Origin: an uncultured Pseudomonadota bacterium
GTDB lineage: Bacteria > Pseudomonadota > Gammaproteobacteria > Steroidobacterales > Steroidobacteraceae
DNA length: 51,814 bases
NCBI GenBank assembly: GCA_903908265.1
Contig: CAIVRI010000049.1
Location: 1 to 51,814 of the forward strand
Direction: 5' to 3'
Numbering within the stretch: position 1 is the first letter of the stretch; each line of letters starts with the position of its first letter. Shown piece by piece: positions 1-51,814 of the stretch. The notes under the pieces are model-generated. The model saw nothing but the letters and a program-made list of their open reading frames with translations, was not told the origin of the DNA and ran no database searches. The position numbers were made by a program, and so were the translations under genes.

Positions 1-10
1 CCCACCACCA
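1..10 (+). other. Possible 3' end of a tRNA or tmRNA gene
   Basis: The window opens with CCCACCACCA, which ends in ACCA like an encoded tRNA or tmRNA 3' end, and a strong intrinsic terminator follows within five bases. Only ten bases are visible, so neither an acceptor stem nor a T-arm can be checked. The first bases could equally be the 3' end of any transcript. The call rests on the ACCA end and the closeness of the terminator. Confidence 0.2.
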
Positions 11-14
11 ATTT

Positions 15-50
15 AAAAACCCCAACGGGTCTCCGTTGGGGTTTTTTATT
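15..50 (+). terminator. Strong intrinsic terminator
   Basis: A 14-bp perfect stem runs from 15-28 to 33-46 with a GTCT tetraloop (29-32). The core is CCCCAACGG / CCGTTGGGG, flanked by A5 on the left and T6 on the right (42-47). It can work on both strands because of the A-run on its left side. It ends a transcript entering from the left of the window. Confidence 0.92.
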
Positions 51-475
51 GTCTGACTGCGGGGATTCCTGCGTGTTGCTGGGGATTGGCGCGGAAGGTT
101 GCGGACGTCACCGATGGGCCATCCGGCCGGCTACCGGCCACCTTTCGCTCTCTCCGGGTCGTTATTTTCTCCGGAGCGCGGCCAGAAAAAAGGCCGAAGT
201 CCGGACGCGCGGGAAATTCTCGTCTTTAGATCCAGCAGTTTACGCACGGACGAATCGAGCGGTTGATTCGCGGCATTGGGTGGCGGCGGAACCTGTTCTG
301 CCTTGAGGCGCCGAAGCGCCAAATGCTTCGATCGGCGGTCGCTCAATGGCGCTTATCCTGAGGCAGTCCGCTGACCCAAAGCGGACGGTGACAACACTAA
401 TGAAGAGAGCGCCGCCGCCCCCTTCCGAGCGCACCCCCCCCTTCCCTTGATAATCTCTGATGCCCGAACGACTTT
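51..475. other. Gene-free stretch between terminator and NERD gene
   Basis: About 420 bases without a convincing coding region; the short ORFs on both strands overlap each other and have no recognisable protein features. There are a few GC-rich inverted repeats, for example GGCGC/GCGCC around 307-320, and a C-rich run near 434-445. I see no tRNA, integrase remnant or clear att repeat. If the first bases are the end of a tRNA or tmRNA gene, this would be the usual place for integrated DNA, but nothing here proves that. Confidence 0.5.
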
Positions 476-490
476 AAGGACGCAACTGCG

Positions 491-1078
491 TTGGAAGCAC
501 TCGCCTTAGCAATCCTACTCTTCGTTCTGTTTGCCTTTATCGGGGCTTACCTCCGGTCACCTACAATTAAAGGTGTACGAGGCGAACGTCGCGTGAATTC
601 GATTCTCGACCGTCAGTTGCCGTCGGGAGAATACAAGGTCTTTCACGACGTCACGCTGCACTCTTCTCAGGGACCAACCCAGATCGATCACATCGTCCTA
701 TCCAGGTTCGGCGTATTCGTGATCGAGACCAAGAACTACACGGGGTGGATTTTCGGCGACGCTAACTCTAAGCAATGGACGCAAACAATCTATGGCAACA
801 AAAGCCGCTTTCAGAATCCCCTCTGCCAGAATTTCAAGCACACACAGGCCGTAGAGTCGTTCCTGTCACTCAACTCACGATACGTCCACTCTATCGTCGT
901 CTTTGTCGGCGACGCCGAGTTTAAGACCGCTCTACCGAATAACGTCATGCACCTGCGGGAACTGGGCTCTTATATCCTCACGTATCGAAATCCAGTGCTG
1001 GACACACTGTGTGTCTCGGCGATTACGGGGATGTTGAGCGATCACAAAGAGGGTCAAGCGATGCGGCAGCCACATTAG
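491..1078 (+). CDS. Membrane-anchored NERD-domain protein (putative nuclease-related)
   Basis: 195 residues from a TTG start; AAGGA (476-480) lies ten bases upstream and no ATG fits better. Residues 4-21 are hydrophobic and look like a single N-terminal membrane anchor. The rest matches the NERD (nuclease-related) domain: GERR-V near residue 30, then 'TQIDHIVLS' and 'GVFVIETKNYTGWI' around 64-86, which supply the Asp and the E-x-K of a restriction-endonuclease-like core, followed by the 'RFQNPLCQN' segment. Members of this family are presumed to act on DNA, but their roles are mostly unknown. The stop overlaps the convergent acylase stop by a few bases. No partner gene is adjacent, so a role in defence or DNA processing is only a guess. 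Confidence 0.8.
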   Translation: MEALALAILLFVLFAFIGAYLRSPTIKGVRGERRVNSILDRQLPSGEYKVFHDVTLHSSQGPTQIDHIVLSRFGVFVIETKNYTGWIFGDANSKQWTQTIYGNKSRFQNPLCQNFKHTQAVESFLSLNSRYVHSIVVFVGDAEFKTALPNNVMHLRELGSYILTYRNPVLDTLCVSAITGMLSDHKEGQAMRQPH

Positions 1079-3279
1079 TCTGGCCGGTATTCCCGCTCGA
1101 TATGCCCGACAAGATCCTCCGGATAGAAATAAACGTCCCGTAGCGCACCCTCCGCATAGCGCTCAATTTGGTCGCCAAAATGTAAGGCCGCCGGGTCACC
1201 GCTCTCACCACCCGCCGTCACGGCTCGGGCCTTGATCTTCGGTCCGAACTCGACCATCGCGACAAAACTATTGCCACTAGTGCCGTAGTACTTATTCGTG
1301 CCTGGATAACGGCGCGCACCATAAGACGCGAGCGACCCCCACCGAGATGATGTAAATCCGACCGGATAGCTGGGACTTGCGTCAACGAACTGCTGCACGA
1401 TGTCGTCCGTAACGCGTTGAAAACGATTGATGTCGCCCCACGGTACGTGCCACGTCCGAAAATCGCGCTCGAGCCGGTCTTTGACGGCCTGCAGCGCCTG
1501 CAACTTCTCTTGATCGGTGACCAGCGATAATAAAGCGTCGTAGGTCGGCAGCCCCTCCTCATCCGCTTCCTGCTTGGCCTTCTCCCACAACTCATCGCCC
1601 CAGAGGACAGACAGCGTCGTCGCAACGGAATAACGCGACCAACGGTAGTCCCATGCACGCAGCGTCAATATCGGATCCAACAAGGACGCACGCAACGAAC
1701 TGCCAACTGGAAGGCGATCGAAGGATTGAATCAACGCCGGGATCAACTTTTCAAACGCAGGCAAGTAGGAATCAAACGCTGCATCACGCAACGAATCCAG
1801 TGTGAAATCTTGACGCGCATCGAGCACGCGCACTGCATGCAGACCGCGTGGATTTTCTCCGTAAGTATCCATGTACTTCGGGAATGACTCACGCTTCGGA
1901 CTTTCGGGACCTGCAGCTGAATACGGCCAATTATTCGTATTCATAATCCAACCGTTGGCGGGATTCAGAAGAGACGGCACCTCGTTCAGTGCATGCAGTC
2001 CTTTCCAATCGGTTGCCGGATCGGACCCGTCCACGACATGCGTAAAGTCAAAACGATCGTCTCTAACTGGAATGAACTGCGGATGCAGGTAGGCAATGTT
2101 ACCGCTGCCGTCAGCATAAATCGTATTGTTAGACGAATTCGCCTTGAGCTCCATGACCTTCATAAAGGCAGCGTAGTCCACCGCCTTGGTCAGCAGGTAG
2201 GACTGACTCAAAGCCTCGATCGGTTTCTGCATGAGGGCAATGCTCAGCAATCGACCATTTTCGGCCTGGATCACTGGACCGTGATGGGTGGCGTAGGTCG
2301 TAAAAGACCGATTAGCCATGGAGCCATCTGTCATGCGGTAAGAAATAGTGATCCGGTCCGATTTGACTGGTCGCAGTTCACGACCATAACGGTAGAAAAT
2401 TCGGTCGCCCTTTCGAACGATCGATTCAGCAAACACGTCGACATTGTCAACGCCGCTGGACGTATGCATCCATCCTAGATGCGCGTTAAAGCCCTGATAG
2501 ATGAAAAATTGCCCCCATGTCGTAGCGCCATAAGCATTAAGCCCCTCATCACTACTCACTTGTAGCTCAGACCGAAAATAAAACGACGTGTGGGGATTAA
2601 TCAGAAGCAATGCATGCCCGGCGCTGGTGTTGCGAGGCGCTATGGCGAACCCATTCGAACCACTCGGCTCCTTGAGACGCTCTGGCAACGTTGCGGCCAG
2701 TCGTCCATCCTGAGCGGACCCATAAAAAGCACGTAATGGATCCAGCGCAACCCGCTCGATATCACCGCCAATGCTGCCCTCACTGAAAGACAGCGCCATC
2801 CAAGGTTCAAAGTGCGTCAGCACCCGCGGTTTGACACTCGGATGCGACAACAAGTAGCAGTTGAGCCCCTCAGACCACGTGTCCATCAGCTGCCGCAGCC
2901 ACCCAGGGCTAGACCCGTAAAGCGCCTTGAGATCGGCCTCCTTGATGAAGAGGCGAGACCGCAGATCCTGAAACAGCGTCTTCTCCCCCTCCGCCTCGGA
3001 CAGCCGCCCCAATGCGGTCAGGTAGTTCATTTCAATCCGATTGAAATCATCCTCGGCCTGCGCATAGATCATGCCGAACACGGCATCGGCATCCGACACC
3101 CCATGCACATGGGCGATGCCCCAGTCATCGCGAACAATGGAGACCTGTTCGGCCCGTGCACAATGGGGTTTAGCGGGCGCGGCGGTTTGCGATGGTGCGG
3201 AGAACGCCGCCGTAAGGCCCCGGCTAGGCACCATGGCCATGACGCAGGCCACACCCAGAGTCAGAAAAAATTTAGTCAT
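1075..3279 (-). CDS. Periplasmic penicillin acylase family protein (PvdQ/AHL-acylase-like Ntn hydrolase)
   Basis: 734 residues with a signal peptide (about 1-24, hydrophobic core 4-16). The family is made as a precursor that cleaves itself to expose an N-terminal nucleophile; here the 'SGSNGFAIAP' motif places the catalytic Ser at about residue 208. The preceding segment 'IVRDDWGIAHVHG' (48-60) is the typical start of the alpha chain, and 'INPHTSFYF' follows the nucleophile as in acyl-homoserine-lactone and aculeacin acylases. Such enzymes hydrolyse the amide bond of N-acyl compounds in the periplasm. It lies downstream of a TonB receptor on the same strand, with a terminator-like hairpin between, which suggests that a substrate imported by the receptor is deacylated here. 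Whether that is a quorum signal, a beta-lactam or an N-acyl amino acid cannot be told from sequence. Confidence 0.85.
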   Translation of the reverse strand: MTKFFLTLGVACVMAMVPSRGLTAAFSAPSQTAAPAKPHCARAEQVSIVRDDWGIAHVHGVSDADAVFGMIYAQAEDDFNRIEMNYLTALGRLSEAEGEKTLFQDLRSRLFIKEADLKALYGSSPGWLRQLMDTWSEGLNCYLLSHPSVKPRVLTHFEPWMALSFSEGSIGGDIERVALDPLRAFYGSAQDGRLAATLPERLKEPSGSNGFAIAPRNTSAGHALLLINPHTSFYFRSELQVSSDEGLNAYGATTWGQFFIYQGFNAHLGWMHTSSGVDNVDVFAESIVRKGDRIFYRYGRELRPVKSDRITISYRMTDGSMANRSFTTYATHHGPVIQAENGRLLSIALMQKPIEALSQSYLLTKAVDYAAFMKVMELKANSSNNTIYADGSGNIAYLHPQFIPVRDDRFDFTHVVDGSDPATDWKGLHALNEVPSLLNPANGWIMNTNNWPYSAAGPESPKRESFPKYMDTYGENPRGLHAVRVLDARQDFTLDSLRDAAFDSYLPAFEKLIPALIQSFDRLPVGSSLRASLLDPILTLRAWDYRWSRYSVATTLSVLWGDELWEKAKQEADEEGLPTYDALLSLVTDQEKLQALQAVKDRLERDFRTWHVPWGDINRFQRVTDDIVQQFVDASPSYPVGFTSSRWGSLASYGARRYPGTNKYYGTSGNSFVAMVEFGPKIKARAVTAGGESGDPAALHFGDQIERYAEGALRDVYFYPEDLVGHIEREYRPD

Positions 3280-3308
3280 TCCACCAAGCCCTAAATATGA
3301 CAGCCCCT

Positions 3309-3345
3309 AAAAAAGGGGTGGCGAGGCGGTGATGCACCGCCTCGC
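3309..3345 (-). terminator. Terminator-like hairpin after the TonB receptor gene
   Basis: On the minus strand an 11-bp stem (3345-3335 pairing with 3331-3321, core GCGAGGCGGTG/CACCGCCTCGC, 3-base loop) is followed, six bases on, by T6 (3314-3309). It sits between the receptor stop and the acylase start and would partly or fully separate the two transcripts. Confidence 0.65.
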
Positions 3346-3368
3346 CTGCGCTTCCTAGAACGTAACGC

Positions 3369-5852
3369 TCAGAAGCTCTTGCGCAGCGTCAGGCCAAACA
3401 TCCGTGGCGGATTAGGATAGCCCGAATAACTCCCGGGCTGGGCCACCGACGGGAACGCCAAGATCAGATACTTATCATCGTTGAGATTATGACACCACAA
3501 GGTTGCGTCCCAGCCAGCCACGGAGAACCCAACGCTGGCATTCAACGTGCTGACCTTCTGCGTCGCCACAGACGCCGGCACATTGTCAATTGTCTGCACC
3601 TCATCCTCGTAGATGTGGTCGACGCGGACGAATCCACCCAAATTATTCAGATGCCAGAAATAGGTCGCGGCCGACGCCACACTTTCGCGGTGAATGCCGG
3701 CGGGGCGCTTTCCCGAAAGATCGCAGGAACCGCCTACACAGGAGGCCCCAACAAAGGAATCGTAGGTCGGGTCCATGAACGTACCCGCGACCGAGAACTC
3801 CCAACTCTTGGTCGGATTGTACTTCGTCTCTATCTCAATACCCTTGGTGCTCTGCTTACCCGCATTGGTTAAATTAAATCCGGTACCCGTGAAGACGTTG
3901 GATTGGAATCCTTTGATCGATTGATCGAACACCGCGACATTGACGGCCAGTGTGTTCCACTTCGCCTTGAGGCCCACTTCATAGACCGTCGAATTTTCAG
4001 GCCCTGCAAACCGTGTGCCATAACGACCATAGTACGGATTCGCGTAACCACCCAACGGCGATCGATCCATCATCGCGGGCGCCACCGGCGCACTGTTGAT
4101 CGATAGGTTCCAGGAAGTGGCCTTGAAGCCTGTCGAGACGCCGCCGTATAGGTTGATGTTATCGGCCAGACTGTACGAGAGGCGCGCGGTAAAGGTGGTT
4201 TTGCCATCGTTCGAGCGGTCACTGTACGGCACCACTGGTGGCAGAAATTGCAGCGAGTACAAGGCGAGCGCCGAGTTACACAGCGGGTAGGTCGTAGCCG
4301 AACACGGCGTCACACTAATCCCGTCCGCCATTCCTGCTTGCACCGGGTGTGTGTAGAGGTTGGGGCCGGTAGGCGGCAAGCCCCCCGTCAGTTGGCCAAA
4401 AGCACCCGCGAAGCCAATATTGACCAGGTTGAGCTGCGAGAACACTTCGGTATCAGTGGTCGCCAGCGTCACGTCCTTCTTGTCCGTGGTGTGCGCGAGA
4501 CCCGCTGTAAACTTTAATTTTTCGGTGAGTTTCCAGTCAATCTGACCGAAGAACGTCAGCGATTTGCTCTGCTGATCCGCATCAATGCCAAGCGACTGGC
4601 CCGCACCGAAAAAGGTGCCATTTGGGATACCTAAGGCTGCTTCCAAGCCAGACAGGGTCGACGGACTACCGCCAGCGCCCATAATGAGTCCCGTTGCGTA
4701 ATTGCGGAACGAACTGCCTTCCACAATTTGGTTGGCATACCGAACGGACTCGTCAAAATAATAGCCGCCGACCATCCAATTGAAGGCACCCTCCTTGGTG
4801 GATGACAAGCGGAATTCCTGAGTGAACGTATTGATCCGTTGGTCATTCAGGTTTGAGCCGATGTCGGCGCTGGTGAAATCAATATCGTATTTGAAGTGTG
4901 CCTTCTCACTACGGCGCGCGGTAATTGAAGTGAGCCGCATTCCACTGAAATCCCAGTCGGCGTGCAGCGAGACGCCGCTGTTGTCGACGGAATTAACCGG
5001 ATTCTGATTGAAGTAGGCCTTACGGTCGAACACATCGCCGGTGTAGAGATTGCCCCCGATGCCCCGAATAATGGCCCCAGTCGGGCCATCCTGCAGATTG
5101 ACCGCGCCGCAACACACCTCATTAATATTGCTGGCGTCAGCCATCAGTCGCAAGGTCAAGTTGCTAGTGGCTTTGAACAATAGTTGACCGCGCACATCCC
5201 AGCGCTTGCGATCGTTGGTCTTGGAGCCATCGGTCAAATTCTCAAAGTAACCGTCGCGCTCGTTGTAGGAGCCGGCCAGACTAAAGGCCAGTGAATCACT
5301 AATCGGCCCAGTAACTCTGGCCTTGGCTTGTTTTGCATTGTAATTGCCAATGCCCACTTCCACATCCGTGCCAAAATTGAACGCAGGCTTCTGCGACACA
5401 ATGCTAATCACACCAGCCGACGCATTCTGACCGAACAAGGTGCTCTGCGGGCCGCGCAGCACTTCTACGCGCTCCACATCGAGCATATCGCCGATCTGTG
5501 CCGCCGAACGCGACCGATAGACCCCATCGACGAATACACCGACCGACGGCTCAATGCCAGGATTATTGGCGCCGTTACCGAATCCGCGAATCTCGAAGTT
5601 CGTCTGCGTCGACGTCTGCTCCTGCGTCACCCGCAGAGAGGGCACGACCGATTGCAGATCGATCAGGTCTTTGATCTGCGCTCGTTCAAGCACGGCAGCT
5701 GGCGTGACCGTAACGGCAACGGGAATAGCCTGCAGCGTCTGTTCACGCTTGGTGGCCGTGACAACGACCTCCTCCAACTGCGCAAAGGCAGCAGGCGCGA
5801 CAAGAATCGCACCAAGAATTATTGGAAGTAACAGTCTTTTTTTGTGACTCAC
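3369..5852 (-). CDS. TonB-dependent outer-membrane receptor
   Basis: 827 residues. I take the GTG at 5852 as start: it gives a clean signal peptide ('MSHKKRLLLP', cleavage about AFA-Q at 24) and has GAGAGG a few bases upstream, whereas the open frame further up encodes no sensible leader. Mature protein begins with a TonB-box-like 'LEEVVVTATKR' (26-36), then the plug domain with 'RGFGNGANNPGIEPSVGVFVDG' features and 'VERVEVLRGPQSTLFGQNASAG', then a long 22-strand-type barrel ending in Phe ('LTLRKSF'). It would import a bulky nutrient using TonB energy. The neighbouring acylase and, across the divergent promoter region, the Tat-exported amidase suggest an acylated amine or peptide-like substrate; the true ligand is unknown. 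Confidence 0.93.
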   Translation of the reverse strand: MSHKKRLLLPIILGAILVAPAAFAQLEEVVVTATKREQTLQAIPVAVTVTPAAVLERAQIKDLIDLQSVVPSLRVTQEQTSTQTNFEIRGFGNGANNPGIEPSVGVFVDGVYRSRSAAQIGDMLDVERVEVLRGPQSTLFGQNASAGVISIVSQKPAFNFGTDVEVGIGNYNAKQAKARVTGPISDSLAFSLAGSYNERDGYFENLTDGSKTNDRKRWDVRGQLLFKATSNLTLRLMADASNINEVCCGAVNLQDGPTGAIIRGIGGNLYTGDVFDRKAYFNQNPVNSVDNSGVSLHADWDFSGMRLTSITARRSEKAHFKYDIDFTSADIGSNLNDQRINTFTQEFRLSSTKEGAFNWMVGGYYFDESVRYANQIVEGSSFRNYATGLIMGAGGSPSTLSGLEAALGIPNGTFFGAGQSLGIDADQQSKSLTFFGQIDWKLTEKLKFTAGLAHTTDKKDVTLATTDTEVFSQLNLVNIGFAGAFGQLTGGLPPTGPNLYTHPVQAGMADGISVTPCSATTYPLCNSALALYSLQFLPPVVPYSDRSNDGKTTFTARLSYSLADNINLYGGVSTGFKATSWNLSINSAPVAPAMMDRSPLGGYANPYYGRYGTRFAGPENSTVYEVGLKAKWNTLAVNVAVFDQSIKGFQSNVFTGTGFNLTNAGKQSTKGIEIETKYNPTKSWEFSVAGTFMDPTYDSFVGASCVGGSCDLSGKRPAGIHRESVASAATYFWHLNNLGGFVRVDHIYEDEVQTIDNVPASVATQKVSTLNASVGFSVAGWDATLWCHNLNDDKYLILAFPSVAQPGSYSGYPNPPRMFGLTLRKSF

Positions 5853-6328
5853 GTTCCTCTCCCGGAGATAACGCACAGAAGTGCAAATAGTTTTTATCGG
5901 TGGGGAGCCGCTGGCACGGCAAAGGATTGCCGCCTGCCGAACACCCCCGCAGACCAAAGGATAGCCGAATATGCGCGAGTCTGCGCTGGCCCGCCTCGCC
6001 TGGCTTTAGGTAAAAACCCCACGGTTCGGTTGATTACCACAGCCTGCCTAGCGGGGTGGCATGGGTGTGTAGGCTGCTTTTACAGCGCTGATGGCGGCAA
6101 CCGCCGGGCGCCCGTGCCACTCGACCGCCCCGCACTAAGAATCGCCCGCTGCCCTCGGTTATTACCGGGTTCGGGCGCGCAATGGGCGTTGGGCTCGGAC
6201 CACGGAACCCGCCCACTCCGGCCGATGCCCTGCCTGGCATCATCGGGCCGGCGCTAATCGGTAACCCCGATCAGGTCGGTAGGAAGCGGCGGCGCTAAGT
6301 GAGGCGCCTGTTGCGCGGCGCGATCAGC
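5853..6328. other. Long divergent intergenic region
   Basis: About 570 bases (to 6422, including the palindrome listed next) separate the divergent TonB receptor and amidase genes. A 137-codon frame (5844-6257, plus) overlaps the receptor start and has no recognisable features, so I do not call it. Promoters for both flanking genes should lie here. Confidence 0.5.
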
Positions 6329-6348
6329 ACGGGAAAATATTTGCCCGT
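6329..6348. promoter_or_regulatory. 20-bp near-perfect palindrome, candidate operator
   Basis: ACGGG (6329-6333), one unpaired base, the self-complementary AAATATTT (6335-6342), one unpaired base, then CCCGT (6344-6348). Nine of ten base pairs are symmetric. It lies about 75-95 bases upstream of the amidase start in the divergent region shared with the TonB receptor. The size and symmetry fit the site of a dimeric repressor or activator, but no regulator gene is adjacent, so its owner is unknown. Confidence 0.45.
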
Positions 6349-6422
6349 AGCTCGCGTTTCGCGCCGATCGCCCGCAACAACTCGGCTAGGATCTATGCAG
6401 CCCTATCTAGTGAGCGCGCCCT

Positions 6423-8210
6423 ATGCCGAAGACCCGCCGTGACTTTCTCACCCAAGCTGCCTTGGGTCTTGGCGGCGCTGCCGTTGCGGCCAGCCCCGTG
6501 CACGCGGACACCCCACCGCCAGGCACGCCCCCGGCATTCGGTACGGGCCTCGGTTCCGGACCCGCCGTCACCATGCAAACCTTCGCCGAAGCCGAAAAAC
6601 TCATGCAAGTGGAGTTGTTGGCCCACGAGCGCCGGCAAGCCGCACGTAATTGGCCCGCGGCCATGTCAGGCCTTTATGAGCGGCGCACGGGGTCCAAGCC
6701 CGTCGCTCTCGGGGAGACGAACGCACCGTACTCCAGCTGGGACCCGCGCCTGCCGGGCACCTATGCAGGCCCCTCCACATCCCGTTATGTCGGTAGCCGC
6801 CCCACCGATCAAGCAGTACCCCATGACGATGCCGATATTGCTTTTGCGCCGGTGACGGCACTTTCGCATTGGATCCGCACGCGCGCATTGAGCTGCGAGC
6901 GTTTGACCCAGATTTATCTGGATCGCATCACCCGCCACGACCCACACCTGAAATGCATCATTAATCGCAACCCGGGCGCTCTCGCCCGAGCGCGCGCCCT
7001 AGATGCCGAACTCCAAGAGGGCAATTACCGGGGGCCACTGCACGGGATTCCGTGGGGTGCGAAGGATCTACTCGATACGGCCGGTCTCGCAACGACTTGG
7101 GGCGCCGAACCCTTCCGTGACCGTGTGCCCACCGAGGACGCCACCGTGGTGAAGCGCCTGGAAGCCGCGGGCGCAATCCTTATCGCCAAGCTCAGCCTCG
7201 GTGCACTCGCGCTGAATGACGTTTGGTTTGGCGGTACTACTCGCAATCCGTGGGTCGCCGAGGAAGGCGCCTCTGGCTCCAGTGCAGGCCCAGGATCAGC
7301 GACCGCCGCAGGCTTGGTCGCATTTGCAATCGGTAGCGAAACAGGCGGCAGCATCGTCTCGCCCACCATGCGCTGTGGGATTACCGGACTGCGTCCAACC
7401 TACGGGCGCGTACCGCGCACTGGCGCGATGACGCTGTGCTGGTCACTGGATAAATTAGGACCTATGACACGTACGGTCGAGGATGGGATGCTCGTACTCG
7501 ACGCAATCCGCGGACCGGATGTTGGCGACTTACAAAGTGTGTCGGCCCAATTCGAATTTGATGCGGCAGCGCCCATTGCCGGACTGCGAGTCGGGTACGT
7601 CCCGGCCTGGATGGAGGCCAGTCCAGCAACCGCCGTCGACCGAGACGCTCTCACCGCTCTACAGGCACTTGGTCTGACACTCGTCCCGATCGAACTACCA
7701 GACTGGCCGTATGCATCACTCAATACGATCCTGTTTGCCGAAAGCGCGGCGGCCTTTGAGGACATTACCCTCTCTCGCGCGATCGACACGCTGCATGAGC
7801 AGACGGACGATGCCTGGCCCAATACCTTTCGCCAGTCCCGCTTTATTTCGGCAGTCGACTTTGTCCAAGCCGACCGACTGCGCCGGCGTGTATGCGAAAT
7901 GATGGCAGAGCGCTTCCGCACCGTTGACCTGCTATTGGTGCCCTCCCTGCGCGATGAGATCCTGATCATCACTAACCACACCGGGCACCCCTCGCTCACG
8001 CAACGAGGCGGCTTCGTTGAGATCTCACAGGCCCGCAGCGACTGGGCAGCGGATCCGTCCCGCCCTGTACACCGCTTCGCGGCGCCGCGCCGTGTTCCGT
8101 ATGGCATCACTCTCATCGGGCGATTATTTGATGAAGGCACCATCGGTCGCGTCGGCTTAGCACTGGAGCGCCATCTGGGAGTGGCAGCAGAGCGTCCGCC
8201 CGGGTTTTAA
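6423..8210 (+). CDS. Tat-exported amidase-signature enzyme
   Basis: 595 residues. The N-terminus has a twin-arginine signal ('TRRDFLTQAALGLGGAA', 4-20) with cleavage near 'VHA-D' (28), so the enzyme is probably folded in the cytoplasm and exported. The amidase signature is complete: catalytic Lys214 in 'WGAKDLLDT', cis-Ser286 in the serine-glycine stretch 283-292, and nucleophile Ser310 in 'GSETGGSI'. Residues 40-140 form an N-terminal extension ahead of the usual amidase start. The family hydrolyses amide bonds of diverse small substrates, or acts as GatA; the export signal rules out a GatA role. It is divergent from the TonB receptor and may work with the periplasmic acylase on the same imported compound. 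The substrate is not predictable. Confidence 0.9.
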   Translation: MPKTRRDFLTQAALGLGGAAVAASPVHADTPPPGTPPAFGTGLGSGPAVTMQTFAEAEKLMQVELLAHERRQAARNWPAAMSGLYERRTGSKPVALGETNAPYSSWDPRLPGTYAGPSTSRYVGSRPTDQAVPHDDADIAFAPVTALSHWIRTRALSCERLTQIYLDRITRHDPHLKCIINRNPGALARARALDAELQEGNYRGPLHGIPWGAKDLLDTAGLATTWGAEPFRDRVPTEDATVVKRLEAAGAILIAKLSLGALALNDVWFGGTTRNPWVAEEGASGSSAGPGSATAAGLVAFAIGSETGGSIVSPTMRCGITGLRPTYGRVPRTGAMTLCWSLDKLGPMTRTVEDGMLVLDAIRGPDVGDLQSVSAQFEFDAAAPIAGLRVGYVPAWMEASPATAVDRDALTALQALGLTLVPIELPDWPYASLNTILFAESAAAFEDITLSRAIDTLHEQTDDAWPNTFRQSRFISAVDFVQADRLRRRVCEMMAERFRTVDLLLVPSLRDEILIITNHTGHPSLTQRGGFVEISQARSDWAADPSRPVHRFAAPRRVPYGITLIGRLFDEGTIGRVGLALERHLGVAAERPPGF

Positions 8211-8297
8211 TCACTACAGCACCATCAACTCGCTAGCACCTCCGCTAGGGCGGCCACACGCCTGCGCAAGACGTCATGGTTGTCAAGGAGGACACCC

Positions 8298-8330
8298 ATG
8301 CCAATCAAGGGCTATCGTTTCACCACGTAG
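8298..8330 (+). CDS. 10-codon ORF with perfect Shine-Dalgarno (candidate leader peptide)
   Basis: AAGGAGG (8285-8291) is followed after six bases by ATG and an open frame encoding MPIKGYRFTT, ending with TAG at 8328. The ribosome-binding site is the strongest seen in the window, yet the frame is tiny. It lies 85 bases before the following exported-protein gene. It could be a leader peptide, a small protein, or a chance remnant of a decayed gene. No stem-loop typical of attenuation is obvious after it. The nearby bases include a direct repeat CGCTAG (around 8230-8248). Confidence 0.3.
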   Translation: MPIKGYRFTT

Positions 8331-8415
8331 GCGCGGGTTTTCAACCGATTGGACGCAGAGTTTTCTACAATCGTAGCCTGACGCACATCCTGGCCCTTTG
8401 AACACGGATTCCGCC

Positions 8416-9438
8416 ATGAAGTATCCTGCGATTACCACGCGCCTGAGCACCGCCCTGTTGCTGGCCGGCTGGTGCTGTGGGGGGCTAGCGCTCGCAGAGT
8501 CGAGCCCGCTGGACCGGGTGAGCGCCGTGCTCTGCCCCGCCTTCGCTACCTTTGCGACGCGCTACAACAAACGATTTGCCAAACCCATGACGACGTGGAG
8601 TCAGGCCGAGCTGGCTGACCTCAAGGGCCGTCCTGTGCTGTACCTGTTCTCTGGACCCGACGTCGTCACGCCACTCGCCCTGTTCCCCGATGCGCCCCAC
8701 CTCACCTTGATCGCCGACCAAAAACCAGAATACGGGCAGTTGCGCGCCGTGGTCGAGGAAGCCTCCGGTGCCAGCGAACGGGAATGCCGTATGCTGAATT
8801 TTTTCTCACAACTCGGTTACTACCGTACCGACGATCTCAATGGCCGCGGCGGCGAGCGACCCAGTTTCATCAAACTGTTGACCTACTCCATCGCCTTCAG
8901 CGGCGGCACCATCACCAGCGCCTCCTTACTCGCGCTTAATGCCCAAGGTGAGCTTGAGGTCTTTGCAGCCAATTCGGAGCGCGCGGCGCAAGGCATACGC
9001 TTCGACGTAAAGCGGCCAGACGGCAGAGCGGTAACCGTCGACTACCTTGTGATCGATCTAGCCAACCGGGGACTCATGGGCCATGACGCGGCAACGGCGT
9101 TCTTGCGCCGCAACGCCCAAGATGTATTGTTTTTGAAGTCGGCATCGCACCTACTGCAGAGCGCCAGTTTCTCGATGCTTGCCAACCTATTGACCACACC
9201 GGCAGCACCCTTCGTCGTGCAAGACGAAACCGGGCTTGGCGTAGACCGCCTCGAGCAGGCCTACCGTCTGACCCTGTACGGACATTACACCGCACCACAG
9301 ACGATCTGGGCAAACAAACCCGCGGCACAAGCATTTGCTGGGGCGTATACGCAGCATGAAACTCGCGGGCCGCTGCCATTCGTATTTGGCTACGAAAAAT
9401 CGGCGGGGTCCGCCTTGTTAGTCGGTCGCCGCCGCTAG
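8416..9438 (+). CDS. Exported protein of unknown function
   Basis: 340 residues from the ATG at 8416; an in-frame TTG 18 bases upstream is possible but would lengthen the leader with no benefit. A signal peptide is evident ('MKYPAITTRLSTALLLAGW', cleavage near 'LALA-E'). The mature part has 'VLYLFSGPD' followed by 'LFPDAPHLTLIAD' (about 75-105), a central region rich in small residues, and ends with 'LPFVFGYEKS'. From memory, unnamed proteins of many bacteria share the 'FSGPD...FP.A' pattern; I know of no function for them. It follows the Tat-amidase gene on the same strand, so it may belong to that group. No catalytic motif is recognisable. Confidence 0.75.
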   Translation: MKYPAITTRLSTALLLAGWCCGGLALAESSPLDRVSAVLCPAFATFATRYNKRFAKPMTTWSQAELADLKGRPVLYLFSGPDVVTPLALFPDAPHLTLIADQKPEYGQLRAVVEEASGASERECRMLNFFSQLGYYRTDDLNGRGGERPSFIKLLTYSIAFSGGTITSASLLALNAQGELEVFAANSERAAQGIRFDVKRPDGRAVTVDYLVIDLANRGLMGHDAATAFLRRNAQDVLFLKSASHLLQSASFSMLANLLTTPAAPFVVQDETGLGVDRLEQAYRLTLYGHYTAPQTIWANKPAAQAFAGAYTQHETRGPLPFVFGYEKSAGSALLVGRRR

Positions 9439-9526
9439 CAGGCAGACCTCGCGAGCGCATCCCCACCCGCGCCGAAGCAGTCCGACACACCGCTTGACCC
9501 GCATCGCGTCCCTACGCGCTCAGCCG

Positions 9527-10759
9527 TTAGAAACTAACGCGGACGAGCGAAAAGTCATCATCCAACGGGCCCTCGCCATGACGAGCACGACCCCAATCAA
9601 AGAGGTCGGAGAGACCCGTCGGTTTCGTGCCCGAATGCAGCATAAAGGCTTCGAAATCTTCGAAAGTACCTTCGCTGCCGTCTTCAATAGACCGAATCTC
9701 GAAGCAGCCGTCGCACAACACGAGCAACGTCGAGCCCTCTGGCACGTCAATTGTCTCGGACTCATACTCTATATCCTCCATGACGCCCACAATCAGTCCC
9801 GGCGCGCGTAACTGTGTGGCAGTGCGCTGACCTTGGGCATCCGCAGGCCCAAGCAACAACGCGGGCGGATGGCCGCCACTGGCGTGCCGGAGCTGACGGG
9901 TCGGCATGTGATAAACGCCGTACCAGAACGTGAAGTACATGTCGTTGTGCTTCTCGCACAGAAACGCGTTGCTAATGCCACCCAGTACGGCACCCGCATC
10001 GCGGAAATCGACTCCGGCCAGCGCCTGGGTGCGCATGACGTTGATCGCCGTCACCGCCAACAAACAAGCACCAACGCCATGACCACACACGTCAAGCAAA
10101 TACACCGCAAAGTGGTCTTTATCAATCCAGTGATAACCGAACGCATCGCCACCCAATTCGGTCGAAGGTTGGTAGAACCAATCCACTTTCAACGGACTAT
10201 TTTGCGGTGGCGGGAAACTCGAACGGACATAGCGGAACGCTTCATCCAGCTCGTGATCGAGACGTTTCTGGGTGCGTTCCAGCAGTTCTTTTTCTTCCTG
10301 CAACTGACGGACGCGCTGCGCATCCAAATCACGCAATCTCTTCTTATCAATCGAAGAGGTAACGCGCGCACGGAGCAACGTTGGGTTGTAGGTCTTCGGC
10401 AGGTAATCTTCAGCGCCCGCTTCGATGCACTTCACCGCCGTGTCGATTTGCTCAGTGCTCGAAATGACGATTACCGGCAACCGGCCCAGTGCCGGCTCAC
10501 TTTTCATTAGCAAGAGGAGCTCTGTGCCGCTCATTACCGGCATTTCAATATCGAGCAACATAACGTCGAATTCTTCGACGCGAATTCGTTCCAATGCCTC
10601 GAGACCGTTACCGGCTTCTGCGACCGACTCCACACCCAATTCACGCAGTGATCGGATCAAGGCTAGACGCATCAGGCGGCTGTCATCGACGACGAGAACG
10701 CGCGCCGAAGCGAGCAATGATTGAGAGGTGGCCGACGCGGCCGGGACAAGATCGGTCAT
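9527..10759 (-). CDS. Response regulator fused to PP2C/SpoIIE serine phosphatase
   Basis: 410 residues. Receiver domain at about 19-135 with acidic pocket 'VVDDS' (23-27), phospho-acceptor Asp70 and Lys122. A coiled-coil linker (about 140-178) leads to a PP2C/SpoIIE-type (RsbU-like) phosphatase: 'ELGGDAFGY' with Asp205, 'LLDVCGHGVGA' with Asp223, 'SGGHPPALL', 'LCDGCFE' with Asp350 and 'DDDFS' near 400-404, so all metal ligands are present. It is the last gene of the chemosensory operon and its start overlaps the preceding regulator by ATGA. Known relatives dephosphorylate an anti-sigma-antagonist (STAS) protein and so switch sigma-factor or cyclase activity. No STAS or anti-sigma gene sits here, so the target is encoded elsewhere. 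Confidence 0.9.
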   Translation of the reverse strand: MTDLVPAASATSQSLLASARVLVVDDSRLMRLALIRSLRELGVESVAEAGNGLEALERIRVEEFDVMLLDIEMPVMSGTELLLLMKSEPALGRLPVIVISSTEQIDTAVKCIEAGAEDYLPKTYNPTLLRARVTSSIDKKRLRDLDAQRVRQLQEEKELLERTQKRLDHELDEAFRYVRSSFPPPQNSPLKVDWFYQPSTELGGDAFGYHWIDKDHFAVYLLDVCGHGVGACLLAVTAINVMRTQALAGVDFRDAGAVLGGISNAFLCEKHNDMYFTFWYGVYHMPTRQLRHASGGHPPALLLGPADAQGQRTATQLRAPGLIVGVMEDIEYESETIDVPEGSTLLVLCDGCFEIRSIEDGSEGTFEDFEAFMLHSGTKPTGLSDLFDWGRARHGEGPLDDDFSLVRVSF

Positions 10760-11169
10760 TGGGAATCCTGGGCAGTTGATGATGCCTCGTTGCGCGGCTG
10801 CAAGGCTACGATACGAGACATTTTGGGTATTAGAGTGGCGCTATCACAGGGCTTCATCAGATAATCACGGACGCCAAGGCGAGCCGCCGCCGCTAGAGTT
10901 GCGGGCGCCGAGTTCGCCGTCAGCATGATCACGGGCGTACGAGCGATCGGGGGATCTGCGCGCAGTGCGCGTAGGAAACCCAACCCATCCAGTACCGGCA
11001 TGTTGTAGTCGAGCAGCACGAGGTCTGGATGAATAGCCCGCACAACGTCCAAGGCAATTGCACCGTCGGCCGCCTCGGCCAAGGTACAGTCAAAAGACTG
11101 CAGCATTTGCGCTAATGCGCGCCGCTGCAAACTGCTGTCGTCAACCAAGAGAATGGTGGGACCAGCCAT
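10756..11169 (-). CDS. Single-domain response regulator (CheY-like)
   Basis: 137 residues from the ATG at 11169, which overlaps the previous stop as TAATG; the frame runs further up but the extra 16 residues match nothing. It is a lone receiver domain: 'LLVDDSS' (7-13), phospho-acceptor Asp54 in 'VLLDYNMP', the Thr/Ser switch residue in 'MLTAN' (82-86), and Lys106 in 'MKPCD'. It ends in a short, probably flexible tail. In the operon it probably receives phosphate from CheA; the CheX-like protein encoded just before could remove it. With no flagellar motor genes in the window, it may be a phosphate sink or a regulator of another output instead of a motor switch. Confidence 0.88.
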   Translation of the reverse strand: MAGPTILLVDDSSLQRRALAQMLQSFDCTLAEAADGAIALDVVRAIHPDLVLLDYNMPVLDGLGFLRALRADPPIARTPVIMLTANSAPATLAAAARLGVRDYLMKPCDSATLIPKMSRIVALQPRNEASSTAQDSQ

Positions 11170-11618
11170 TACGCAACCTCTAAATAGACAGCGATGACGG
11201 CACCATTCGATTGCCACACCGCGCAGGCGGTGCCCGGCACGATCGTGTCGGGCCGCTGCATCCCATGTGGCGTACCAAATTCCATAGGAGCGAGTGGCCC
11301 ATCAACCAATCCAGCGAGGCGGCCTGCAATCAGGTTAACGCCTTCAGCAACTGCCTCTTGCAGGGCGCCTGCGTCCGGCGATGCGCTGGGCTGACCGAGC
11401 AGACGATCCAATAGGCTAGCCGCCGCTGCAGCGTCCATTGCTAGGGCCAAGCGATAGCGTACGCCGGCAGCCATCAAGCGCACATCTGCACCGATTCCAG
11501 ATGCCTGCACACGCTGATCGGCACCGACCATCTGCAGCGACAGCCCGAGGGAGGCCCCCAGCACATCGTGTACAGCCACGCGGATATAGGGCAAGTAGGC
11601 CATGGCAGACACAGTCAT
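11169..11618 (-). CDS. CheX/CheC-like phosphatase domain protein (tentative)
   Basis: 149 residues. The only clear motif is 'EAVAEGVNLIAG' (88-99), with Glu92 and Asn95 spaced as in the catalytic helix (E-x-x-N) of CheX/CheC/FliY CheY-P phosphatases; overall predicted alternation of strands and helices suits that fold. The rest is diverged, so the family call is tentative. Its start overlaps cheB by ATGA and its stop overlaps the CheY-like gene, so it is translationally coupled to both. A role in removing phosphate from one of the two response regulators encoded next is likely if the catalytic pair is real. Confidence 0.55.
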   Translation of the reverse strand: MTVSAMAYLPYIRVAVHDVLGASLGLSLQMVGADQRVQASGIGADVRLMAAGVRYRLALAMDAAAAASLLDRLLGQPSASPDAGALQEAVAEGVNLIAGRLAGLVDGPLAPMEFGTPHGMQRPDTIVPGTACAVWQSNGAVIAVYLEVA

Positions 11619-12670
11619 GAGGCACTCCGACGGTAAACTGCCTCGATTATCGCCTCGGGCATCGCTTCTAGCGTAACGATTTCTTGGGCCGCGCCAAGAT
11701 TAATTGCGGCCTTGGGCATGCCAAATACTACGCAGGATTCTTCCGATTCGACCAAAGTCGCGGCACCCGCAGTCCGCAGCATGCCCATACCGCGGGCGCC
11801 GTCCGACCCCATGCCAGTCAACAGCACCGCGACTACTTCCCGGCCGACCTGTTCGGCCGCCGAACGGAACAAGACATCGACCGAGGGCCGACTGTGATTG
11901 ACGGGGGGTGACTGAATCACCCGCAATCGATGTACATTCCCCTGCCGAACGAGCAGCACATGAAAGTCGCCGGGAGCGACCAGACATAAGCCTGGACGCA
12001 ACTCATCGCCATCCCGCGCTTCGCGGACCTCAAACGGCGTAATCCGGTCCAGATGCTCCGACATCACCTTTGAAAAGTGGGCAGGAATATGCTGCACCAC
12101 AACAATCGGCGGACTATCGGCCGGCAGGCGCGGCAACAAATAGCGTAGCGCCTCAACGCCACCGGTAGAGGCCCCGATCAGGATCATCCGCTGACGCGCA
12201 CCCACCGGACGCGTAGATCCCGTCCCCGCAGCTGCTCGGGACGGCTCCGAGCGCCGCGCACGGCGCTTGGAACCGGCCGCTGCGTGCACCTGAGCGATCA
12301 ATCGACGCCCCATCGCGGCAACGCCCTGTCGACCATCCGGCTTTTGCAACACGTCAAAAGCCCCCGCCTCCAGCGCCTCCATGGCCAGCGACGATCCCGT
12401 AGGGGTCAAGTTACTCACCACTATCACCGGCACCGGATGGTGTTCCATCAGAATTCGTAGGAACGTCAATCCATCCATCAAGGGCATCTGCAAATCGAGC
12501 GTCACAACATCCGGCGAAAGCCCGAGAATCAGCTCGCGCGCCTGATAAGCATCCTCCGCCGCGCCGACCACATCGATCGACGGATCCTGCCCGAGCGCCT
12601 CTGAGAGCGCACGCCGCGCCAGCGCGGAATCGTCAACAACCAAAACCCGGATGCGGCGCCCAGCAATCAT
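11615..12670 (-). CDS. cheB: Protein-glutamate methylesterase CheB
   Basis: 351 residues, the normal CheB length. The N-terminal receiver has 'VVDDSA' (11-16) and phospho-acceptor Asp59 in 'VVTLDLQMP'. A basic, Ala/Arg-rich linker (130-158) leads to the methylesterase domain with the catalytic triad Ser168 ('GASTGG'), His194 ('QHIP') and Asp290 ('GMGSDGA'). It removes methyl groups from, or deamidates, glutamyl side chains of the MCP when phosphorylated by CheA, giving adaptation. Overlaps cheR by ATGA upstream and the CheX-like gene downstream. The call is secure. Confidence 0.96.
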   Translation of the reverse strand: MIAGRRIRVLVVDDSALARRALSEALGQDPSIDVVGAAEDAYQARELILGLSPDVVTLDLQMPLMDGLTFLRILMEHHPVPVIVVSNLTPTGSSLAMEALEAGAFDVLQKPDGRQGVAAMGRRLIAQVHAAAGSKRRARRSEPSRAAAGTGSTRPVGARQRMILIGASTGGVEALRYLLPRLPADSPPIVVVQHIPAHFSKVMSEHLDRITPFEVREARDGDELRPGLCLVAPGDFHVLLVRQGNVHRLRVIQSPPVNHSRPSVDVLFRSAAEQVGREVVAVLLTGMGSDGARGMGMLRTAGAATLVESEESCVVFGMPKAAINLGAAQEIVTLEAMPEAIIEAVYRRSAS

Positions 12671-13518
12671 GATCGCGTGTAGACCCCGTGACTGACGCTG
12701 CTCAAACGAGGGACCAATCCAGTGAGACTCTCAGAATAGCCGACCACTAGATAACCGCCAGGAACGAGATACTCCAACAAGCGCTCCACCACAGCGCGAC
12801 GGGTGTCTACGTCAAAATAGATCATGACGTTACGGCAGAAAATCACGTGCTGTGGCTCGCGAATTGGGTAATGCGCGTCAAGCAGATTAATCCGCTGATA
12901 AGACACCGCAGCGCGCACCTCGCGACGTAATCGGCAACGGCCATCTTGTGCGCCAACCCCACGCTCGAAATAGCGAGGCAGCAGATCCGGAGGCACTACC
13001 GCCACGCTATCCATCGAATAAACACCGCGGACAGCCACGTCGAGCATACGCCGCGAGATATCCGACGCTTGCAGCACCCAGCGATGCAGAGGATCGCGAC
13101 GCTGATCTTCTGCAGTCAGCATCGCGAGGGTATAAGGTTCCTCACCCGAGGACGCGGCCGCCGACCACACACGCACCGGGTAGCCAGTCGGCATCGCAGC
13201 GCGCAGCGTTGGCGCCAATTCCTGCATCAACACCGTGAAATGCTCAGACTCGCGAAAGAACGCCGTGTGATTGGTCGTCATCAGATCGACGAGTGTTTCG
13301 ATTTCCTCGCCCGTCGCATCCGCACGCACAAAATCGCCGTAATCATCCAGGCTCAGCAGCCCGACATCTTGCACACGCCGCCGCAGCCGATTGGCCATCA
13401 GCTGGTGTTTATCCGGCCCGATACAGATGCCACTGTAATCATGCACAAGGTCCGCTAACGCACGCAGACCCCGATCGGATACGTACAGCCCAGCGGTCTT
13501 CTCGAGGCGAAGTTCCAC
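12667..13518 (-). CDS. cheR: Chemoreceptor methyltransferase CheR
   Basis: 283 residues from a GTG start; no clear Shine-Dalgarno sequence precedes it. The N-terminal helical domain includes 'TTNHTAFFRE' (81-90), and the SAM-binding fold has 'VWSAAASSGEEPYTLAM' (117-133) and 'VIFCRNVMIYFD' near 224-235. CheR methylates glutamates on the receptor. The MCP in this operon lacks a C-terminal NWETF-like pentapeptide tether, so CheR probably docks directly on the methylation helices. The stop overlaps cheB by ATGA and the gene starts 12 bases after the MCP stop. Confidence 0.95.
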   Translation of the reverse strand: MELRLEKTAGLYVSDRGLRALADLVHDYSGICIGPDKHQLMANRLRRRVQDVGLLSLDDYGDFVRADATGEEIETLVDLMTTNHTAFFRESEHFTVLMQELAPTLRAAMPTGYPVRVWSAAASSGEEPYTLAMLTAEDQRRDPLHRWVLQASDISRRMLDVAVRGVYSMDSVAVVPPDLLPRYFERGVGAQDGRCRLRREVRAAVSYQRINLLDAHYPIREPQHVIFCRNVMIYFDVDTRRAVVERLLEYLVPGGYLVVGYSESLTGLVPRLSSVSHGVYTRS

Positions 13519-13530
13519 GCGAGGCAGCCT

Positions 13531-15174
13531 TTAGAAACTGCGGAAATCTTTGTCCTCGTCGCGCAGCGACCGGACCTCCGGCATCGGAATCCGATCCAAA
13601 GTATGCGTCGGCAGCTGCGACAAACGCTGCGGATCCCGTGCACGAAAGCTGCCGGTAGCGCTATGCGAGGGTACAGCGCGAGCCATCGGTTCGCTCTGCA
13701 TCTCTTCATCATCTTCGAAGCGCCCAACCAAACCTTCCAACTTCTCCACAGCACGCGTTAGGTTCTCTGCATGCGAATTCAATTCTTCCGCACGGCTAAA
13801 GCTCTGTTCGGCACCCGACGAGTTGGACTGGGCAATGCGGTCCATTTGACCCAAGGCTAGGTTGACCTGCGTCACACCCAAGGCCTGTTCACTGGCTGCT
13901 TTGGCAATTTCCGCCACCAGCAAATCAGTTGCCACCACCTTATCGGAAATATCGTTCAGCGCACGCGCCACTTGTTCACTGCGCGCACTACCGCGTTGCG
14001 CACTCGCCATTGCGACATCAATTTTCTGCGCCGTTTCGCGCGCAGCAGCTGCGCTACGCTGCGCCAGGGACCGCACTTCGTCGGCCACGACCGCAAATCC
14101 GGCGCCTGCTTCACCTGCCCGCGCCGCTTCAACTGCAGCGTTCAGGGCCAGAATATTTGTCTGGAAGGCAATCTCGTCAATGTTTTTGACGATCTTGGCC
14201 ACGTCCGAACTGGCGACGCCGATATCCGCCATCGCAGCCACCATGGCATCCATGGTATTGACGCCTGTGCCTGCCAAGGAACGCGCATCGGAGGCCAACA
14301 CCATCGCCTTCTGACTGTTGTCAGCGGTTGACCGGATCATCGCCGACATTTGCTCAAGCGACGCACTGGTCTCTTCAATGGCGGCTGCCTGCTCTGAGGC
14401 ACCGCTGGACAAGGTTTGGCTTGCGGTCATCATCTGCAGCGCCGCCGAAGCCGTGTGCATCGAGCCCCGGTTGAGGTCCACAAGAATTGCGCCGAGACCA
14501 GAGTGAATCGTGCGTAAGGTAAACCATGCCAGCGTGGCCGAAACCAGCACGGCCAACAGTGAGGTCACGCCCAATAGCCACATCGTCATCCGCGCCGCTT
14601 CCTGGCTGGCAAGTGCCGCCGCCTGCGCAATCCGATTGTGATATTCCAGCGCGGCTTGGATCGCATGTTGGAAGCGCGCATAACTCGGGTACTGGACCTC
14701 ACGAATAAGTCGCTGCTGCTCAAGGAGCGCTTCCCACTCGCCCAAGGAACTCTGGTTGTCCAGCGCGTTGATCTGTTCCTGCGTCTTAGCAAGAGTCTCA
14801 TGCGTTGACCGAATTTCATCGAGCAGTCGACGATCATCGGCTTCTGAATTCAGGTTTGTTTCATACTTCTTAAGATTCTCGACAATGCTCGCTTCGCGCC
14901 TTGCGCTATCCGCGATTAGTCCCTGCGCGGTGGTTTCATCTGCGTCCACGGCACTTAAGCGATTGATATGTTCGCCTTCGGCTTGTACGGCCATATCACT
15001 AAGCGCAAGTACCGTCGGTAACGTGCTCTCCGCCATCGTCACAATTTCGCCTCGCAACGAGGCGAGACGCACAACGGCGAAAACACTAATCATCGCCAGC
15101 ACGAGCAAGAGGGCCCCGAGGCCCACCGTGATGCGGCGCGTAATGGTCCAACCGGAAGAATTTAAAGCGTTCAT
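13531..15174 (-). CDS. Methyl-accepting chemotaxis protein with four-helix sensor and no visible HAMP domain
   Basis: 547 residues. TM1 about 15-37; helical periplasmic domain 38-196 without Cys or obvious ligand motifs, fitting a four-helix-bundle (4HB_MCP) sensor; TM2 about 197-219. Only some 20-40 residues separate TM2 from the methylation region ('[16 protein letters not shown]', 261-276), and none of this matches the Pro-containing HAMP pattern, so a HAMP domain appears absent or very degenerate. The signalling hairpin tip is intact ('[21 protein letters not shown]', split across 334-354, then '[15 protein letters not shown]'). A charged tail follows after residue 485. It probably senses through its periplasmic bundle, perhaps with help from the PotD-like binding proteins encoded next to the operon. 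Stop is 12 bases before cheR; start overlaps cheW by ATGA. Confidence 0.93.
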
Positions 15175-15686
15175 GAAGCCCCTGTGCCAGCGTCGGCGGA
15201 AAGGGAGTTGACATCGGGGATTTCAAAACTCACATCGGACGCGAGTATCTCTTGCATGTTGAGTACTGCTCGAACTCGTTCAGTGGAGGTCGCGATGCCA
15301 GCGAGGAATCGCCCCTCCACCGCACCCACAAAATCTGGGGGTGGTGCCAGTTGTGATGCGCCAAGCACAACCACATCATCAACCGCATCGACGATCGCTC
15401 CGACTTGAGAGAGATTGCCGCCGGCTCGATGTTCCAGCACGATAATGCAAGCGCGGTCATCGTAGTCGATCGAAGCCATTCGAAACTTGGCTCGCAAGTC
15501 CAAAACGGCCAACACCGTACCACGAAGGTTAATGACCCCGCGCACATAGTCGGGCATCTGCGGCACGCTGGTGATCGGACAGAGCCGGACCACCTCGCGT
15601 ACCGTACCAATTTCGACGGCATAATGGGACGAGCCGAGATGGAACGTCAGATATCGCCCAGGGTTCGGGGCGGACGGATTGCTCAT
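15171..15686 (-). CDS. cheW: Chemotaxis coupling protein CheW
   Basis: 171 residues, one CheW domain: '[22 protein letters not shown]' features at about 13-34, '[25 protein letters not shown]' around 44-68, and a final '[11 protein letters not shown]'. It links the MCP to CheA in the signalling array. Start and stop overlap cheA and the MCP by ATGA, so the three are translationally coupled. Nothing unusual apart from a short Ser/Ala-rich C-terminal tail. Confidence 0.95.
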
Positions 15687-17905
15687 GCCAGTGCTCCCAT
15701 CGGCCGTTGTGAGTACCCAGCGGGAAGCCGCGCTAGTGCTTCGGCATCGAGAATCAGCGCAACGCGCCCGTCGGAGAGAATAGCGCCCCCGGCGACCAAG
15801 GTCTGCCCGACGAATGCGTCGCCTAGATTCTTGATGATCACTTCATGCTTCCCAAGGACTTCATCGACCAACAAGGCCCGCTCGCCGGCGCCGGTCTCCA
15901 AGCGCACAATTATGCCTGCTTCCGGGCCCGCTGCCGCGCCCTTAAGGCCGAGACAGCGCGCCAAACGCAAGATGGGCAGTTGTTGACCGCGGACGTCGAC
16001 CATTTCGCCCCGCTCGTGAATAGTCGACACGCTGCCAGGAATCGGCCGAAAACACTCCCGGACCGCTGCCGACGGCAATAGGTAGCGTTCATCCGCCACC
16101 CGAATCAGGAACCCATCGATCTGCGCCAACGTCAGCGGTAACCGGATCGCAAACGTCGTCCCCGTGCCCAACGCCGTGCGAATATCGACGTGACCACGCA
16201 GGGCATCGATATGCCCTTTTACGACGTCCATACCGACGCCACGCCCTGAAACATCCGTGACCGCTGCCGCCGTCGTGAAGCCAGGAAGAAAAATCAGAGC
16301 GAGCGCCTCGTCGGTAGTGAGTTCCCGCCCCGCGTCAATCAGATGCTTTTCAATCGCGCGCGCTTTCAACGCGGCGGTATCGATGCCCCGGCCGTCATCG
16401 GAGATCTGCAGCAAGATGCCGCCATGGGCGTGCGATGCCGACAACCGCACCGTGGCCACTGGGTCTTTACCCGCCGCAGCGCGCACCTCGGGCAGTTCAA
16501 CCCCATGGTCCAGGGCATTTCGAATCATGTGAATCATCGGGTCGGTCATGCGCTCGACCAACTGCCGGTCCAGTTCCGTCTCTTCGCCCTGCATGACCAG
16601 CCGTGCCTGCTTGCCCAGCGAAGCGGCCAAGTCGCGAACCAGTCGCGACATTTTTCTGAACAGTCCGGAGACCGGAACCATACGCATGGACATCGCGTTT
16701 TGCTGCAATTCTCGGGTAATGCGCACCAGTTTGCGCACCGCATAACCGAGCTCCAGATCTTCAGCGGCGCGCACATCGCTACTTTCCAGCACGAAAGCCT
16801 GCGTAATCACGAGTTCACCAACCAAATTCACCAGCGTATCGAGCTTCGATGCATCCAGTCGGACGAAAGAATCGGCACGATCCGCGCCCCCTTTCGACGG
16901 CCCGGGAGTCGCCGCCAGAGGCGCGCGCTCCGCACTAGCGCTTGTAGCCGACGTCGCAACCGGGGTCGGCGCGGCGGCCAATTCAGGCTCTTCACCTGCC
17001 AGTGCTTTGCGGACCAAGGCCAGTACCGGAGCGGCTGGCAGGCGGATCGGTTGCAGGGGCTCACTACCGGACACCTGCGCACCCACCTGCGCGATACAGC
17101 GAGCCAAGACATCGGCACCGGCCAGAATCGCCGCCACCACGCCGCGACCGACCGCCAAGCGGCCCGACCGCACTTCATCCAACAGGGATTCTAATTGGTG
17201 AGCGAAGTCTCGCATCGCGTCCAATTGCAGGAAGCCGGCACTGCCCTTGAAGGTATGAAATGCCCGGAATATGGAGTTGACCACCTCTGGCGTAGCGGAG
17301 CCAGACTCCAGGTCGAGAACCGACTGCTCCATTGCTCGAAGTAACTCCAGCGACTCACTATGGAACTCACGCAGCAATTCGAGATCGCCCGGCAGACGCA
17401 ACGTGAAGGTGGGCGTCCCGTCGTCCACAGCCGCCGCAGGCGCAGGGGCGGGCACCGACGCGGGTGCTGCGGCCGGTGGCGCACTCGGCGTTGCCGGGGC
17501 TGGAGCGGCTGCGATCGGCGGTGTGGGCGCTGCAGCGACGCGCCATTGTTCAGGCAATGGCACAACGGGCTGCCGGGTTTCGCGGGCAACCAGATGGTCA
17601 ATGCACCACCCGTGCCAAGCATGCAAATTCTGCACGACCGCCGCGGTGAACAGCCCATCTCCATCCAGAACGCCGTCGACCCAACGCCGCGCGATTTCAA
17701 CCGCGTCGGCCATCGGACCGGAGGCGTGTAGGAATGGAATCGCTTCAAGATCCATCAAAAGGGCATTGACGGGGAGCAAGCCATCCCCGGAGCCCGGCGT
17801 TACAAACGCCAGCTCTTCGGCAAAGCGCTCCAGCACGACAGCCACCGCCTCAGTCGGCATTTCGCCGGAGGCACTGGTCACGGACTCGTTTTCTTCCCCC
17901 TTCAT
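15683..17905 (-). CDS. cheA: Chemotaxis histidine kinase CheA with an extra N-terminal region
   Basis: 740 residues from the ATG at 17905; a TTG five codons earlier abuts GGAG too closely to be used. Order: about 120 residues of unassigned sequence containing 'HAWHGWCIDHL'; an Ala/Pro linker (about 125-160); an HPt domain with phospho-His217 in 'FRAFHTFKGSAGF'; a second Ala/Pro linker (about 305-340) with no P2 domain recognisable; the P3 dimerisation helices (from about 345); the ATPase with N box 'HMIRNALDHG' and glycine boxes 'DDGRGID' and 'GRGVGMD'; and the C-terminal CheW-like domain. First gene of an eight-gene operon. The lack of an obvious P2 (CheY-binding) domain and the additional N-terminal region distinguish it from the E. 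coli enzyme. Confidence 0.93.
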   Translation of the reverse strand: MKGEENESVTSASGEMPTEAVAVVLERFAEELAFVTPGSGDGLLPVNALLMDLEAIPFLHASGPMADAVEIARRWVDGVLDGDGLFTAAVVQNLHAWHGWCIDHLVARETRQPVVPLPEQWRVAAAPTPPIAAAPAPATPSAPPAAAPASVPAPAPAAAVDDGTPTFTLRLPGDLELLREFHSESLELLRAMEQSVLDLESGSATPEVVNSIFRAFHTFKGSAGFLQLDAMRDFAHQLESLLDEVRSGRLAVGRGVVAAILAGADVLARCIAQVGAQVSGSEPLQPIRLPAAPVLALVRKALAGEEPELAAAPTPVATSATSASAERAPLAATPGPSKGGADRADSFVRLDASKLDTLVNLVGELVITQAFVLESSDVRAAEDLELGYAVRKLVRITRELQQNAMSMRMVPVSGLFRKMSRLVRDLAASLGKQARLVMQGEETELDRQLVERMTDPMIHMIRNALDHGVELPEVRAAAGKDPVATVRLSASHAHGGILLQISDDGRGIDTAALKARAIEKHLIDAGRELTTDEALALIFLPGFTTAAAVTDVSGRGVGMDVVKGHIDALRGHVDIRTALGTGTTFAIRLPLTLAQIDGFLIRVADERYLLPSAAVRECFRPIPGSVSTIHERGEMVDVRGQQLPILRLARCLGLKGAAAGPEAGIIVRLETGAGERALLVDEVLGKHEVIIKNLGDAFVGQTLVAGGAILSDGRVALILDAEALARLPAGYSQRPMGALA

Positions 17906-18041
17906 GTAGCCACAGTCCAACTCCGTTAATCCGGAGGATAGTACCCCGGAACCCGCCGTTCCTGTAGGGTGTCAGCGGAGCAACCTTGAGATCAGCCTAC
18001 CGCCGGTTGCAGAACCGCTTACGGTCAACGAGGCATTTACC
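17906..18041. promoter_or_regulatory. Divergent promoter region of the chemosensory operon and binding-protein gene
   Basis: 136 bases between cheA (leftward) and the first PotD-like gene (rightward). It must carry the promoter of at least one of them. A small inverted repeat GGAAC-n5-GTTCC lies at 17948-17962, inside a looser ACCC...GGGT frame (17943-17970). GAGG at 18030-18033 is a plausible ribosome-binding site for the binding-protein gene. I cannot assign -35/-10 boxes with confidence. Confidence 0.4.
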
Positions 18042-19103
18042 ATCACCATTCGCCCCCTCTTTGCCCTCGCCGTCGCTTTGGCGGCCTGCGCCAGCGCTAA
18101 TGCGGAGACTGGCCGGCACTTGCGTATTTTGACTTGGCAGGGCTACGTCCCAGCCGATGTTGCCGCCGACTTTGAAAAAGAAACCGGGATCCACGTTGAA
18201 GTGACCCTGTCGAGCAACGAGGACATCATCAGTCGCCTCAGGGCCTCCAACGGCGCCGGCTTCGACCTCGCCCAACCCTCGCACGACCGTATCGCCGGCG
18301 CCCAGCAGACCTACCACATCTATCGTCCCTTCGATGAAAGCCGCCTACCGACGCAGCGTTACATCCCGCAAATGCTCGACGCGGTCCGTAAGAATACGAC
18401 CATAGGCGGCCGACTCTATGCCGCCCCGTATTTGTATGGCATCGAGGGCCTAGTCGCCAACACCCGTCGCGCCCACATCACGGACTATATCGATCTGTGC
18501 CGCCCCGACCTTGCCGGGAAAACTGCGATTCGGCTCCGACGACCCACGCTGATCGCCATGGCCTTCTCGCTCGGGAAGGACCCATTCGCCCTGTACGCGG
18601 ATCCGCCCGCCTATGCCAAGCTGATCGAACAAGTTGCCGACCGCCTGATCGAGTGCAAACACAATCTAGGCATGGTGTTCGAAGATCAGAACCAAATGGT
18701 CGGTGCCATCAAGTCAGGGCACATCGTGGCGGCTATGTTCTGGGACGCCCCGATCTGGGAAATGAACCGCCAGGCGCCTTCGATCCGCTACATCGAGGCT
18801 AAAAGTGGTTCATTGGGCTGGATCGACACTTTCGCCCTCCCCGCCCGTGGAGAGAACGAGGACGCCGCCTACGAGTGGATCAATTTTACGAGCCGGCCGG
18901 AGATTGCGGCGCGAATCAGCAAGACAGTGGGCAACTTCACCGCTTACAGCGGCACACTAAAGTACGTCAATGCACGCCTAAAGACCCAGCTGTTCCTAAG
19001 TCTGCCGCGTGGCTTTGGCGCCGTACACTGGTACCCCAACGTACCAGCCGGTTTTGAAGACTTGGAGTCTAAGGCACTGCAGCGCGTACGCGCCGCGCAC
19101 TGA
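18042..19103 (+). CDS. PotD-like periplasmic polyamine-type binding protein, copy 1, apparent ATC start
   Basis: 353 residues if begun at ATC 18042, the same length as its tandem copy and alignable without gaps, including a signal peptide ('ITIRPLFALAVALAAC', then 'ANA'). No ATG, GTG or TTG exists at or upstream of this point in frame back to at least 17976; the only standard start, TTG 18078, would cut the signal peptide away. GAGG eight bases before ATC supports initiation there. The mature protein matches extracellular solute-binding proteins of the PotD/PotF type: 'TWQGYVP' near the N-terminus, 'PSHDR', 'FWDAP', and 'WIDTF', in which the W-x-D corresponds to PotD Trp255/Asp257. No permease or ATPase gene is near, so it may present a ligand to a receptor rather than feed a transporter. 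Confidence 0.85.
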   Translation: MTIRPLFALAVALAACASANAETGRHLRILTWQGYVPADVAADFEKETGIHVEVTLSSNEDIISRLRASNGAGFDLAQPSHDRIAGAQQTYHIYRPFDESRLPTQRYIPQMLDAVRKNTTIGGRLYAAPYLYGIEGLVANTRRAHITDYIDLCRPDLAGKTAIRLRRPTLIAMAFSLGKDPFALYADPPAYAKLIEQVADRLIECKHNLGMVFEDQNQMVGAIKSGHIVAAMFWDAPIWEMNRQAPSIRYIEAKSGSLGWIDTFALPARGENEDAAYEWINFTSRPEIAARISKTVGNFTAYSGTLKYVNARLKTQLFLSLPRGFGAVHWYPNVPAGFEDLESKALQRVRAAH

Positions 19104-19233
19104 AGCCCGCCAGCGGATCTCAGTTTTTCGACTCCTGCCCCAGAACCGTATCGGAAGGGTGACAGGACCCTCGCTGCTAGATTAACCTCGTGGCGTTTTT
19201 GCCGACCGCGCCCGAACGCCCAGAGCACCCGCC

Positions 19234-20295
19234 ATGACCCTGCGCCACTTGTTCCTGCTCGCCGTGACACTGACGGTCTGTGCCACCGCAAATGCCGCCG
19301 CGACTCGGAATCTGAGAATTCTGACATGGCAGGACTATGTTCCGGCTGACGTGGCGGCCGACTTTGAAAAAGAAACCGGAATCCACGTCGAGGTGACCCT
19401 CTCAAACAACGAGGACATCATTACGCGCCTACGGGCCTCCAATGGCGCCGGTTTCGACCTCGCGCAACCCTCGCATGACCGCGTCGCAGGCGCCCAGCAG
19501 GCCTACCATATCTATAGGCCGTTTGATGAAAGCCGATTGCCCATGGACCGGTATATACCGCAAATGATCGACTCGGTCCGCAAGAATACGACCCTAGGCG
19601 GACGACTCTATGGCTCGCCATATTTGTATGGCATAGAGGGTCTGGTCGCCAACACCCGCCGCGCCCACATCACGGACTACAGCGATATGTGCCGGCCTGA
19701 TTTAGCCGGCAAAACGGCGCTGCGTATCCGTCGCAATACGCTGATCGCCATGGCCTTTGCGCAGGGTAAGGATCCGTTCGCTCTGTATGCGGATCCGCCC
19801 GCCTACGCCAAACTGATCGATGAAGTGGCCGATCGCCTGATCGAATGCAAACACAATCTAGGCATGGCGTACGAAAGCCAGAACCAGATCGTCGACGCCG
19901 TCAAGTCAGGGCACATCGTGGCCGCTATGCTCTGGGACTCTCCAATCTATGAAATGAACCGCCAAGCGCCATCGATCCGCTACGTGGATCCGAAGAGCGG
20001 CGCGCTGGGTTGGATCATGACCTTCGCCCTTCCGGCCCGCGGGGAGAACGAGGACGCCGCCTACGCATGGATTAAGTTCACCAGCCGGCCCGAGATCGCG
20101 GCGCGCATCAGTAAAGTCGTGGGCAACTTCACCTGTTACAGCGGCACACTCAAGTACGTGGACGCGCGCCTAAAGACACAGCTATTTTTGAGCCTACCAA
20201 AGGGCTTTGGATCAGTGCATTGGTACCCGAACGTACCGGCCGGTTTCGAAGATCTAGAGTCGAAGGCACTGCAGCGTGTCCGCGCAGCGCACTAA
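19234..20295 (+). CDS. PotD-like periplasmic polyamine-type binding protein, copy 2
   Basis: 353 residues from ATG 19234, with signal peptide 'MTLRHLFLLAVTLTVC' and a likely cut after 'ANA' (about 21). The fold motifs of copy 1 are kept: 'TWQDYVP' (31-37), 'QPSHDR' (78-83), 'LWDSP' (233-237). The key difference is 'GWIMTFALP': Met262 replaces the Asp that copy 1 keeps and that in PotD contacts the polyamine. Trp to Tyr (239) and Gly to Asp (34) changes also lie near the presumed cleft, so the two copies probably differ in ligand. The stop overlaps the convergent SulP stop by four bases. Transport genes are absent from the neighbourhood. Confidence 0.88.
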   Translation: MTLRHLFLLAVTLTVCATANAAATRNLRILTWQDYVPADVAADFEKETGIHVEVTLSNNEDIITRLRASNGAGFDLAQPSHDRVAGAQQAYHIYRPFDESRLPMDRYIPQMIDSVRKNTTLGGRLYGSPYLYGIEGLVANTRRAHITDYSDMCRPDLAGKTALRIRRNTLIAMAFAQGKDPFALYADPPAYAKLIDEVADRLIECKHNLGMAYESQNQIVDAVKSGHIVAAMLWDSPIYEMNRQAPSIRYVDPKSGALGWIMTFALPARGENEDAAYAWIKFTSRPEIAARISKVVGNFTCYSGTLKYVDARLKTQLFLSLPKGFGSVHWYPNVPAGFEDLESKALQRVRAAH

Positions 20296-21950
20296 ATCGG
20301 TCGTCGAGACGCTGCACCCAACTCAAGACGTAACGCAGACAACAGCGACTCTTCATAGCCCTCTAGCACCTCACCGCCCACGAGACCGGCGGTCTTGAGC
20401 TTCTCAAGCACCCGGCTATTGGCCTCACACAGATAAACACGGACACCACGTTCCCGTAGTTTTGCGACGACCTCTTGTAACGCCTTGATACCTGTGCCGT
20501 CGATAAATGGCATCGCGCGCAACCGTAGTACCAAAACGGACGGATCCGTATGCGTGGAAAGCAGCGCACGCTCCAGATTATCGACCGCCGCGAAAAACAT
20601 AGGTCCTGCAATCTCGTAAACGACAACGCCCTTTGGCAATGCCGATAGACCTAGCGCCCCAAGATCGACCGACAACGCACTCTCCTCAGCAGGTTTGGTT
20701 TCGACCGACTCGGCCATCCGGCGCAAGAACTGCAACACCGACAAGATCACCCCCACGTTCACTGCAACCACAAGATCCACCAAGACCGTGAGCAGAAAAG
20801 TAATGGCGAGAATAATGCGGTCAGCCCGCGGCGCGGTGCGCAGAAGATGCGCAAAGTGCCGCACGTCGCTCATGTTCCAGGCCACCACAAACAGGATCGC
20901 AGCCAGCGCCGCCAGTGGAATTTCGTCAGCCAAGGGCGCAAGAAATAACAAAACGCCGACCAAAATCAGCACGTGCGTCAGGCCAGCCAGCGGGCTACTG
21001 CCCCCATTACGCGCGTTGGTCGCAGTACGCGCAATGGCACCCGTCGCCGCAAAACCACCAAATACCGGCGCCAGAACATTGGCAATGCCTTGTCCAATCA
21101 GTTCCTGATTGGAATCGTGGCGCGTGCCGGCCATACCGTCTGCGACAACCGCCGAAAGCAGGGACTCGATCGCGCCGAGCATAGCAATCGTGAAAGCCGG
21201 ACCAATGAGTCGCAAGGCATCGGAGACCGTGAGATCGGGCCAAGCCGGCATTGGCAGTCCACGCGGTATGCCGCCGAAGGCCGACCCGATTGTCGCCACG
21301 CCATCCCAATGGAACGTCGCTTGCAAGATTGTCGCGATCATCATCGCCACAAGAGGACCCGGCACACGCCGAAGCAACGGTACTTTGGGCGTGTAAATGA
21401 CCAATAAAAGACTGGCACAGGACAACGCGACAGTAGGTGCATGCATATAGGGAAAGGCTTCGGCGAGGTGCAATAACTTCTCGTGGAAATGCACACCCGA
21501 GATTTTCGGCAGGCCGAAGAAATCCCGCCACTCACCGACCCAAATAATCACGGCGATGCCAGTGGTAAAGCCAGTAATGACAGGTGCAGGAATAAACTTA
21601 ATAACACTGCCCATGCGGGCGAGGCCCATCAGGATGAGAATAAAGCCCGCCATCAGCGTCGCCATCTGCAATCCAGCGATGCCGTACTGGGCCGCAACCC
21701 CCGCCAAAATGACAACAAACGCCCCGGTAGGTCCGGCAATCTGGAGCCTAGTACCGCCGAACAAGCTGACACACGTGCCAGCAATAATCGCCGTATAGAG
21801 ACCCTGTTCCGGCCGCGCGCCGCTGGCAATAGCGAAAGCCATGGCCAGTGGCAAGGCCACAATACCGACGATCAGGCCGGCCACCACGTTACGCAGCCAG
21901 TGCGGGCGCCCAAGAACGCCGACCCTAAAGGCTTCAACAATAGCGATCAT
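20292..21950 (-). CDS. SulP-family anion permease with STAS domain
   Basis: 552 residues from the ATG at 21950 (AAGG nine bases upstream); a longer frame would add 23 unrelated residues. The N-terminus 'FRVGVLGRPHWLRNVVAGLIVG' region, 'LPLAMAFAIASGARPEQGLYTAI' region and 'GPTGAFVVI' are typical of SulP transporters, with roughly eleven to fourteen membrane spans up to residue 420. The C-terminal cytoplasmic STAS domain (about 430-540) has the 'LRLRAMPFIDGTGIKAL' segment. SulP proteins move sulfate, bicarbonate or other anions, commonly by symport; the anion here cannot be fixed from sequence. Its STAS domain is part of the transporter and I do not propose it as target of the PP2C phosphatase. 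Confidence 0.92.
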   Translation of the reverse strand: MIAIVEAFRVGVLGRPHWLRNVVAGLIVGIVALPLAMAFAIASGARPEQGLYTAIIAGTCVSLFGGTRLQIAGPTGAFVVILAGVAAQYGIAGLQMATLMAGFILILMGLARMGSVIKFIPAPVITGFTTGIAVIIWVGEWRDFFGLPKISGVHFHEKLLHLAEAFPYMHAPTVALSCASLLLVIYTPKVPLLRRVPGPLVAMMIATILQATFHWDGVATIGSAFGGIPRGLPMPAWPDLTVSDALRLIGPAFTIAMLGAIESLLSAVVADGMAGTRHDSNQELIGQGIANVLAPVFGGFAATGAIARTATNARNGGSSPLAGLTHVLILVGVLLFLAPLADEIPLAALAAILFVVAWNMSDVRHFAHLLRTAPRADRIILAITFLLTVLVDLVVAVNVGVILSVLQFLRRMAESVETKPAEESALSVDLGALGLSALPKGVVVYEIAGPMFFAAVDNLERALLSTHTDPSVLVLRLRAMPFIDGTGIKALQEVVAKLRERGVRVYLCEANSRVLEKLKTAGLVGGEVLEGYEESLLSALRLELGAASRRPI

Positions 21951-22258
21951 GGCACTGCCTTTAGAATCAGGGGGACGGGCCCGCCGACGGCAAGCCCACC
22001 AATTACACCACTGTGACACTAACTCAATGGCCGGGCATCAGGGTCTAGCGCAACCGTCCGACGCGCAACAAAAACTGGCCCGCGCCGGCGAGGCCTCCAA
22101 CCGACTGCCACCGCTTTTATAGGTCCCCCGTTCGTGCGAGCGCCGGCTAAAAGCCCATCTGCACAAGGCCAAACGCCAGAAAAGTATGCTATTGGTCGCT
22201 TCCGCAATGAGGACCGCCGCTGCTGCCGCAACAACGCCTACCCCCAAGAATAAACGCA
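21951..22258. other. Gene-free divergent region between SulP and lipocalin genes
   Basis: Some 308 bases. Short overlapping frames on both strands are not convincing. The promoters of both neighbours should lie here; I see no strong inverted repeat or riboswitch-like structure. Confidence 0.5.
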
Positions 22259-22804
22259 ATGAAAAAGTTCAAATTTTGGAGACGCCTCCTACTCGTCCTG
22301 CCGATCGCGGTAGCACTCGGGGACACCCCGTCCCTGCAGCCGATCGCCCAATTGGACCTGACCCGCTATCAAGGCACCTGGTTTGAGATCGCCAAGTATC
22401 CAAACCGCTTCCAGGCTATGTGCGTGCGTGACACGACCGCGCAGTACCGTATCCAGAGCGCGGGCCGTGTGGAGGTTCAGAACCGCTGCACACGCCAAGA
22501 TGGCTCCATCGCACAGGTGACTGGTGCGGCCCGACTACACGGCGCTACAGGCTCCGCCATGCTCGAAGTGCGTTTCGCACCCGCTTGGCTGGCATGGCTC
22601 CACGCCGTGTGGGCACCGTATTGGGTATTCGACCTCGATAGTGCCTATTCACTGGCAGCAGTCGGCCACCCCACCCGGGACTATCTGTGGATACTCTCCA
22701 GAACACCTACTGTCGATCCAGAGCGTTACCACGCGTTGCTGCGCCGCATCCAAGCGGCCGGCTATGACGTCAGCCGCCTGGAGACCACCCCGCAGCGACC
22801 TTAA
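22259..22804 (+). CDS. Bacterial lipocalin (Blc-like), without lipobox
   Basis: 181 residues. After a basic, hydrophobic leader ('MKKFKFWRRLLLVLPIAVAL') comes the lipocalin hallmark 'DLTRYQGTWFEIAKYPNRFQ' (34-53, the G-x-W motif), then 'YRIQSAGRVEVQNRC', 'VRFAPAW' and 'DYLWILSRTP', which follow the Blc pattern closely. Blc proteins bind fatty acids or lysophospholipids at the outer membrane. Unlike E. coli Blc there is no Cys in the leader, so this one is not a lipoprotein: it is either secreted to the periplasm or held by its leader. Two cysteines in the barrel could form a disulfide. The stop lies three bases from the convergent amidohydrolase stop. Confidence 0.9.
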   Translation: MKKFKFWRRLLLVLPIAVALGDTPSLQPIAQLDLTRYQGTWFEIAKYPNRFQAMCVRDTTAQYRIQSAGRVEVQNRCTRQDGSIAQVTGAARLHGATGSAMLEVRFAPAWLAWLHAVWAPYWVFDLDSAYSLAAVGHPTRDYLWILSRTPTVDPERYHALLRRIQAAGYDVSRLETTPQRP

Positions 22805-22807
22805 CGC

Positions 22808-24829
22808 TTAATGTCGCGGGGCCGTGTAAACCTGTTTGCCTTGGAACCAGGTCGACAGGACCTGCGTCTGGGCGATCTCATCGGCGCGGCCGGTCGCGGC
22901 CAACTGCACGGGATCCCGGTCGATGACGACAAAATCAGCTGACTTACCCACCTCGAGACTACCGGCGACCGCATCAATCCCCAACCAGCGGGCCCCATTG
23001 ATCGTGTACGCCGCCAGCACGTCCGCAATACCGATCGCCTGTCGGGCATTCAGCACCGGGCCTGCGGGCAGACGACGGGTCAGTGCCCGCGCCATATTCA
23101 CGAACGGACGTGGATCCCGCGTCTCGACAGGGGCATCGGATCCAGCCGCTAGAATGGCGCCGGCATCGCGTGTCGCGCGCACGGGATAGGTGTTTTCTTC
23201 GTAATAACTGCCCGGCACATGCAATGCCGCGTAGTCATTGCCTGACACCTTCTGTAAGAAAGGAATCACCGTCATGTCGTAGTCAGGATCAACGTCCGCC
23301 CATGCATAGGTGTAAGCAATAAACAGGTGATTGTGACCTAGGCGCGCAATATCATCGGGGTGGGCCAACTGAATATGCGCAAAGCCATCCCGAGTGGTTG
23401 CATTACCATCTGCGGCCCGCGCCGCTTCAATGGCATCAAGCCCCGTACGAACCGCACGGTCGCCGATCGCGTGGATGTGTAGATTAAAGCCCGCCAAGTG
23501 AAAGCGGCGCGAAAATTCTTTTATTACCTCGGCGTCGTGCTGCAACTGCCCGCGCGAAATTTTGCATTGCGCCGGATGAAAGCCGTGCTCCTGTGTGAAC
23601 TGCAACACCTGCGCATCCGTCGCAGCGACACTACGCGCGCGCTCGGCGACACAGTCGACACTCGCCGTATCGACATAACCCAAAACAGTCACCCGACCCT
23701 GCTCATCCCTACCGAAGCGCGGTTGCAACAACGGCTCTAGTACCGCGCCGTTGGGCAGGGTCGGCGGGTGGGCTAAGGGATCGCCCTCCAGAACGCCGTC
23801 AGCGAAGATCTTGACCGTATCGGCCCGCACGAGCGGACTATTGGCAAAGCGCGCGCGTATCGTTTGCGCCTTCGCCACCATCGCGTCGTAGTCGACCGCA
23901 CCACCCGCCACCCTGTAGCGTTCCGGATCATGAAACTGCGCTAAATTGGCGCGCATTGTCATCCGTCCGCTGTCGGCCAGCTTCTCCCAAAAACCCATGC
24001 CGTCTGGATTTGCCATGGCATCGGTGATGGCGGTAATACCGGCGCGATTGATGCGCCGCGCAACCTGCTCTGGGTGCGCCAGTACACGCGCGTACTCGGT
24101 GTACATCATGCTATTGGCGTTGATGGTATAGCGTGCGTCTTCATTCACCGCTCCGTTCAGCTCGCCGGTCGCATCCACACCAACCAACGCACGGTAGTCT
24201 GCAAAATCCGTTGCCAGCGTCTGCTTCGACAGCCCGACGATCTGCCCCGTATTATTTTTCGCGTGCGTGAGGCCTAGGCTATTGAACGCGCTGTGATGCC
24301 CATCGTTGCCGAGCAACTGCACTTCCCGATCCTTGGCGGCCAGATCCAAGGCCGCCCGCAGCGATGGATGCTGCTCATCCGGCTGATTGCCAGCGACATA
24401 GTTCCATTGATGAACTAAAAGGCGGCCGCCGACCGGCACCGTATAACGTTTCAGACACGCACGCACAAAGTCAGTCAGCTGCCGCAGGCTCAACGGGCGG
24501 CTGTCGAGATCGCAAACCGGCAGGTCCACAATGTCTAGCGGATGCATATGGGCGTCGACCAGTCCCGGGAGGACGGAGCGGCCCTGCAGTTGTACAACCC
24601 GCGTCGACTGGCCTATTGATACTCGCGCCCCCGCGTCGTCGCCGACATAAGTCAAGCGGCCATCGCGGATCACCAAAGCGGAGGCATTGCGGCCCGCCCC
24701 AGTCCATATGTTGCCGCCAAGCAACACCAAATCAGCGCCCGTGCCCAGGTCACTGCCGGCAAAAGCCGAACTGAAAAACCCAACTGCCAAGCAGTAGAGC
24801 AGAATTTTTGCGCGTGATTCGCCTAGCAT
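22808..24829 (-). CDS. Exported amidohydrolase family 3 (YtcJ-like) protein
   Basis: 673 residues from the ATG at 24829, chosen because AGGAG lies eight bases upstream and the product then begins with a signal peptide ('MLGESRAKILLYCLAVGFFS', cleavage near 'AFAG'). The amidohydrolase fold is clear: 'LVLLGGNIWTG', 'LPGLVDAHMHPLD' with His94/His96, 'HIHAIGDRAVRTGLDAIE', and 'AAGSDAPVETRDPRPFVNMARAL' region near the C-terminus, then 'LEVGKSADFVVIDRDP'. Family members hydrolyse N-acyl or formyl groups and exoenzyme-like carbamoyl bonds of amines; substrates are rarely known. It is divergent from a TonB receptor, which may bring its substrate to the periplasm. Confidence 0.88.
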   Translation of the reverse strand: MLGESRAKILLYCLAVGFFSSAFAGSDLGTGADLVLLGGNIWTGAGRNASALVIRDGRLTYVGDDAGARVSIGQSTRVVQLQGRSVLPGLVDAHMHPLDIVDLPVCDLDSRPLSLRQLTDFVRACLKRYTVPVGGRLLVHQWNYVAGNQPDEQHPSLRAALDLAAKDREVQLLGNDGHHSAFNSLGLTHAKNNTGQIVGLSKQTLATDFADYRALVGVDATGELNGAVNEDARYTINANSMMYTEYARVLAHPEQVARRINRAGITAITDAMANPDGMGFWEKLADSGRMTMRANLAQFHDPERYRVAGGAVDYDAMVAKAQTIRARFANSPLVRADTVKIFADGVLEGDPLAHPPTLPNGAVLEPLLQPRFGRDEQGRVTVLGYVDTASVDCVAERARSVAATDAQVLQFTQEHGFHPAQCKISRGQLQHDAEVIKEFSRRFHLAGFNLHIHAIGDRAVRTGLDAIEAARAADGNATTRDGFAHIQLAHPDDIARLGHNHLFIAYTYAWADVDPDYDMTVIPFLQKVSGNDYAALHVPGSYYEENTYPVRATRDAGAILAAGSDAPVETRDPRPFVNMARALTRRLPAGPVLNARQAIGIADVLAAYTINGARWLGIDAVAGSLEVGKSADFVVIDRDPVQLAATGRADEIAQTQVLSTWFQGKQVYTAPRH

Positions 24830-25038
24830 GACCCTCTCCTCAGTGTGCACCCAGCGGACGATTCTGACCGGTCGCTGGCAACTCTCCTAGTGCTAGGTGC
24901 GAAAACCCGACAGTTGCGGTAACCTTCCCGCACCGCAGACAGCGGTCGAGGCAAAGCGCGCCCACAGCGCCGCCCCGAGGGGGAAAATATGCGAACCATC
25001 TTTTAACGGCAATCCCGCCATCGCCCCGAGGAGTTCTG
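24830..25038. promoter_or_regulatory. Divergent control region of amidohydrolase and TonB receptor
   Basis: About 209 bases. A ten-base string GGGAAAATAT (24981-24990) is identical to the left half and centre of the palindrome at 6331-6340, which also lies beside a TonB receptor and an amide hydrolase, but here the right half is not conserved (GCGAACC follows). GAGGAG (25028-25033) is the receptor gene's ribosome-binding site. Promoter boxes cannot be assigned confidently. Confidence 0.35.
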
Positions 25039-27423
25039 ATGACTCACCTCATCCTGCGCACGACTATTGCCACACTACTTGCCGCCGCTGTAGCCCCGGC
25101 TTACGCCACAGAAACCGTGAAAACCGCGTCGGCCGGACTGGATGATGTCGTCGTCACCGCAACGCGTCGTGAAGAGCGACTGATGGACATTCCAATGAGC
25201 GTACAAGCGTTCAGTCAGGAAAAGCTCGATGCGCAAGGCCTCAAGAACGTAGACGATCTGTCGCGGGCCTCGCCGGGCGTCACATTCCTCCGTAACGGCA
25301 GCGGTTCGGCGGGTAACTATAACGACGAGGGCTCGGACATCTCGATCCGTGGCATCGACTCCTCGGCAGGCGCCTCGACCACCGGCATTTATCTCGACGA
25401 GACGCCCATCCAAGGCCGTCACCTGAACTTCGGCACGCTCAATGCCTTTCCGGCACTGTTCGACCTAGAACGCGTCGAAGTTCTAAAGGGTCCTCAAGGC
25501 ACCCTGTTTGGCTCGGGCTCAGAGGGCGGCGCCATTCGCTTCATTACGCCAGAACCCAACTTGCATGAATTCCAAGGCTACGCACGTGCCGAGTACGGTG
25601 CGATGGAGAAAGGCGGCACCAACTACGCAGCGGGCATTGCGGTCGGCGGCCCTATCATTGATGGCAAACTCGGCTTTCGCATCAGCGCCTCTGTTCGCGA
25701 GGATGGCGGTTGGGTCAACCGGGTCGCCTACACCGCGCCGCCCAGTTCGGCGGGCCCGAACGGTGAGGTGATCTACAGCGGCGCGCCGACCGTCGATCAT
25801 GTGGTGGAAAAAAATGCCAACTGGCACGACACCCAGACTTTCCGCCTAGCCCTCAAGTGGCAGCCCACCGACAATCTGAGCATCTCACCATCGATCTTCG
25901 TGCAGACGATGCACATCAACGATACGGGCGCGTACTGGCAGAACATCTCCAAGCCTTCGGATTCGGTGTACAACAACGGCAATGCACAGCGCAATCCGAG
26001 CACCGATCCGTTCTGGGTTGCGAGCCTTAAGATCAATCAGCATACCGACCGCATTGATTTTGTCTCCAACACTTCGTATTACTCGCGCTCGCAGCACTCG
26101 GTTTCGGACTACACGCAGTGGTATAATACCGTGTTCCTCTGGGACCAGTACAACCAAAGTCCCAACTCTGCTCCGTTCACCGACGTGCAGAAGAATTTCA
26201 ACCAAGAATTCCGCGCCTCTTCGACCGACCCGAATGCCACACTGCAGTGGAACGTCGGCGCGTACTACACGCACAGCTACGAAAACTCGACGGAGTACGT
26301 CATCTCCGAAATCGGCGGGGCTGGTCTTGCCAACAACTATGTGTACTTGCAACCGGAGTTCAGCATGCTCGACGAGCAGTACGCCCTGTTCGGCGAGGTA
26401 AACTGGAAGCTGACGGACACCCTGAAGTTGACGGCCGGACTGCGCTACTCGCATATGCAATATTCGGGTCTGGTGAACGAAACCGAGCAAGGGAGTTTCG
26501 CTCCCGCCGGTTCAGTGAACGGCGTCTTCTCCGTCATCACGCCCGCGGCCGGCACGGCCAAACCGGTGACCCCGCGCGTCGTGCTCAACTATCAGCCGGA
26601 TCATGACACGTTGTACTATGCCAGCGCCGCAAAGGGCTTCCGCCCCGGCGGCATCAACTCGCAACTACCGCAGAATTGCTACCCGCAAGGCATTGATGCC
26701 GCGAGCGCGGCCAAGCCCTTCGACGCCGACTCCTTGTGGCAATACGAGGTCGGCACCAAGACCGCTGCGCTGGACCATCACCTGACCGTGAGTGGCGCGG
26801 TGTATTACATCAAGTGGAAGAACATTCAGCAGTTTGTTTACCTCGCGTGCGGCCTTGGCTTTAACTACAACCTCGGCCAACTGACCGGTAAGGGCGCGGA
26901 ACTGGAGTTATCTTGGAAGGCCAGCGACAACCTCACCCTCGGCTTCAATGCGGCCTACACAGACGCAAAGTATGAATCCGCGATTGTGCTTGGCAATGCG
27001 AGCCCACCCGACCAACTCGTTGCTGCCGGCAACCATCTCCCTACCTCCCCATGGAACGTGCAGTTGACCGGCGAATACACGTGGAAGGACGTCGCCAAGA
27101 AGCCCTACTTGCGCGTCGACTACCAGTACACCACCGCACAAACCGATCTGGTGCCGTATCAGGATCCGGCAAATATCCCGAACGCGGATCCCACCCTCCC
27201 GGGCTTGCCGAAGATCACCATGCTCAACCTGCGTGCGGGTGTGCGTTTCGCCGGTTATGACATCTCCGCGTTCATCTCCAATGCAACAAACTTCCACACC
27301 CCGATGTTTGTATCGCGCGACTTCAACGGCACAAACTACGGTCTTGCCAACTTTGATACAAACTACTTTGCTCGCGGCCTCGCCCCGCGCACCATCGGTG
27401 CGTCGGTCGCGTACCGGTTCTAA
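25039..27423 (+). CDS. TonB-dependent outer-membrane receptor
   Basis: 794 residues with GAGGAG six bases before the ATG. Signal peptide to about 'AYA-T' (23), then a TonB-box-like 'LDDVVVTATRREERL' (34-48), the plug with 'DISIRGIDSSAGASTTGIYLDE' features and 'LERVEVLKGPQGTLFGSGSEGG', and the barrel ending 'GASVAYRF' with terminal Phe. It differs clearly from the receptor at 3369-5852, so they are not recent copies. The divergent exported amidohydrolase and the downstream HDAC-like gene suggest an N-acylated amine or amino-acid derivative as ligand. The stop is five bases before a hairpin that abuts the next gene. Confidence 0.94.
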   Translation: MTHLILRTTIATLLAAAVAPAYATETVKTASAGLDDVVVTATRREERLMDIPMSVQAFSQEKLDAQGLKNVDDLSRASPGVTFLRNGSGSAGNYNDEGSDISIRGIDSSAGASTTGIYLDETPIQGRHLNFGTLNAFPALFDLERVEVLKGPQGTLFGSGSEGGAIRFITPEPNLHEFQGYARAEYGAMEKGGTNYAAGIAVGGPIIDGKLGFRISASVREDGGWVNRVAYTAPPSSAGPNGEVIYSGAPTVDHVVEKNANWHDTQTFRLALKWQPTDNLSISPSIFVQTMHINDTGAYWQNISKPSDSVYNNGNAQRNPSTDPFWVASLKINQHTDRIDFVSNTSYYSRSQHSVSDYTQWYNTVFLWDQYNQSPNSAPFTDVQKNFNQEFRASSTDPNATLQWNVGAYYTHSYENSTEYVISEIGGAGLANNYVYLQPEFSMLDEQYALFGEVNWKLTDTLKLTAGLRYSHMQYSGLVNETEQGSFAPAGSVNGVFSVITPAAGTAKPVTPRVVLNYQPDHDTLYYASAAKGFRPGGINSQLPQNCYPQGIDAASAAKPFDADSLWQYEVGTKTAALDHHLTVSGAVYYIKWKNIQQFVYLACGLGFNYNLGQLTGKGAELELSWKASDNLTLGFNAAYTDAKYESAIVLGNASPPDQLVAAGNHLPTSPWNVQLTGEYTWKDVAKKPYLRVDYQYTTAQTDLVPYQDPANIPNADPTLPGLPKITMLNLRAGVRFAGYDISAFISNATNFHTPMFVSRDFNGTNYGLANFDTNYFARGLAPRTIGASVAYRF

Positions 27424-27428
27424 GGCAC

Positions 27429-27466
27429 AGAGCCCCGACGCGCTGACCCGCGCCGGGGCTCTCTCT
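27429..27466 (+). terminator. GC-rich hairpin between TonB receptor and HDAC-like gene
   Basis: A 14-bp stem with one mismatch (27429-27442 with 27449-27462; AGAGCCCCG and CGCG arms; 6-base loop). It is followed by CTCTAAATG, so the T-tract is weak and the ATG of the next gene comes only seven bases after the stem. It may be a poor terminator, or an element that limits both read-through and ribosome access for the next gene. Confidence 0.6.
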
Positions 27467-27468
27467 AA

Positions 27469-28584
27469 ATGACACGCACAACTGGGCTGGTCTGTCACGA
27501 GCGCTACTTCTGGCATGACGCCGGCAGTGGCGCCGGCTTCTCTGATATCAATCCCTACGCACAACCGGACCGACACCCCGAGTCGCCGGATTCCAAGCGG
27601 CGGTTTTTGGCGCTACTCGAAGTGAGTGGACTCGCGGCGCACCTGATGCGTATCCCGCCGCGACTGGCGTCGCCATCGGAGCTGGAGTACTTCCATACAG
27701 CCCGCTATATCCAGCAAGTCGCCGCCGTATCAGCTGCCGGCGGCGGCGCCATCGGCGATAGCGCGACCATCGGTCCGGGTAGCTACGATATCGCCCGGCT
27801 TTCGACCGGCGGTTGCATCGCTGCCGTGGATGCCATCATCGGTGGCCAGGTGCGCAATGCCTATGCGTTGGTCCGACCACCCGGGCATCATGCAGAAGCC
27901 GACCAGGGCCGTGGTTATTGCGTGTTCAGCAATGCCGTCGTCGCTATTCGCCACGCGCAGCGTGTGTTGGGCATCGGCCGTGTGGCGGTGGTTGATTGGG
28001 ATGTGCACCACGGCAACGGGACCGAGACGGCTTTTCTCGAGGACCCATCGGTACTCACGATCTCGATTCATCAGGATCGACTGTACCCGGTTGATCGCGG
28101 CCAGCTAACCGAGATTGGGCATGGCGCTGGTGAGCACACCAATCTGAATATTCCGCTACCCGCCGGCAGCGGGCACGGCGCGTATCTGGCGACTTTTGAG
28201 CAGGTTGTGATGCCCGCGTTACGTCGCTATCGCCCGGAACTCATTGTGATCGCGTCGGGGCTCGATGCCAGCGCCATGGACCCTCTGGGTCGCATGATGT
28301 GCACCAGCGCCACGTATCGGGAGATGACCCAAAGACTGATGACCGTGGCAGATGAAGTCTGCGCGGGCCGCGTTCTGGCGACCCACGAGGGCGGCTACTC
28401 CAACGCCTACGTCCCCTTCTGCGGCTTAGCCGTGATGGAGGCCCTCTCCGGCATCATGAGTGAAGCGACCGACCCTTATTTGCATGAACTGATGAGCATG
28501 GCCGGACACGCCCTGCTCCCGCACCAGCAGGCGGTCATCGATGCCGCCGCGCAACTGCTCACTGCGATTCCGGCAGGACGCTGA
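27469..28584 (+). CDS. Class II histone-deacetylase-like amidohydrolase (acetylpolyamine deacetylase type)
   Basis: 371 residues. The arginase/deacetylase fold is complete: 'RPPGHHAE' with general bases His140/His141, 'DWDVHHGNGT' with zinc ligands Asp178 and His180, 'SGLDASAMDP' with the third ligand Asp266, and 'THEGGYSNAY' near the C-terminus with the transition-state Tyr. There is no signal peptide, so it acts in the cytoplasm. Bacterial relatives remove acetyl or other acyl groups from polyamines and related amines. No Shine-Dalgarno sequence is visible: the hairpin ends seven bases before the ATG, so translation may depend on upstream ribosomes. The end is 14 bases from the convergent APC permease stop, and the permease could import its substrate. 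Confidence 0.9.
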   Translation: MTRTTGLVCHERYFWHDAGSGAGFSDINPYAQPDRHPESPDSKRRFLALLEVSGLAAHLMRIPPRLASPSELEYFHTARYIQQVAAVSAAGGGAIGDSATIGPGSYDIARLSTGGCIAAVDAIIGGQVRNAYALVRPPGHHAEADQGRGYCVFSNAVVAIRHAQRVLGIGRVAVVDWDVHHGNGTETAFLEDPSVLTISIHQDRLYPVDRGQLTEIGHGAGEHTNLNIPLPAGSGHGAYLATFEQVVMPALRRYRPELIVIASGLDASAMDPLGRMMCTSATYREMTQRLMTVADEVCAGRVLATHEGGYSNAYVPFCGLAVMEALSGIMSEATDPYLHELMSMAGHALLPHQQAVIDAAAQLLTAIPAGR

Positions 28585-28598
28585 AACATCGGCGCAAT

Positions 28599-29921
28599 TT
28601 ACAATGCAGCGCTGATCTCGTTGCGTCGCAAGTGATGTAGCACGCCACCCCAGACAAGGCCGACGACCAACCAGGCGAGGCCGAGTTTGATAGCGAGGCC
28701 CGCCATCCCGCTGAACACGCCGAGCACCACAATGATGCCAAGGAGGGGTGAGAGCCAGTGGGCGAACCAACGGCGTGATCGCTCGATGATGCCAAAGCGC
28801 ACCAGCACCGAAATGTGCAGCAACAGGAAGCCGGATAGGGCGCCAAAATTCACCGTGGTGGCCAGATCATCGAGCCGATTGCGCATCAAAATGGCCACGA
28901 TCAGCGAAATAACTGCCGTCACCAACATCCCAACGTACGGGGTGTGGTATGTCGGGTGCACTTTTGCCAACACGTGGGGCAACTGCCGATCGCGCCCCAT
29001 CGCGTAGAGCACGCGGGCCACACCCACCTGCATTGGCAGGGCATTGGAAAAACCGATCAACGTGGCATAACCCCATGCCAAGGCGACGGAAGCCCACGCA
29101 CCAATTGACACAGCCGTCATCTCATAGGCTGCCGCGGAGGCATCCTGAATGGTCAAGCCCCGCATCAAATTGCCCAGCACCCAGGCGACCCCCACGAAGA
29201 AGGTGGCAGAGATGAATAGGACGCCCATGATCGCGCGACCGACCAGACGCCGATCACCGCCCTTCACTTCTTCGGACAACGTCGAGATCGCATCAAAGCC
29301 GAGGAAGGAATTGATACAAATCGAGGTCGCTGCGAGAACGGCGCTAAGTTGAAACGCCTTGGCATCGTAAAACGGCGCCAGCGTGAGCCCGCCGGCACCC
29401 TTGCCGTGCAGCAATGCCCACACACCCAATCCGAGCAGCGCAAGCAGCATGATGACTTGAAAGCCCACAGCGATAAAGTTCGCGCGGGTGGTCACGCGGA
29501 CCCCAAACCAATTCACCCCCAACGTAAAGGCCACCATCAGAACGATCCATACCGATCGCTCAACCGAGGGAATCAATACCCCCAAGGCCACACCAATGAG
29601 CACGTATACGAGCGCGGGAATCAGCAAGTAATCCAACAGAATCATCCAGCCGGCGACAAAGCCTACGAAACGGCCCAACGCGAAGCGTGCAAATCCGTAC
29701 ACCGAGCCAGCAGTCGGCACCGAGTCACTCATCAATGCATAACTTTGTGCGGTGAAGTACATGCAAACAGCGCCTAGCAGGTAGGCCAGCGCAATCAGTC
29801 CATGCGCCGCATCGTAGACAAAGCCCAAAGTCGACAAGGGCGCGATCGGTGCAATGTACGCCAGCCCATACATGACCAAATCCCAATAGCCGAGGGTCCG
29901 TCGCAACGCTGGGTTTTTCAT
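28599..29921 (-). CDS. APC-superfamily amino acid/amine permease
   Basis: 440 residues from the ATG at 29921; the upstream 51 codons of open frame run into the neighbouring gene's end and are not membrane-like. The start 'ALRRTLGYWDLVMYGLAYIAPIAPL' region gives the conserved unwound TM1 typical of APC transporters, and twelve hydrophobic segments follow, including 'FLGFDAISTLSEEV' (TM6 loop). The family imports amino acids or polyamines by proton symport. It follows the amidase gene by 13 bases and probably forms an operon with it and the PNPOx-fold gene. Substrate not predictable beyond an amine or amino acid. Confidence 0.9.
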   Translation of the reverse strand: MKNPALRRTLGYWDLVMYGLAYIAPIAPLSTLGFVYDAAHGLIALAYLLGAVCMYFTAQSYALMSDSVPTAGSVYGFARFALGRFVGFVAGWMILLDYLLIPALVYVLIGVALGVLIPSVERSVWIVLMVAFTLGVNWFGVRVTTRANFIAVGFQVIMLLALLGLGVWALLHGKGAGGLTLAPFYDAKAFQLSAVLAATSICINSFLGFDAISTLSEEVKGGDRRLVGRAIMGVLFISATFFVGVAWVLGNLMRGLTIQDASAAAYEMTAVSIGAWASVALAWGYATLIGFSNALPMQVGVARVLYAMGRDRQLPHVLAKVHPTYHTPYVGMLVTAVISLIVAILMRNRLDDLATTVNFGALSGFLLLHISVLVRFGIIERSRRWFAHWLSPLLGIIVVLGVFSGMAGLAIKLGLAWLVVGLVWGGVLHHLRRNEISAAL

Positions 29922-29934
29922 GGCACTCACGGCT

Positions 29935-31368
29935 TCATCCCAGTTCCGGTAACGACGGGAAGGTGTTTCGGTACAACTCCACCGTACCCATTCGCGCGTA
30001 GTGATGACCCACCCGGAAGACGTCCTCATCACAGAACGGCGCACCGACAATCTGCATACTGGTGGGCACACCATTGGCCGCCAAACCGGTCGGCACCGCT
30101 AGCGCTGGTGTGCGACTGAGGAGATTGAACGGCGTCGTCCAAACCCAACCGAGGTAGCTGTCGACAGAATGCCCTGCGATCGACCACTCGCGGACTTCCG
30201 ATATCTCAAGATCGGCCGGCAGATCAGAGCACAACAGGGTTGGGCACAACAATGCCGTCATGCCGCGCTGCCAGAGTTTCGCCACCATCTCGTGGTGCAT
30301 CTCCGAAGCCAGTATGGCCGCGCCCATGATGGCGTTGCGACGACCGCAGTAACGATCCATCAGCCAACGCAGATAGGGCGTCGCCCTCGCCTTCTGAGCC
30401 GCAGAAAATCCTTCCAAGTATTCCGCAAAATACAGGCCGAAGATGGCTTCAATGAGCACGTCACTGATACGCCCAACATCCCAATCGAGCGTCACTTCCT
30501 CAACGATGGCGCCGGCCTGCTCGAGTGCCGCTGCAGCTGCCCGCAAGTTACGTTCGTTGTCCGGACAGATGATGCCGTTTTTTGGCAACGCCAACGCGAG
30601 CCGCACGCCCCCGAGTCCCGGCGGATCATCAGGCAGCGGACTGGCCGGCATGCCGCTGTAACTGGCGGGGTGCGGTCCTTGCATGACGTTCTGCATCAGG
30701 CGCAGATCATCGAAGCTACGCGCCAAGGGGCCTTCCACCGCAAAAGCAAAAAGCTCCTCATGCGGCGTGCTCGCCAGACGGCCAAATGGCGGCTTGTAGC
30801 CATAGACGCCGTTCAAGGCAGACGGGATACGCGTCGACCCCGCCATATCGCTACCGGTGGCTAACGGCGCCAATCCAGCTGCCAGCACTGCGCCGGATCC
30901 GCCACTGGACCCCCCCGGCGTAATGGCCCGGTTCCACGGATTGCGCGACACCCCATAGCGCTCCGACAGCGTCTGTCCGATCACGCAGAACTCCGGCACC
31001 GTCGTCTGCAAGTGCAGGATCGCGCCTGCATCCAACAACCGATCCACGATGGGATGGTTTGCCGTGGGTAGTTCGTCATGCAGGTGCGAGCCAATCGTAC
31101 GCGGCCAACCGGCCACTGCCGTTTCTTCCTTGATCGCCACCGGCACCCCTTCTAGGGCCCGTGCAGTTCCTGCCCGGTAGCGCGTTGCGGCAACCTGCGC
31201 TTTTGCCAGTGCACCATCGGCGTCAATCAACGTGGTTGCGTTGAGGCTGACTTGCAGTTTGGACGCTCGCGCAAGCAAGGTCGCGGTGACCTCAACGGGT
31301 GAGAGGCGACCATCGCGATAGGCCGCAATCAAATCCGTCGCGCTCAGGTAGGCAATCTCATGGCTCAT
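29935..31368 (-). CDS. Cytoplasmic amidase (amidase signature family)
   Basis: 477 residues from the ATG at 31368, which overlaps the previous stop as ATGA. The catalytic triad is present: Lys80 in 'VPVAIKEE', cis-Ser154 in 'PGGSSGGSGA' and Ser178 in 'GSDMAGSTR'. There is no export signal. The last position of the usual 'GGS' around the nucleophile is 'AGS' here, a tolerated variant. The family hydrolyses a range of carboxylic amides. Lying between an APC permease and a PNPOx-fold protein, it may break down an imported amide; a GatA role is unlikely without gatB and gatC. It shares little beyond the signature with the Tat-exported amidase at 6423-8210. Confidence 0.92.
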   Translation of the reverse strand: MSHEIAYLSATDLIAAYRDGRLSPVEVTATLLARASKLQVSLNATTLIDADGALAKAQVAATRYRAGTARALEGVPVAIKEETAVAGWPRTIGSHLHDELPTANHPIVDRLLDAGAILHLQTTVPEFCVIGQTLSERYGVSRNPWNRAITPGGSSGGSGAVLAAGLAPLATGSDMAGSTRIPSALNGVYGYKPPFGRLASTPHEELFAFAVEGPLARSFDDLRLMQNVMQGPHPASYSGMPASPLPDDPPGLGGVRLALALPKNGIICPDNERNLRAAAAALEQAGAIVEEVTLDWDVGRISDVLIEAIFGLYFAEYLEGFSAAQKARATPYLRWLMDRYCGRRNAIMGAAILASEMHHEMVAKLWQRGMTALLCPTLLCSDLPADLEISEVREWSIAGHSVDSYLGWVWTTPFNLLSRTPALAVPTGLAANGVPTSMQIVGAPFCDEDVFRVGHHYARMGTVELYRNTFPSLPELG

Positions 31369-32054
31369 GTGGGGACTTTCCGAGCTTTGCCACGCGTTCG
31401 TAGTCGCGGGATGGAAGGTTTGGCAGCATCGGCGGGCACACCGGCATCCACGACCAGACGCCCAACCCGTTCCGTCACCGGGACAACCCCAGCCCAGACT
31501 GGCCAAGCAAGATCCTTGTCTGGATCCTCCGGCCCGCCATCACGAATCTTGGCCGAGGCTTCGGTCAAGCCGATCGAGTAAATCGCAGTCGCGCCCAGTT
31601 CCCGTTTGTTGACCGGACGCAGCGCATCCCAACGACCCGGAAACCAGTGATCCATAAACGCCTTGAGGACGCGCGTCTTCTCGACGGCCTCCTCGACCGG
31701 CTCCGGGCGCCCGAAACACAGCACCGAACGGTAGTTGGCCGTGTGATTGAACGCAGATCGCGCCAGCACCCACCCATCAAATACCATCGCAGTCAGACAC
31801 ACCTCGGCAGGCTCGGCGTGGCTCTTGAGCATTCGGCTCGCGACACTACCGTGCCAATACACCCGCTCACCGATCCGCCAGTGCAGCGTTGGCGTGGCGA
31901 CCGGGCGTTGACCAATGACATGCGCCACCGTGGCATAGGTCGCGGCATCCAGCACGGCATGGATGGCTGCACGGTCATACACGCCGCGGTCTGCCAACCG
32001 GCGGACGCGTGTGAAGGCGCTCGGGGCACGAGCCCCACTCCGACGCTCAGTCAT
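31365..32054 (-). CDS. Pyridoxamine-5'-phosphate-oxidase-like flavin-binding protein
   Basis: 229 residues. The segment 'ATVAHVIGQRPVATPTLHWRIGERVYWHGS' (about 41-70, given in parts: 'VATPTLHW', 'VYWHGS') and 'EVCLTAMVFDGWVLARSAFNHTANYRSV' region match the split-barrel of the PNPOx/NimA-type flavin-nucleotide-binding proteins, followed by 'FMDHWFPGRWD'. Such proteins bind FMN, F420 or haem and reduce small substrates; many have unknown roles. Likely first gene of the operon with amidase and APC permease, since it is coupled to the amidase by ATGA. The C-terminal 40 residues are Arg/Lys-rich. Confidence 0.85.
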   Translation of the reverse strand: MTERRSGARAPSAFTRVRRLADRGVYDRAAIHAVLDAATYATVAHVIGQRPVATPTLHWRIGERVYWHGSVASRMLKSHAEPAEVCLTAMVFDGWVLARSAFNHTANYRSVLCFGRPEPVEEAVEKTRVLKAFMDHWFPGRWDALRPVNKRELGATAIYSIGLTEASAKIRDGGPEDPDKDLAWPVWAGVVPVTERVGRLVVDAGVPADAAKPSIPRLRTRGKARKVPT

Positions 32055-32195
32055 TGCGATCCCTAGCGAGAGAAAAAGAAGCAGCCCCGAGTATGCCGAC
32101 TATGGGTAGCGAAATCTCAACCCCGGACAAGCAGACCGGTGCACGATACCGTATAGCGGAAACGCCGCCAGCGGCGCCGGTCAACAGCCAATACG

Positions 32196-32942
32196 GTGGA
32201 TCCTTTGAGCTTCGATGCAACACCCCTATCGCTCGTGGCCGCCAATGACCGCTACGTGTTGGTGGCCAAACCTAGTGGGATGGCGGTGCACCGTACCCGG
32301 GGCAGTACGGGGCTGCCGCTACTACAACGCCTGCGCAATCAACTGAACCGCCACATCTATCCCGTACACCGACTCGACCGCGGCACCTCCGGCGCTTTGC
32401 TGATGGCCCTAGATCCCGAGGCACAACGCGCGTTGGCCGCGCTGTTCGAGCGCGCCGCAGTACAAAAATCCTATCTGGCGATCGTGCGGGGATGGCCGCC
32501 TGCATCGCTACAGATTGACCATCCGCTACGCCGCCTCGATGACGACGCCGTCGCCCTACCGGATGGCTCACGTCAGACCGCCTGCTCGGACCTGATTCGG
32601 CTGTCATCGGTCGAACTGCCCATTCCCACCGACCCGTGGCCGACCACGCGCTATGCGCTGGTGCAGGTCGAGCCGCGCGAGGGCCGCCGGCATCAGGTGC
32701 GGCGCCATTTAAAGCACGTCAGCCACCCGATCATCGGGGATACAACCTACGGCAAGGGACTGCACAACCGCTTGTTCCGAGAGCATTTCTTCGCTGATCG
32801 CTTACTACTACATGCGCATCGCATCGCCTTTACCGACCCGTTTGATAGCCTGTCCAAAGTGTTTGTGGTGCCCCCGCCAGAGGATTTTCTAAGCCCGATG
32901 GCCGCTGCGGGCCTGCGCCTACCGCCGCAGGCGCTGCCGTGA
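32196..32942 (+). CDS. truC: RluA-family tRNA pseudouridine synthase, TruC-like
   Basis: 248 residues from GTG 32196; a TTG three codons later is an alternative. Catalytic Asp61 lies in 'PVHRLDRGTSG'. The short protein lacks an S4 domain, begins directly with the catalytic fold ('ANDRYVLVAKPSGMAVHR'), and has 'EGRRHQVRRHLKHVSHPIIGD' features and 'LLLHAHRIAFTDPF', which match TruC, the enzyme that makes pseudouridine 65 in some tRNAs. First gene of a translationally coupled group; its stop overlaps the next start (GTGA). TruC is the best guess, another small RluA relative is possible. Confidence 0.85.
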   Translation: MDPLSFDATPLSLVAANDRYVLVAKPSGMAVHRTRGSTGLPLLQRLRNQLNRHIYPVHRLDRGTSGALLMALDPEAQRALAALFERAAVQKSYLAIVRGWPPASLQIDHPLRRLDDDAVALPDGSRQTACSDLIRLSSVELPIPTDPWPTTRYALVQVEPREGRRHQVRRHLKHVSHPIIGDTTYGKGLHNRLFREHFFADRLLLHAHRIAFTDPFDSLSKVFVVPPPEDFLSPMAAAGLRLPPQALP

Positions 32943-33859
32943 GCGCGCAATGGCTCGCTGTGGTCAATCCCACCGCGGGCGCCGGCCGGGCGCAGCGGCG
33001 CTGGATCGGCCTCGACAATGCACTGCGCGCGCGCGGGGTACGCTTTGAAACCCACTACACCACACGCCCTGGCGAGGCGACCGAGGTGGCGCGCACCGCC
33101 GGAGCGGACTTTAAGGGACTGCTCGTGGTCGGCGGCGATGGCACGGTGCATGAAGTGGTCAACGGCCTGTCGCTGGACCGTCCGCCAACGCTCGCCGTCG
33201 CGCCCTTTGGCACGGGCAATGACTGGGCACGCGGCCTCGGTATCCCACAACAGGCCGCCGCGCTCGCCCAGTTGATCGCCCGGGGCCATACGCGCCCCGT
33301 CGAGATCGGCGCTCTGGAGTATCAACAAGACGATCGGTGGCTTACCCGCCGCTTTGTCAATGGGGCAGGACTGGGCCTTGATGCCGAGATACTCGCATGC
33401 CTGCCCACCCAGGGACCGCACGTCCTGACGTACCTGCGTGGGACCTTACGAGCCATCCGCCGGTTTCAGGCACCGGCCATGACCGTGCGCTGGGATGCGC
33501 AGCGCTCGCAAGGACGGTTTGCGCTGGTCTACGTCGCGCTAGGCCCCTTCGCCGGCGGCGGTATGCGTCTCGCACCGCCCACCGGCCGTCCGTTAGGGCG
33601 CTTACACGTGACTCTGATTCGCCAGAGCTCACTGTGGCACCTGATCGGCCTCTTACCCTTTCTCTATGGCAAGCACCTGCACCATCGTGCCATCGTCACC
33701 GGCACCTCTGCCGCGACTTTGGCGGTGGAAACAGAGGCCGGAGTACCTCTGGAGGCCGATGGCCAATTACTCGGCACGGGGCCGGCACGAATGACCATCC
33801 TGCCGCAGCGCCTGCAAGTCATCGCCCCGGATGTCCACACGAGCGATAATGCGGTTTAG
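32939..33859 (+). CDS. Diacylglycerol/lipid kinase family protein (YegS/DgkB-like)
   Basis: 306 residues from GTG 32939, overlapping the pseudouridine synthase stop. The catalytic domain shows 'VVNPTAGAG' (8-16), 'VVGGDGTVHEVVNGL' with GGDGT at 65-69, and 'PFGTGNDWARGLG' (89-101). The C-terminal half carries 'NGAGLGLDAEIL' and 'LEADGQLLG'. These proteins phosphorylate lipids such as diacylglycerol, phosphatidylglycerol or sphingoid bases using ATP. The 3' end overlaps the start of the patatin gene, which encodes a putative phospholipase, so coupled expression of a lipid kinase and a lipase is notable. Confidence 0.9.
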   Translation: MSAQWLAVVNPTAGAGRAQRRWIGLDNALRARGVRFETHYTTRPGEATEVARTAGADFKGLLVVGGDGTVHEVVNGLSLDRPPTLAVAPFGTGNDWARGLGIPQQAAALAQLIARGHTRPVEIGALEYQQDDRWLTRRFVNGAGLGLDAEILACLPTQGPHVLTYLRGTLRAIRRFQAPAMTVRWDAQRSQGRFALVYVALGPFAGGGMRLAPPTGRPLGRLHVTLIRQSSLWHLIGLLPFLYGKHLHHRAIVTGTSAATLAVETEAGVPLEADGQLLGTGPARMTILPQRLQVIAPDVHTSDNAV

Positions 33860-36080
33860 CCTGCCCGGGGTGCCTGCCTTGAAAGCCCTGTCCTATCGCC
33901 ACTGCATCGCCTTACTCGCCTGCATCGCAACCCTTGTCGCGATCCGACCGGCGATGGCTGCCGAGTCTTTGCCCACGCGTCGCCCCAAGACGTGCCTGGT
34001 CCTGTCCGGCGGCGGTGCCCGCGGCATCGTCCATATCGGCGTACTCAAGGTACTCGAGCAATTGCACGTGCCCGTAGACTGTGTGGTGGGCACCAGTGCC
34101 GGGGCCATCATCGGTGGCGTCTATGCCTCTGGGGCATCCCCGGAGGAAATTGAAGCCATGATTCGTGGCGCAGACTGGGATCTGCTGCTGTCGGACCAAC
34201 CGGTCCGCGCCGATCGTTCGATCTACACCAAAGAAGCAGAACGCGAACATCTGCTCAGCGCAGAGCTTGGCACCCGTGCACGCGGCGTGACCCTACCGCG
34301 CGGGTTGGTTGCCGGACAACATCTGCAATACTTTCTGCAGCAAATGGTTTCTCCCCGTCACGACGGACTCTTCGACCACCTGCCAATCCAGTACCGGGCG
34401 CTCGCCACGGATCTGGAAAACGGCCGTCTCGTCGTACTCGAGCATGGCGATCTCGCCGCCGCCTTCCGTGCCTCCATGTCCGTGCCAGGGTACTTCGCAC
34501 CGGTCGAAATCGATGGTCAAGTCTTGGTCGATGGCGGTCTAGTCCGCAATATTGGCGTCGATGTGGCACGCGCCCTTGGTGCGCAACGCCTCATTGTGGT
34601 CAACGTAGGCACCCCGCTGATGAAGCGCGCTGAGATCGAATCACTGGTCAATTCTGCCGACCAAATGTTGCGAATCCTCACCAATCAGAATGTCGATGCC
34701 TCGTTGGCCACCCTCACGCCCGACGACGTTCTCATCGAACCGGACCTCGGCACGCTGTCATCGAGTGATTTCGCCCACGCGCAGCAGTGGATCCCAGCAG
34801 CGGAGACCGCAACGCGTCGCAACACCAAGGCGCTCAGCGCGCTCGCATTAAACGATGCGGACTACGCATTATGGCAGCGCCTACAACGCGTCGCTCGTTC
34901 CGAGTCCGCGCCCAACCGGATCGAGGTAGATGCCAGCGGTCTATCACGTCTACCGGCGGCGATGATCAACGCGACGATCGGGCCGCAGCCCACGGATGTG
35001 AACAAAACCGTTGGCAGACTCCTCGCAACCGACGACTTCGAGACCGTCAAAGGCTACGTTAAAAACGATGCACAGGGCACGACGCTCGTACTTCAGCCAG
35101 TCGAAAAGCCTTGGGGACCAGACTACCTACGAGCAGGCGCCCAACTCACCACCGACTTTACCGGCGAAAGCTCCTTCCTCGTCACCGTCGATCACCGCGC
35201 CACCTGGTTAAATCACTATGGTATGGAATGGCGCAATCGAGCGAGTTTCGGTCATATCAACTCCCTCCGGTCTCAACTGCGTATTCCGCTAGACACGGCT
35301 CGCTCCTGGTACGTGGCACCGGAATTGGAGTCAACGGGTCGCTTACGCGATGTGTTCACCCGCGGTGCGGATACGGCGCAGTACCGTATACGACAAGATG
35401 CGGCCTCCCTCTTGGTGGGCCGAAGCATCGGGGTCATTGGCGAGTTAATGATGGGTATCGAGCACAGCTATGAGACCGCGCGACTCGCCGTCGGCGCGCC
35501 AGTCATCCCTCAGCAAAACATGGCGGTGGGACTGCTGCGCGCGCAGATAACTTTTGATCGCCTCGACAGTCTCGACTTTCCAACCCACGGTTATTTTTTC
35601 AACTCCAACCTCCGTGTCGCGAATGCCGCTTTTGGCGGCCAAGCGCAATTTCGACGGTGGTCGAGTGAATACGCGACAGCATTCGGCGGCCACAATGCCA
35701 GCATACTGCTCACCGCACGCTACGAAACGTCGATGAAGACGACCTTGCCTCTTGCGCAGGCATTTGCACTCGGCGGGTTCCAAAATATTTCCGGCTTAGT
35801 GGATGAACAAGTGCTGGCCGACGAGGTCGCTTTCATTCGTGCTGTCTATCGTACGCATTTCTTACACGGCAACCTGCTGCTGCCAGACCTCTACGCGGGC
35901 GTGTCGCTGGAAGCGAGTGACGTCCACCACTTATACGACCTAAATGCCCCACGACATTTATTCGGCGGATCAGTGTTCTTGTCCGCGCAATCGGCATTTG
36001 GGCCTTTATACCTTGGCGCCGGCACGGCCAGTAACGGACATGGGGCGCTCTACCTATATGTTGGGCGTCCGTGGCCCTAA
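33849..36080 (+). CDS. Patatin-like phospholipase with C-terminal beta-barrel (type Vd autotransporter-like)
   Basis: 743 residues from ATG 33849, preferred over ATG 33831 because it gives a conventional signal peptide (cleavage 'AMA-A', 37). The patatin domain has oxyanion motif 'GGGARGIVHIG' (54-64), nucleophile Ser83 in 'GTSAGA' and Asp228 in 'DGGLVRN'. A POTRA-like segment ('DFETVKGYVKNDAQGTTLVLQPVEK') lies near residue 400, and the remainder, rich in alternating beta strands and ending 'LYLYVGRPWP', looks like a 16-strand Omp85-type barrel. This is the architecture of PlpD, where the lipase is carried to the surface by its own barrel. Overlaps the lipid kinase gene upstream and the TPR gene downstream. 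Confidence 0.92.
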   Translation: MRFSLPGVPALKALSYRHCIALLACIATLVAIRPAMAAESLPTRRPKTCLVLSGGGARGIVHIGVLKVLEQLHVPVDCVVGTSAGAIIGGVYASGASPEEIEAMIRGADWDLLLSDQPVRADRSIYTKEAEREHLLSAELGTRARGVTLPRGLVAGQHLQYFLQQMVSPRHDGLFDHLPIQYRALATDLENGRLVVLEHGDLAAAFRASMSVPGYFAPVEIDGQVLVDGGLVRNIGVDVARALGAQRLIVVNVGTPLMKRAEIESLVNSADQMLRILTNQNVDASLATLTPDDVLIEPDLGTLSSSDFAHAQQWIPAAETATRRNTKALSALALNDADYALWQRLQRVARSESAPNRIEVDASGLSRLPAAMINATIGPQPTDVNKTVGRLLATDDFETVKGYVKNDAQGTTLVLQPVEKPWGPDYLRAGAQLTTDFTGESSFLVTVDHRATWLNHYGMEWRNRASFGHINSLRSQLRIPLDTARSWYVAPELESTGRLRDVFTRGADTAQYRIRQDAASLLVGRSIGVIGELMMGIEHSYETARLAVGAPVIPQQNMAVGLLRAQITFDRLDSLDFPTHGYFFNSNLRVANAAFGGQAQFRRWSSEYATAFGGHNASILLTARYETSMKTTLPLAQAFALGGFQNISGLVDEQVLADEVAFIRAVYRTHFLHGNLLLPDLYAGVSLEASDVHHLYDLNAPRHLFGGSVFLSAQSAFGPLYLGAGTASNGHGALYLYVGRPWP

Positions 36081-36919
36081 GTGACGCACGCGCGCACCGG
36101 CGCCGGATCGCGCGTAGGATTTTGGCGGCGCTCATCCTTCTGCATCTCCTGGCCGTCGGCGCTTACCTGACGCAGAGTCGCCAGCAAGCCCTACTGGTGC
36201 GCTTTTTGGAGGCACGCGATCAATGGCGAGACGGTCATCTCGATGCAGCAGCAAGTGTCTACCGCGACTTAATCAACACCCGCACAACCGTGGCCTGGCC
36301 GTTCGTGCTGATCCGCAACTACCCGAGCGCCGCCGATACATGGTACCTCCTAGGTCGAGTCGAATCCGATCGGCACCAGAATGCAGCGGCCCTAACGGCC
36401 TATCGCAACGCGATACACCTCGGCGGTCGTGGAACCCGAGAGTTTCGCAACCTCCTTTTAGACGCGGAGCGGCCCGACGAATTATTACATTGGGCTGACG
36501 AAGCGATCGCGCACGATCGGTCAGCACCGCAGCCGTACAAGGATCGGGGCGCGGCCCTGCTGGCCCTTGGCCGACCCCACGAGGCGAGCATCGCGTATGC
36601 CGCCGCACTCGCATACTTGCCCGCCTGGCGCCGACAGTTTGATCCGGCGGCGCCATCCGGCTTGAGCGGAGAGGAAGCAGATCTTTGGAATCTCTATGCG
36701 GCGGCGATGCTCGCAGCGGGCGACGCGGAGGCGGCGACACGCGCCTGCGCGCAAGTGACCCAACGACAGTCCAAAACCGCAGCGCTAGATCGCTTATGTC
36801 AGGCCTTACTGGTGCAACACGCCGGACGACCCGACGAGGCCCGACGGCTGTTGGCAGGTTACCTACCGCCGGCGCCCGAACACGATCGCCTCATGCATGG
36901 ACTATTTGCGGCGCACTGA
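36071..36919 (+). CDS. Membrane-anchored TPR-repeat protein
   Basis: 282 residues from GTG 36071, which lies inside the end of the patatin gene. Residues about 16-31 form a hydrophobic anchor ('ILAALILLHLLAVGAYL'), so the rest is periplasmic. At least two TPR units are visible: 'ADTWYLLGRVESDRHQNAAALTAYRNAI' (given as two halves around 97-124) and 'PQPYKDRGAALLALGRPHEASIAYAAAL' around 162-190. TPR proteins assemble or stabilise partners. Overlap with the patatin gene suggests it helps that protein, for example in export, but the pairing is inferred from position only. Its stop is five bases from the convergent oxidoreductase stop. Confidence 0.78.
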   Translation: MALSDARAHRRRIARRILAALILLHLLAVGAYLTQSRQQALLVRFLEARDQWRDGHLDAAASVYRDLINTRTTVAWPFVLIRNYPSAADTWYLLGRVESDRHQNAAALTAYRNAIHLGGRGTREFRNLLLDAERPDELLHWADEAIAHDRSAPQPYKDRGAALLALGRPHEASIAYAAALAYLPAWRRQFDPAAPSGLSGEEADLWNLYAAAMLAAGDAEAATRACAQVTQRQSKTAALDRLCQALLVQHAGRPDEARRLLAGYLPPAPEHDRLMHGLFAAH

Positions 36920-36923
36920 GCGC

Positions 36924-37871
36924 TTAGCGGAGGCTAGAGGCGGCGACCAACTCGGCAATACGAATCGCCGTGCTCAACGCAGCCCGACCCTCGCGCCCGC
37001 CGACCAAGGGCTGTGTACCCATGCGAATAGAGTCAGCAAAGGCGGCAATCTCTGCCTGCAATGCATCGCCCTGCTCATAAGTACGTTCATCGATCGCCAC
37101 CTGCGGCATCCCCTCAGCATTCATACCGCCCCCCTTGCGGATCACGGTGAGTACCTTTTGACCGAGATCAATCGAAACATAACGCTCGTCATCGAATATG
37201 CGCAGTTTTCGCTCTGATTTGAGACTCACTCGACTGGCAGTGACATTCGCAACACAGCCCGATTCAAAGCGAATCCGGGCATTGGCAATATCGATATCCT
37301 CTGAAAATACACGGGTACCGATGGCATCAATATCAGTAATGGGCGAGCGCACAATGCTTTGGATCAAGTCAATGTCATGAATCATGAGATCCAACACGAC
37401 GCTAACATCCGTACCACGCTGTTTGAACGGTGCCAAACGCGCCGACTCGATGAAACGCGGCGCGGTCACCAACCCTTCGATCGCGCGAACGGCTTCATTA
37501 AAGCGCTCCAAATGCCCCACCTGCAGAACGCAGCCTACCCGCTGCGCCACTTCGATCAGATCCGTTGCTTGCGCCACCGTGGTCGTCATCGGTTTTTCAA
37601 CCAAGACGTGGATCCCTGCCTCGAGGCAAGCGTGAGCAATGGCGTGATGCAACGGTGTGGGCGTGACGATAGACACCGCATCGACACGCCCGATGAGATC
37701 GCGCCAGTCAGCGACGACCGCTACACCGAGTTCCGCGCCCAGTTTTGCGCGTACAGCGTCCACCGGATCCGCCACGGCAACCAGGTCACAGCCCGCCAGC
37801 GCGCACCACTTTTGCGCATGGAATCGTCCGAGATATCCCGCCCCGATCACTGCTGCCCGGATGTTGGCCAT
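36924..37871 (-). CDS. Gfo/Idh/MocA family NAD(P)-dependent oxidoreductase
   Basis: 315 residues from the ATG at 37871, preceded by GGAG; the open frame further up is not like the family. N-terminal Rossmann fold '[19 protein letters not shown]' (about 4-22), then '[15 protein letters not shown]' with the conserved E-K-P, and the C-terminal alpha/beta domain with '[17 protein letters not shown]', which carries the catalytic His. Family members reduce or oxidise sugars, inositols or sugar nucleotides. Gammaproteobacterial relatives often sit near lipid A genes; here none is adjacent, so the substrate is open. Confidence 0.9.
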
Positions 37872-38036
37872 TGCGCTCACTCCATAAAACCTGCGCCTAC
37901 TGCACCGGCGCATTATGCAGTACCCTCGCTTCGTCGCCACGACTGCTCATTTTGACGCATCGCCAACGACCGCTATTGACCTGCACCCGAGGCGTCTGAA
38001 ATCCTCGGGCTCCCGCTTGGGATCGGAGACAACGCC

Positions 38037-39221
38037 ATGGATGCACAGACCGCAACGACCGCCTATATCGACACCTTGGGTGCAGAACGACTGGCCCGCG
38101 CCGTCGCCTACACCACCGGCGGTCACTGGCTGTTGCTGGGCTCGCTTCTGATATCGCTGCTCAGCGCCTATCTGATCGCCCGCAGCGGTGTGATGACCCG
38201 AGCGGTCACGGGACGCACACAGAAGGCCAACCGGGCCGCGGCACTGAGCGCCGCTGTATTTCTCACGCTCTCGGCTCTACTGTCCCTACCTTGGACGGTC
38301 TATACCGACTGGTGCCGTGAGCGCGCCTACGGGCGCTCGAGTCAGCCGCTGGGTGATTTTTTAGGGCAGTGGGCGCTGGGGACCGCTATCTCCGTACTGA
38401 TCGGTTCGGCGCTGCTAACGGTGATTTACCTGTTTCTACGCCGGACCGGGCGACGCTGGTGGCTTTGGGCCACCAGCGTCGTAGCTATCGGTATGGCAGG
38501 ATTGATGTTCGCAGCCCCGGTGATGATCGAACCCCTGTTCAATAAATTCGAACCGCTCCCTGCCGGCACCGTGCGCGATGCACTGGTGCCCATGGCAATC
38601 CAAGCGGGTGTGCCGGCGACACGGATTTTTGTCTACGACGGTTCACGCCAGTCCAACAACTTTACGGCTAATGCGGGGGGCATTGGCTCGACCGCCCGCA
38701 TTGCAGTCTCCGATGTCGCCTTCAAGGGCTCGTCCTTGGCGGAAGTCCGCGCCGTCACCGGTCACGAGATCGGCCACTACGTACTCAAGCATTCGCTGTG
38801 GGGCGTCTTGATGGGCACCCTGATGGCCTTGTTGTGCTTCCTCGCGGCAGAGCGCACCTACCCGCTGGTGGCTGGCCGTCTGCGACTAGCCGCGGCCTTC
38901 GCCGATCCGGCGGGTCTGCCGGCGCTAGCGGTGACCGTCTCCTTGGTTGGTTTTTTGGCCACCCCGCTACTGAATACCATCTCACGGCACTTCGAATCGC
39001 AAGCGGATCAATACTCACTCGACCACGTCGGTGAACCGGATGGCTTAGCGACGGCGCTGGTGAAGACGGCGGACTATCGTAACCCACGACCTGGCCGGTT
39101 GGAGGAAGTCATCTTTTACAATCACCCCTCGGTCGAAGGCCGCGTACTGACTGCGATGCAATGGAAGGCGGCGCATACCCGCGATACCGCACCGGCGGCC
39201 ACCCCGACCCCGACGCCCTGA
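38037..39221 (+). CDS. M48-family membrane metalloprotease (Ste24/HtpX-like)
   Basis: 394 residues; GGAG lies upstream of the ATG. Several membrane spans (about 28-50, 66-85, 112-134, 144-163, 255-270, 292-312) surround the catalytic domain. Zinc site: 'TGHEIGHYVLKH' with His243/His247 and Glu320 in 'SRHFESQADQYSLDH'. 'PLFNKFEPLPAG' (165-177) is characteristic of the Ste24p-like subgroup. Such proteases cleave misfolded or prenyl-type membrane proteins from inside the membrane. A second member of the same subgroup lies at 50401-51603. A small membrane protein gene follows by 7 bases. Confidence 0.94.
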   Translation: MDAQTATTAYIDTLGAERLARAVAYTTGGHWLLLGSLLISLLSAYLIARSGVMTRAVTGRTQKANRAAALSAAVFLTLSALLSLPWTVYTDWCRERAYGRSSQPLGDFLGQWALGTAISVLIGSALLTVIYLFLRRTGRRWWLWATSVVAIGMAGLMFAAPVMIEPLFNKFEPLPAGTVRDALVPMAIQAGVPATRIFVYDGSRQSNNFTANAGGIGSTARIAVSDVAFKGSSLAEVRAVTGHEIGHYVLKHSLWGVLMGTLMALLCFLAAERTYPLVAGRLRLAAAFADPAGLPALAVTVSLVGFLATPLLNTISRHFESQADQYSLDHVGEPDGLATALVKTADYRNPRPGRLEEVIFYNHPSVEGRVLTAMQWKAAHTRDTAPAATPTPTP

Positions 39222-39228
39222 CTCGACC

Positions 39229-39519
39229 ATGCCACGCGCCCCCCAAAACTTTTTTACCCGGCCCATCGATCGACGGATTGAGCTAAAACGCGCGCTGCTT
39301 GGTGTTGCGGTGGGTCTGTTCTTCGTACCGCTGCTCGTATTCTCGTTTGGTCGGCTTGCACTCGGTCCCTTCGAGGGCTCTATCGGCAGCTTCTTGGCCC
39401 AGTTCTACAGCGACCTGCTCAAAGCCGCACCGGGCGCCATCGCCTTAGTGCTGGGGCCGTACGCACTCTACGTCCTGGCCCGAGTGACAGCGGCGCTCGC
39501 AGGGCGCGCCGGCCGCTAA
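39229..39519 (+). CDS. Small membrane protein of unknown function
   Basis: 96 residues with two hydrophobic segments (about 22-44 and 66-88) joined by a short loop containing 'FEGSIGSFLAQFY'. Basic residues at the start suggest the N-terminus is cytoplasmic. It starts seven bases after the M48 gene and may be co-expressed with it. No family recognised. Its stop codon lies in the loop of the hairpin described at 39502-39532. Confidence 0.65.
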   Translation: MPRAPQNFFTRPIDRRIELKRALLGVAVGLFFVPLLVFSFGRLALGPFEGSIGSFLAQFYSDLLKAAPGAIALVLGPYALYVLARVTAALAGRAGR

Positions 39520-39532
39520 GGCCGGCGCGCCC
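39502..39532. terminator. Perfect 13-bp GC hairpin spanning a stop codon
   Basis: GGGCGCGCCGGCC (39502-39514) pairs fully with GGCCGGCGCGCCC (39520-39532) around a five-base loop GCTAA that contains the stop of the small membrane protein gene. There is no T-tract on either side, so it may act as a transcript-end stabiliser or Rho-assisted terminator for the convergent genes on both sides. Confidence 0.55.
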
Positions 39533-39538
39533 TATCGA

Positions 39539-41182
39539 TCAATGTGCCGCTGACGCGCGACTCGCCTCACGCACGCTGCGAAATTCGCTCTTGGGATACC
39601 ACTCCGGCCAATGCCGCTCCGTCGCCACCCGCGCACCGACCGCATAGAGCAACTGCAGATCCTCGAGCACACCGGACACGTCCCAGTCTGGCGAATACTC
39701 GTCGGATGGCTTGTGATAGCGATTTGCCGTGTACTCATCCTTGAAGGCCTGACCAAACCCAGCCGGATTTGCAATAGCATCGATACCAGTCTCGGTGTAC
39801 AGCGCCGGCACCCCGTGTTTGGCGAGATTGAAGTGGTCTGACCGGAAGTAATGACCCTTTTCCGGCTCCGCATCCGGACGAATCACGCGCGACTGTTTGG
39901 CTGCCGCCTCCTTCAGGTAATCCTCGAGCTCAGAGGAGCCATAGCCGACCACCTCGATGTCGCGCGTCCGCCCCAACGGATACATCGCATCAATGTTGAT
40001 CGCAGCCGCCGTATCGGCCAATGGAAACACAGGGTTCTGTCCGTAGTACGCCGAACCGAGCAAGCCCGACTCTTCGCCAGTCAGGGCGATAAACACCACC
40101 GAACGGTCGGGACGCCGACCGGCTCGGAAGGCTTTGGCTATTTCTAAAATGCCAGCCACGCCGGTCGCGTTATCCACCGCGCCGTTATAAATGGTATCGC
40201 CCGTACCGCCAGCCTCTTTCGAATTGCCAAAATGATCCCAATGACCCATGTAAAGCACGTACTCCGTTGGGTGATGGGCGCCCGGCAAGACGCCCACCAC
40301 ATTGGCCGAACGGGTCCGGCGGATGGTGTTATGCAATTGCACCGACGCATCCAATTGCAGCGGCACAGCCCGAAAGCCAGGTGTCGTCGCCGCTTTTTCC
40401 ATGGCGTCCAGATCGCGACCGGCCAGTGTGAACAACTGCCGCGCTGAGGCATTGCTAAGCCACCCCTCGACCGCCGCACGCGCCGCGTGACCATCGGCCG
40501 CTTCCGGTTCCAGTAGCGGCCCGGTGTTGCTGTTGCGTACCACGTCCCAGCCATACGCCGCCGGACCGGTTTGATGGATGATCAGCGCACCTTCAGCGCC
40601 CTGGCGCATTGCTTCTTCAAACTTGTAAACCCAACGGCCGTAGTAGGTCATGTTTTTGCCGCGGAACAATTGCGGGTCCCGATAACCGGGATCGTTCACC
40701 AGAATCACGGCGGTTTTGCCATGCATGTCGATGCCGGCATAGTCGTCCCAACCGTACTCGGGGGCATGAATGCCATGCCCGACGAAGATGAGAGGGCTGT
40801 GGGTCAACCCGGCGGTTTCACGCACGCGGCGCGTCCAAACCACCGCATCGTCCGCATAGGCGAGCGTCATTTGCCCGCCAGCGCCGGCAATCTCCAACCG
40901 GGCCGAAGGATCCGCCTGAATCGCCACCAGCATGACCGGCTGGCGGTAGCTGCCCTCGACGCCCGGTTGCAGCCCCAAACGACGGAATTCAGCCTCGATC
41001 CAGTCCAGCGTCTTGGTTTCCCCGACCTGACCGGGCTTGCGGCCTTCAAACGCATCCGAAGCCAAGATCTGCACTGAGGAGCGGAAACCCGCCGCGCTAA
41101 GACCCCGCACGGCTGGCGCCGCCCAAATCCCACCGGTCACCGATAACAGCGCTAGCGCGCAGAACCAACGTCTCACAATCAT
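39539..41182 (-). CDS. Exported M28-family peptidase with PA domain
   Basis: 547 residues with signal peptide ('MIVRRWFCALALLSVTGGIW', cleavage near 'AA-P'). A protease-associated (PA) insert lies around 120-290 ('PLIFVGHGIHAPEYGWDDYAG'). The two-zinc M28 site follows: 'YMGHWDHFG', 'GAVDNATGVAGILE', 'ALTGEESGLLGS' with the catalytic Glu, and 'YFRSDHFNLAKHGVPAL'. It is an aminopeptidase-type enzyme of the periplasm or exterior, likely for peptide nutrition. It converges on the M48/small membrane protein pair and is followed upstream by a small membrane protein gene that may share its transcript. Confidence 0.92.
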   Translation of the reverse strand: MIVRRWFCALALLSVTGGIWAAPAVRGLSAAGFRSSVQILASDAFEGRKPGQVGETKTLDWIEAEFRRLGLQPGVEGSYRQPVMLVAIQADPSARLEIAGAGGQMTLAYADDAVVWTRRVRETAGLTHSPLIFVGHGIHAPEYGWDDYAGIDMHGKTAVILVNDPGYRDPQLFRGKNMTYYGRWVYKFEEAMRQGAEGALIIHQTGPAAYGWDVVRNSNTGPLLEPEAADGHAARAAVEGWLSNASARQLFTLAGRDLDAMEKAATTPGFRAVPLQLDASVQLHNTIRRTRSANVVGVLPGAHHPTEYVLYMGHWDHFGNSKEAGGTGDTIYNGAVDNATGVAGILEIAKAFRAGRRPDRSVVFIALTGEESGLLGSAYYGQNPVFPLADTAAAINIDAMYPLGRTRDIEVVGYGSSELEDYLKEAAAKQSRVIRPDAEPEKGHYFRSDHFNLAKHGVPALYTETGIDAIANPAGFGQAFKDEYTANRYHKPSDEYSPDWDVSGVLEDLQLLYAVGARVATERHWPEWYPKSEFRSVREASRASAAH

Positions 41183-41207
41183 GGTCAGACCTCTTGAACA
41201 GGGAAAA

Positions 41208-41495
41208 TCAGCGGGGCCAGTAATGCCAAGCCAGAGCAGCCACGTTCAGCAGCACCACGGTCACGGCCCAAAACCGCCACGGCCGGAGCCGCAGAATGCC
41301 CATAAATGCATACGAGGAAACGAATGCAAGTGTCAGAAATAGAAAGAAACTTTGTAGTAGCGGTCCGTATTCACGACCGAGTGCCGGGTACTCTTGACCC
41401 ATGAGCAGAAACACACACAGCACCAAGGCGAGCCCTAAGGTGATCGTGACGGCCGATCCCATAACGATGCCGATCAGCACCGCCAGCGGGGTCAC
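41208..41495 (-). CDS. Small three-span membrane protein of unknown function
   Basis: 95 residues from a GTG start with GAGGA seven bases upstream. Three hydrophobic segments (about 4-32, 47-68, 71-91). Sequence 'MGQEYPALGREYGPLLQSFF' is a polar loop between the first two. No family recognised. The gene ends 25 bases before the M28 peptidase start and may be transcribed together with it. Confidence 0.65.
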   Translation of the reverse strand: MTPLAVLIGIVMGSAVTITLGLALVLCVFLLMGQEYPALGREYGPLLQSFFLFLTLAFVSSYAFMGILRLRPWRFWAVTVVLLNVAALAWHYWPR

Positions 41496-41622
41496 GGCAG
41501 GTCCTCGTGTGCGGCCGACTTGATCCGGCTGCCGCTGTTCCCTACCCTAATCACCATAATTCACCTCGAAAGCGCGACACAGGACGCGCCGCGCCCCATA
41601 GACAGGGCGCTAGTCTAACCTC

Positions 41623-43872
41623 ATGACAGACCAACACACCTCCTCCTCTGGCCGTCGCCACGTCGGCCTCGGACACCGCCTCGCCCTGCTGCTGCCCTCG
41701 CTGGCATTGGTCGGACTATTTTTTACCGGCTCCGCCTCGACCCACTCGGCGACGGACAGAAAAACCGCTCCCCGGGCGGCCACCGCCGCCGCGCCGGTAC
41801 CGGCGGTCTTACACGCTTCCGACCGCCACCGTAAAGTGGCGCGCCTCGTCGCCGAGGCCGTCGAGCACTGGCACTATCGACGAGCAATCATGGACGCGCA
41901 TCTGTCGTCCCAAGTCTATGATCGTTACCTAGATACGTTAGACAGTTCCCACAGCTACTTCCTGCAGTCGGACCTCCTAGATCTGGAATCGCTGCGCCCC
42001 CACTTAGGGGAATCCATCCGCACCGGCGCCGTGGAACCGGCTTTCGTGATCTTTGAGCGACTGCAGCAACGCAACCGCGCCGAAATCAAAGCGGCGATTG
42101 CCTCGCTCGACCAGGAACCTGACTTCACCGTCGATGAACGCTACGAATACGACCGTACGAAAGCACCCTGGCCGGCGAACGAAGCCGAGCAGGCCGACAT
42201 TTGGCGCAAGCGCGTCAAGAACGATGCGCTGTCGTTGCTGCTGGCCAACAAGCCCTGGGCGGATGCACGCGACGTTTTGAAGAAGCGTTACGAGCGTCTT
42301 CTGAAACGAACCGACCAGGTCACCGCCGACGACGTGTTCGAAAACTTCATGAACGCCTATCTGCACGTCTATGACCCTCACTCGAACTATTTCTCGCCCC
42401 ATTCGAGCGAGGAGTACAACATTGCGATGAAGTTGTCCTACGTTGGTATCGGCGCCTCGCTGCAATTGATCGACGACTACGTCACCATCATGAACGTGAT
42501 CCCTGGCGGTCCGGCTGCGATCAGCGGATTGATCAAAGCGAACGATCGCATCACCGGCGTCGCGCAAGGCAAAGCGGAGTTTGCCGACGTGGTGGGCTGG
42601 CGCTTGGATGATGTCGTACAACTGATTCGCGGCCCTGCGGGCACCGTTGTGCGCTTACAGATCCTGCCCGCCGGCGCTTCACCTGGCTCCAAAGAACAGG
42701 TGTACGAGTTCACACGCAACAAAGTTACGCTGGAAAGCCAGGCGTCGAAGAAAAAGATTGAGACCGTCACCATCGACGACAAGCCGTATAAGGTCGGCGT
42801 GATCGATGTGCCGAGCTTCTATCAGGACTTCGAGGCTCGGCAGAGCGGCGATAAAGAATTCCGCAGCACGACGCGCGACGTTGCCAAATTAATTGGTGAA
42901 CTGAAAGCCGAAAAAGTCGACGGACTAGTGGTGGATCTGCGCGCCAATGGCGGCGGCAACCTCAATGAGGCGCAAGGCATGGTTGGTCTATTCATCAAGA
43001 AAGGACCGGTTGTCCAATTGCGCGAAACGAGCGGCGAAATCGAAGTGCTCGATGACACCGAACCCGGCCCGGTCTGGGATGGCCCGCTGGTGGTTCTCGT
43101 CGATCGCTCCAGTGCGTCAGCCTCGGAAATTTTTTCAGCGGCGATCCAAGATTATGGCCGTGGTCTCGTGGTCGGGCAGCAGACGTTCGGCAAGGGCACG
43201 GTGCAGAACATGTACCCCCTCGATCGCTGGGCTCTGGGGCCCAATCCTGGTTATGGCGAACTGACGGTCACGATCGGCAAGTACTACCGCGTCACTGGCG
43301 AGAGTGTACAAAACCGCGGCGTGATGCCGGAAATTCCTCTGCCCTCCCTGCTCTCGATCACCGACATGGGCGAATCCACGCGTGACAGCGCGCTGCCGTG
43401 GGACCGTATCCGTCCGGTCGACTTCAACGCCGCACACGACCTGGGTGGCGCGCTGCCGGTGGTCGTCAAACACCACGAAGCACGCATGGGGTCCGATCCG
43501 GATCTGCAGGAACTGGTCGCTGAAGTGGCCAGCGTCGAGGAACTGCGCAAGGAAAAGTCCGTCGCCCTGAAGCTCGAGACGCGACGCATCGAGCGTGATC
43601 ACTTAGATGCGGAGCGACTCGGGCGCGTCAATCTGCGTCGAGCAGCGCATGGCCAGGAGCCGGTCAAAACGCTGGAGGAATTAAAGCCGGACGAGCAACC
43701 GGATGCAAACCTCGCCGAGGCGTCCCGCATTGTGGTCGAGTTGGGTCAAACCCTCTCCGCCCCGGCACCGGTAACGGTTGCCGCGAACCCGGCCGTCATA
43801 CCTAGCGCACCGAAGAAAACCAATCGGGCCGGCAAGCACTGCAGTTCAGGCCGTCTGGGCGGTTGCCGGTAG
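41623..43872 (+). CDS. prc: Tail-specific periplasmic protease Prc
   Basis: 749 residues. A membrane-like N-terminal segment (about 18-40) is followed by the helical N-terminal domain, then 'DPHSNYFSP' (251-259), a PDZ domain (about 270-345; 'LIKANDRITGV'), and the S41 catalytic core. Catalytic Ser499 in 'RSSASASEIFSAAIQDYG' and Lys524 in 'QTFGKGTVQ' are spaced 25 apart, as in E. coli Prc (Ser452/Lys477). The C-terminal helical domain runs to about 720, with a basic tail. Prc trims C-termini of outer-membrane and cell-wall proteins. The 3' end overlaps the convergent DUF1249 gene by 27 bases. Confidence 0.94.
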   Translation: MTDQHTSSSGRRHVGLGHRLALLLPSLALVGLFFTGSASTHSATDRKTAPRAATAAAPVPAVLHASDRHRKVARLVAEAVEHWHYRRAIMDAHLSSQVYDRYLDTLDSSHSYFLQSDLLDLESLRPHLGESIRTGAVEPAFVIFERLQQRNRAEIKAAIASLDQEPDFTVDERYEYDRTKAPWPANEAEQADIWRKRVKNDALSLLLANKPWADARDVLKKRYERLLKRTDQVTADDVFENFMNAYLHVYDPHSNYFSPHSSEEYNIAMKLSYVGIGASLQLIDDYVTIMNVIPGGPAAISGLIKANDRITGVAQGKAEFADVVGWRLDDVVQLIRGPAGTVVRLQILPAGASPGSKEQVYEFTRNKVTLESQASKKKIETVTIDDKPYKVGVIDVPSFYQDFEARQSGDKEFRSTTRDVAKLIGELKAEKVDGLVVDLRANGGGNLNEAQGMVGLFIKKGPVVQLRETSGEIEVLDDTEPGPVWDGPLVVLVDRSSASASEIFSAAIQDYGRGLVVGQQTFGKGTVQNMYPLDRWALGPNPGYGELTVTIGKYYRVTGESVQNRGVMPEIPLPSLLSITDMGESTRDSALPWDRIRPVDFNAAHDLGGALPVVVKHHEARMGSDPDLQELVAEVASVEELRKEKSVALKLETRRIERDHLDAERLGRVNLRRAAHGQEPVKTLEELKPDEQPDANLAEASRIVVELGQTLSAPAPVTVAANPAVIPSAPKKTNRAGKHCSSGRLGGCR

Positions 43873-44313
43873 CAACCGACAACCGCGGTCAGCGCAATAC
43901 TCCAGCCATTTGTTCAGCAGCATATTGCGCGCCCAACGGGGCGCCAGTTCATTGCCAGCGACGGGTAGCGACGCGGTGGTTTCTCCGGTGCAGCGGACGT
44001 CGGACGCCTCGACCAAGCGCGCGTCGTGGTACACACGGACATAGAGATCCGGCAACGGCGCCGACTCGATTGACGGCCCTGATAGTTGCAACAAGAGACG
44101 CAACAGGGTCGTGTAAGGGCCGCGCTCCTCTACCCGAAACGCGAGTGTTACCGCCGCATCCATGCGTGCACAACCCTGTTCTGGCAGACAGCGCAGATCA
44201 CCGCAAAGCCAACCCAAGCGGATGTAATTGCTTTCATACAAGGTCATCAAGGCAAGAAAACTGCCCGGATTCGCCCGCCACGACGTTTCGCACCACTGAT
44301 CAGGCGTCATCAT
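43846..44313 (-). CDS. DUF1249 family protein (YqiB-like)
   Basis: 155 residues from ATG 44313; ATGs at 44310 and 44334 are alternatives and none has a good ribosome-binding site. The conserved core 'SFLALMTLYESNYIRLGWL' lies near the N-terminus, then 'TLAFRVEERGPYTTLLRL' and 'LPDLYVRVYHDARLVEAS', the pattern of DUF1249 proteins. Their function is unknown, although the E. coli member lies next to an Nudix and cAMP phosphodiesterase cluster. Overlaps the prc 3' end on the opposite strand. The ppsR stop is 36 bases away. Confidence 0.8.
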   Translation of the reverse strand: MMTPDQWCETSWRANPGSFLALMTLYESNYIRLGWLCGDLRCLPEQGCARMDAAVTLAFRVEERGPYTTLLRLLLQLSGPSIESAPLPDLYVRVYHDARLVEASDVRCTGETTASLPVAGNELAPRWARNMLLNKWLEYCADRGCRLLPATAQTA

Positions 44314-44348
44314 CGGGCCGATTCTATCCTGCATCGATCGCTGCGCCA

Positions 44349-45173
44349 CTAAGCGACTGTGCGCCGGCCAATGCCGGACTCGTGCACGACCCGGGAACCG
44401 ATCTCCTCGACCGAGCAATGCGTCGTGTCGATGTAGGGGATGCCCAAACGCTCAAACAAGGCGCGCGCCTCGCGCACTTCAAAAGCCACTTGATTGGCGG
44501 AGGCGTACTTGCTGTTCGGTCGCCGTTCATGCCGAATCTGCTGCAAGCGATCCGGCTCAATCGTCAAGCCATACAACTTTGCGCGTAGCGGCGCGAGCAC
44601 CGCGGGCAACCGACCGGTCTCCAAATCTTCCTCGGTCAGCGGGTAGTTGGCTGCATGGATCCCGTAATGCAGGGCCAGATACAGGCAAGTCGGCGTCTTG
44701 CCCGAGCGCGATACCCCTACCAGAATGACGTCCGCCTTGCCAAAATCACGGGTCTGCGCACCATCATCGTTAGACAGGGCAAAATTCGTCGCATTAATGC
44801 GCGCAGCATAGCCCTCCGCGTTGGCCATCCCGTGCGCACGGCCCGCCGCATGGGAGCTCTTCACTCCAAACGCCGCTTCCAGTTGACCGATGAAGGCATC
44901 GAAAAAATCCAGAAATACAGCGTTGGCCGCCTGCACTTCAACCCGCCATTCCTCCTGAATCAAGGTGCTGAACACGATCGACTGAGCGCCATCCGCAACC
45001 GTCGCGGCATTGATGCGCTCGCGCGCCTCGATCGCTTTCTCCCGGGAGGCAATGAACGGCAGCGTCACCGTGCTCAATTTGAGCCCGGCAAACTGGGTCA
45101 ACAGACTGTGACCCATTGTTTCGGCGGTCACACCGGTCTGGTCCGAAACAAAGAAAACCGTTCGATTCGGCAA
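44349..45173 (-). CDS. ppsR: PEP synthase regulatory protein (bifunctional kinase/pyrophosphorylase)
   Basis: 274 residues from TTG 45173, with GGGGAG six bases upstream, which decides the start; the frame continues 193 codons further up but only overlaps the start of ppsA on the other strand. '[20 protein letters not shown]' region (6-25) and the P-loop 'GVSRSGKT' (153-160) match the family (DUF299). PpsR uses ADP to phosphorylate PEP synthase on a Thr next to its catalytic His, switching it off, and reverses this by phosphorolysis. It is divergent from ppsA with 121 bases between. Confidence 0.95.
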
Positions 45174-45294
45174 AATACTCTCCCCCACAACAGGCCCCCA
45201 GTCTACCGCCGACGACGGACAGAAAGGTTGCACCTTGGCTTTCCCTTGCTGCCTTGCAATAAGGCACAATAGCGCTTCTCCACCGAGGTTCGCC

Positions 45295-47670
45295 ATGACT
45301 GAGTATCTCGTCCCGTTCGAGCAGTTGCGAATGCATGACGTCGAGCGCGTGGGCGGCAAGAACGCCTCCATTGGCGAGATGATCGGACAATTGGCCTCTC
45401 TGGGCGTGCAAGTGCCCGGCGGCTTTGCCACCACCGCCGATGCCTTTCGGGAATTTCTCAGCCACGGCGGATTGGCCGACCGCATCAACGCCGCGCTGCG
45501 CGATCTGAACGTGGACGACATTGAGACACTCACCCAGACCGGTGCCGCGATCCGCGCCTGGATCCTCGACACCCCCTTCCCGCCGGCGCTGGAAACGGCC
45601 GTACTCACGGCTTGGACCGCGATGGGGGGCGAGTCAATCGCCGTGGCGGTGCGTTCCTCCGCCACGGCGGAAGACTTGCCCGAGGCCTCCTTTGCCGGCC
45701 AACAGGAAACGTTCCTGAACGTGCGCGGCGCCGACGCGCTGCTGCGCTGCATGCGCGAGGTCTATGCCTCGCTGTTTAACGACCGCGCCATCGCCTACCG
45801 CGTGCACCAGGGATTCGAGCACGCGCTCGTGGCGCTCTCCGTCGGCGTCCAGCACATGGTCCGTAGTGATTTAGGCTCCAGCGGCGTCCTGTTTACGTTA
45901 GACACCGATTCGGGTTTCCGTGACGTCGTCTTTGTCACCGCCTCCTATGGCCTCGGTGAAACGGTGGTGCAAGGCGCGGTCAACCCAGATGAGTTCTACG
46001 TCTACAAAGGCGCGCTGCGTGCCGGCCGGCCCGCTATCGTGCGGCGCAACCTTGGTGGCAAAGCGATCAAGATGATCTACGCGACCGGCAGCAATGCCGC
46101 TGGTCGGCGTGTCGAGACGGTCGACGTGCCCGCACTGGAACGACGTCGCTTTTCGCTCACGGACGCGGATGTGGAAGCGCTAGCCCGTCAGGCCTTGTTG
46201 ATCGAAGCCCATTATGGTTGCCCGATGGATATTGAGTGGGGCAAGGACGGCAACGACGGCCAACTCTATATTTTGCAGGCCCGGCCGGAAACTGTGCAGA
46301 GCCGCTCTGGGCGTACCATTCAGCGCTTTACATTGCAGGGCCGATCCGAGGTGCTCATTGAGGGCCGCGCAATCGGTAGCCGCATTGGCGCCGGCCCTGC
46401 GCGCCTGATCCGCGATGTCAGCGAGATGTCACGGGTGCGCGCCGGCGACGTCCTCGTAGCCGATATGACCGATCCGGACTGGGAGCCGGTCATGAAACGC
46501 GCGGCTGCCATTGTGACCAATCGGGGTGGACGCACCTGCCATGCCGCGATCATCGCGCGCGAGCTGGGCATTCCGGCCGTCGTCGGGTGTGGCGACGCCA
46601 CGACCCGCATCACGGAAGGCCAGCTCGTCACCGTCTCCTGCGCTGAAGGCGATACCGGCTATGTGTATGCCGGGCAACTCGCCTATGACCATAGCGCCGT
46701 GGAATTGGATGCGATGCCCGCACCACCCGTCCGTATCATGATGAATGTCGGCAACCCAGACCGCGCCTTTGACTTCGCGCAATTACCGAACCATGGGGTG
46801 GGACTGGCGCGGCTGGAATTCATCATCAATCGGATGATCGGCGTGCACCCACGCGCTCTGCTCGAATTCGATACCCTGCCGGTGGCGCTCAAGGAAACGA
46901 TCAGCGTGCATATTGCCGGTTATGCGGACCCTATCGACTTTTTCGTCCGCAAACTGGCCGAAGGCATCTCGCAAATCGCAGCGGCCTTTCATCCCCAACC
47001 GGTGATCGTGCGCCTGTCGGACTTTAAGTCCAACGAATACGCCAATCTGATCGGTGGCTCGCTCTATGAGCCGCACGAGGAAAACCCGATGCTCGGGTTC
47101 CGCGGCGCGTCCCGCTACGTCGATCCGACCTTCCGCCCGTGTTTTGAATTGGAATGCCGTGCGCTGCGCCATGTGCGCGAGGCGATGGGCCTCACCAACG
47201 TGCAAGTCATGGTGCCCTTCGTGCGCACGGTTGCCGAAGCGCAAGCGGTGATCGGGCTTTTGGCTGCCAATGGACTGGAACGCGGCAAGAACGACCTGAA
47301 GGTCATCATGATGTGCGAACTGCCCACCAACGCGCTGTTGGCGGACGACTATCTCCAGCACTTCGATGGGATGTCGATTGGTTCCAACGATATGACGCAA
47401 CTCGTCCTTGGGCTCGATCGAGACTCCGGCGTCGTCGCCAAGCTGTTCGACGAACGCGATCCGGCCGTGCGAAAAATGCTGTCGATGGCCATTCGGGCCT
47501 GCAAGGCGGCTGGAAAGTACATCGGCATCTGCGGCCAGGGCCCATCCGATCACCCGGATCTCGCACAGTGGCTGGTCGCAGAGGGCATCGACAGTATTTC
47601 CCTCAATCCCGACACGGTGCTTTCCACTTGGATGCTGCTCTCCCAGCCCGATGGAGCCCCCTCAGCCTAA
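45295..47670 (+). CDS. ppsA: Phosphoenolpyruvate synthase
   Basis: 791 residues, close to the 792 of E. coli PpsA; start ATG 45295 with GAGG seven bases upstream. N-terminal ATP-grasp domain '[12 protein letters not shown]' (19-30) and '[21 protein letters not shown]' region (119-139), swivelling domain with catalytic His416 in '[15 protein letters not shown]', and the C-terminal PEP/pyruvate barrel with 'GSNDMTQL' and 'IGICGQGP'. Thr414, two before the His, is the residue that PpsR phosphorylates in known systems. The enzyme makes PEP from pyruvate and ATP for gluconeogenesis. The stop overlaps the convergent GFA gene by 9 bases. Confidence 0.97.
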
Positions 47671-48042
47671 GTCGCTGCGCGCCCGTTCCCAATCCGCGCC
47701 GTCAAAAGCCGTGATCTGCATCGCTACAACCGTACCCGGTTGCAGGCAGCGCGCGTGGATACTGATCTGGTCCGGATGCGAGCGGGGCACGTAGAACGAT
47801 TTGATGCCGCAGTGCCGACAATAAAAATGTCGCGCCACACCGGTGCCAAAGCGGTATTCGGACAAGTGCTCGGCACCGCTCAGCAGCCGAAACTGCGACT
47901 GCGGCACGATCAGGTGCAAGTAGCCGGTCATGCGGCAGATCGAGCAATTGCAGTCGAGCACCTCGATCGTAGCGGGGGCATCGATTGCAAAGGACACCCG
48001 ACCACAGTGGCAGCCACCGCGATGCACGATCAAGTCACTCAC
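47662..48042 (-). CDS. GFA/CENP-V-fold zinc-binding protein
   Basis: 126 residues from GTG 48042, which overlaps the glycosyltransferase stop. Zinc ligands of the GFA fold are all present: Cys11-x-Cys13, 'CNCSIC' (Cys31, 33, 36) and 'CRHC' (Cys75, Cys78). Relatives include glutathione-dependent formaldehyde-activating enzyme, but most members are of unknown function and no formaldehyde genes are nearby. Being translationally coupled to the membrane glycosyltransferase suggests co-expression only. Confidence 0.88.
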
Positions 48043-49751
48043 GGCACGACGACCCGCGTAGGCGCCACCACCAAAATCGCATAGCGCCGCCCCCCGGCCC
48101 GCTCGATCAAGGCCTCAATCGAAGCGCCGGGTACGGCTGCAGGTGGCGTCACGGGGGGGGACACCACCGCCACCGCATGCTGTCGATAGCCCAGTAGCGC
48201 CAGCCATTGCGCCGCCTTCCACCGATAGTGATCTTGGACGAGCCACAAGTAGCGTTGTTCACCACCCGGCGGTATTGCCCCCGGCGCCACCGTGCGCACA
48301 TGCCCGAGATACAACTCCGACATCGCCACAGTCGTCTCGTCTGGTTGCAACAAGCCCAGCGGGTGCCCCGCCGCTGCCGTCTGAATCTCCATCGCAGTCG
48401 TCTCTAAGCTAACCAGTGGATTCAGGCACAGCCAAAGCGGTGTCGCGCACAGCACGAGGGTTGCCCCGACCGATGCGCCGAGATCCCGCCAGACGCGATC
48501 ACGACCACCCTGCACGCGCAAGGCCCAGTAGAGCGCCGCCAGCAGGCCGATCAGCGCGATGCTGGCGAGCAACCAATGGATGGGATCGCGCGTCGCGGGC
48601 GCCAACGCCAGTACCAGCGCAGGACCACCCACCGCAATCGCCAACAGGGCAACCAAGCCGCGGGTCAGTCCAAACGGGACACCACGGGCCGGCGCGCCCG
48701 CCCGCAGCGAGTCGCCAAATTCGAGCCCCACCATCAACGCAAAACCCAACAACGGGGGGGCGTAATACACCCCGCGCGCCGTGGCCGCGAAGGACAGCAA
48801 GATCGTCGCCGGCACGATCGCGCCATAGGCCAGTCGCCAGGCGGTACCCATCGCACCCGGACGGCGCAGATGACGCAAGCCGCGCACAAAGGCCGCCAAC
48901 CCAAGCACAGTCCACGGAAACAAATAGAGCGGCAGTTCGAGCAAATACTTGCCCGGTGCGTTCAGATGCCCGGCGGTATAGGCGTACTGGTTCGGTGCAT
49001 CGATCGTGACCGCTCTGCCAACCAAGTTGTACCAAAACAGCACCTTCAACGCCTGTGCGCCGTCCGGGCGCCGCAGTACCCAGAGGACCCAGCCGCCGAT
49101 CGCCACCAGCACTACCGGCAGGACTAACCACAGCGCCGGGCGCAGTAAGTCGCGCCAGCGGCGCTCGAGCACGAGTACGCTCAGAAAGGCGAACCCAGGC
49201 ACCATCCAGCCAGCAAGGCCCTTGGCATAGAAGGCCAGCACCAAACCCAGCGCCAGTACCGCATAGCCACGGCGGCGTGCGGCCGGCACTTCGGTCGTGA
49301 AACTGGCGTACATCCCGGCCAGTGACACGGCAACCCCAGCCACCAGCGGCGCATCCGTCGCCAGCCAAATCAACACGTCGTACAACTGCATGGCCGTCAC
49401 GGCCACCAGACCCGCCACATAACCGGCGGTCAGGCCGGCCGCGCGACGCGCGATGAACGCGAGCGACAGCGCTGTCAGCAATCCATACAGCAGATTGGGC
49501 AGACGGGTCGCTGCCGGGGTCGGGCCCATGGTGGCCACCACGGCGCCGCTCAACCAGTACAGCAACGGCGGTTTCTCGGCAAAGACCTCGCCACCCAGTT
49601 GCGGCAGCGCGTGGTCCGCTTGGGCTGCCATGGCCACCGCCAGACTCGCCTCGCGCGGCTCGTCGGGCGTGTAGTACACCCGACAAAACAGCCCCGCCGC
49701 CAAGATCGGCACCAGCACCCACAGCAGCCGCGCAAACAGGGCCCGAGTCAA
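48039..49751 (-). CDS. ArnT/GT39-type membrane glycosyltransferase
   Basis: 570 residues from TTG 49751, which overlaps the orn stop (TTGA). Around twelve membrane spans. The first periplasmic loop carries '[15 protein letters not shown]' with the catalytic acidic pair (Asp30/Glu31, then Glu34) and '[14 protein letters not shown]' follows, both typical of ArnT and other GT39/83 polyprenyl-sugar transferases. A periplasmic C-terminal domain begins at about 415. The enzyme would move a sugar from a polyprenyl-phosphate donor to lipid A or another acceptor. No arn genes are near, so aminoarabinose is not established. Confidence 0.85.
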
Positions 49752-50299
49752 GCGGGCAACTGCAGAAAGTGCGTGCGGTAGTGCGCCAGTTCGCGGATCG
49801 AATCGCGCACATCATCCAACGCTTGATGGCTATGGCCCTTCACCACCCCGGCCAACACCCCCGGTGCCCAGCGCTTGGCCAACTCCTTCAGGGTGCTGAC
49901 ATCGAGATTGCGGTAGTGAAAATAGCGTTCCAGCGCCGGCATATGGCGCGCTAGAAAGCGGCGATCCTGACAAATGCTGTTGCCACACATCGGTGAGGCA
50001 CCGGACGGCACCCACTGCGACAAAAAGGCAATAGTGGCCTGCGCCGCCGCCGCCTCATCGAGGAGGCTGGCCCGGACGCGGTCGGTCAGGCCACTGGCCC
50101 CATGCGTGCGGGTATTCCAAGCATCCATCGCGGCGAGCGCCGCGTCGGACTGGTGCACTGCAATCACCGGCCCCTCGGCGAGGAGGTTGAGGTCGCGATC
50201 GGTGACAATCGTGGCGATCTCGATAATGCGATCCATCTCCGGGGAGAGGCCGGTCATTTCGAGGTCGATCCAAATTAGGTGGTCAGGTGAGGTATTCAT
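49748..50299 (-). CDS. orn: Oligoribonuclease
   Basis: 183 residues, the usual length. DEDDh exonuclease motifs: 'WIDLEMTGL' with Asp12/Glu14, the central '[11 protein letters not shown]', and C-terminal '[11 protein letters not shown]' with the catalytic His and Asp. It degrades 2-5-nt RNA and pGpG, so it also completes c-di-GMP turnover. Head-to-head with an M48 protease gene and near rsgA, an arrangement known in Xanthomonadales-like bacteria. Confidence 0.97.
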
Positions 50300-50400
50300 A
50301 GTGTGTTGCCCCTGATTCTACCAGAGGCTACAGTGCCGGCACCCCAACGGACCCCGAGATACCCATCCTCACCTTCGCCTTCCTCGCCGCGCTCCTGTTC

Positions 50401-51603
50401 ATGCTCGGCATGCGCCTGCTGCTTGCAGCCCGCCAGATACTTTCAGTACGCCGCCACCGCGACACCGTACCGGCCCCGTTTGCGCTGGCAATCAGCGCCA
50501 GCGAGCACAGCAAAGCGGCCGACTACACCGCAGCACGCCTGCAGGTCGGCCGGGTGGACCTCGTCATTGATGCCGCGATGCTGCTGATCCTCACGCTGGG
50601 TGGGGGTCTGGCGACCTTGGATCGCCTCGTGGCCGGTTGGGCCCTCAGCCCGATCGCCCATGGGGTGGTTACGCTGTTAGCCCTCATGCTCCTGATGACG
50701 CTGGTCGGGTTGCCGACAGACCTGTGGCGCACCTTCGGCGTAGAGGCGCGCTATGGCTTCAACCGCATGACCCCCGTCCTGTACCTGACCGATGCGCTGC
50801 GCTCCTCGCTGCTGACGGTTGTCCTGGGCGGGCCGCTGATCGCCTTGATCCTCTTGCTGATGCGGGCGAGTGGTCCGTTGTGGTGGCTCTACGCCTGGGC
50901 CAGCTGGACCGTGTTTGGGTTGTCGGTCGCCTTTTTCTTTCCCCGCTTTATCGCCCCCCTGTTCAACAAGTTCCGGCCGCTCGAAGCAGGCCCTTTGCTG
51001 GATGCCGTCGTGCGCGTAATGACGCGCTGCGGCTACGCGGCGGATGGCGTCTCGGTGATGGACGGTTCCCGCCGCTCCAGCCACGGCAATGCGTATTTCA
51101 CGGGCTTTGGTGCACACAAGCGCATCGTGCTATTCGACACGTTGATTGAGCGCTTGCATCCAGAGGAAGTCGAGGCCGTGCTCGCGCACGAACTGGGCCA
51201 TTTCCGACTGCATCACATCGTGCGCCGTCTGGTGCTGAGTTTCGCCTCCGCCTTCGTCGGCTTTGCAGCCCTAGGTTACGCGGCGACGCGACCCGAGTGG
51301 TTTGCAGCGTTTGGGGTCCCCGCACCGACGGCGCATGCGATGCTCGCGCTGTTCCTGTTGGTAGTGCCGGTATTCCTATTCCCCTTCTCGCCGCTGTCCG
51401 GATGGCTGAGCCGACGCGACGAATATGCGGCCGATCGCTTTGCTGCGGCGCATGCCGAGGCCTCTGATCTGGCCACCGCACTGGTGAAGCTGTATCGCGA
51501 CAACGCCTCGACCCTGACGCCGGACTCTTGGTACTCGGCGTGGAACGATTCGCATCCCCCTGCTCTCGCGCGCATTCAGGCACTGACCGGTCCGACCTCA
51601 TGA
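50401..51603 (+). CDS. M48-family membrane metalloprotease (second Ste24-like copy)
   Basis: 400 residues from ATG 50401. 'LAHELGHFRLHH' (261-272) gives His263/His267, and 'RRDEYAADRFAA' carries the third ligand; 'APLFNKFRPLEAG' (185-197) is shared with the other M48 protein in this window. The frame upstream is open to 50302 and encodes a hydrophobic stretch ('ILTFAFLAALLF') that would complete the first membrane span, but it has no ATG, GTG or TTG; ATC 50365, after GAG at 50356-50358, is a possible non-standard start adding 12 residues. The stop overlaps rsgA by ATGA. Confidence 0.92.
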   Translation: MLGMRLLLAARQILSVRRHRDTVPAPFALAISASEHSKAADYTAARLQVGRVDLVIDAAMLLILTLGGGLATLDRLVAGWALSPIAHGVVTLLALMLLMTLVGLPTDLWRTFGVEARYGFNRMTPVLYLTDALRSSLLTVVLGGPLIALILLLMRASGPLWWLYAWASWTVFGLSVAFFFPRFIAPLFNKFRPLEAGPLLDAVVRVMTRCGYAADGVSVMDGSRRSSHGNAYFTGFGAHKRIVLFDTLIERLHPEEVEAVLAHELGHFRLHHIVRRLVLSFASAFVGFAALGYAATRPEWFAAFGVPAPTAHAMLALFLLVVPVFLFPFSPLSGWLSRRDEYAADRFAAAHAEASDLATALVKLYRDNASTLTPDSWYSAWNDSHPPALARIQALTGPTS

Positions 51604-51814
51604 GCCACCACGGCGCGACCGATACCCCGTCGGAGCGACGGATCGGTCGTGTCGTCGCCAACCATGGACGCCACGTCGAGGTGCAAGACCATGACGGGCG
51701 GCGCGTACCGTGTCGACTGCATGGCCGCAAACTACAGGTGGTGTGCGGTGATGAGGTCGAATGGGCCCCGGATGGGCCGGAGGGCGGCCTGGTCTATGCG
51801 GTCTTACCGCGGCA
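51600..51814 (+). CDS. rsgA: Ribosome small-subunit-dependent GTPase RsgA, 5' part
   Basis: Begins at ATG 51600, overlapping the M48 stop, and runs off the window end after 71 codons. The visible N-terminal OB domain ('RIGRVVANHGRHVEVQ', 'CRLHGRKLQVVCGDEVEW', 'GLVYAVLPR') matches RsgA, a circularly permuted GTPase that helps 30S maturation. The GTPase and zinc-knuckle domains lie outside. Position after orn and the M48 gene agrees with the usual gammaproteobacterial order. Confidence 0.88.
   Translation, partial: MSHHGATDTPSERRIGRVVANHGRHVEVQDHDGRRVPCRLHGRKLQVVCGDEVEWAPDGPEGGLVYAVLPR

What the first reader, a model, noticed from the sequence alone, without database searches (positions are those of the whole stretch)
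9527..17905. Chemosensory operon whose last gene is a receiver-PP2C phosphatase
Seen: cheA, cheW, one MCP, cheR, cheB, a CheX-like protein, a lone receiver and a receiver-PP2C/SpoIIE fusion, nearly all joined by ATGA overlaps, with no motility genes. Known: receiver-PP2C proteins such as HsbR or RsbU-type regulators control STAS proteins and so sigma factors or cyclases. Inference: the pathway drives gene expression or biofilm state, with two competing receivers and a phosphatase tuning the flow.
Basis: partly seen in the sequence, partly recalled or inferred. Interest (0 to 1): 0.72.

Follow-up and report, generated by a model that had tools for sequence, protein, structure and literature searches.

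The report
Chemosensory operon with partner-switch phosphatase output
A bacterium without detectable flagellar genes carries a complete chemotaxis-type sensing operon that appears to end in a protein-phosphatase switch, and its likely partners elsewhere in the genome include a bacterial relative of the Golgi protein GOLPH3, which would be an unusual output for such a system.

Summary
The operon is real: cheA-cheW-mcp-cheR-cheB-cheX-cheY-(receiver-PP2C), minus strand, six of seven junctions overlapping. The genome has no FlhA match, so flagellar chemotaxis is unlikely. Contig C66 carries GPP34-STAS-HATPase_c_2: a SpoIIAA-like STAS protein, an RsbW/SpoIIAB-like kinase and a protein of the GOLPH3/Vps74 family. 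In 60 family genomes, receiver-PP2C (E<=1e-60) and GPP34 occur in the same 12; farther out the tie weakens. In two relatives the cassette adjoins the che operon, in one more all parts form one row of genes, in four Burkholderiales it lies 3.6 kb from cheA. The six sigma-70 proteins are RpoD, RpoH and ECF-type. Best reading: the array controls the phosphatase, which resets the STAS/kinase switch, whose controlled partner is probably GPP34, not a sigma factor. Chemosensory-partner-switch coupling is known (Shewanella Che1-CrsR); a GPP34 output appeared in none of my literature listings. All functions are inferred.

The parts
9527..10759 (-). receiver-PP2C (SpoIIE-type) phosphatase, last gene and predicted output
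   Evidence: Pfam Response_reg 94.5 and SpoIIE 115.8 bits; receiver D25, D26, D70, K122 and PP2C D205, D223, D350 invariant in 10 aligned sequences; roles of the residues recalled
10756..11169 (-). cheY-like lone receiver
   Evidence: Pfam Response_reg 96.5 bits; ATG at 11169
11169..11618 (-). cheX-like phosphatase
   Evidence: Pfam CheX 20.8 bits, under cut-off; ExxN invariant in 17 sequences; profile hits CheC-like/CheX structures
11615..12670 (-). cheB methylesterase
   Evidence: Pfam CheB_methylest 211 bits plus receiver; NCBIfam NF001965 389.2 bits, over its cut-off
12667..13518 (-). cheR methyltransferase (GTG start)
   Evidence: Pfam CheR 170.8 and CheR_N 38.7 bits
13531..15174 (-). chemoreceptor with 4HB sensor domain
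   Evidence: Pfam MCPsignal 132.6 and 4HB_MCP_1 35.9 bits
15171..15686 (-). cheW
   Evidence: Pfam CheW 106.9 bits
15683..17905 (-). cheA with Hpt, dimer, HATPase and CheW domains
   Evidence: Pfam, four domains over cut-off; HTFKGSAG in 8 of 8 sequences compared
18078..19103 (+). PotF/PotD-like periplasmic binding protein, divergent from cheA (possible input; start unsure)
   Evidence: Pfam SBP_bac_8 65.2 bits
19234..20295 (+). second PotF/PotD-like binding protein
   Evidence: PDB hits PotF E 5e-24; a homologue lies divergent beside cheA in 7 of the 8 relatives L040-L047

Best explanation
A non-flagellar chemosensory array (4HB receptor, CheA, CheW, CheR, CheB), perhaps reading a periplasmic binding protein, sets the phosphorylation of a receiver-PP2C phosphatase. 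CheY with CheX acts as a drain or second branch. The phosphatase dephosphorylates the SpoIIAA-like STAS protein encoded in a separate cassette on contig C66; the RsbW-like kinase of the same cassette rephosphorylates it. The third cassette protein, GPP34 (GOLPH3-like), takes the place that a sigma factor has in RsbU/V/W: it is held or released by the switch and acts at the membrane, perhaps on transporters. Shown by sequence: the parts, their motifs, their co-inheritance in the family and their linkage in relatives. Inferred: phosphotransfer, the substrate, GPP34 as target, and what GPP34 does.
For: C66 holds the only HATPase_c_2 match with a short standalone frame far over cut-off (95.6 bits; a second, 30.0 bits, is in a 484-residue frame), overlapping a standalone STAS gene. 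STAS profile matches SpoIIAA (E 7e-17), kinase profile RsbW (4e-11) and SpoIIAB (7e-9); the motif SSAG is invariant in 12 of 12 STAS proteins. In the family, receiver-PP2C (E<=1e-60) and GPP34 occur in the same 12 of 60 genomes, 5 of 25 genera; GPP34 is rare in the class, 8 of 370. Linkage: cassette adjoining receiver-PP2C in G027 and G102 (L045, L129); CheA, CheB, receiver-PP2C, kinase, GPP34 and STAS in a row on one strand in G031 (L048); cassette 3.6 kb from cheA in four Burkholderiales. STAS within 60 bases of GPP34, and kinase within 600, in 22 of 22 cassettes of the family and of ten other pseudomonadotal genomes taken. In Opitutaceae L171, kinase, STAS, GPP34, a receiver and a receiver-PP2C follow one another. 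All six sigma-70 proteins are RpoD, RpoH or ECF-type. G027 keeps receiver-PP2C next to cheB, with no cheR or cheY match and little room for cheX between them.
Against: In the window's own genome the cassette is on another contig, so the link is by homology. G013 has GPP34, but its match covers only the PP2C part and no che operon was seen beside it. G019 has STAS and kinase but no GPP34. In the class sample, of 14 genomes with a near full-length receiver-PP2C match at E<=1e-40 only 4 have GPP34, and the two strongest of the rest, G351 and G265, lack it. Of 12 verrucomicrobial genomes with che genes near receiver-PP2C, 5 have GPP34, and in two of these five (L276, L277) no STAS lies near it. 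GPP34 also occurs without a close receiver-PP2C (G194, G288, G307, G463), and standalone GPP34 genes in G083, G094, G206 and G029 (second copies) have no STAS beside them. A second SpoIIE phosphatase (C21) and an RsbR-RsbS-RsbT/SpoIIE cluster (C88) are possible alternative partners. Genomes are related, and the 1e-60 line was drawn after seeing the data, so the p-values are only a guide.
Confidence: 0.6

Rival explanations
1. The switch controls a sigma factor, as Che1-CrsR-CrsA is thought to control RpoS in Shewanella; GPP34 is an accessory.
For: Published precedent (passages of PMC9855816 and PMC6482189); ECF-type sigma factors are present.
Against: None of the six sigma-70 proteins is RpoS, FliA or SigB by NCBIfam. 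GPP34, not a sigma gene, is the recurrent neighbour.
Confidence: 0.15
2. The STAS protein activates a diguanylate cyclase and the output is surface growth, as in HsbR-HsbA-HsbD or SiaABC-SiaD.
For: Precedent in passages of PMC7647112 and PMC6482189.
Against: Nothing decisive: cyclases were not searched for.
Confidence: 0.1
3. The receiver-PP2C acts on another STAS protein (for example RsbR or RsbS of contig C88), and the GPP34 cassette is served by the C21 phosphatase.
For: Both exist in the genome.
Against: C88 has its own HATPase-SpoIIE fusion; linkage and co-inheritance tie receiver-PP2C to the cassette. The spread of the C21 phosphatase among relatives was not tested.
Confidence: 0.1
4. 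An ordinary motility pathway (swimming or twitching).
For: CheY is present; a cluster that I read as Pil-Chp lies on C145 (named by eye).
Against: No FlhA; the C145 cluster has its own large CheA-like protein, MCP and receivers.
Confidence: 0.05

Closest known systems
Shewanella oneidensis Che1 with CrsR-CrsA-RpoS, and ancestral F7 stage 1/2 clusters
   Same: Chemosensory genes clustered with a phosphatase or phosphatase-domain regulator and anti-sigma factor antagonists; non-flagellar output proposed (PMC9855816 passages, PMC7184735 section 10).
   Different: Here Pfam finds no kinase/anti-sigma domain in the phosphatase, the STAS and kinase genes are separate and unlinked, no cheD gene is among the eight, no RpoS was found, and GPP34 joins the switch.
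RsbU-RsbV-RsbW / SpoIIE-SpoIIAA-SpoIIAB partner switches
   Same: PP2C phosphatase, STAS protein and GHKL kinase with conserved motifs.
   Different: No SigB- or SigF-type sigma found; the phosphatase sits in a che operon; GPP34 is the recurrent third partner.
Pseudomonas RssB (PDB 3eq2; that 3eq2 is RssB is recalled)
   Same: Best PDB sequence match of the receiver-PP2C profile, E 1.5e-37, over most of its length.
   Different: NCBIfam RssB cut-off 700, score here 116.7; here the gene is in a che operon.
GOLPH3/Vps74 and Streptomyces SCO4440
   Different: Linked to a partner switch; SCO4440 is linked to a carboxypeptidase gene (PMC12402492 passages).

Membership tests
Flagellar chemotaxis system | flagellar export genes in the genome | tested here: not met
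   no FHIPEP (FlhA) match at E<=1; the control rings in E. coli, B. subtilis, Caulobacter and Thermotoga among others; only this one flagellar family was searched
HsbR/CrsR regulators | receiver, PP2C and C-terminal kinase/anti-sigma domain in one protein | tested here: not met
   only receiver and SpoIIE found; the protein ends with the PP2C domain
CrsR-CrsA-RpoS pathway | RpoS present | tested here: not met
   six sigma-70 region 2 proteins, none over the RpoS cut-off; genome 97.6% complete
RsbU/V/W-type partner switch | PP2C with metal-binding aspartates, STAS with phosphorylatable serine, GHKL kinase | tested here: met
   residue roles and the phosphorylated serine are inferred from SpoIIAA and recalled
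RsbU/V/W-type partner switch | sigma factor target | tested here: inconclusive
   no SigB-type sigma; ECF-type ones present
RsbU/V/W-type partner switch | kinase phosphorylates and PP2C dephosphorylates the STAS protein | not testable with these tools
   biochemistry needed
GPP34/GOLPH3 | PF05719 over its gathering score | tested here: met
   105.8 bits, cut-off 29.1
GPP34/GOLPH3 | GOLPH3/Vps74 fold | tested here: met
GPP34/GOLPH3 | phosphoinositide binding | not testable with these tools
   lipid binding needs an assay
CheX | PF13690 over cut-off in the window protein | tested here: not met
   20.8 of 27 bits
CheX | conserved ExxN motif (role recalled) and profile match to CheX structures | tested here: met
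   invariant in 17 of 17; E 3e-14 to CheC-like and 9e-13 to CheX chains
Chemosensory class (F classes, ACF, Tfp) | class model of CheA | not tested
   no class models on hand

The most novel reading that the evidence does not exclude
Bacterial GPP34 proteins are the direct targets of partner switches: a chemosensory array, through a PP2C phosphatase and a STAS/kinase pair, controls a GOLPH3-like membrane adaptor that places or gates transporters and enzymes. GPP34-MFS and GPP34-P450 fusions and the neighbouring Na/Pi-cotransporter-family genes would be its effectors.
Probability: 0.35. Interest if true: 0.9.

Novelty: new variant of a known kind. Interest (0 to 1): 0.7.

Why it matters
It would give a post-translational, non-motility, non-sigma output for a chemosensory array, and a regulatory context for bacterial GPP34 proteins, which a 2025 paper calls not previously described in prokaryotes (passage of PMC12402492). 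It also makes the unclear function of ancestral chemosensory systems with phosphatases and anti-sigma antagonists (PMC7184735, section 10) testable in another lineage.

Tried and rejected
Flagellar reading: rejected, no FlhA. RpoS/FliA/SigB reading: weakened. HsbR membership: rejected on domain content. GPP34 as a strict mark of receiver-PP2C proteins in general: rejected; in the class sample 4 of 14 genomes with near full-length matches at E<=1e-40 have it, in verrucomicrobial che-type genomes 5 of 12, and it occurs without the switch in four class genomes. Polyamine as the ligand: left open; the binding proteins resemble PotF, but by my reading of the alignment not all amine-binding acids are kept (residue roles recalled).

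Paper searches for GPP34 mostly returned an unrelated insecticidal protein of the same name or GOLPH3 cancer papers.

Three of the 80 loci dropped out of the tree for length. G101 and G144 have GPP34, but their neighbourhoods were not examined. A Foldseek search of the GPP34 model was not run; the aligned list rests on Foldseek's own ranking.

Full report
Observation. The minus strand from 17905 to 9527 carries cheA, cheW, one receptor gene, cheR, cheB, a cheX-like gene, a lone receiver and a receiver-PP2C gene. Six of the seven junctions overlap. Motifs are kept in orthologues: the CheA Hpt site HTFKGSAG in 8 of 8, and the receiver-PP2C motifs VDDS, LLD.EMP, GGD/AGD, DVCGHG and CDG in 9 of 9; the last motif, DDD/PDD-FS, matched in 7 of 9, one of the two misses being cut off by its contig end and the other reading DDDFT; one CheB (G027) did not match the serine pattern. 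The CheX call rests on its family, not on the single protein.

The host. The window is contig 49 of a 3.40 Mb, 174-contig genome, 97.6% complete. Named records with the closest orthologues are metagenome-assembled genomes, several titled Gammaproteobacteria; the tools gave no name for the window's own genome. There is no FlhA match. There are six MCP signalling domains and, on C145, a cluster that I read as Pil-Chp, with its own large CheA-like protein.

The partners. A search for STAS domains gave seven places, five over cut-off: one in the SulP gene of this window, three on C88, one on C66. HATPase_c_2 gave two places over cut-off; the C66 one scores 95.6 bits in a 153-residue frame, and its gene overlaps the STAS gene by four bases. 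Upstream is a GPP34 gene. C88 holds protoglobin-STAS, STAS, an HATPase fused to SpoIIE, and a hybrid kinase, which looks like a stressosome set with its own phosphatase.

Co-inheritance. The same 98 genomes were searched for receiver-PP2C (17 with a match at 1e-20), the C66 kinase (28 at 1e-8) and GPP34 (17 at 1e-5). In the family (60 genomes) receiver-PP2C at 1e-60 and GPP34 fall on the same 12 genomes; the kinase falls on these and three more. At 1e-20 a thirteenth family genome, G023, enters with a receiver-only match. In the window's genus 7 of 15 have both and 8 have neither. Fisher values (7e-13 by genome, 2e-5 by genus) ignore kinship and a threshold set afterwards. The che operon of the window's kind was seen in nine of the twelve (the window and L040-L047); G031 and G054 have more distant che genes beside receiver-PP2C; for G013 none were seen.

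Wider sample. In the class, GPP34 is in 8 of 370 genomes. The receiver-PP2C profile matches 101 of 370 at 1e-25, many by the receiver alone. Near full-length matches (340 or more of 408 positions) at 1e-40 are in 14 genomes, of which 4 have GPP34; all three genomes with a match above 500 bits have it, while the next two (G351, 380 bits; G265, 368 bits, with a cheB match upstream) do not. Of 50 genomes behind loci, 24 have GPP34: 10 of 12 pseudomonadotal and 5 of 12 verrucomicrobial ones with che genes in the locus, the one behind L120, whose contig is cut at the gene, and 8 of the 25 others. A base rate for Verrucomicrobiota was not measured.

Linkage. In G027 (L045) and G102 (L129) the GPP34-STAS-kinase cassette faces the 3' end of the receiver-PP2C gene. 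In G031 (L048) CheR-TPR, CheA-receiver, CheB, receiver-PP2C, kinase, GPP34 and STAS follow one another on one strand, with one unnamed frame before CheA. In four Burkholderiales (L272, L273, L274, L291) STAS-GPP34 with a divergent kinase lies about 3.6 kb from cheA, and in G005 (L044) the cassette is 4.7 kb from cheA. STAS is within 60 bases of GPP34 in 22 of 22 cassettes of the family and ten other pseudomonadotal genomes, within 200 bases in 8 of 12 others (a ninth, L173, is cut by its contig but shows part of a STAS gene). It is not near GPP34 in 5 of 5 loci of four genomes without a close receiver-PP2C (two of these loci lie near contig ends), in G206, in G083 and G094, or in the second GPP34 genes of G029.

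Phylogeny. In a tree of 78 receiver-PP2C proteins, 34 rows (the window's included) have a cheA or cheB match over 250 bits in their locus. All 34 fall in one fully supported branch of 38 that spans Pseudomonadota (Burkholderiales included) and Verrucomicrobiota; three of the other four (L120, L139, L158) are cut off by their contigs at the gene, and L155, labelled Spirochaetes, shows no che genes. One che row, L180, has a weaker, separate set of che genes. Of the 46 loci without che genes, 31 have a STAS or HATPase model match over 30 bits. This fits one union of a partner switch with a che operon, followed by lateral spread; that is inference.

Output. Sigma-70 region 2 was found in six proteins: RpoD, RpoH, one best matching RpoE (225.7 bits, just under its cut-off of 236 on a shortened frame), one PRK09047-type, and two further ECF-type proteins. 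With no RpoS, FliA or SigB, GPP34 is the best candidate for the controlled partner. Other GPP34 domains in these genomes are fused to MFS transporters (Pfam-tested in G000, G005, G013 and G029) or, in three genomes of the order, to cytochrome P450; the G000 fusion best matches metabolite/H+ symporters, under that model's cut-off. A Na_Pi_cotrans gene lies within 3 kb of 16 of 34 cassettes or GPP34 genes, but not near the one in the window's own genome. This suggests, no more, that the output is at the membrane and touches transport.

Input. A PotF-like binding protein gene is divergent from cheA in 7 of 8 relatives. It may feed the 4HB receptor; beside the window's pair lies a SulP gene, and no permease or ATPase was recognised, judged from frames only. 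Of the 34 che loci, 9 show the binding protein, all among the window's closest orthologues; many loci are short, so it is not a fixed part as far as seen.

Known ground. Passages of PMC9855816 describe Shewanella Che1, with CrsR and CrsA in its locus, as probably involved in RpoS regulation. Section 10 of PMC7184735 describes stage 1 F7 clusters with anti-sigma antagonists and a serine phosphatase, and calls the function of stages 1 and 2 unclear. Passages of PMC6482189 and PMC7647112 describe HsbR-HsbA-HsbD and SiaABCD; passages of PMC9239204 describe STAS-kinase-PP2C combinations in Campylobacterota. Passages of PMC12402492 state that GOLPH3-like proteins had not been described in prokaryotes before. 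The listings showed no paper joining bacterial GPP34 or GOLPH3 to a partner switch or chemosensory system (lists are capped: 25 of 139 papers, 25 of 49; most subscription papers and preprints are not held).

Verdict. The kind is known; the GPP34 partner makes it a new variant with an unusual output.

Noticed in passing
L052:3859-7871 (G000 C88): Protoglobin-STAS, STAS, an HATPase fused to SpoIIE, and a hybrid histidine kinase in a row: a stressosome-like set.
   Followed up: partly
L228:1477-3339 (G000 C106); L044:4080-5945; L230:3131-5020; L229:7600-9507: GPP34 domains fused to the N-terminus of MFS transporters.
   Followed up: partly
L235:6100-8181; L236:5716-7800; L237:6958-9003: GPP34 domains fused to cytochrome P450 in three genomes of the same order.
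   Followed up: no
L272:9052-11384 and relatives: A roughly 240-residue membrane-like protein without a Pfam match and a Na_Pi_cotrans gene between the GPP34 cassette and cheA; in four Burkholderiales loci a glutaminase homologue too.
   Followed up: partly
window 18078-20295: Two tandem PotF-like binding-protein genes; the first has only a TTG start in the listed frame, and its signal peptide seems to begin upstream.
   Followed up: no
L048:2040-3182: A STAS domain fused to an APH-family phosphotransferase domain near the G031 che genes.
   Followed up: no
L171:2854-9301: In an Opitutaceae genome, genes that by eye look like an ABC transporter (binding protein, permease, ATPase) run directly into the kinase-STAS-GPP34 genes.
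   Followed up: no
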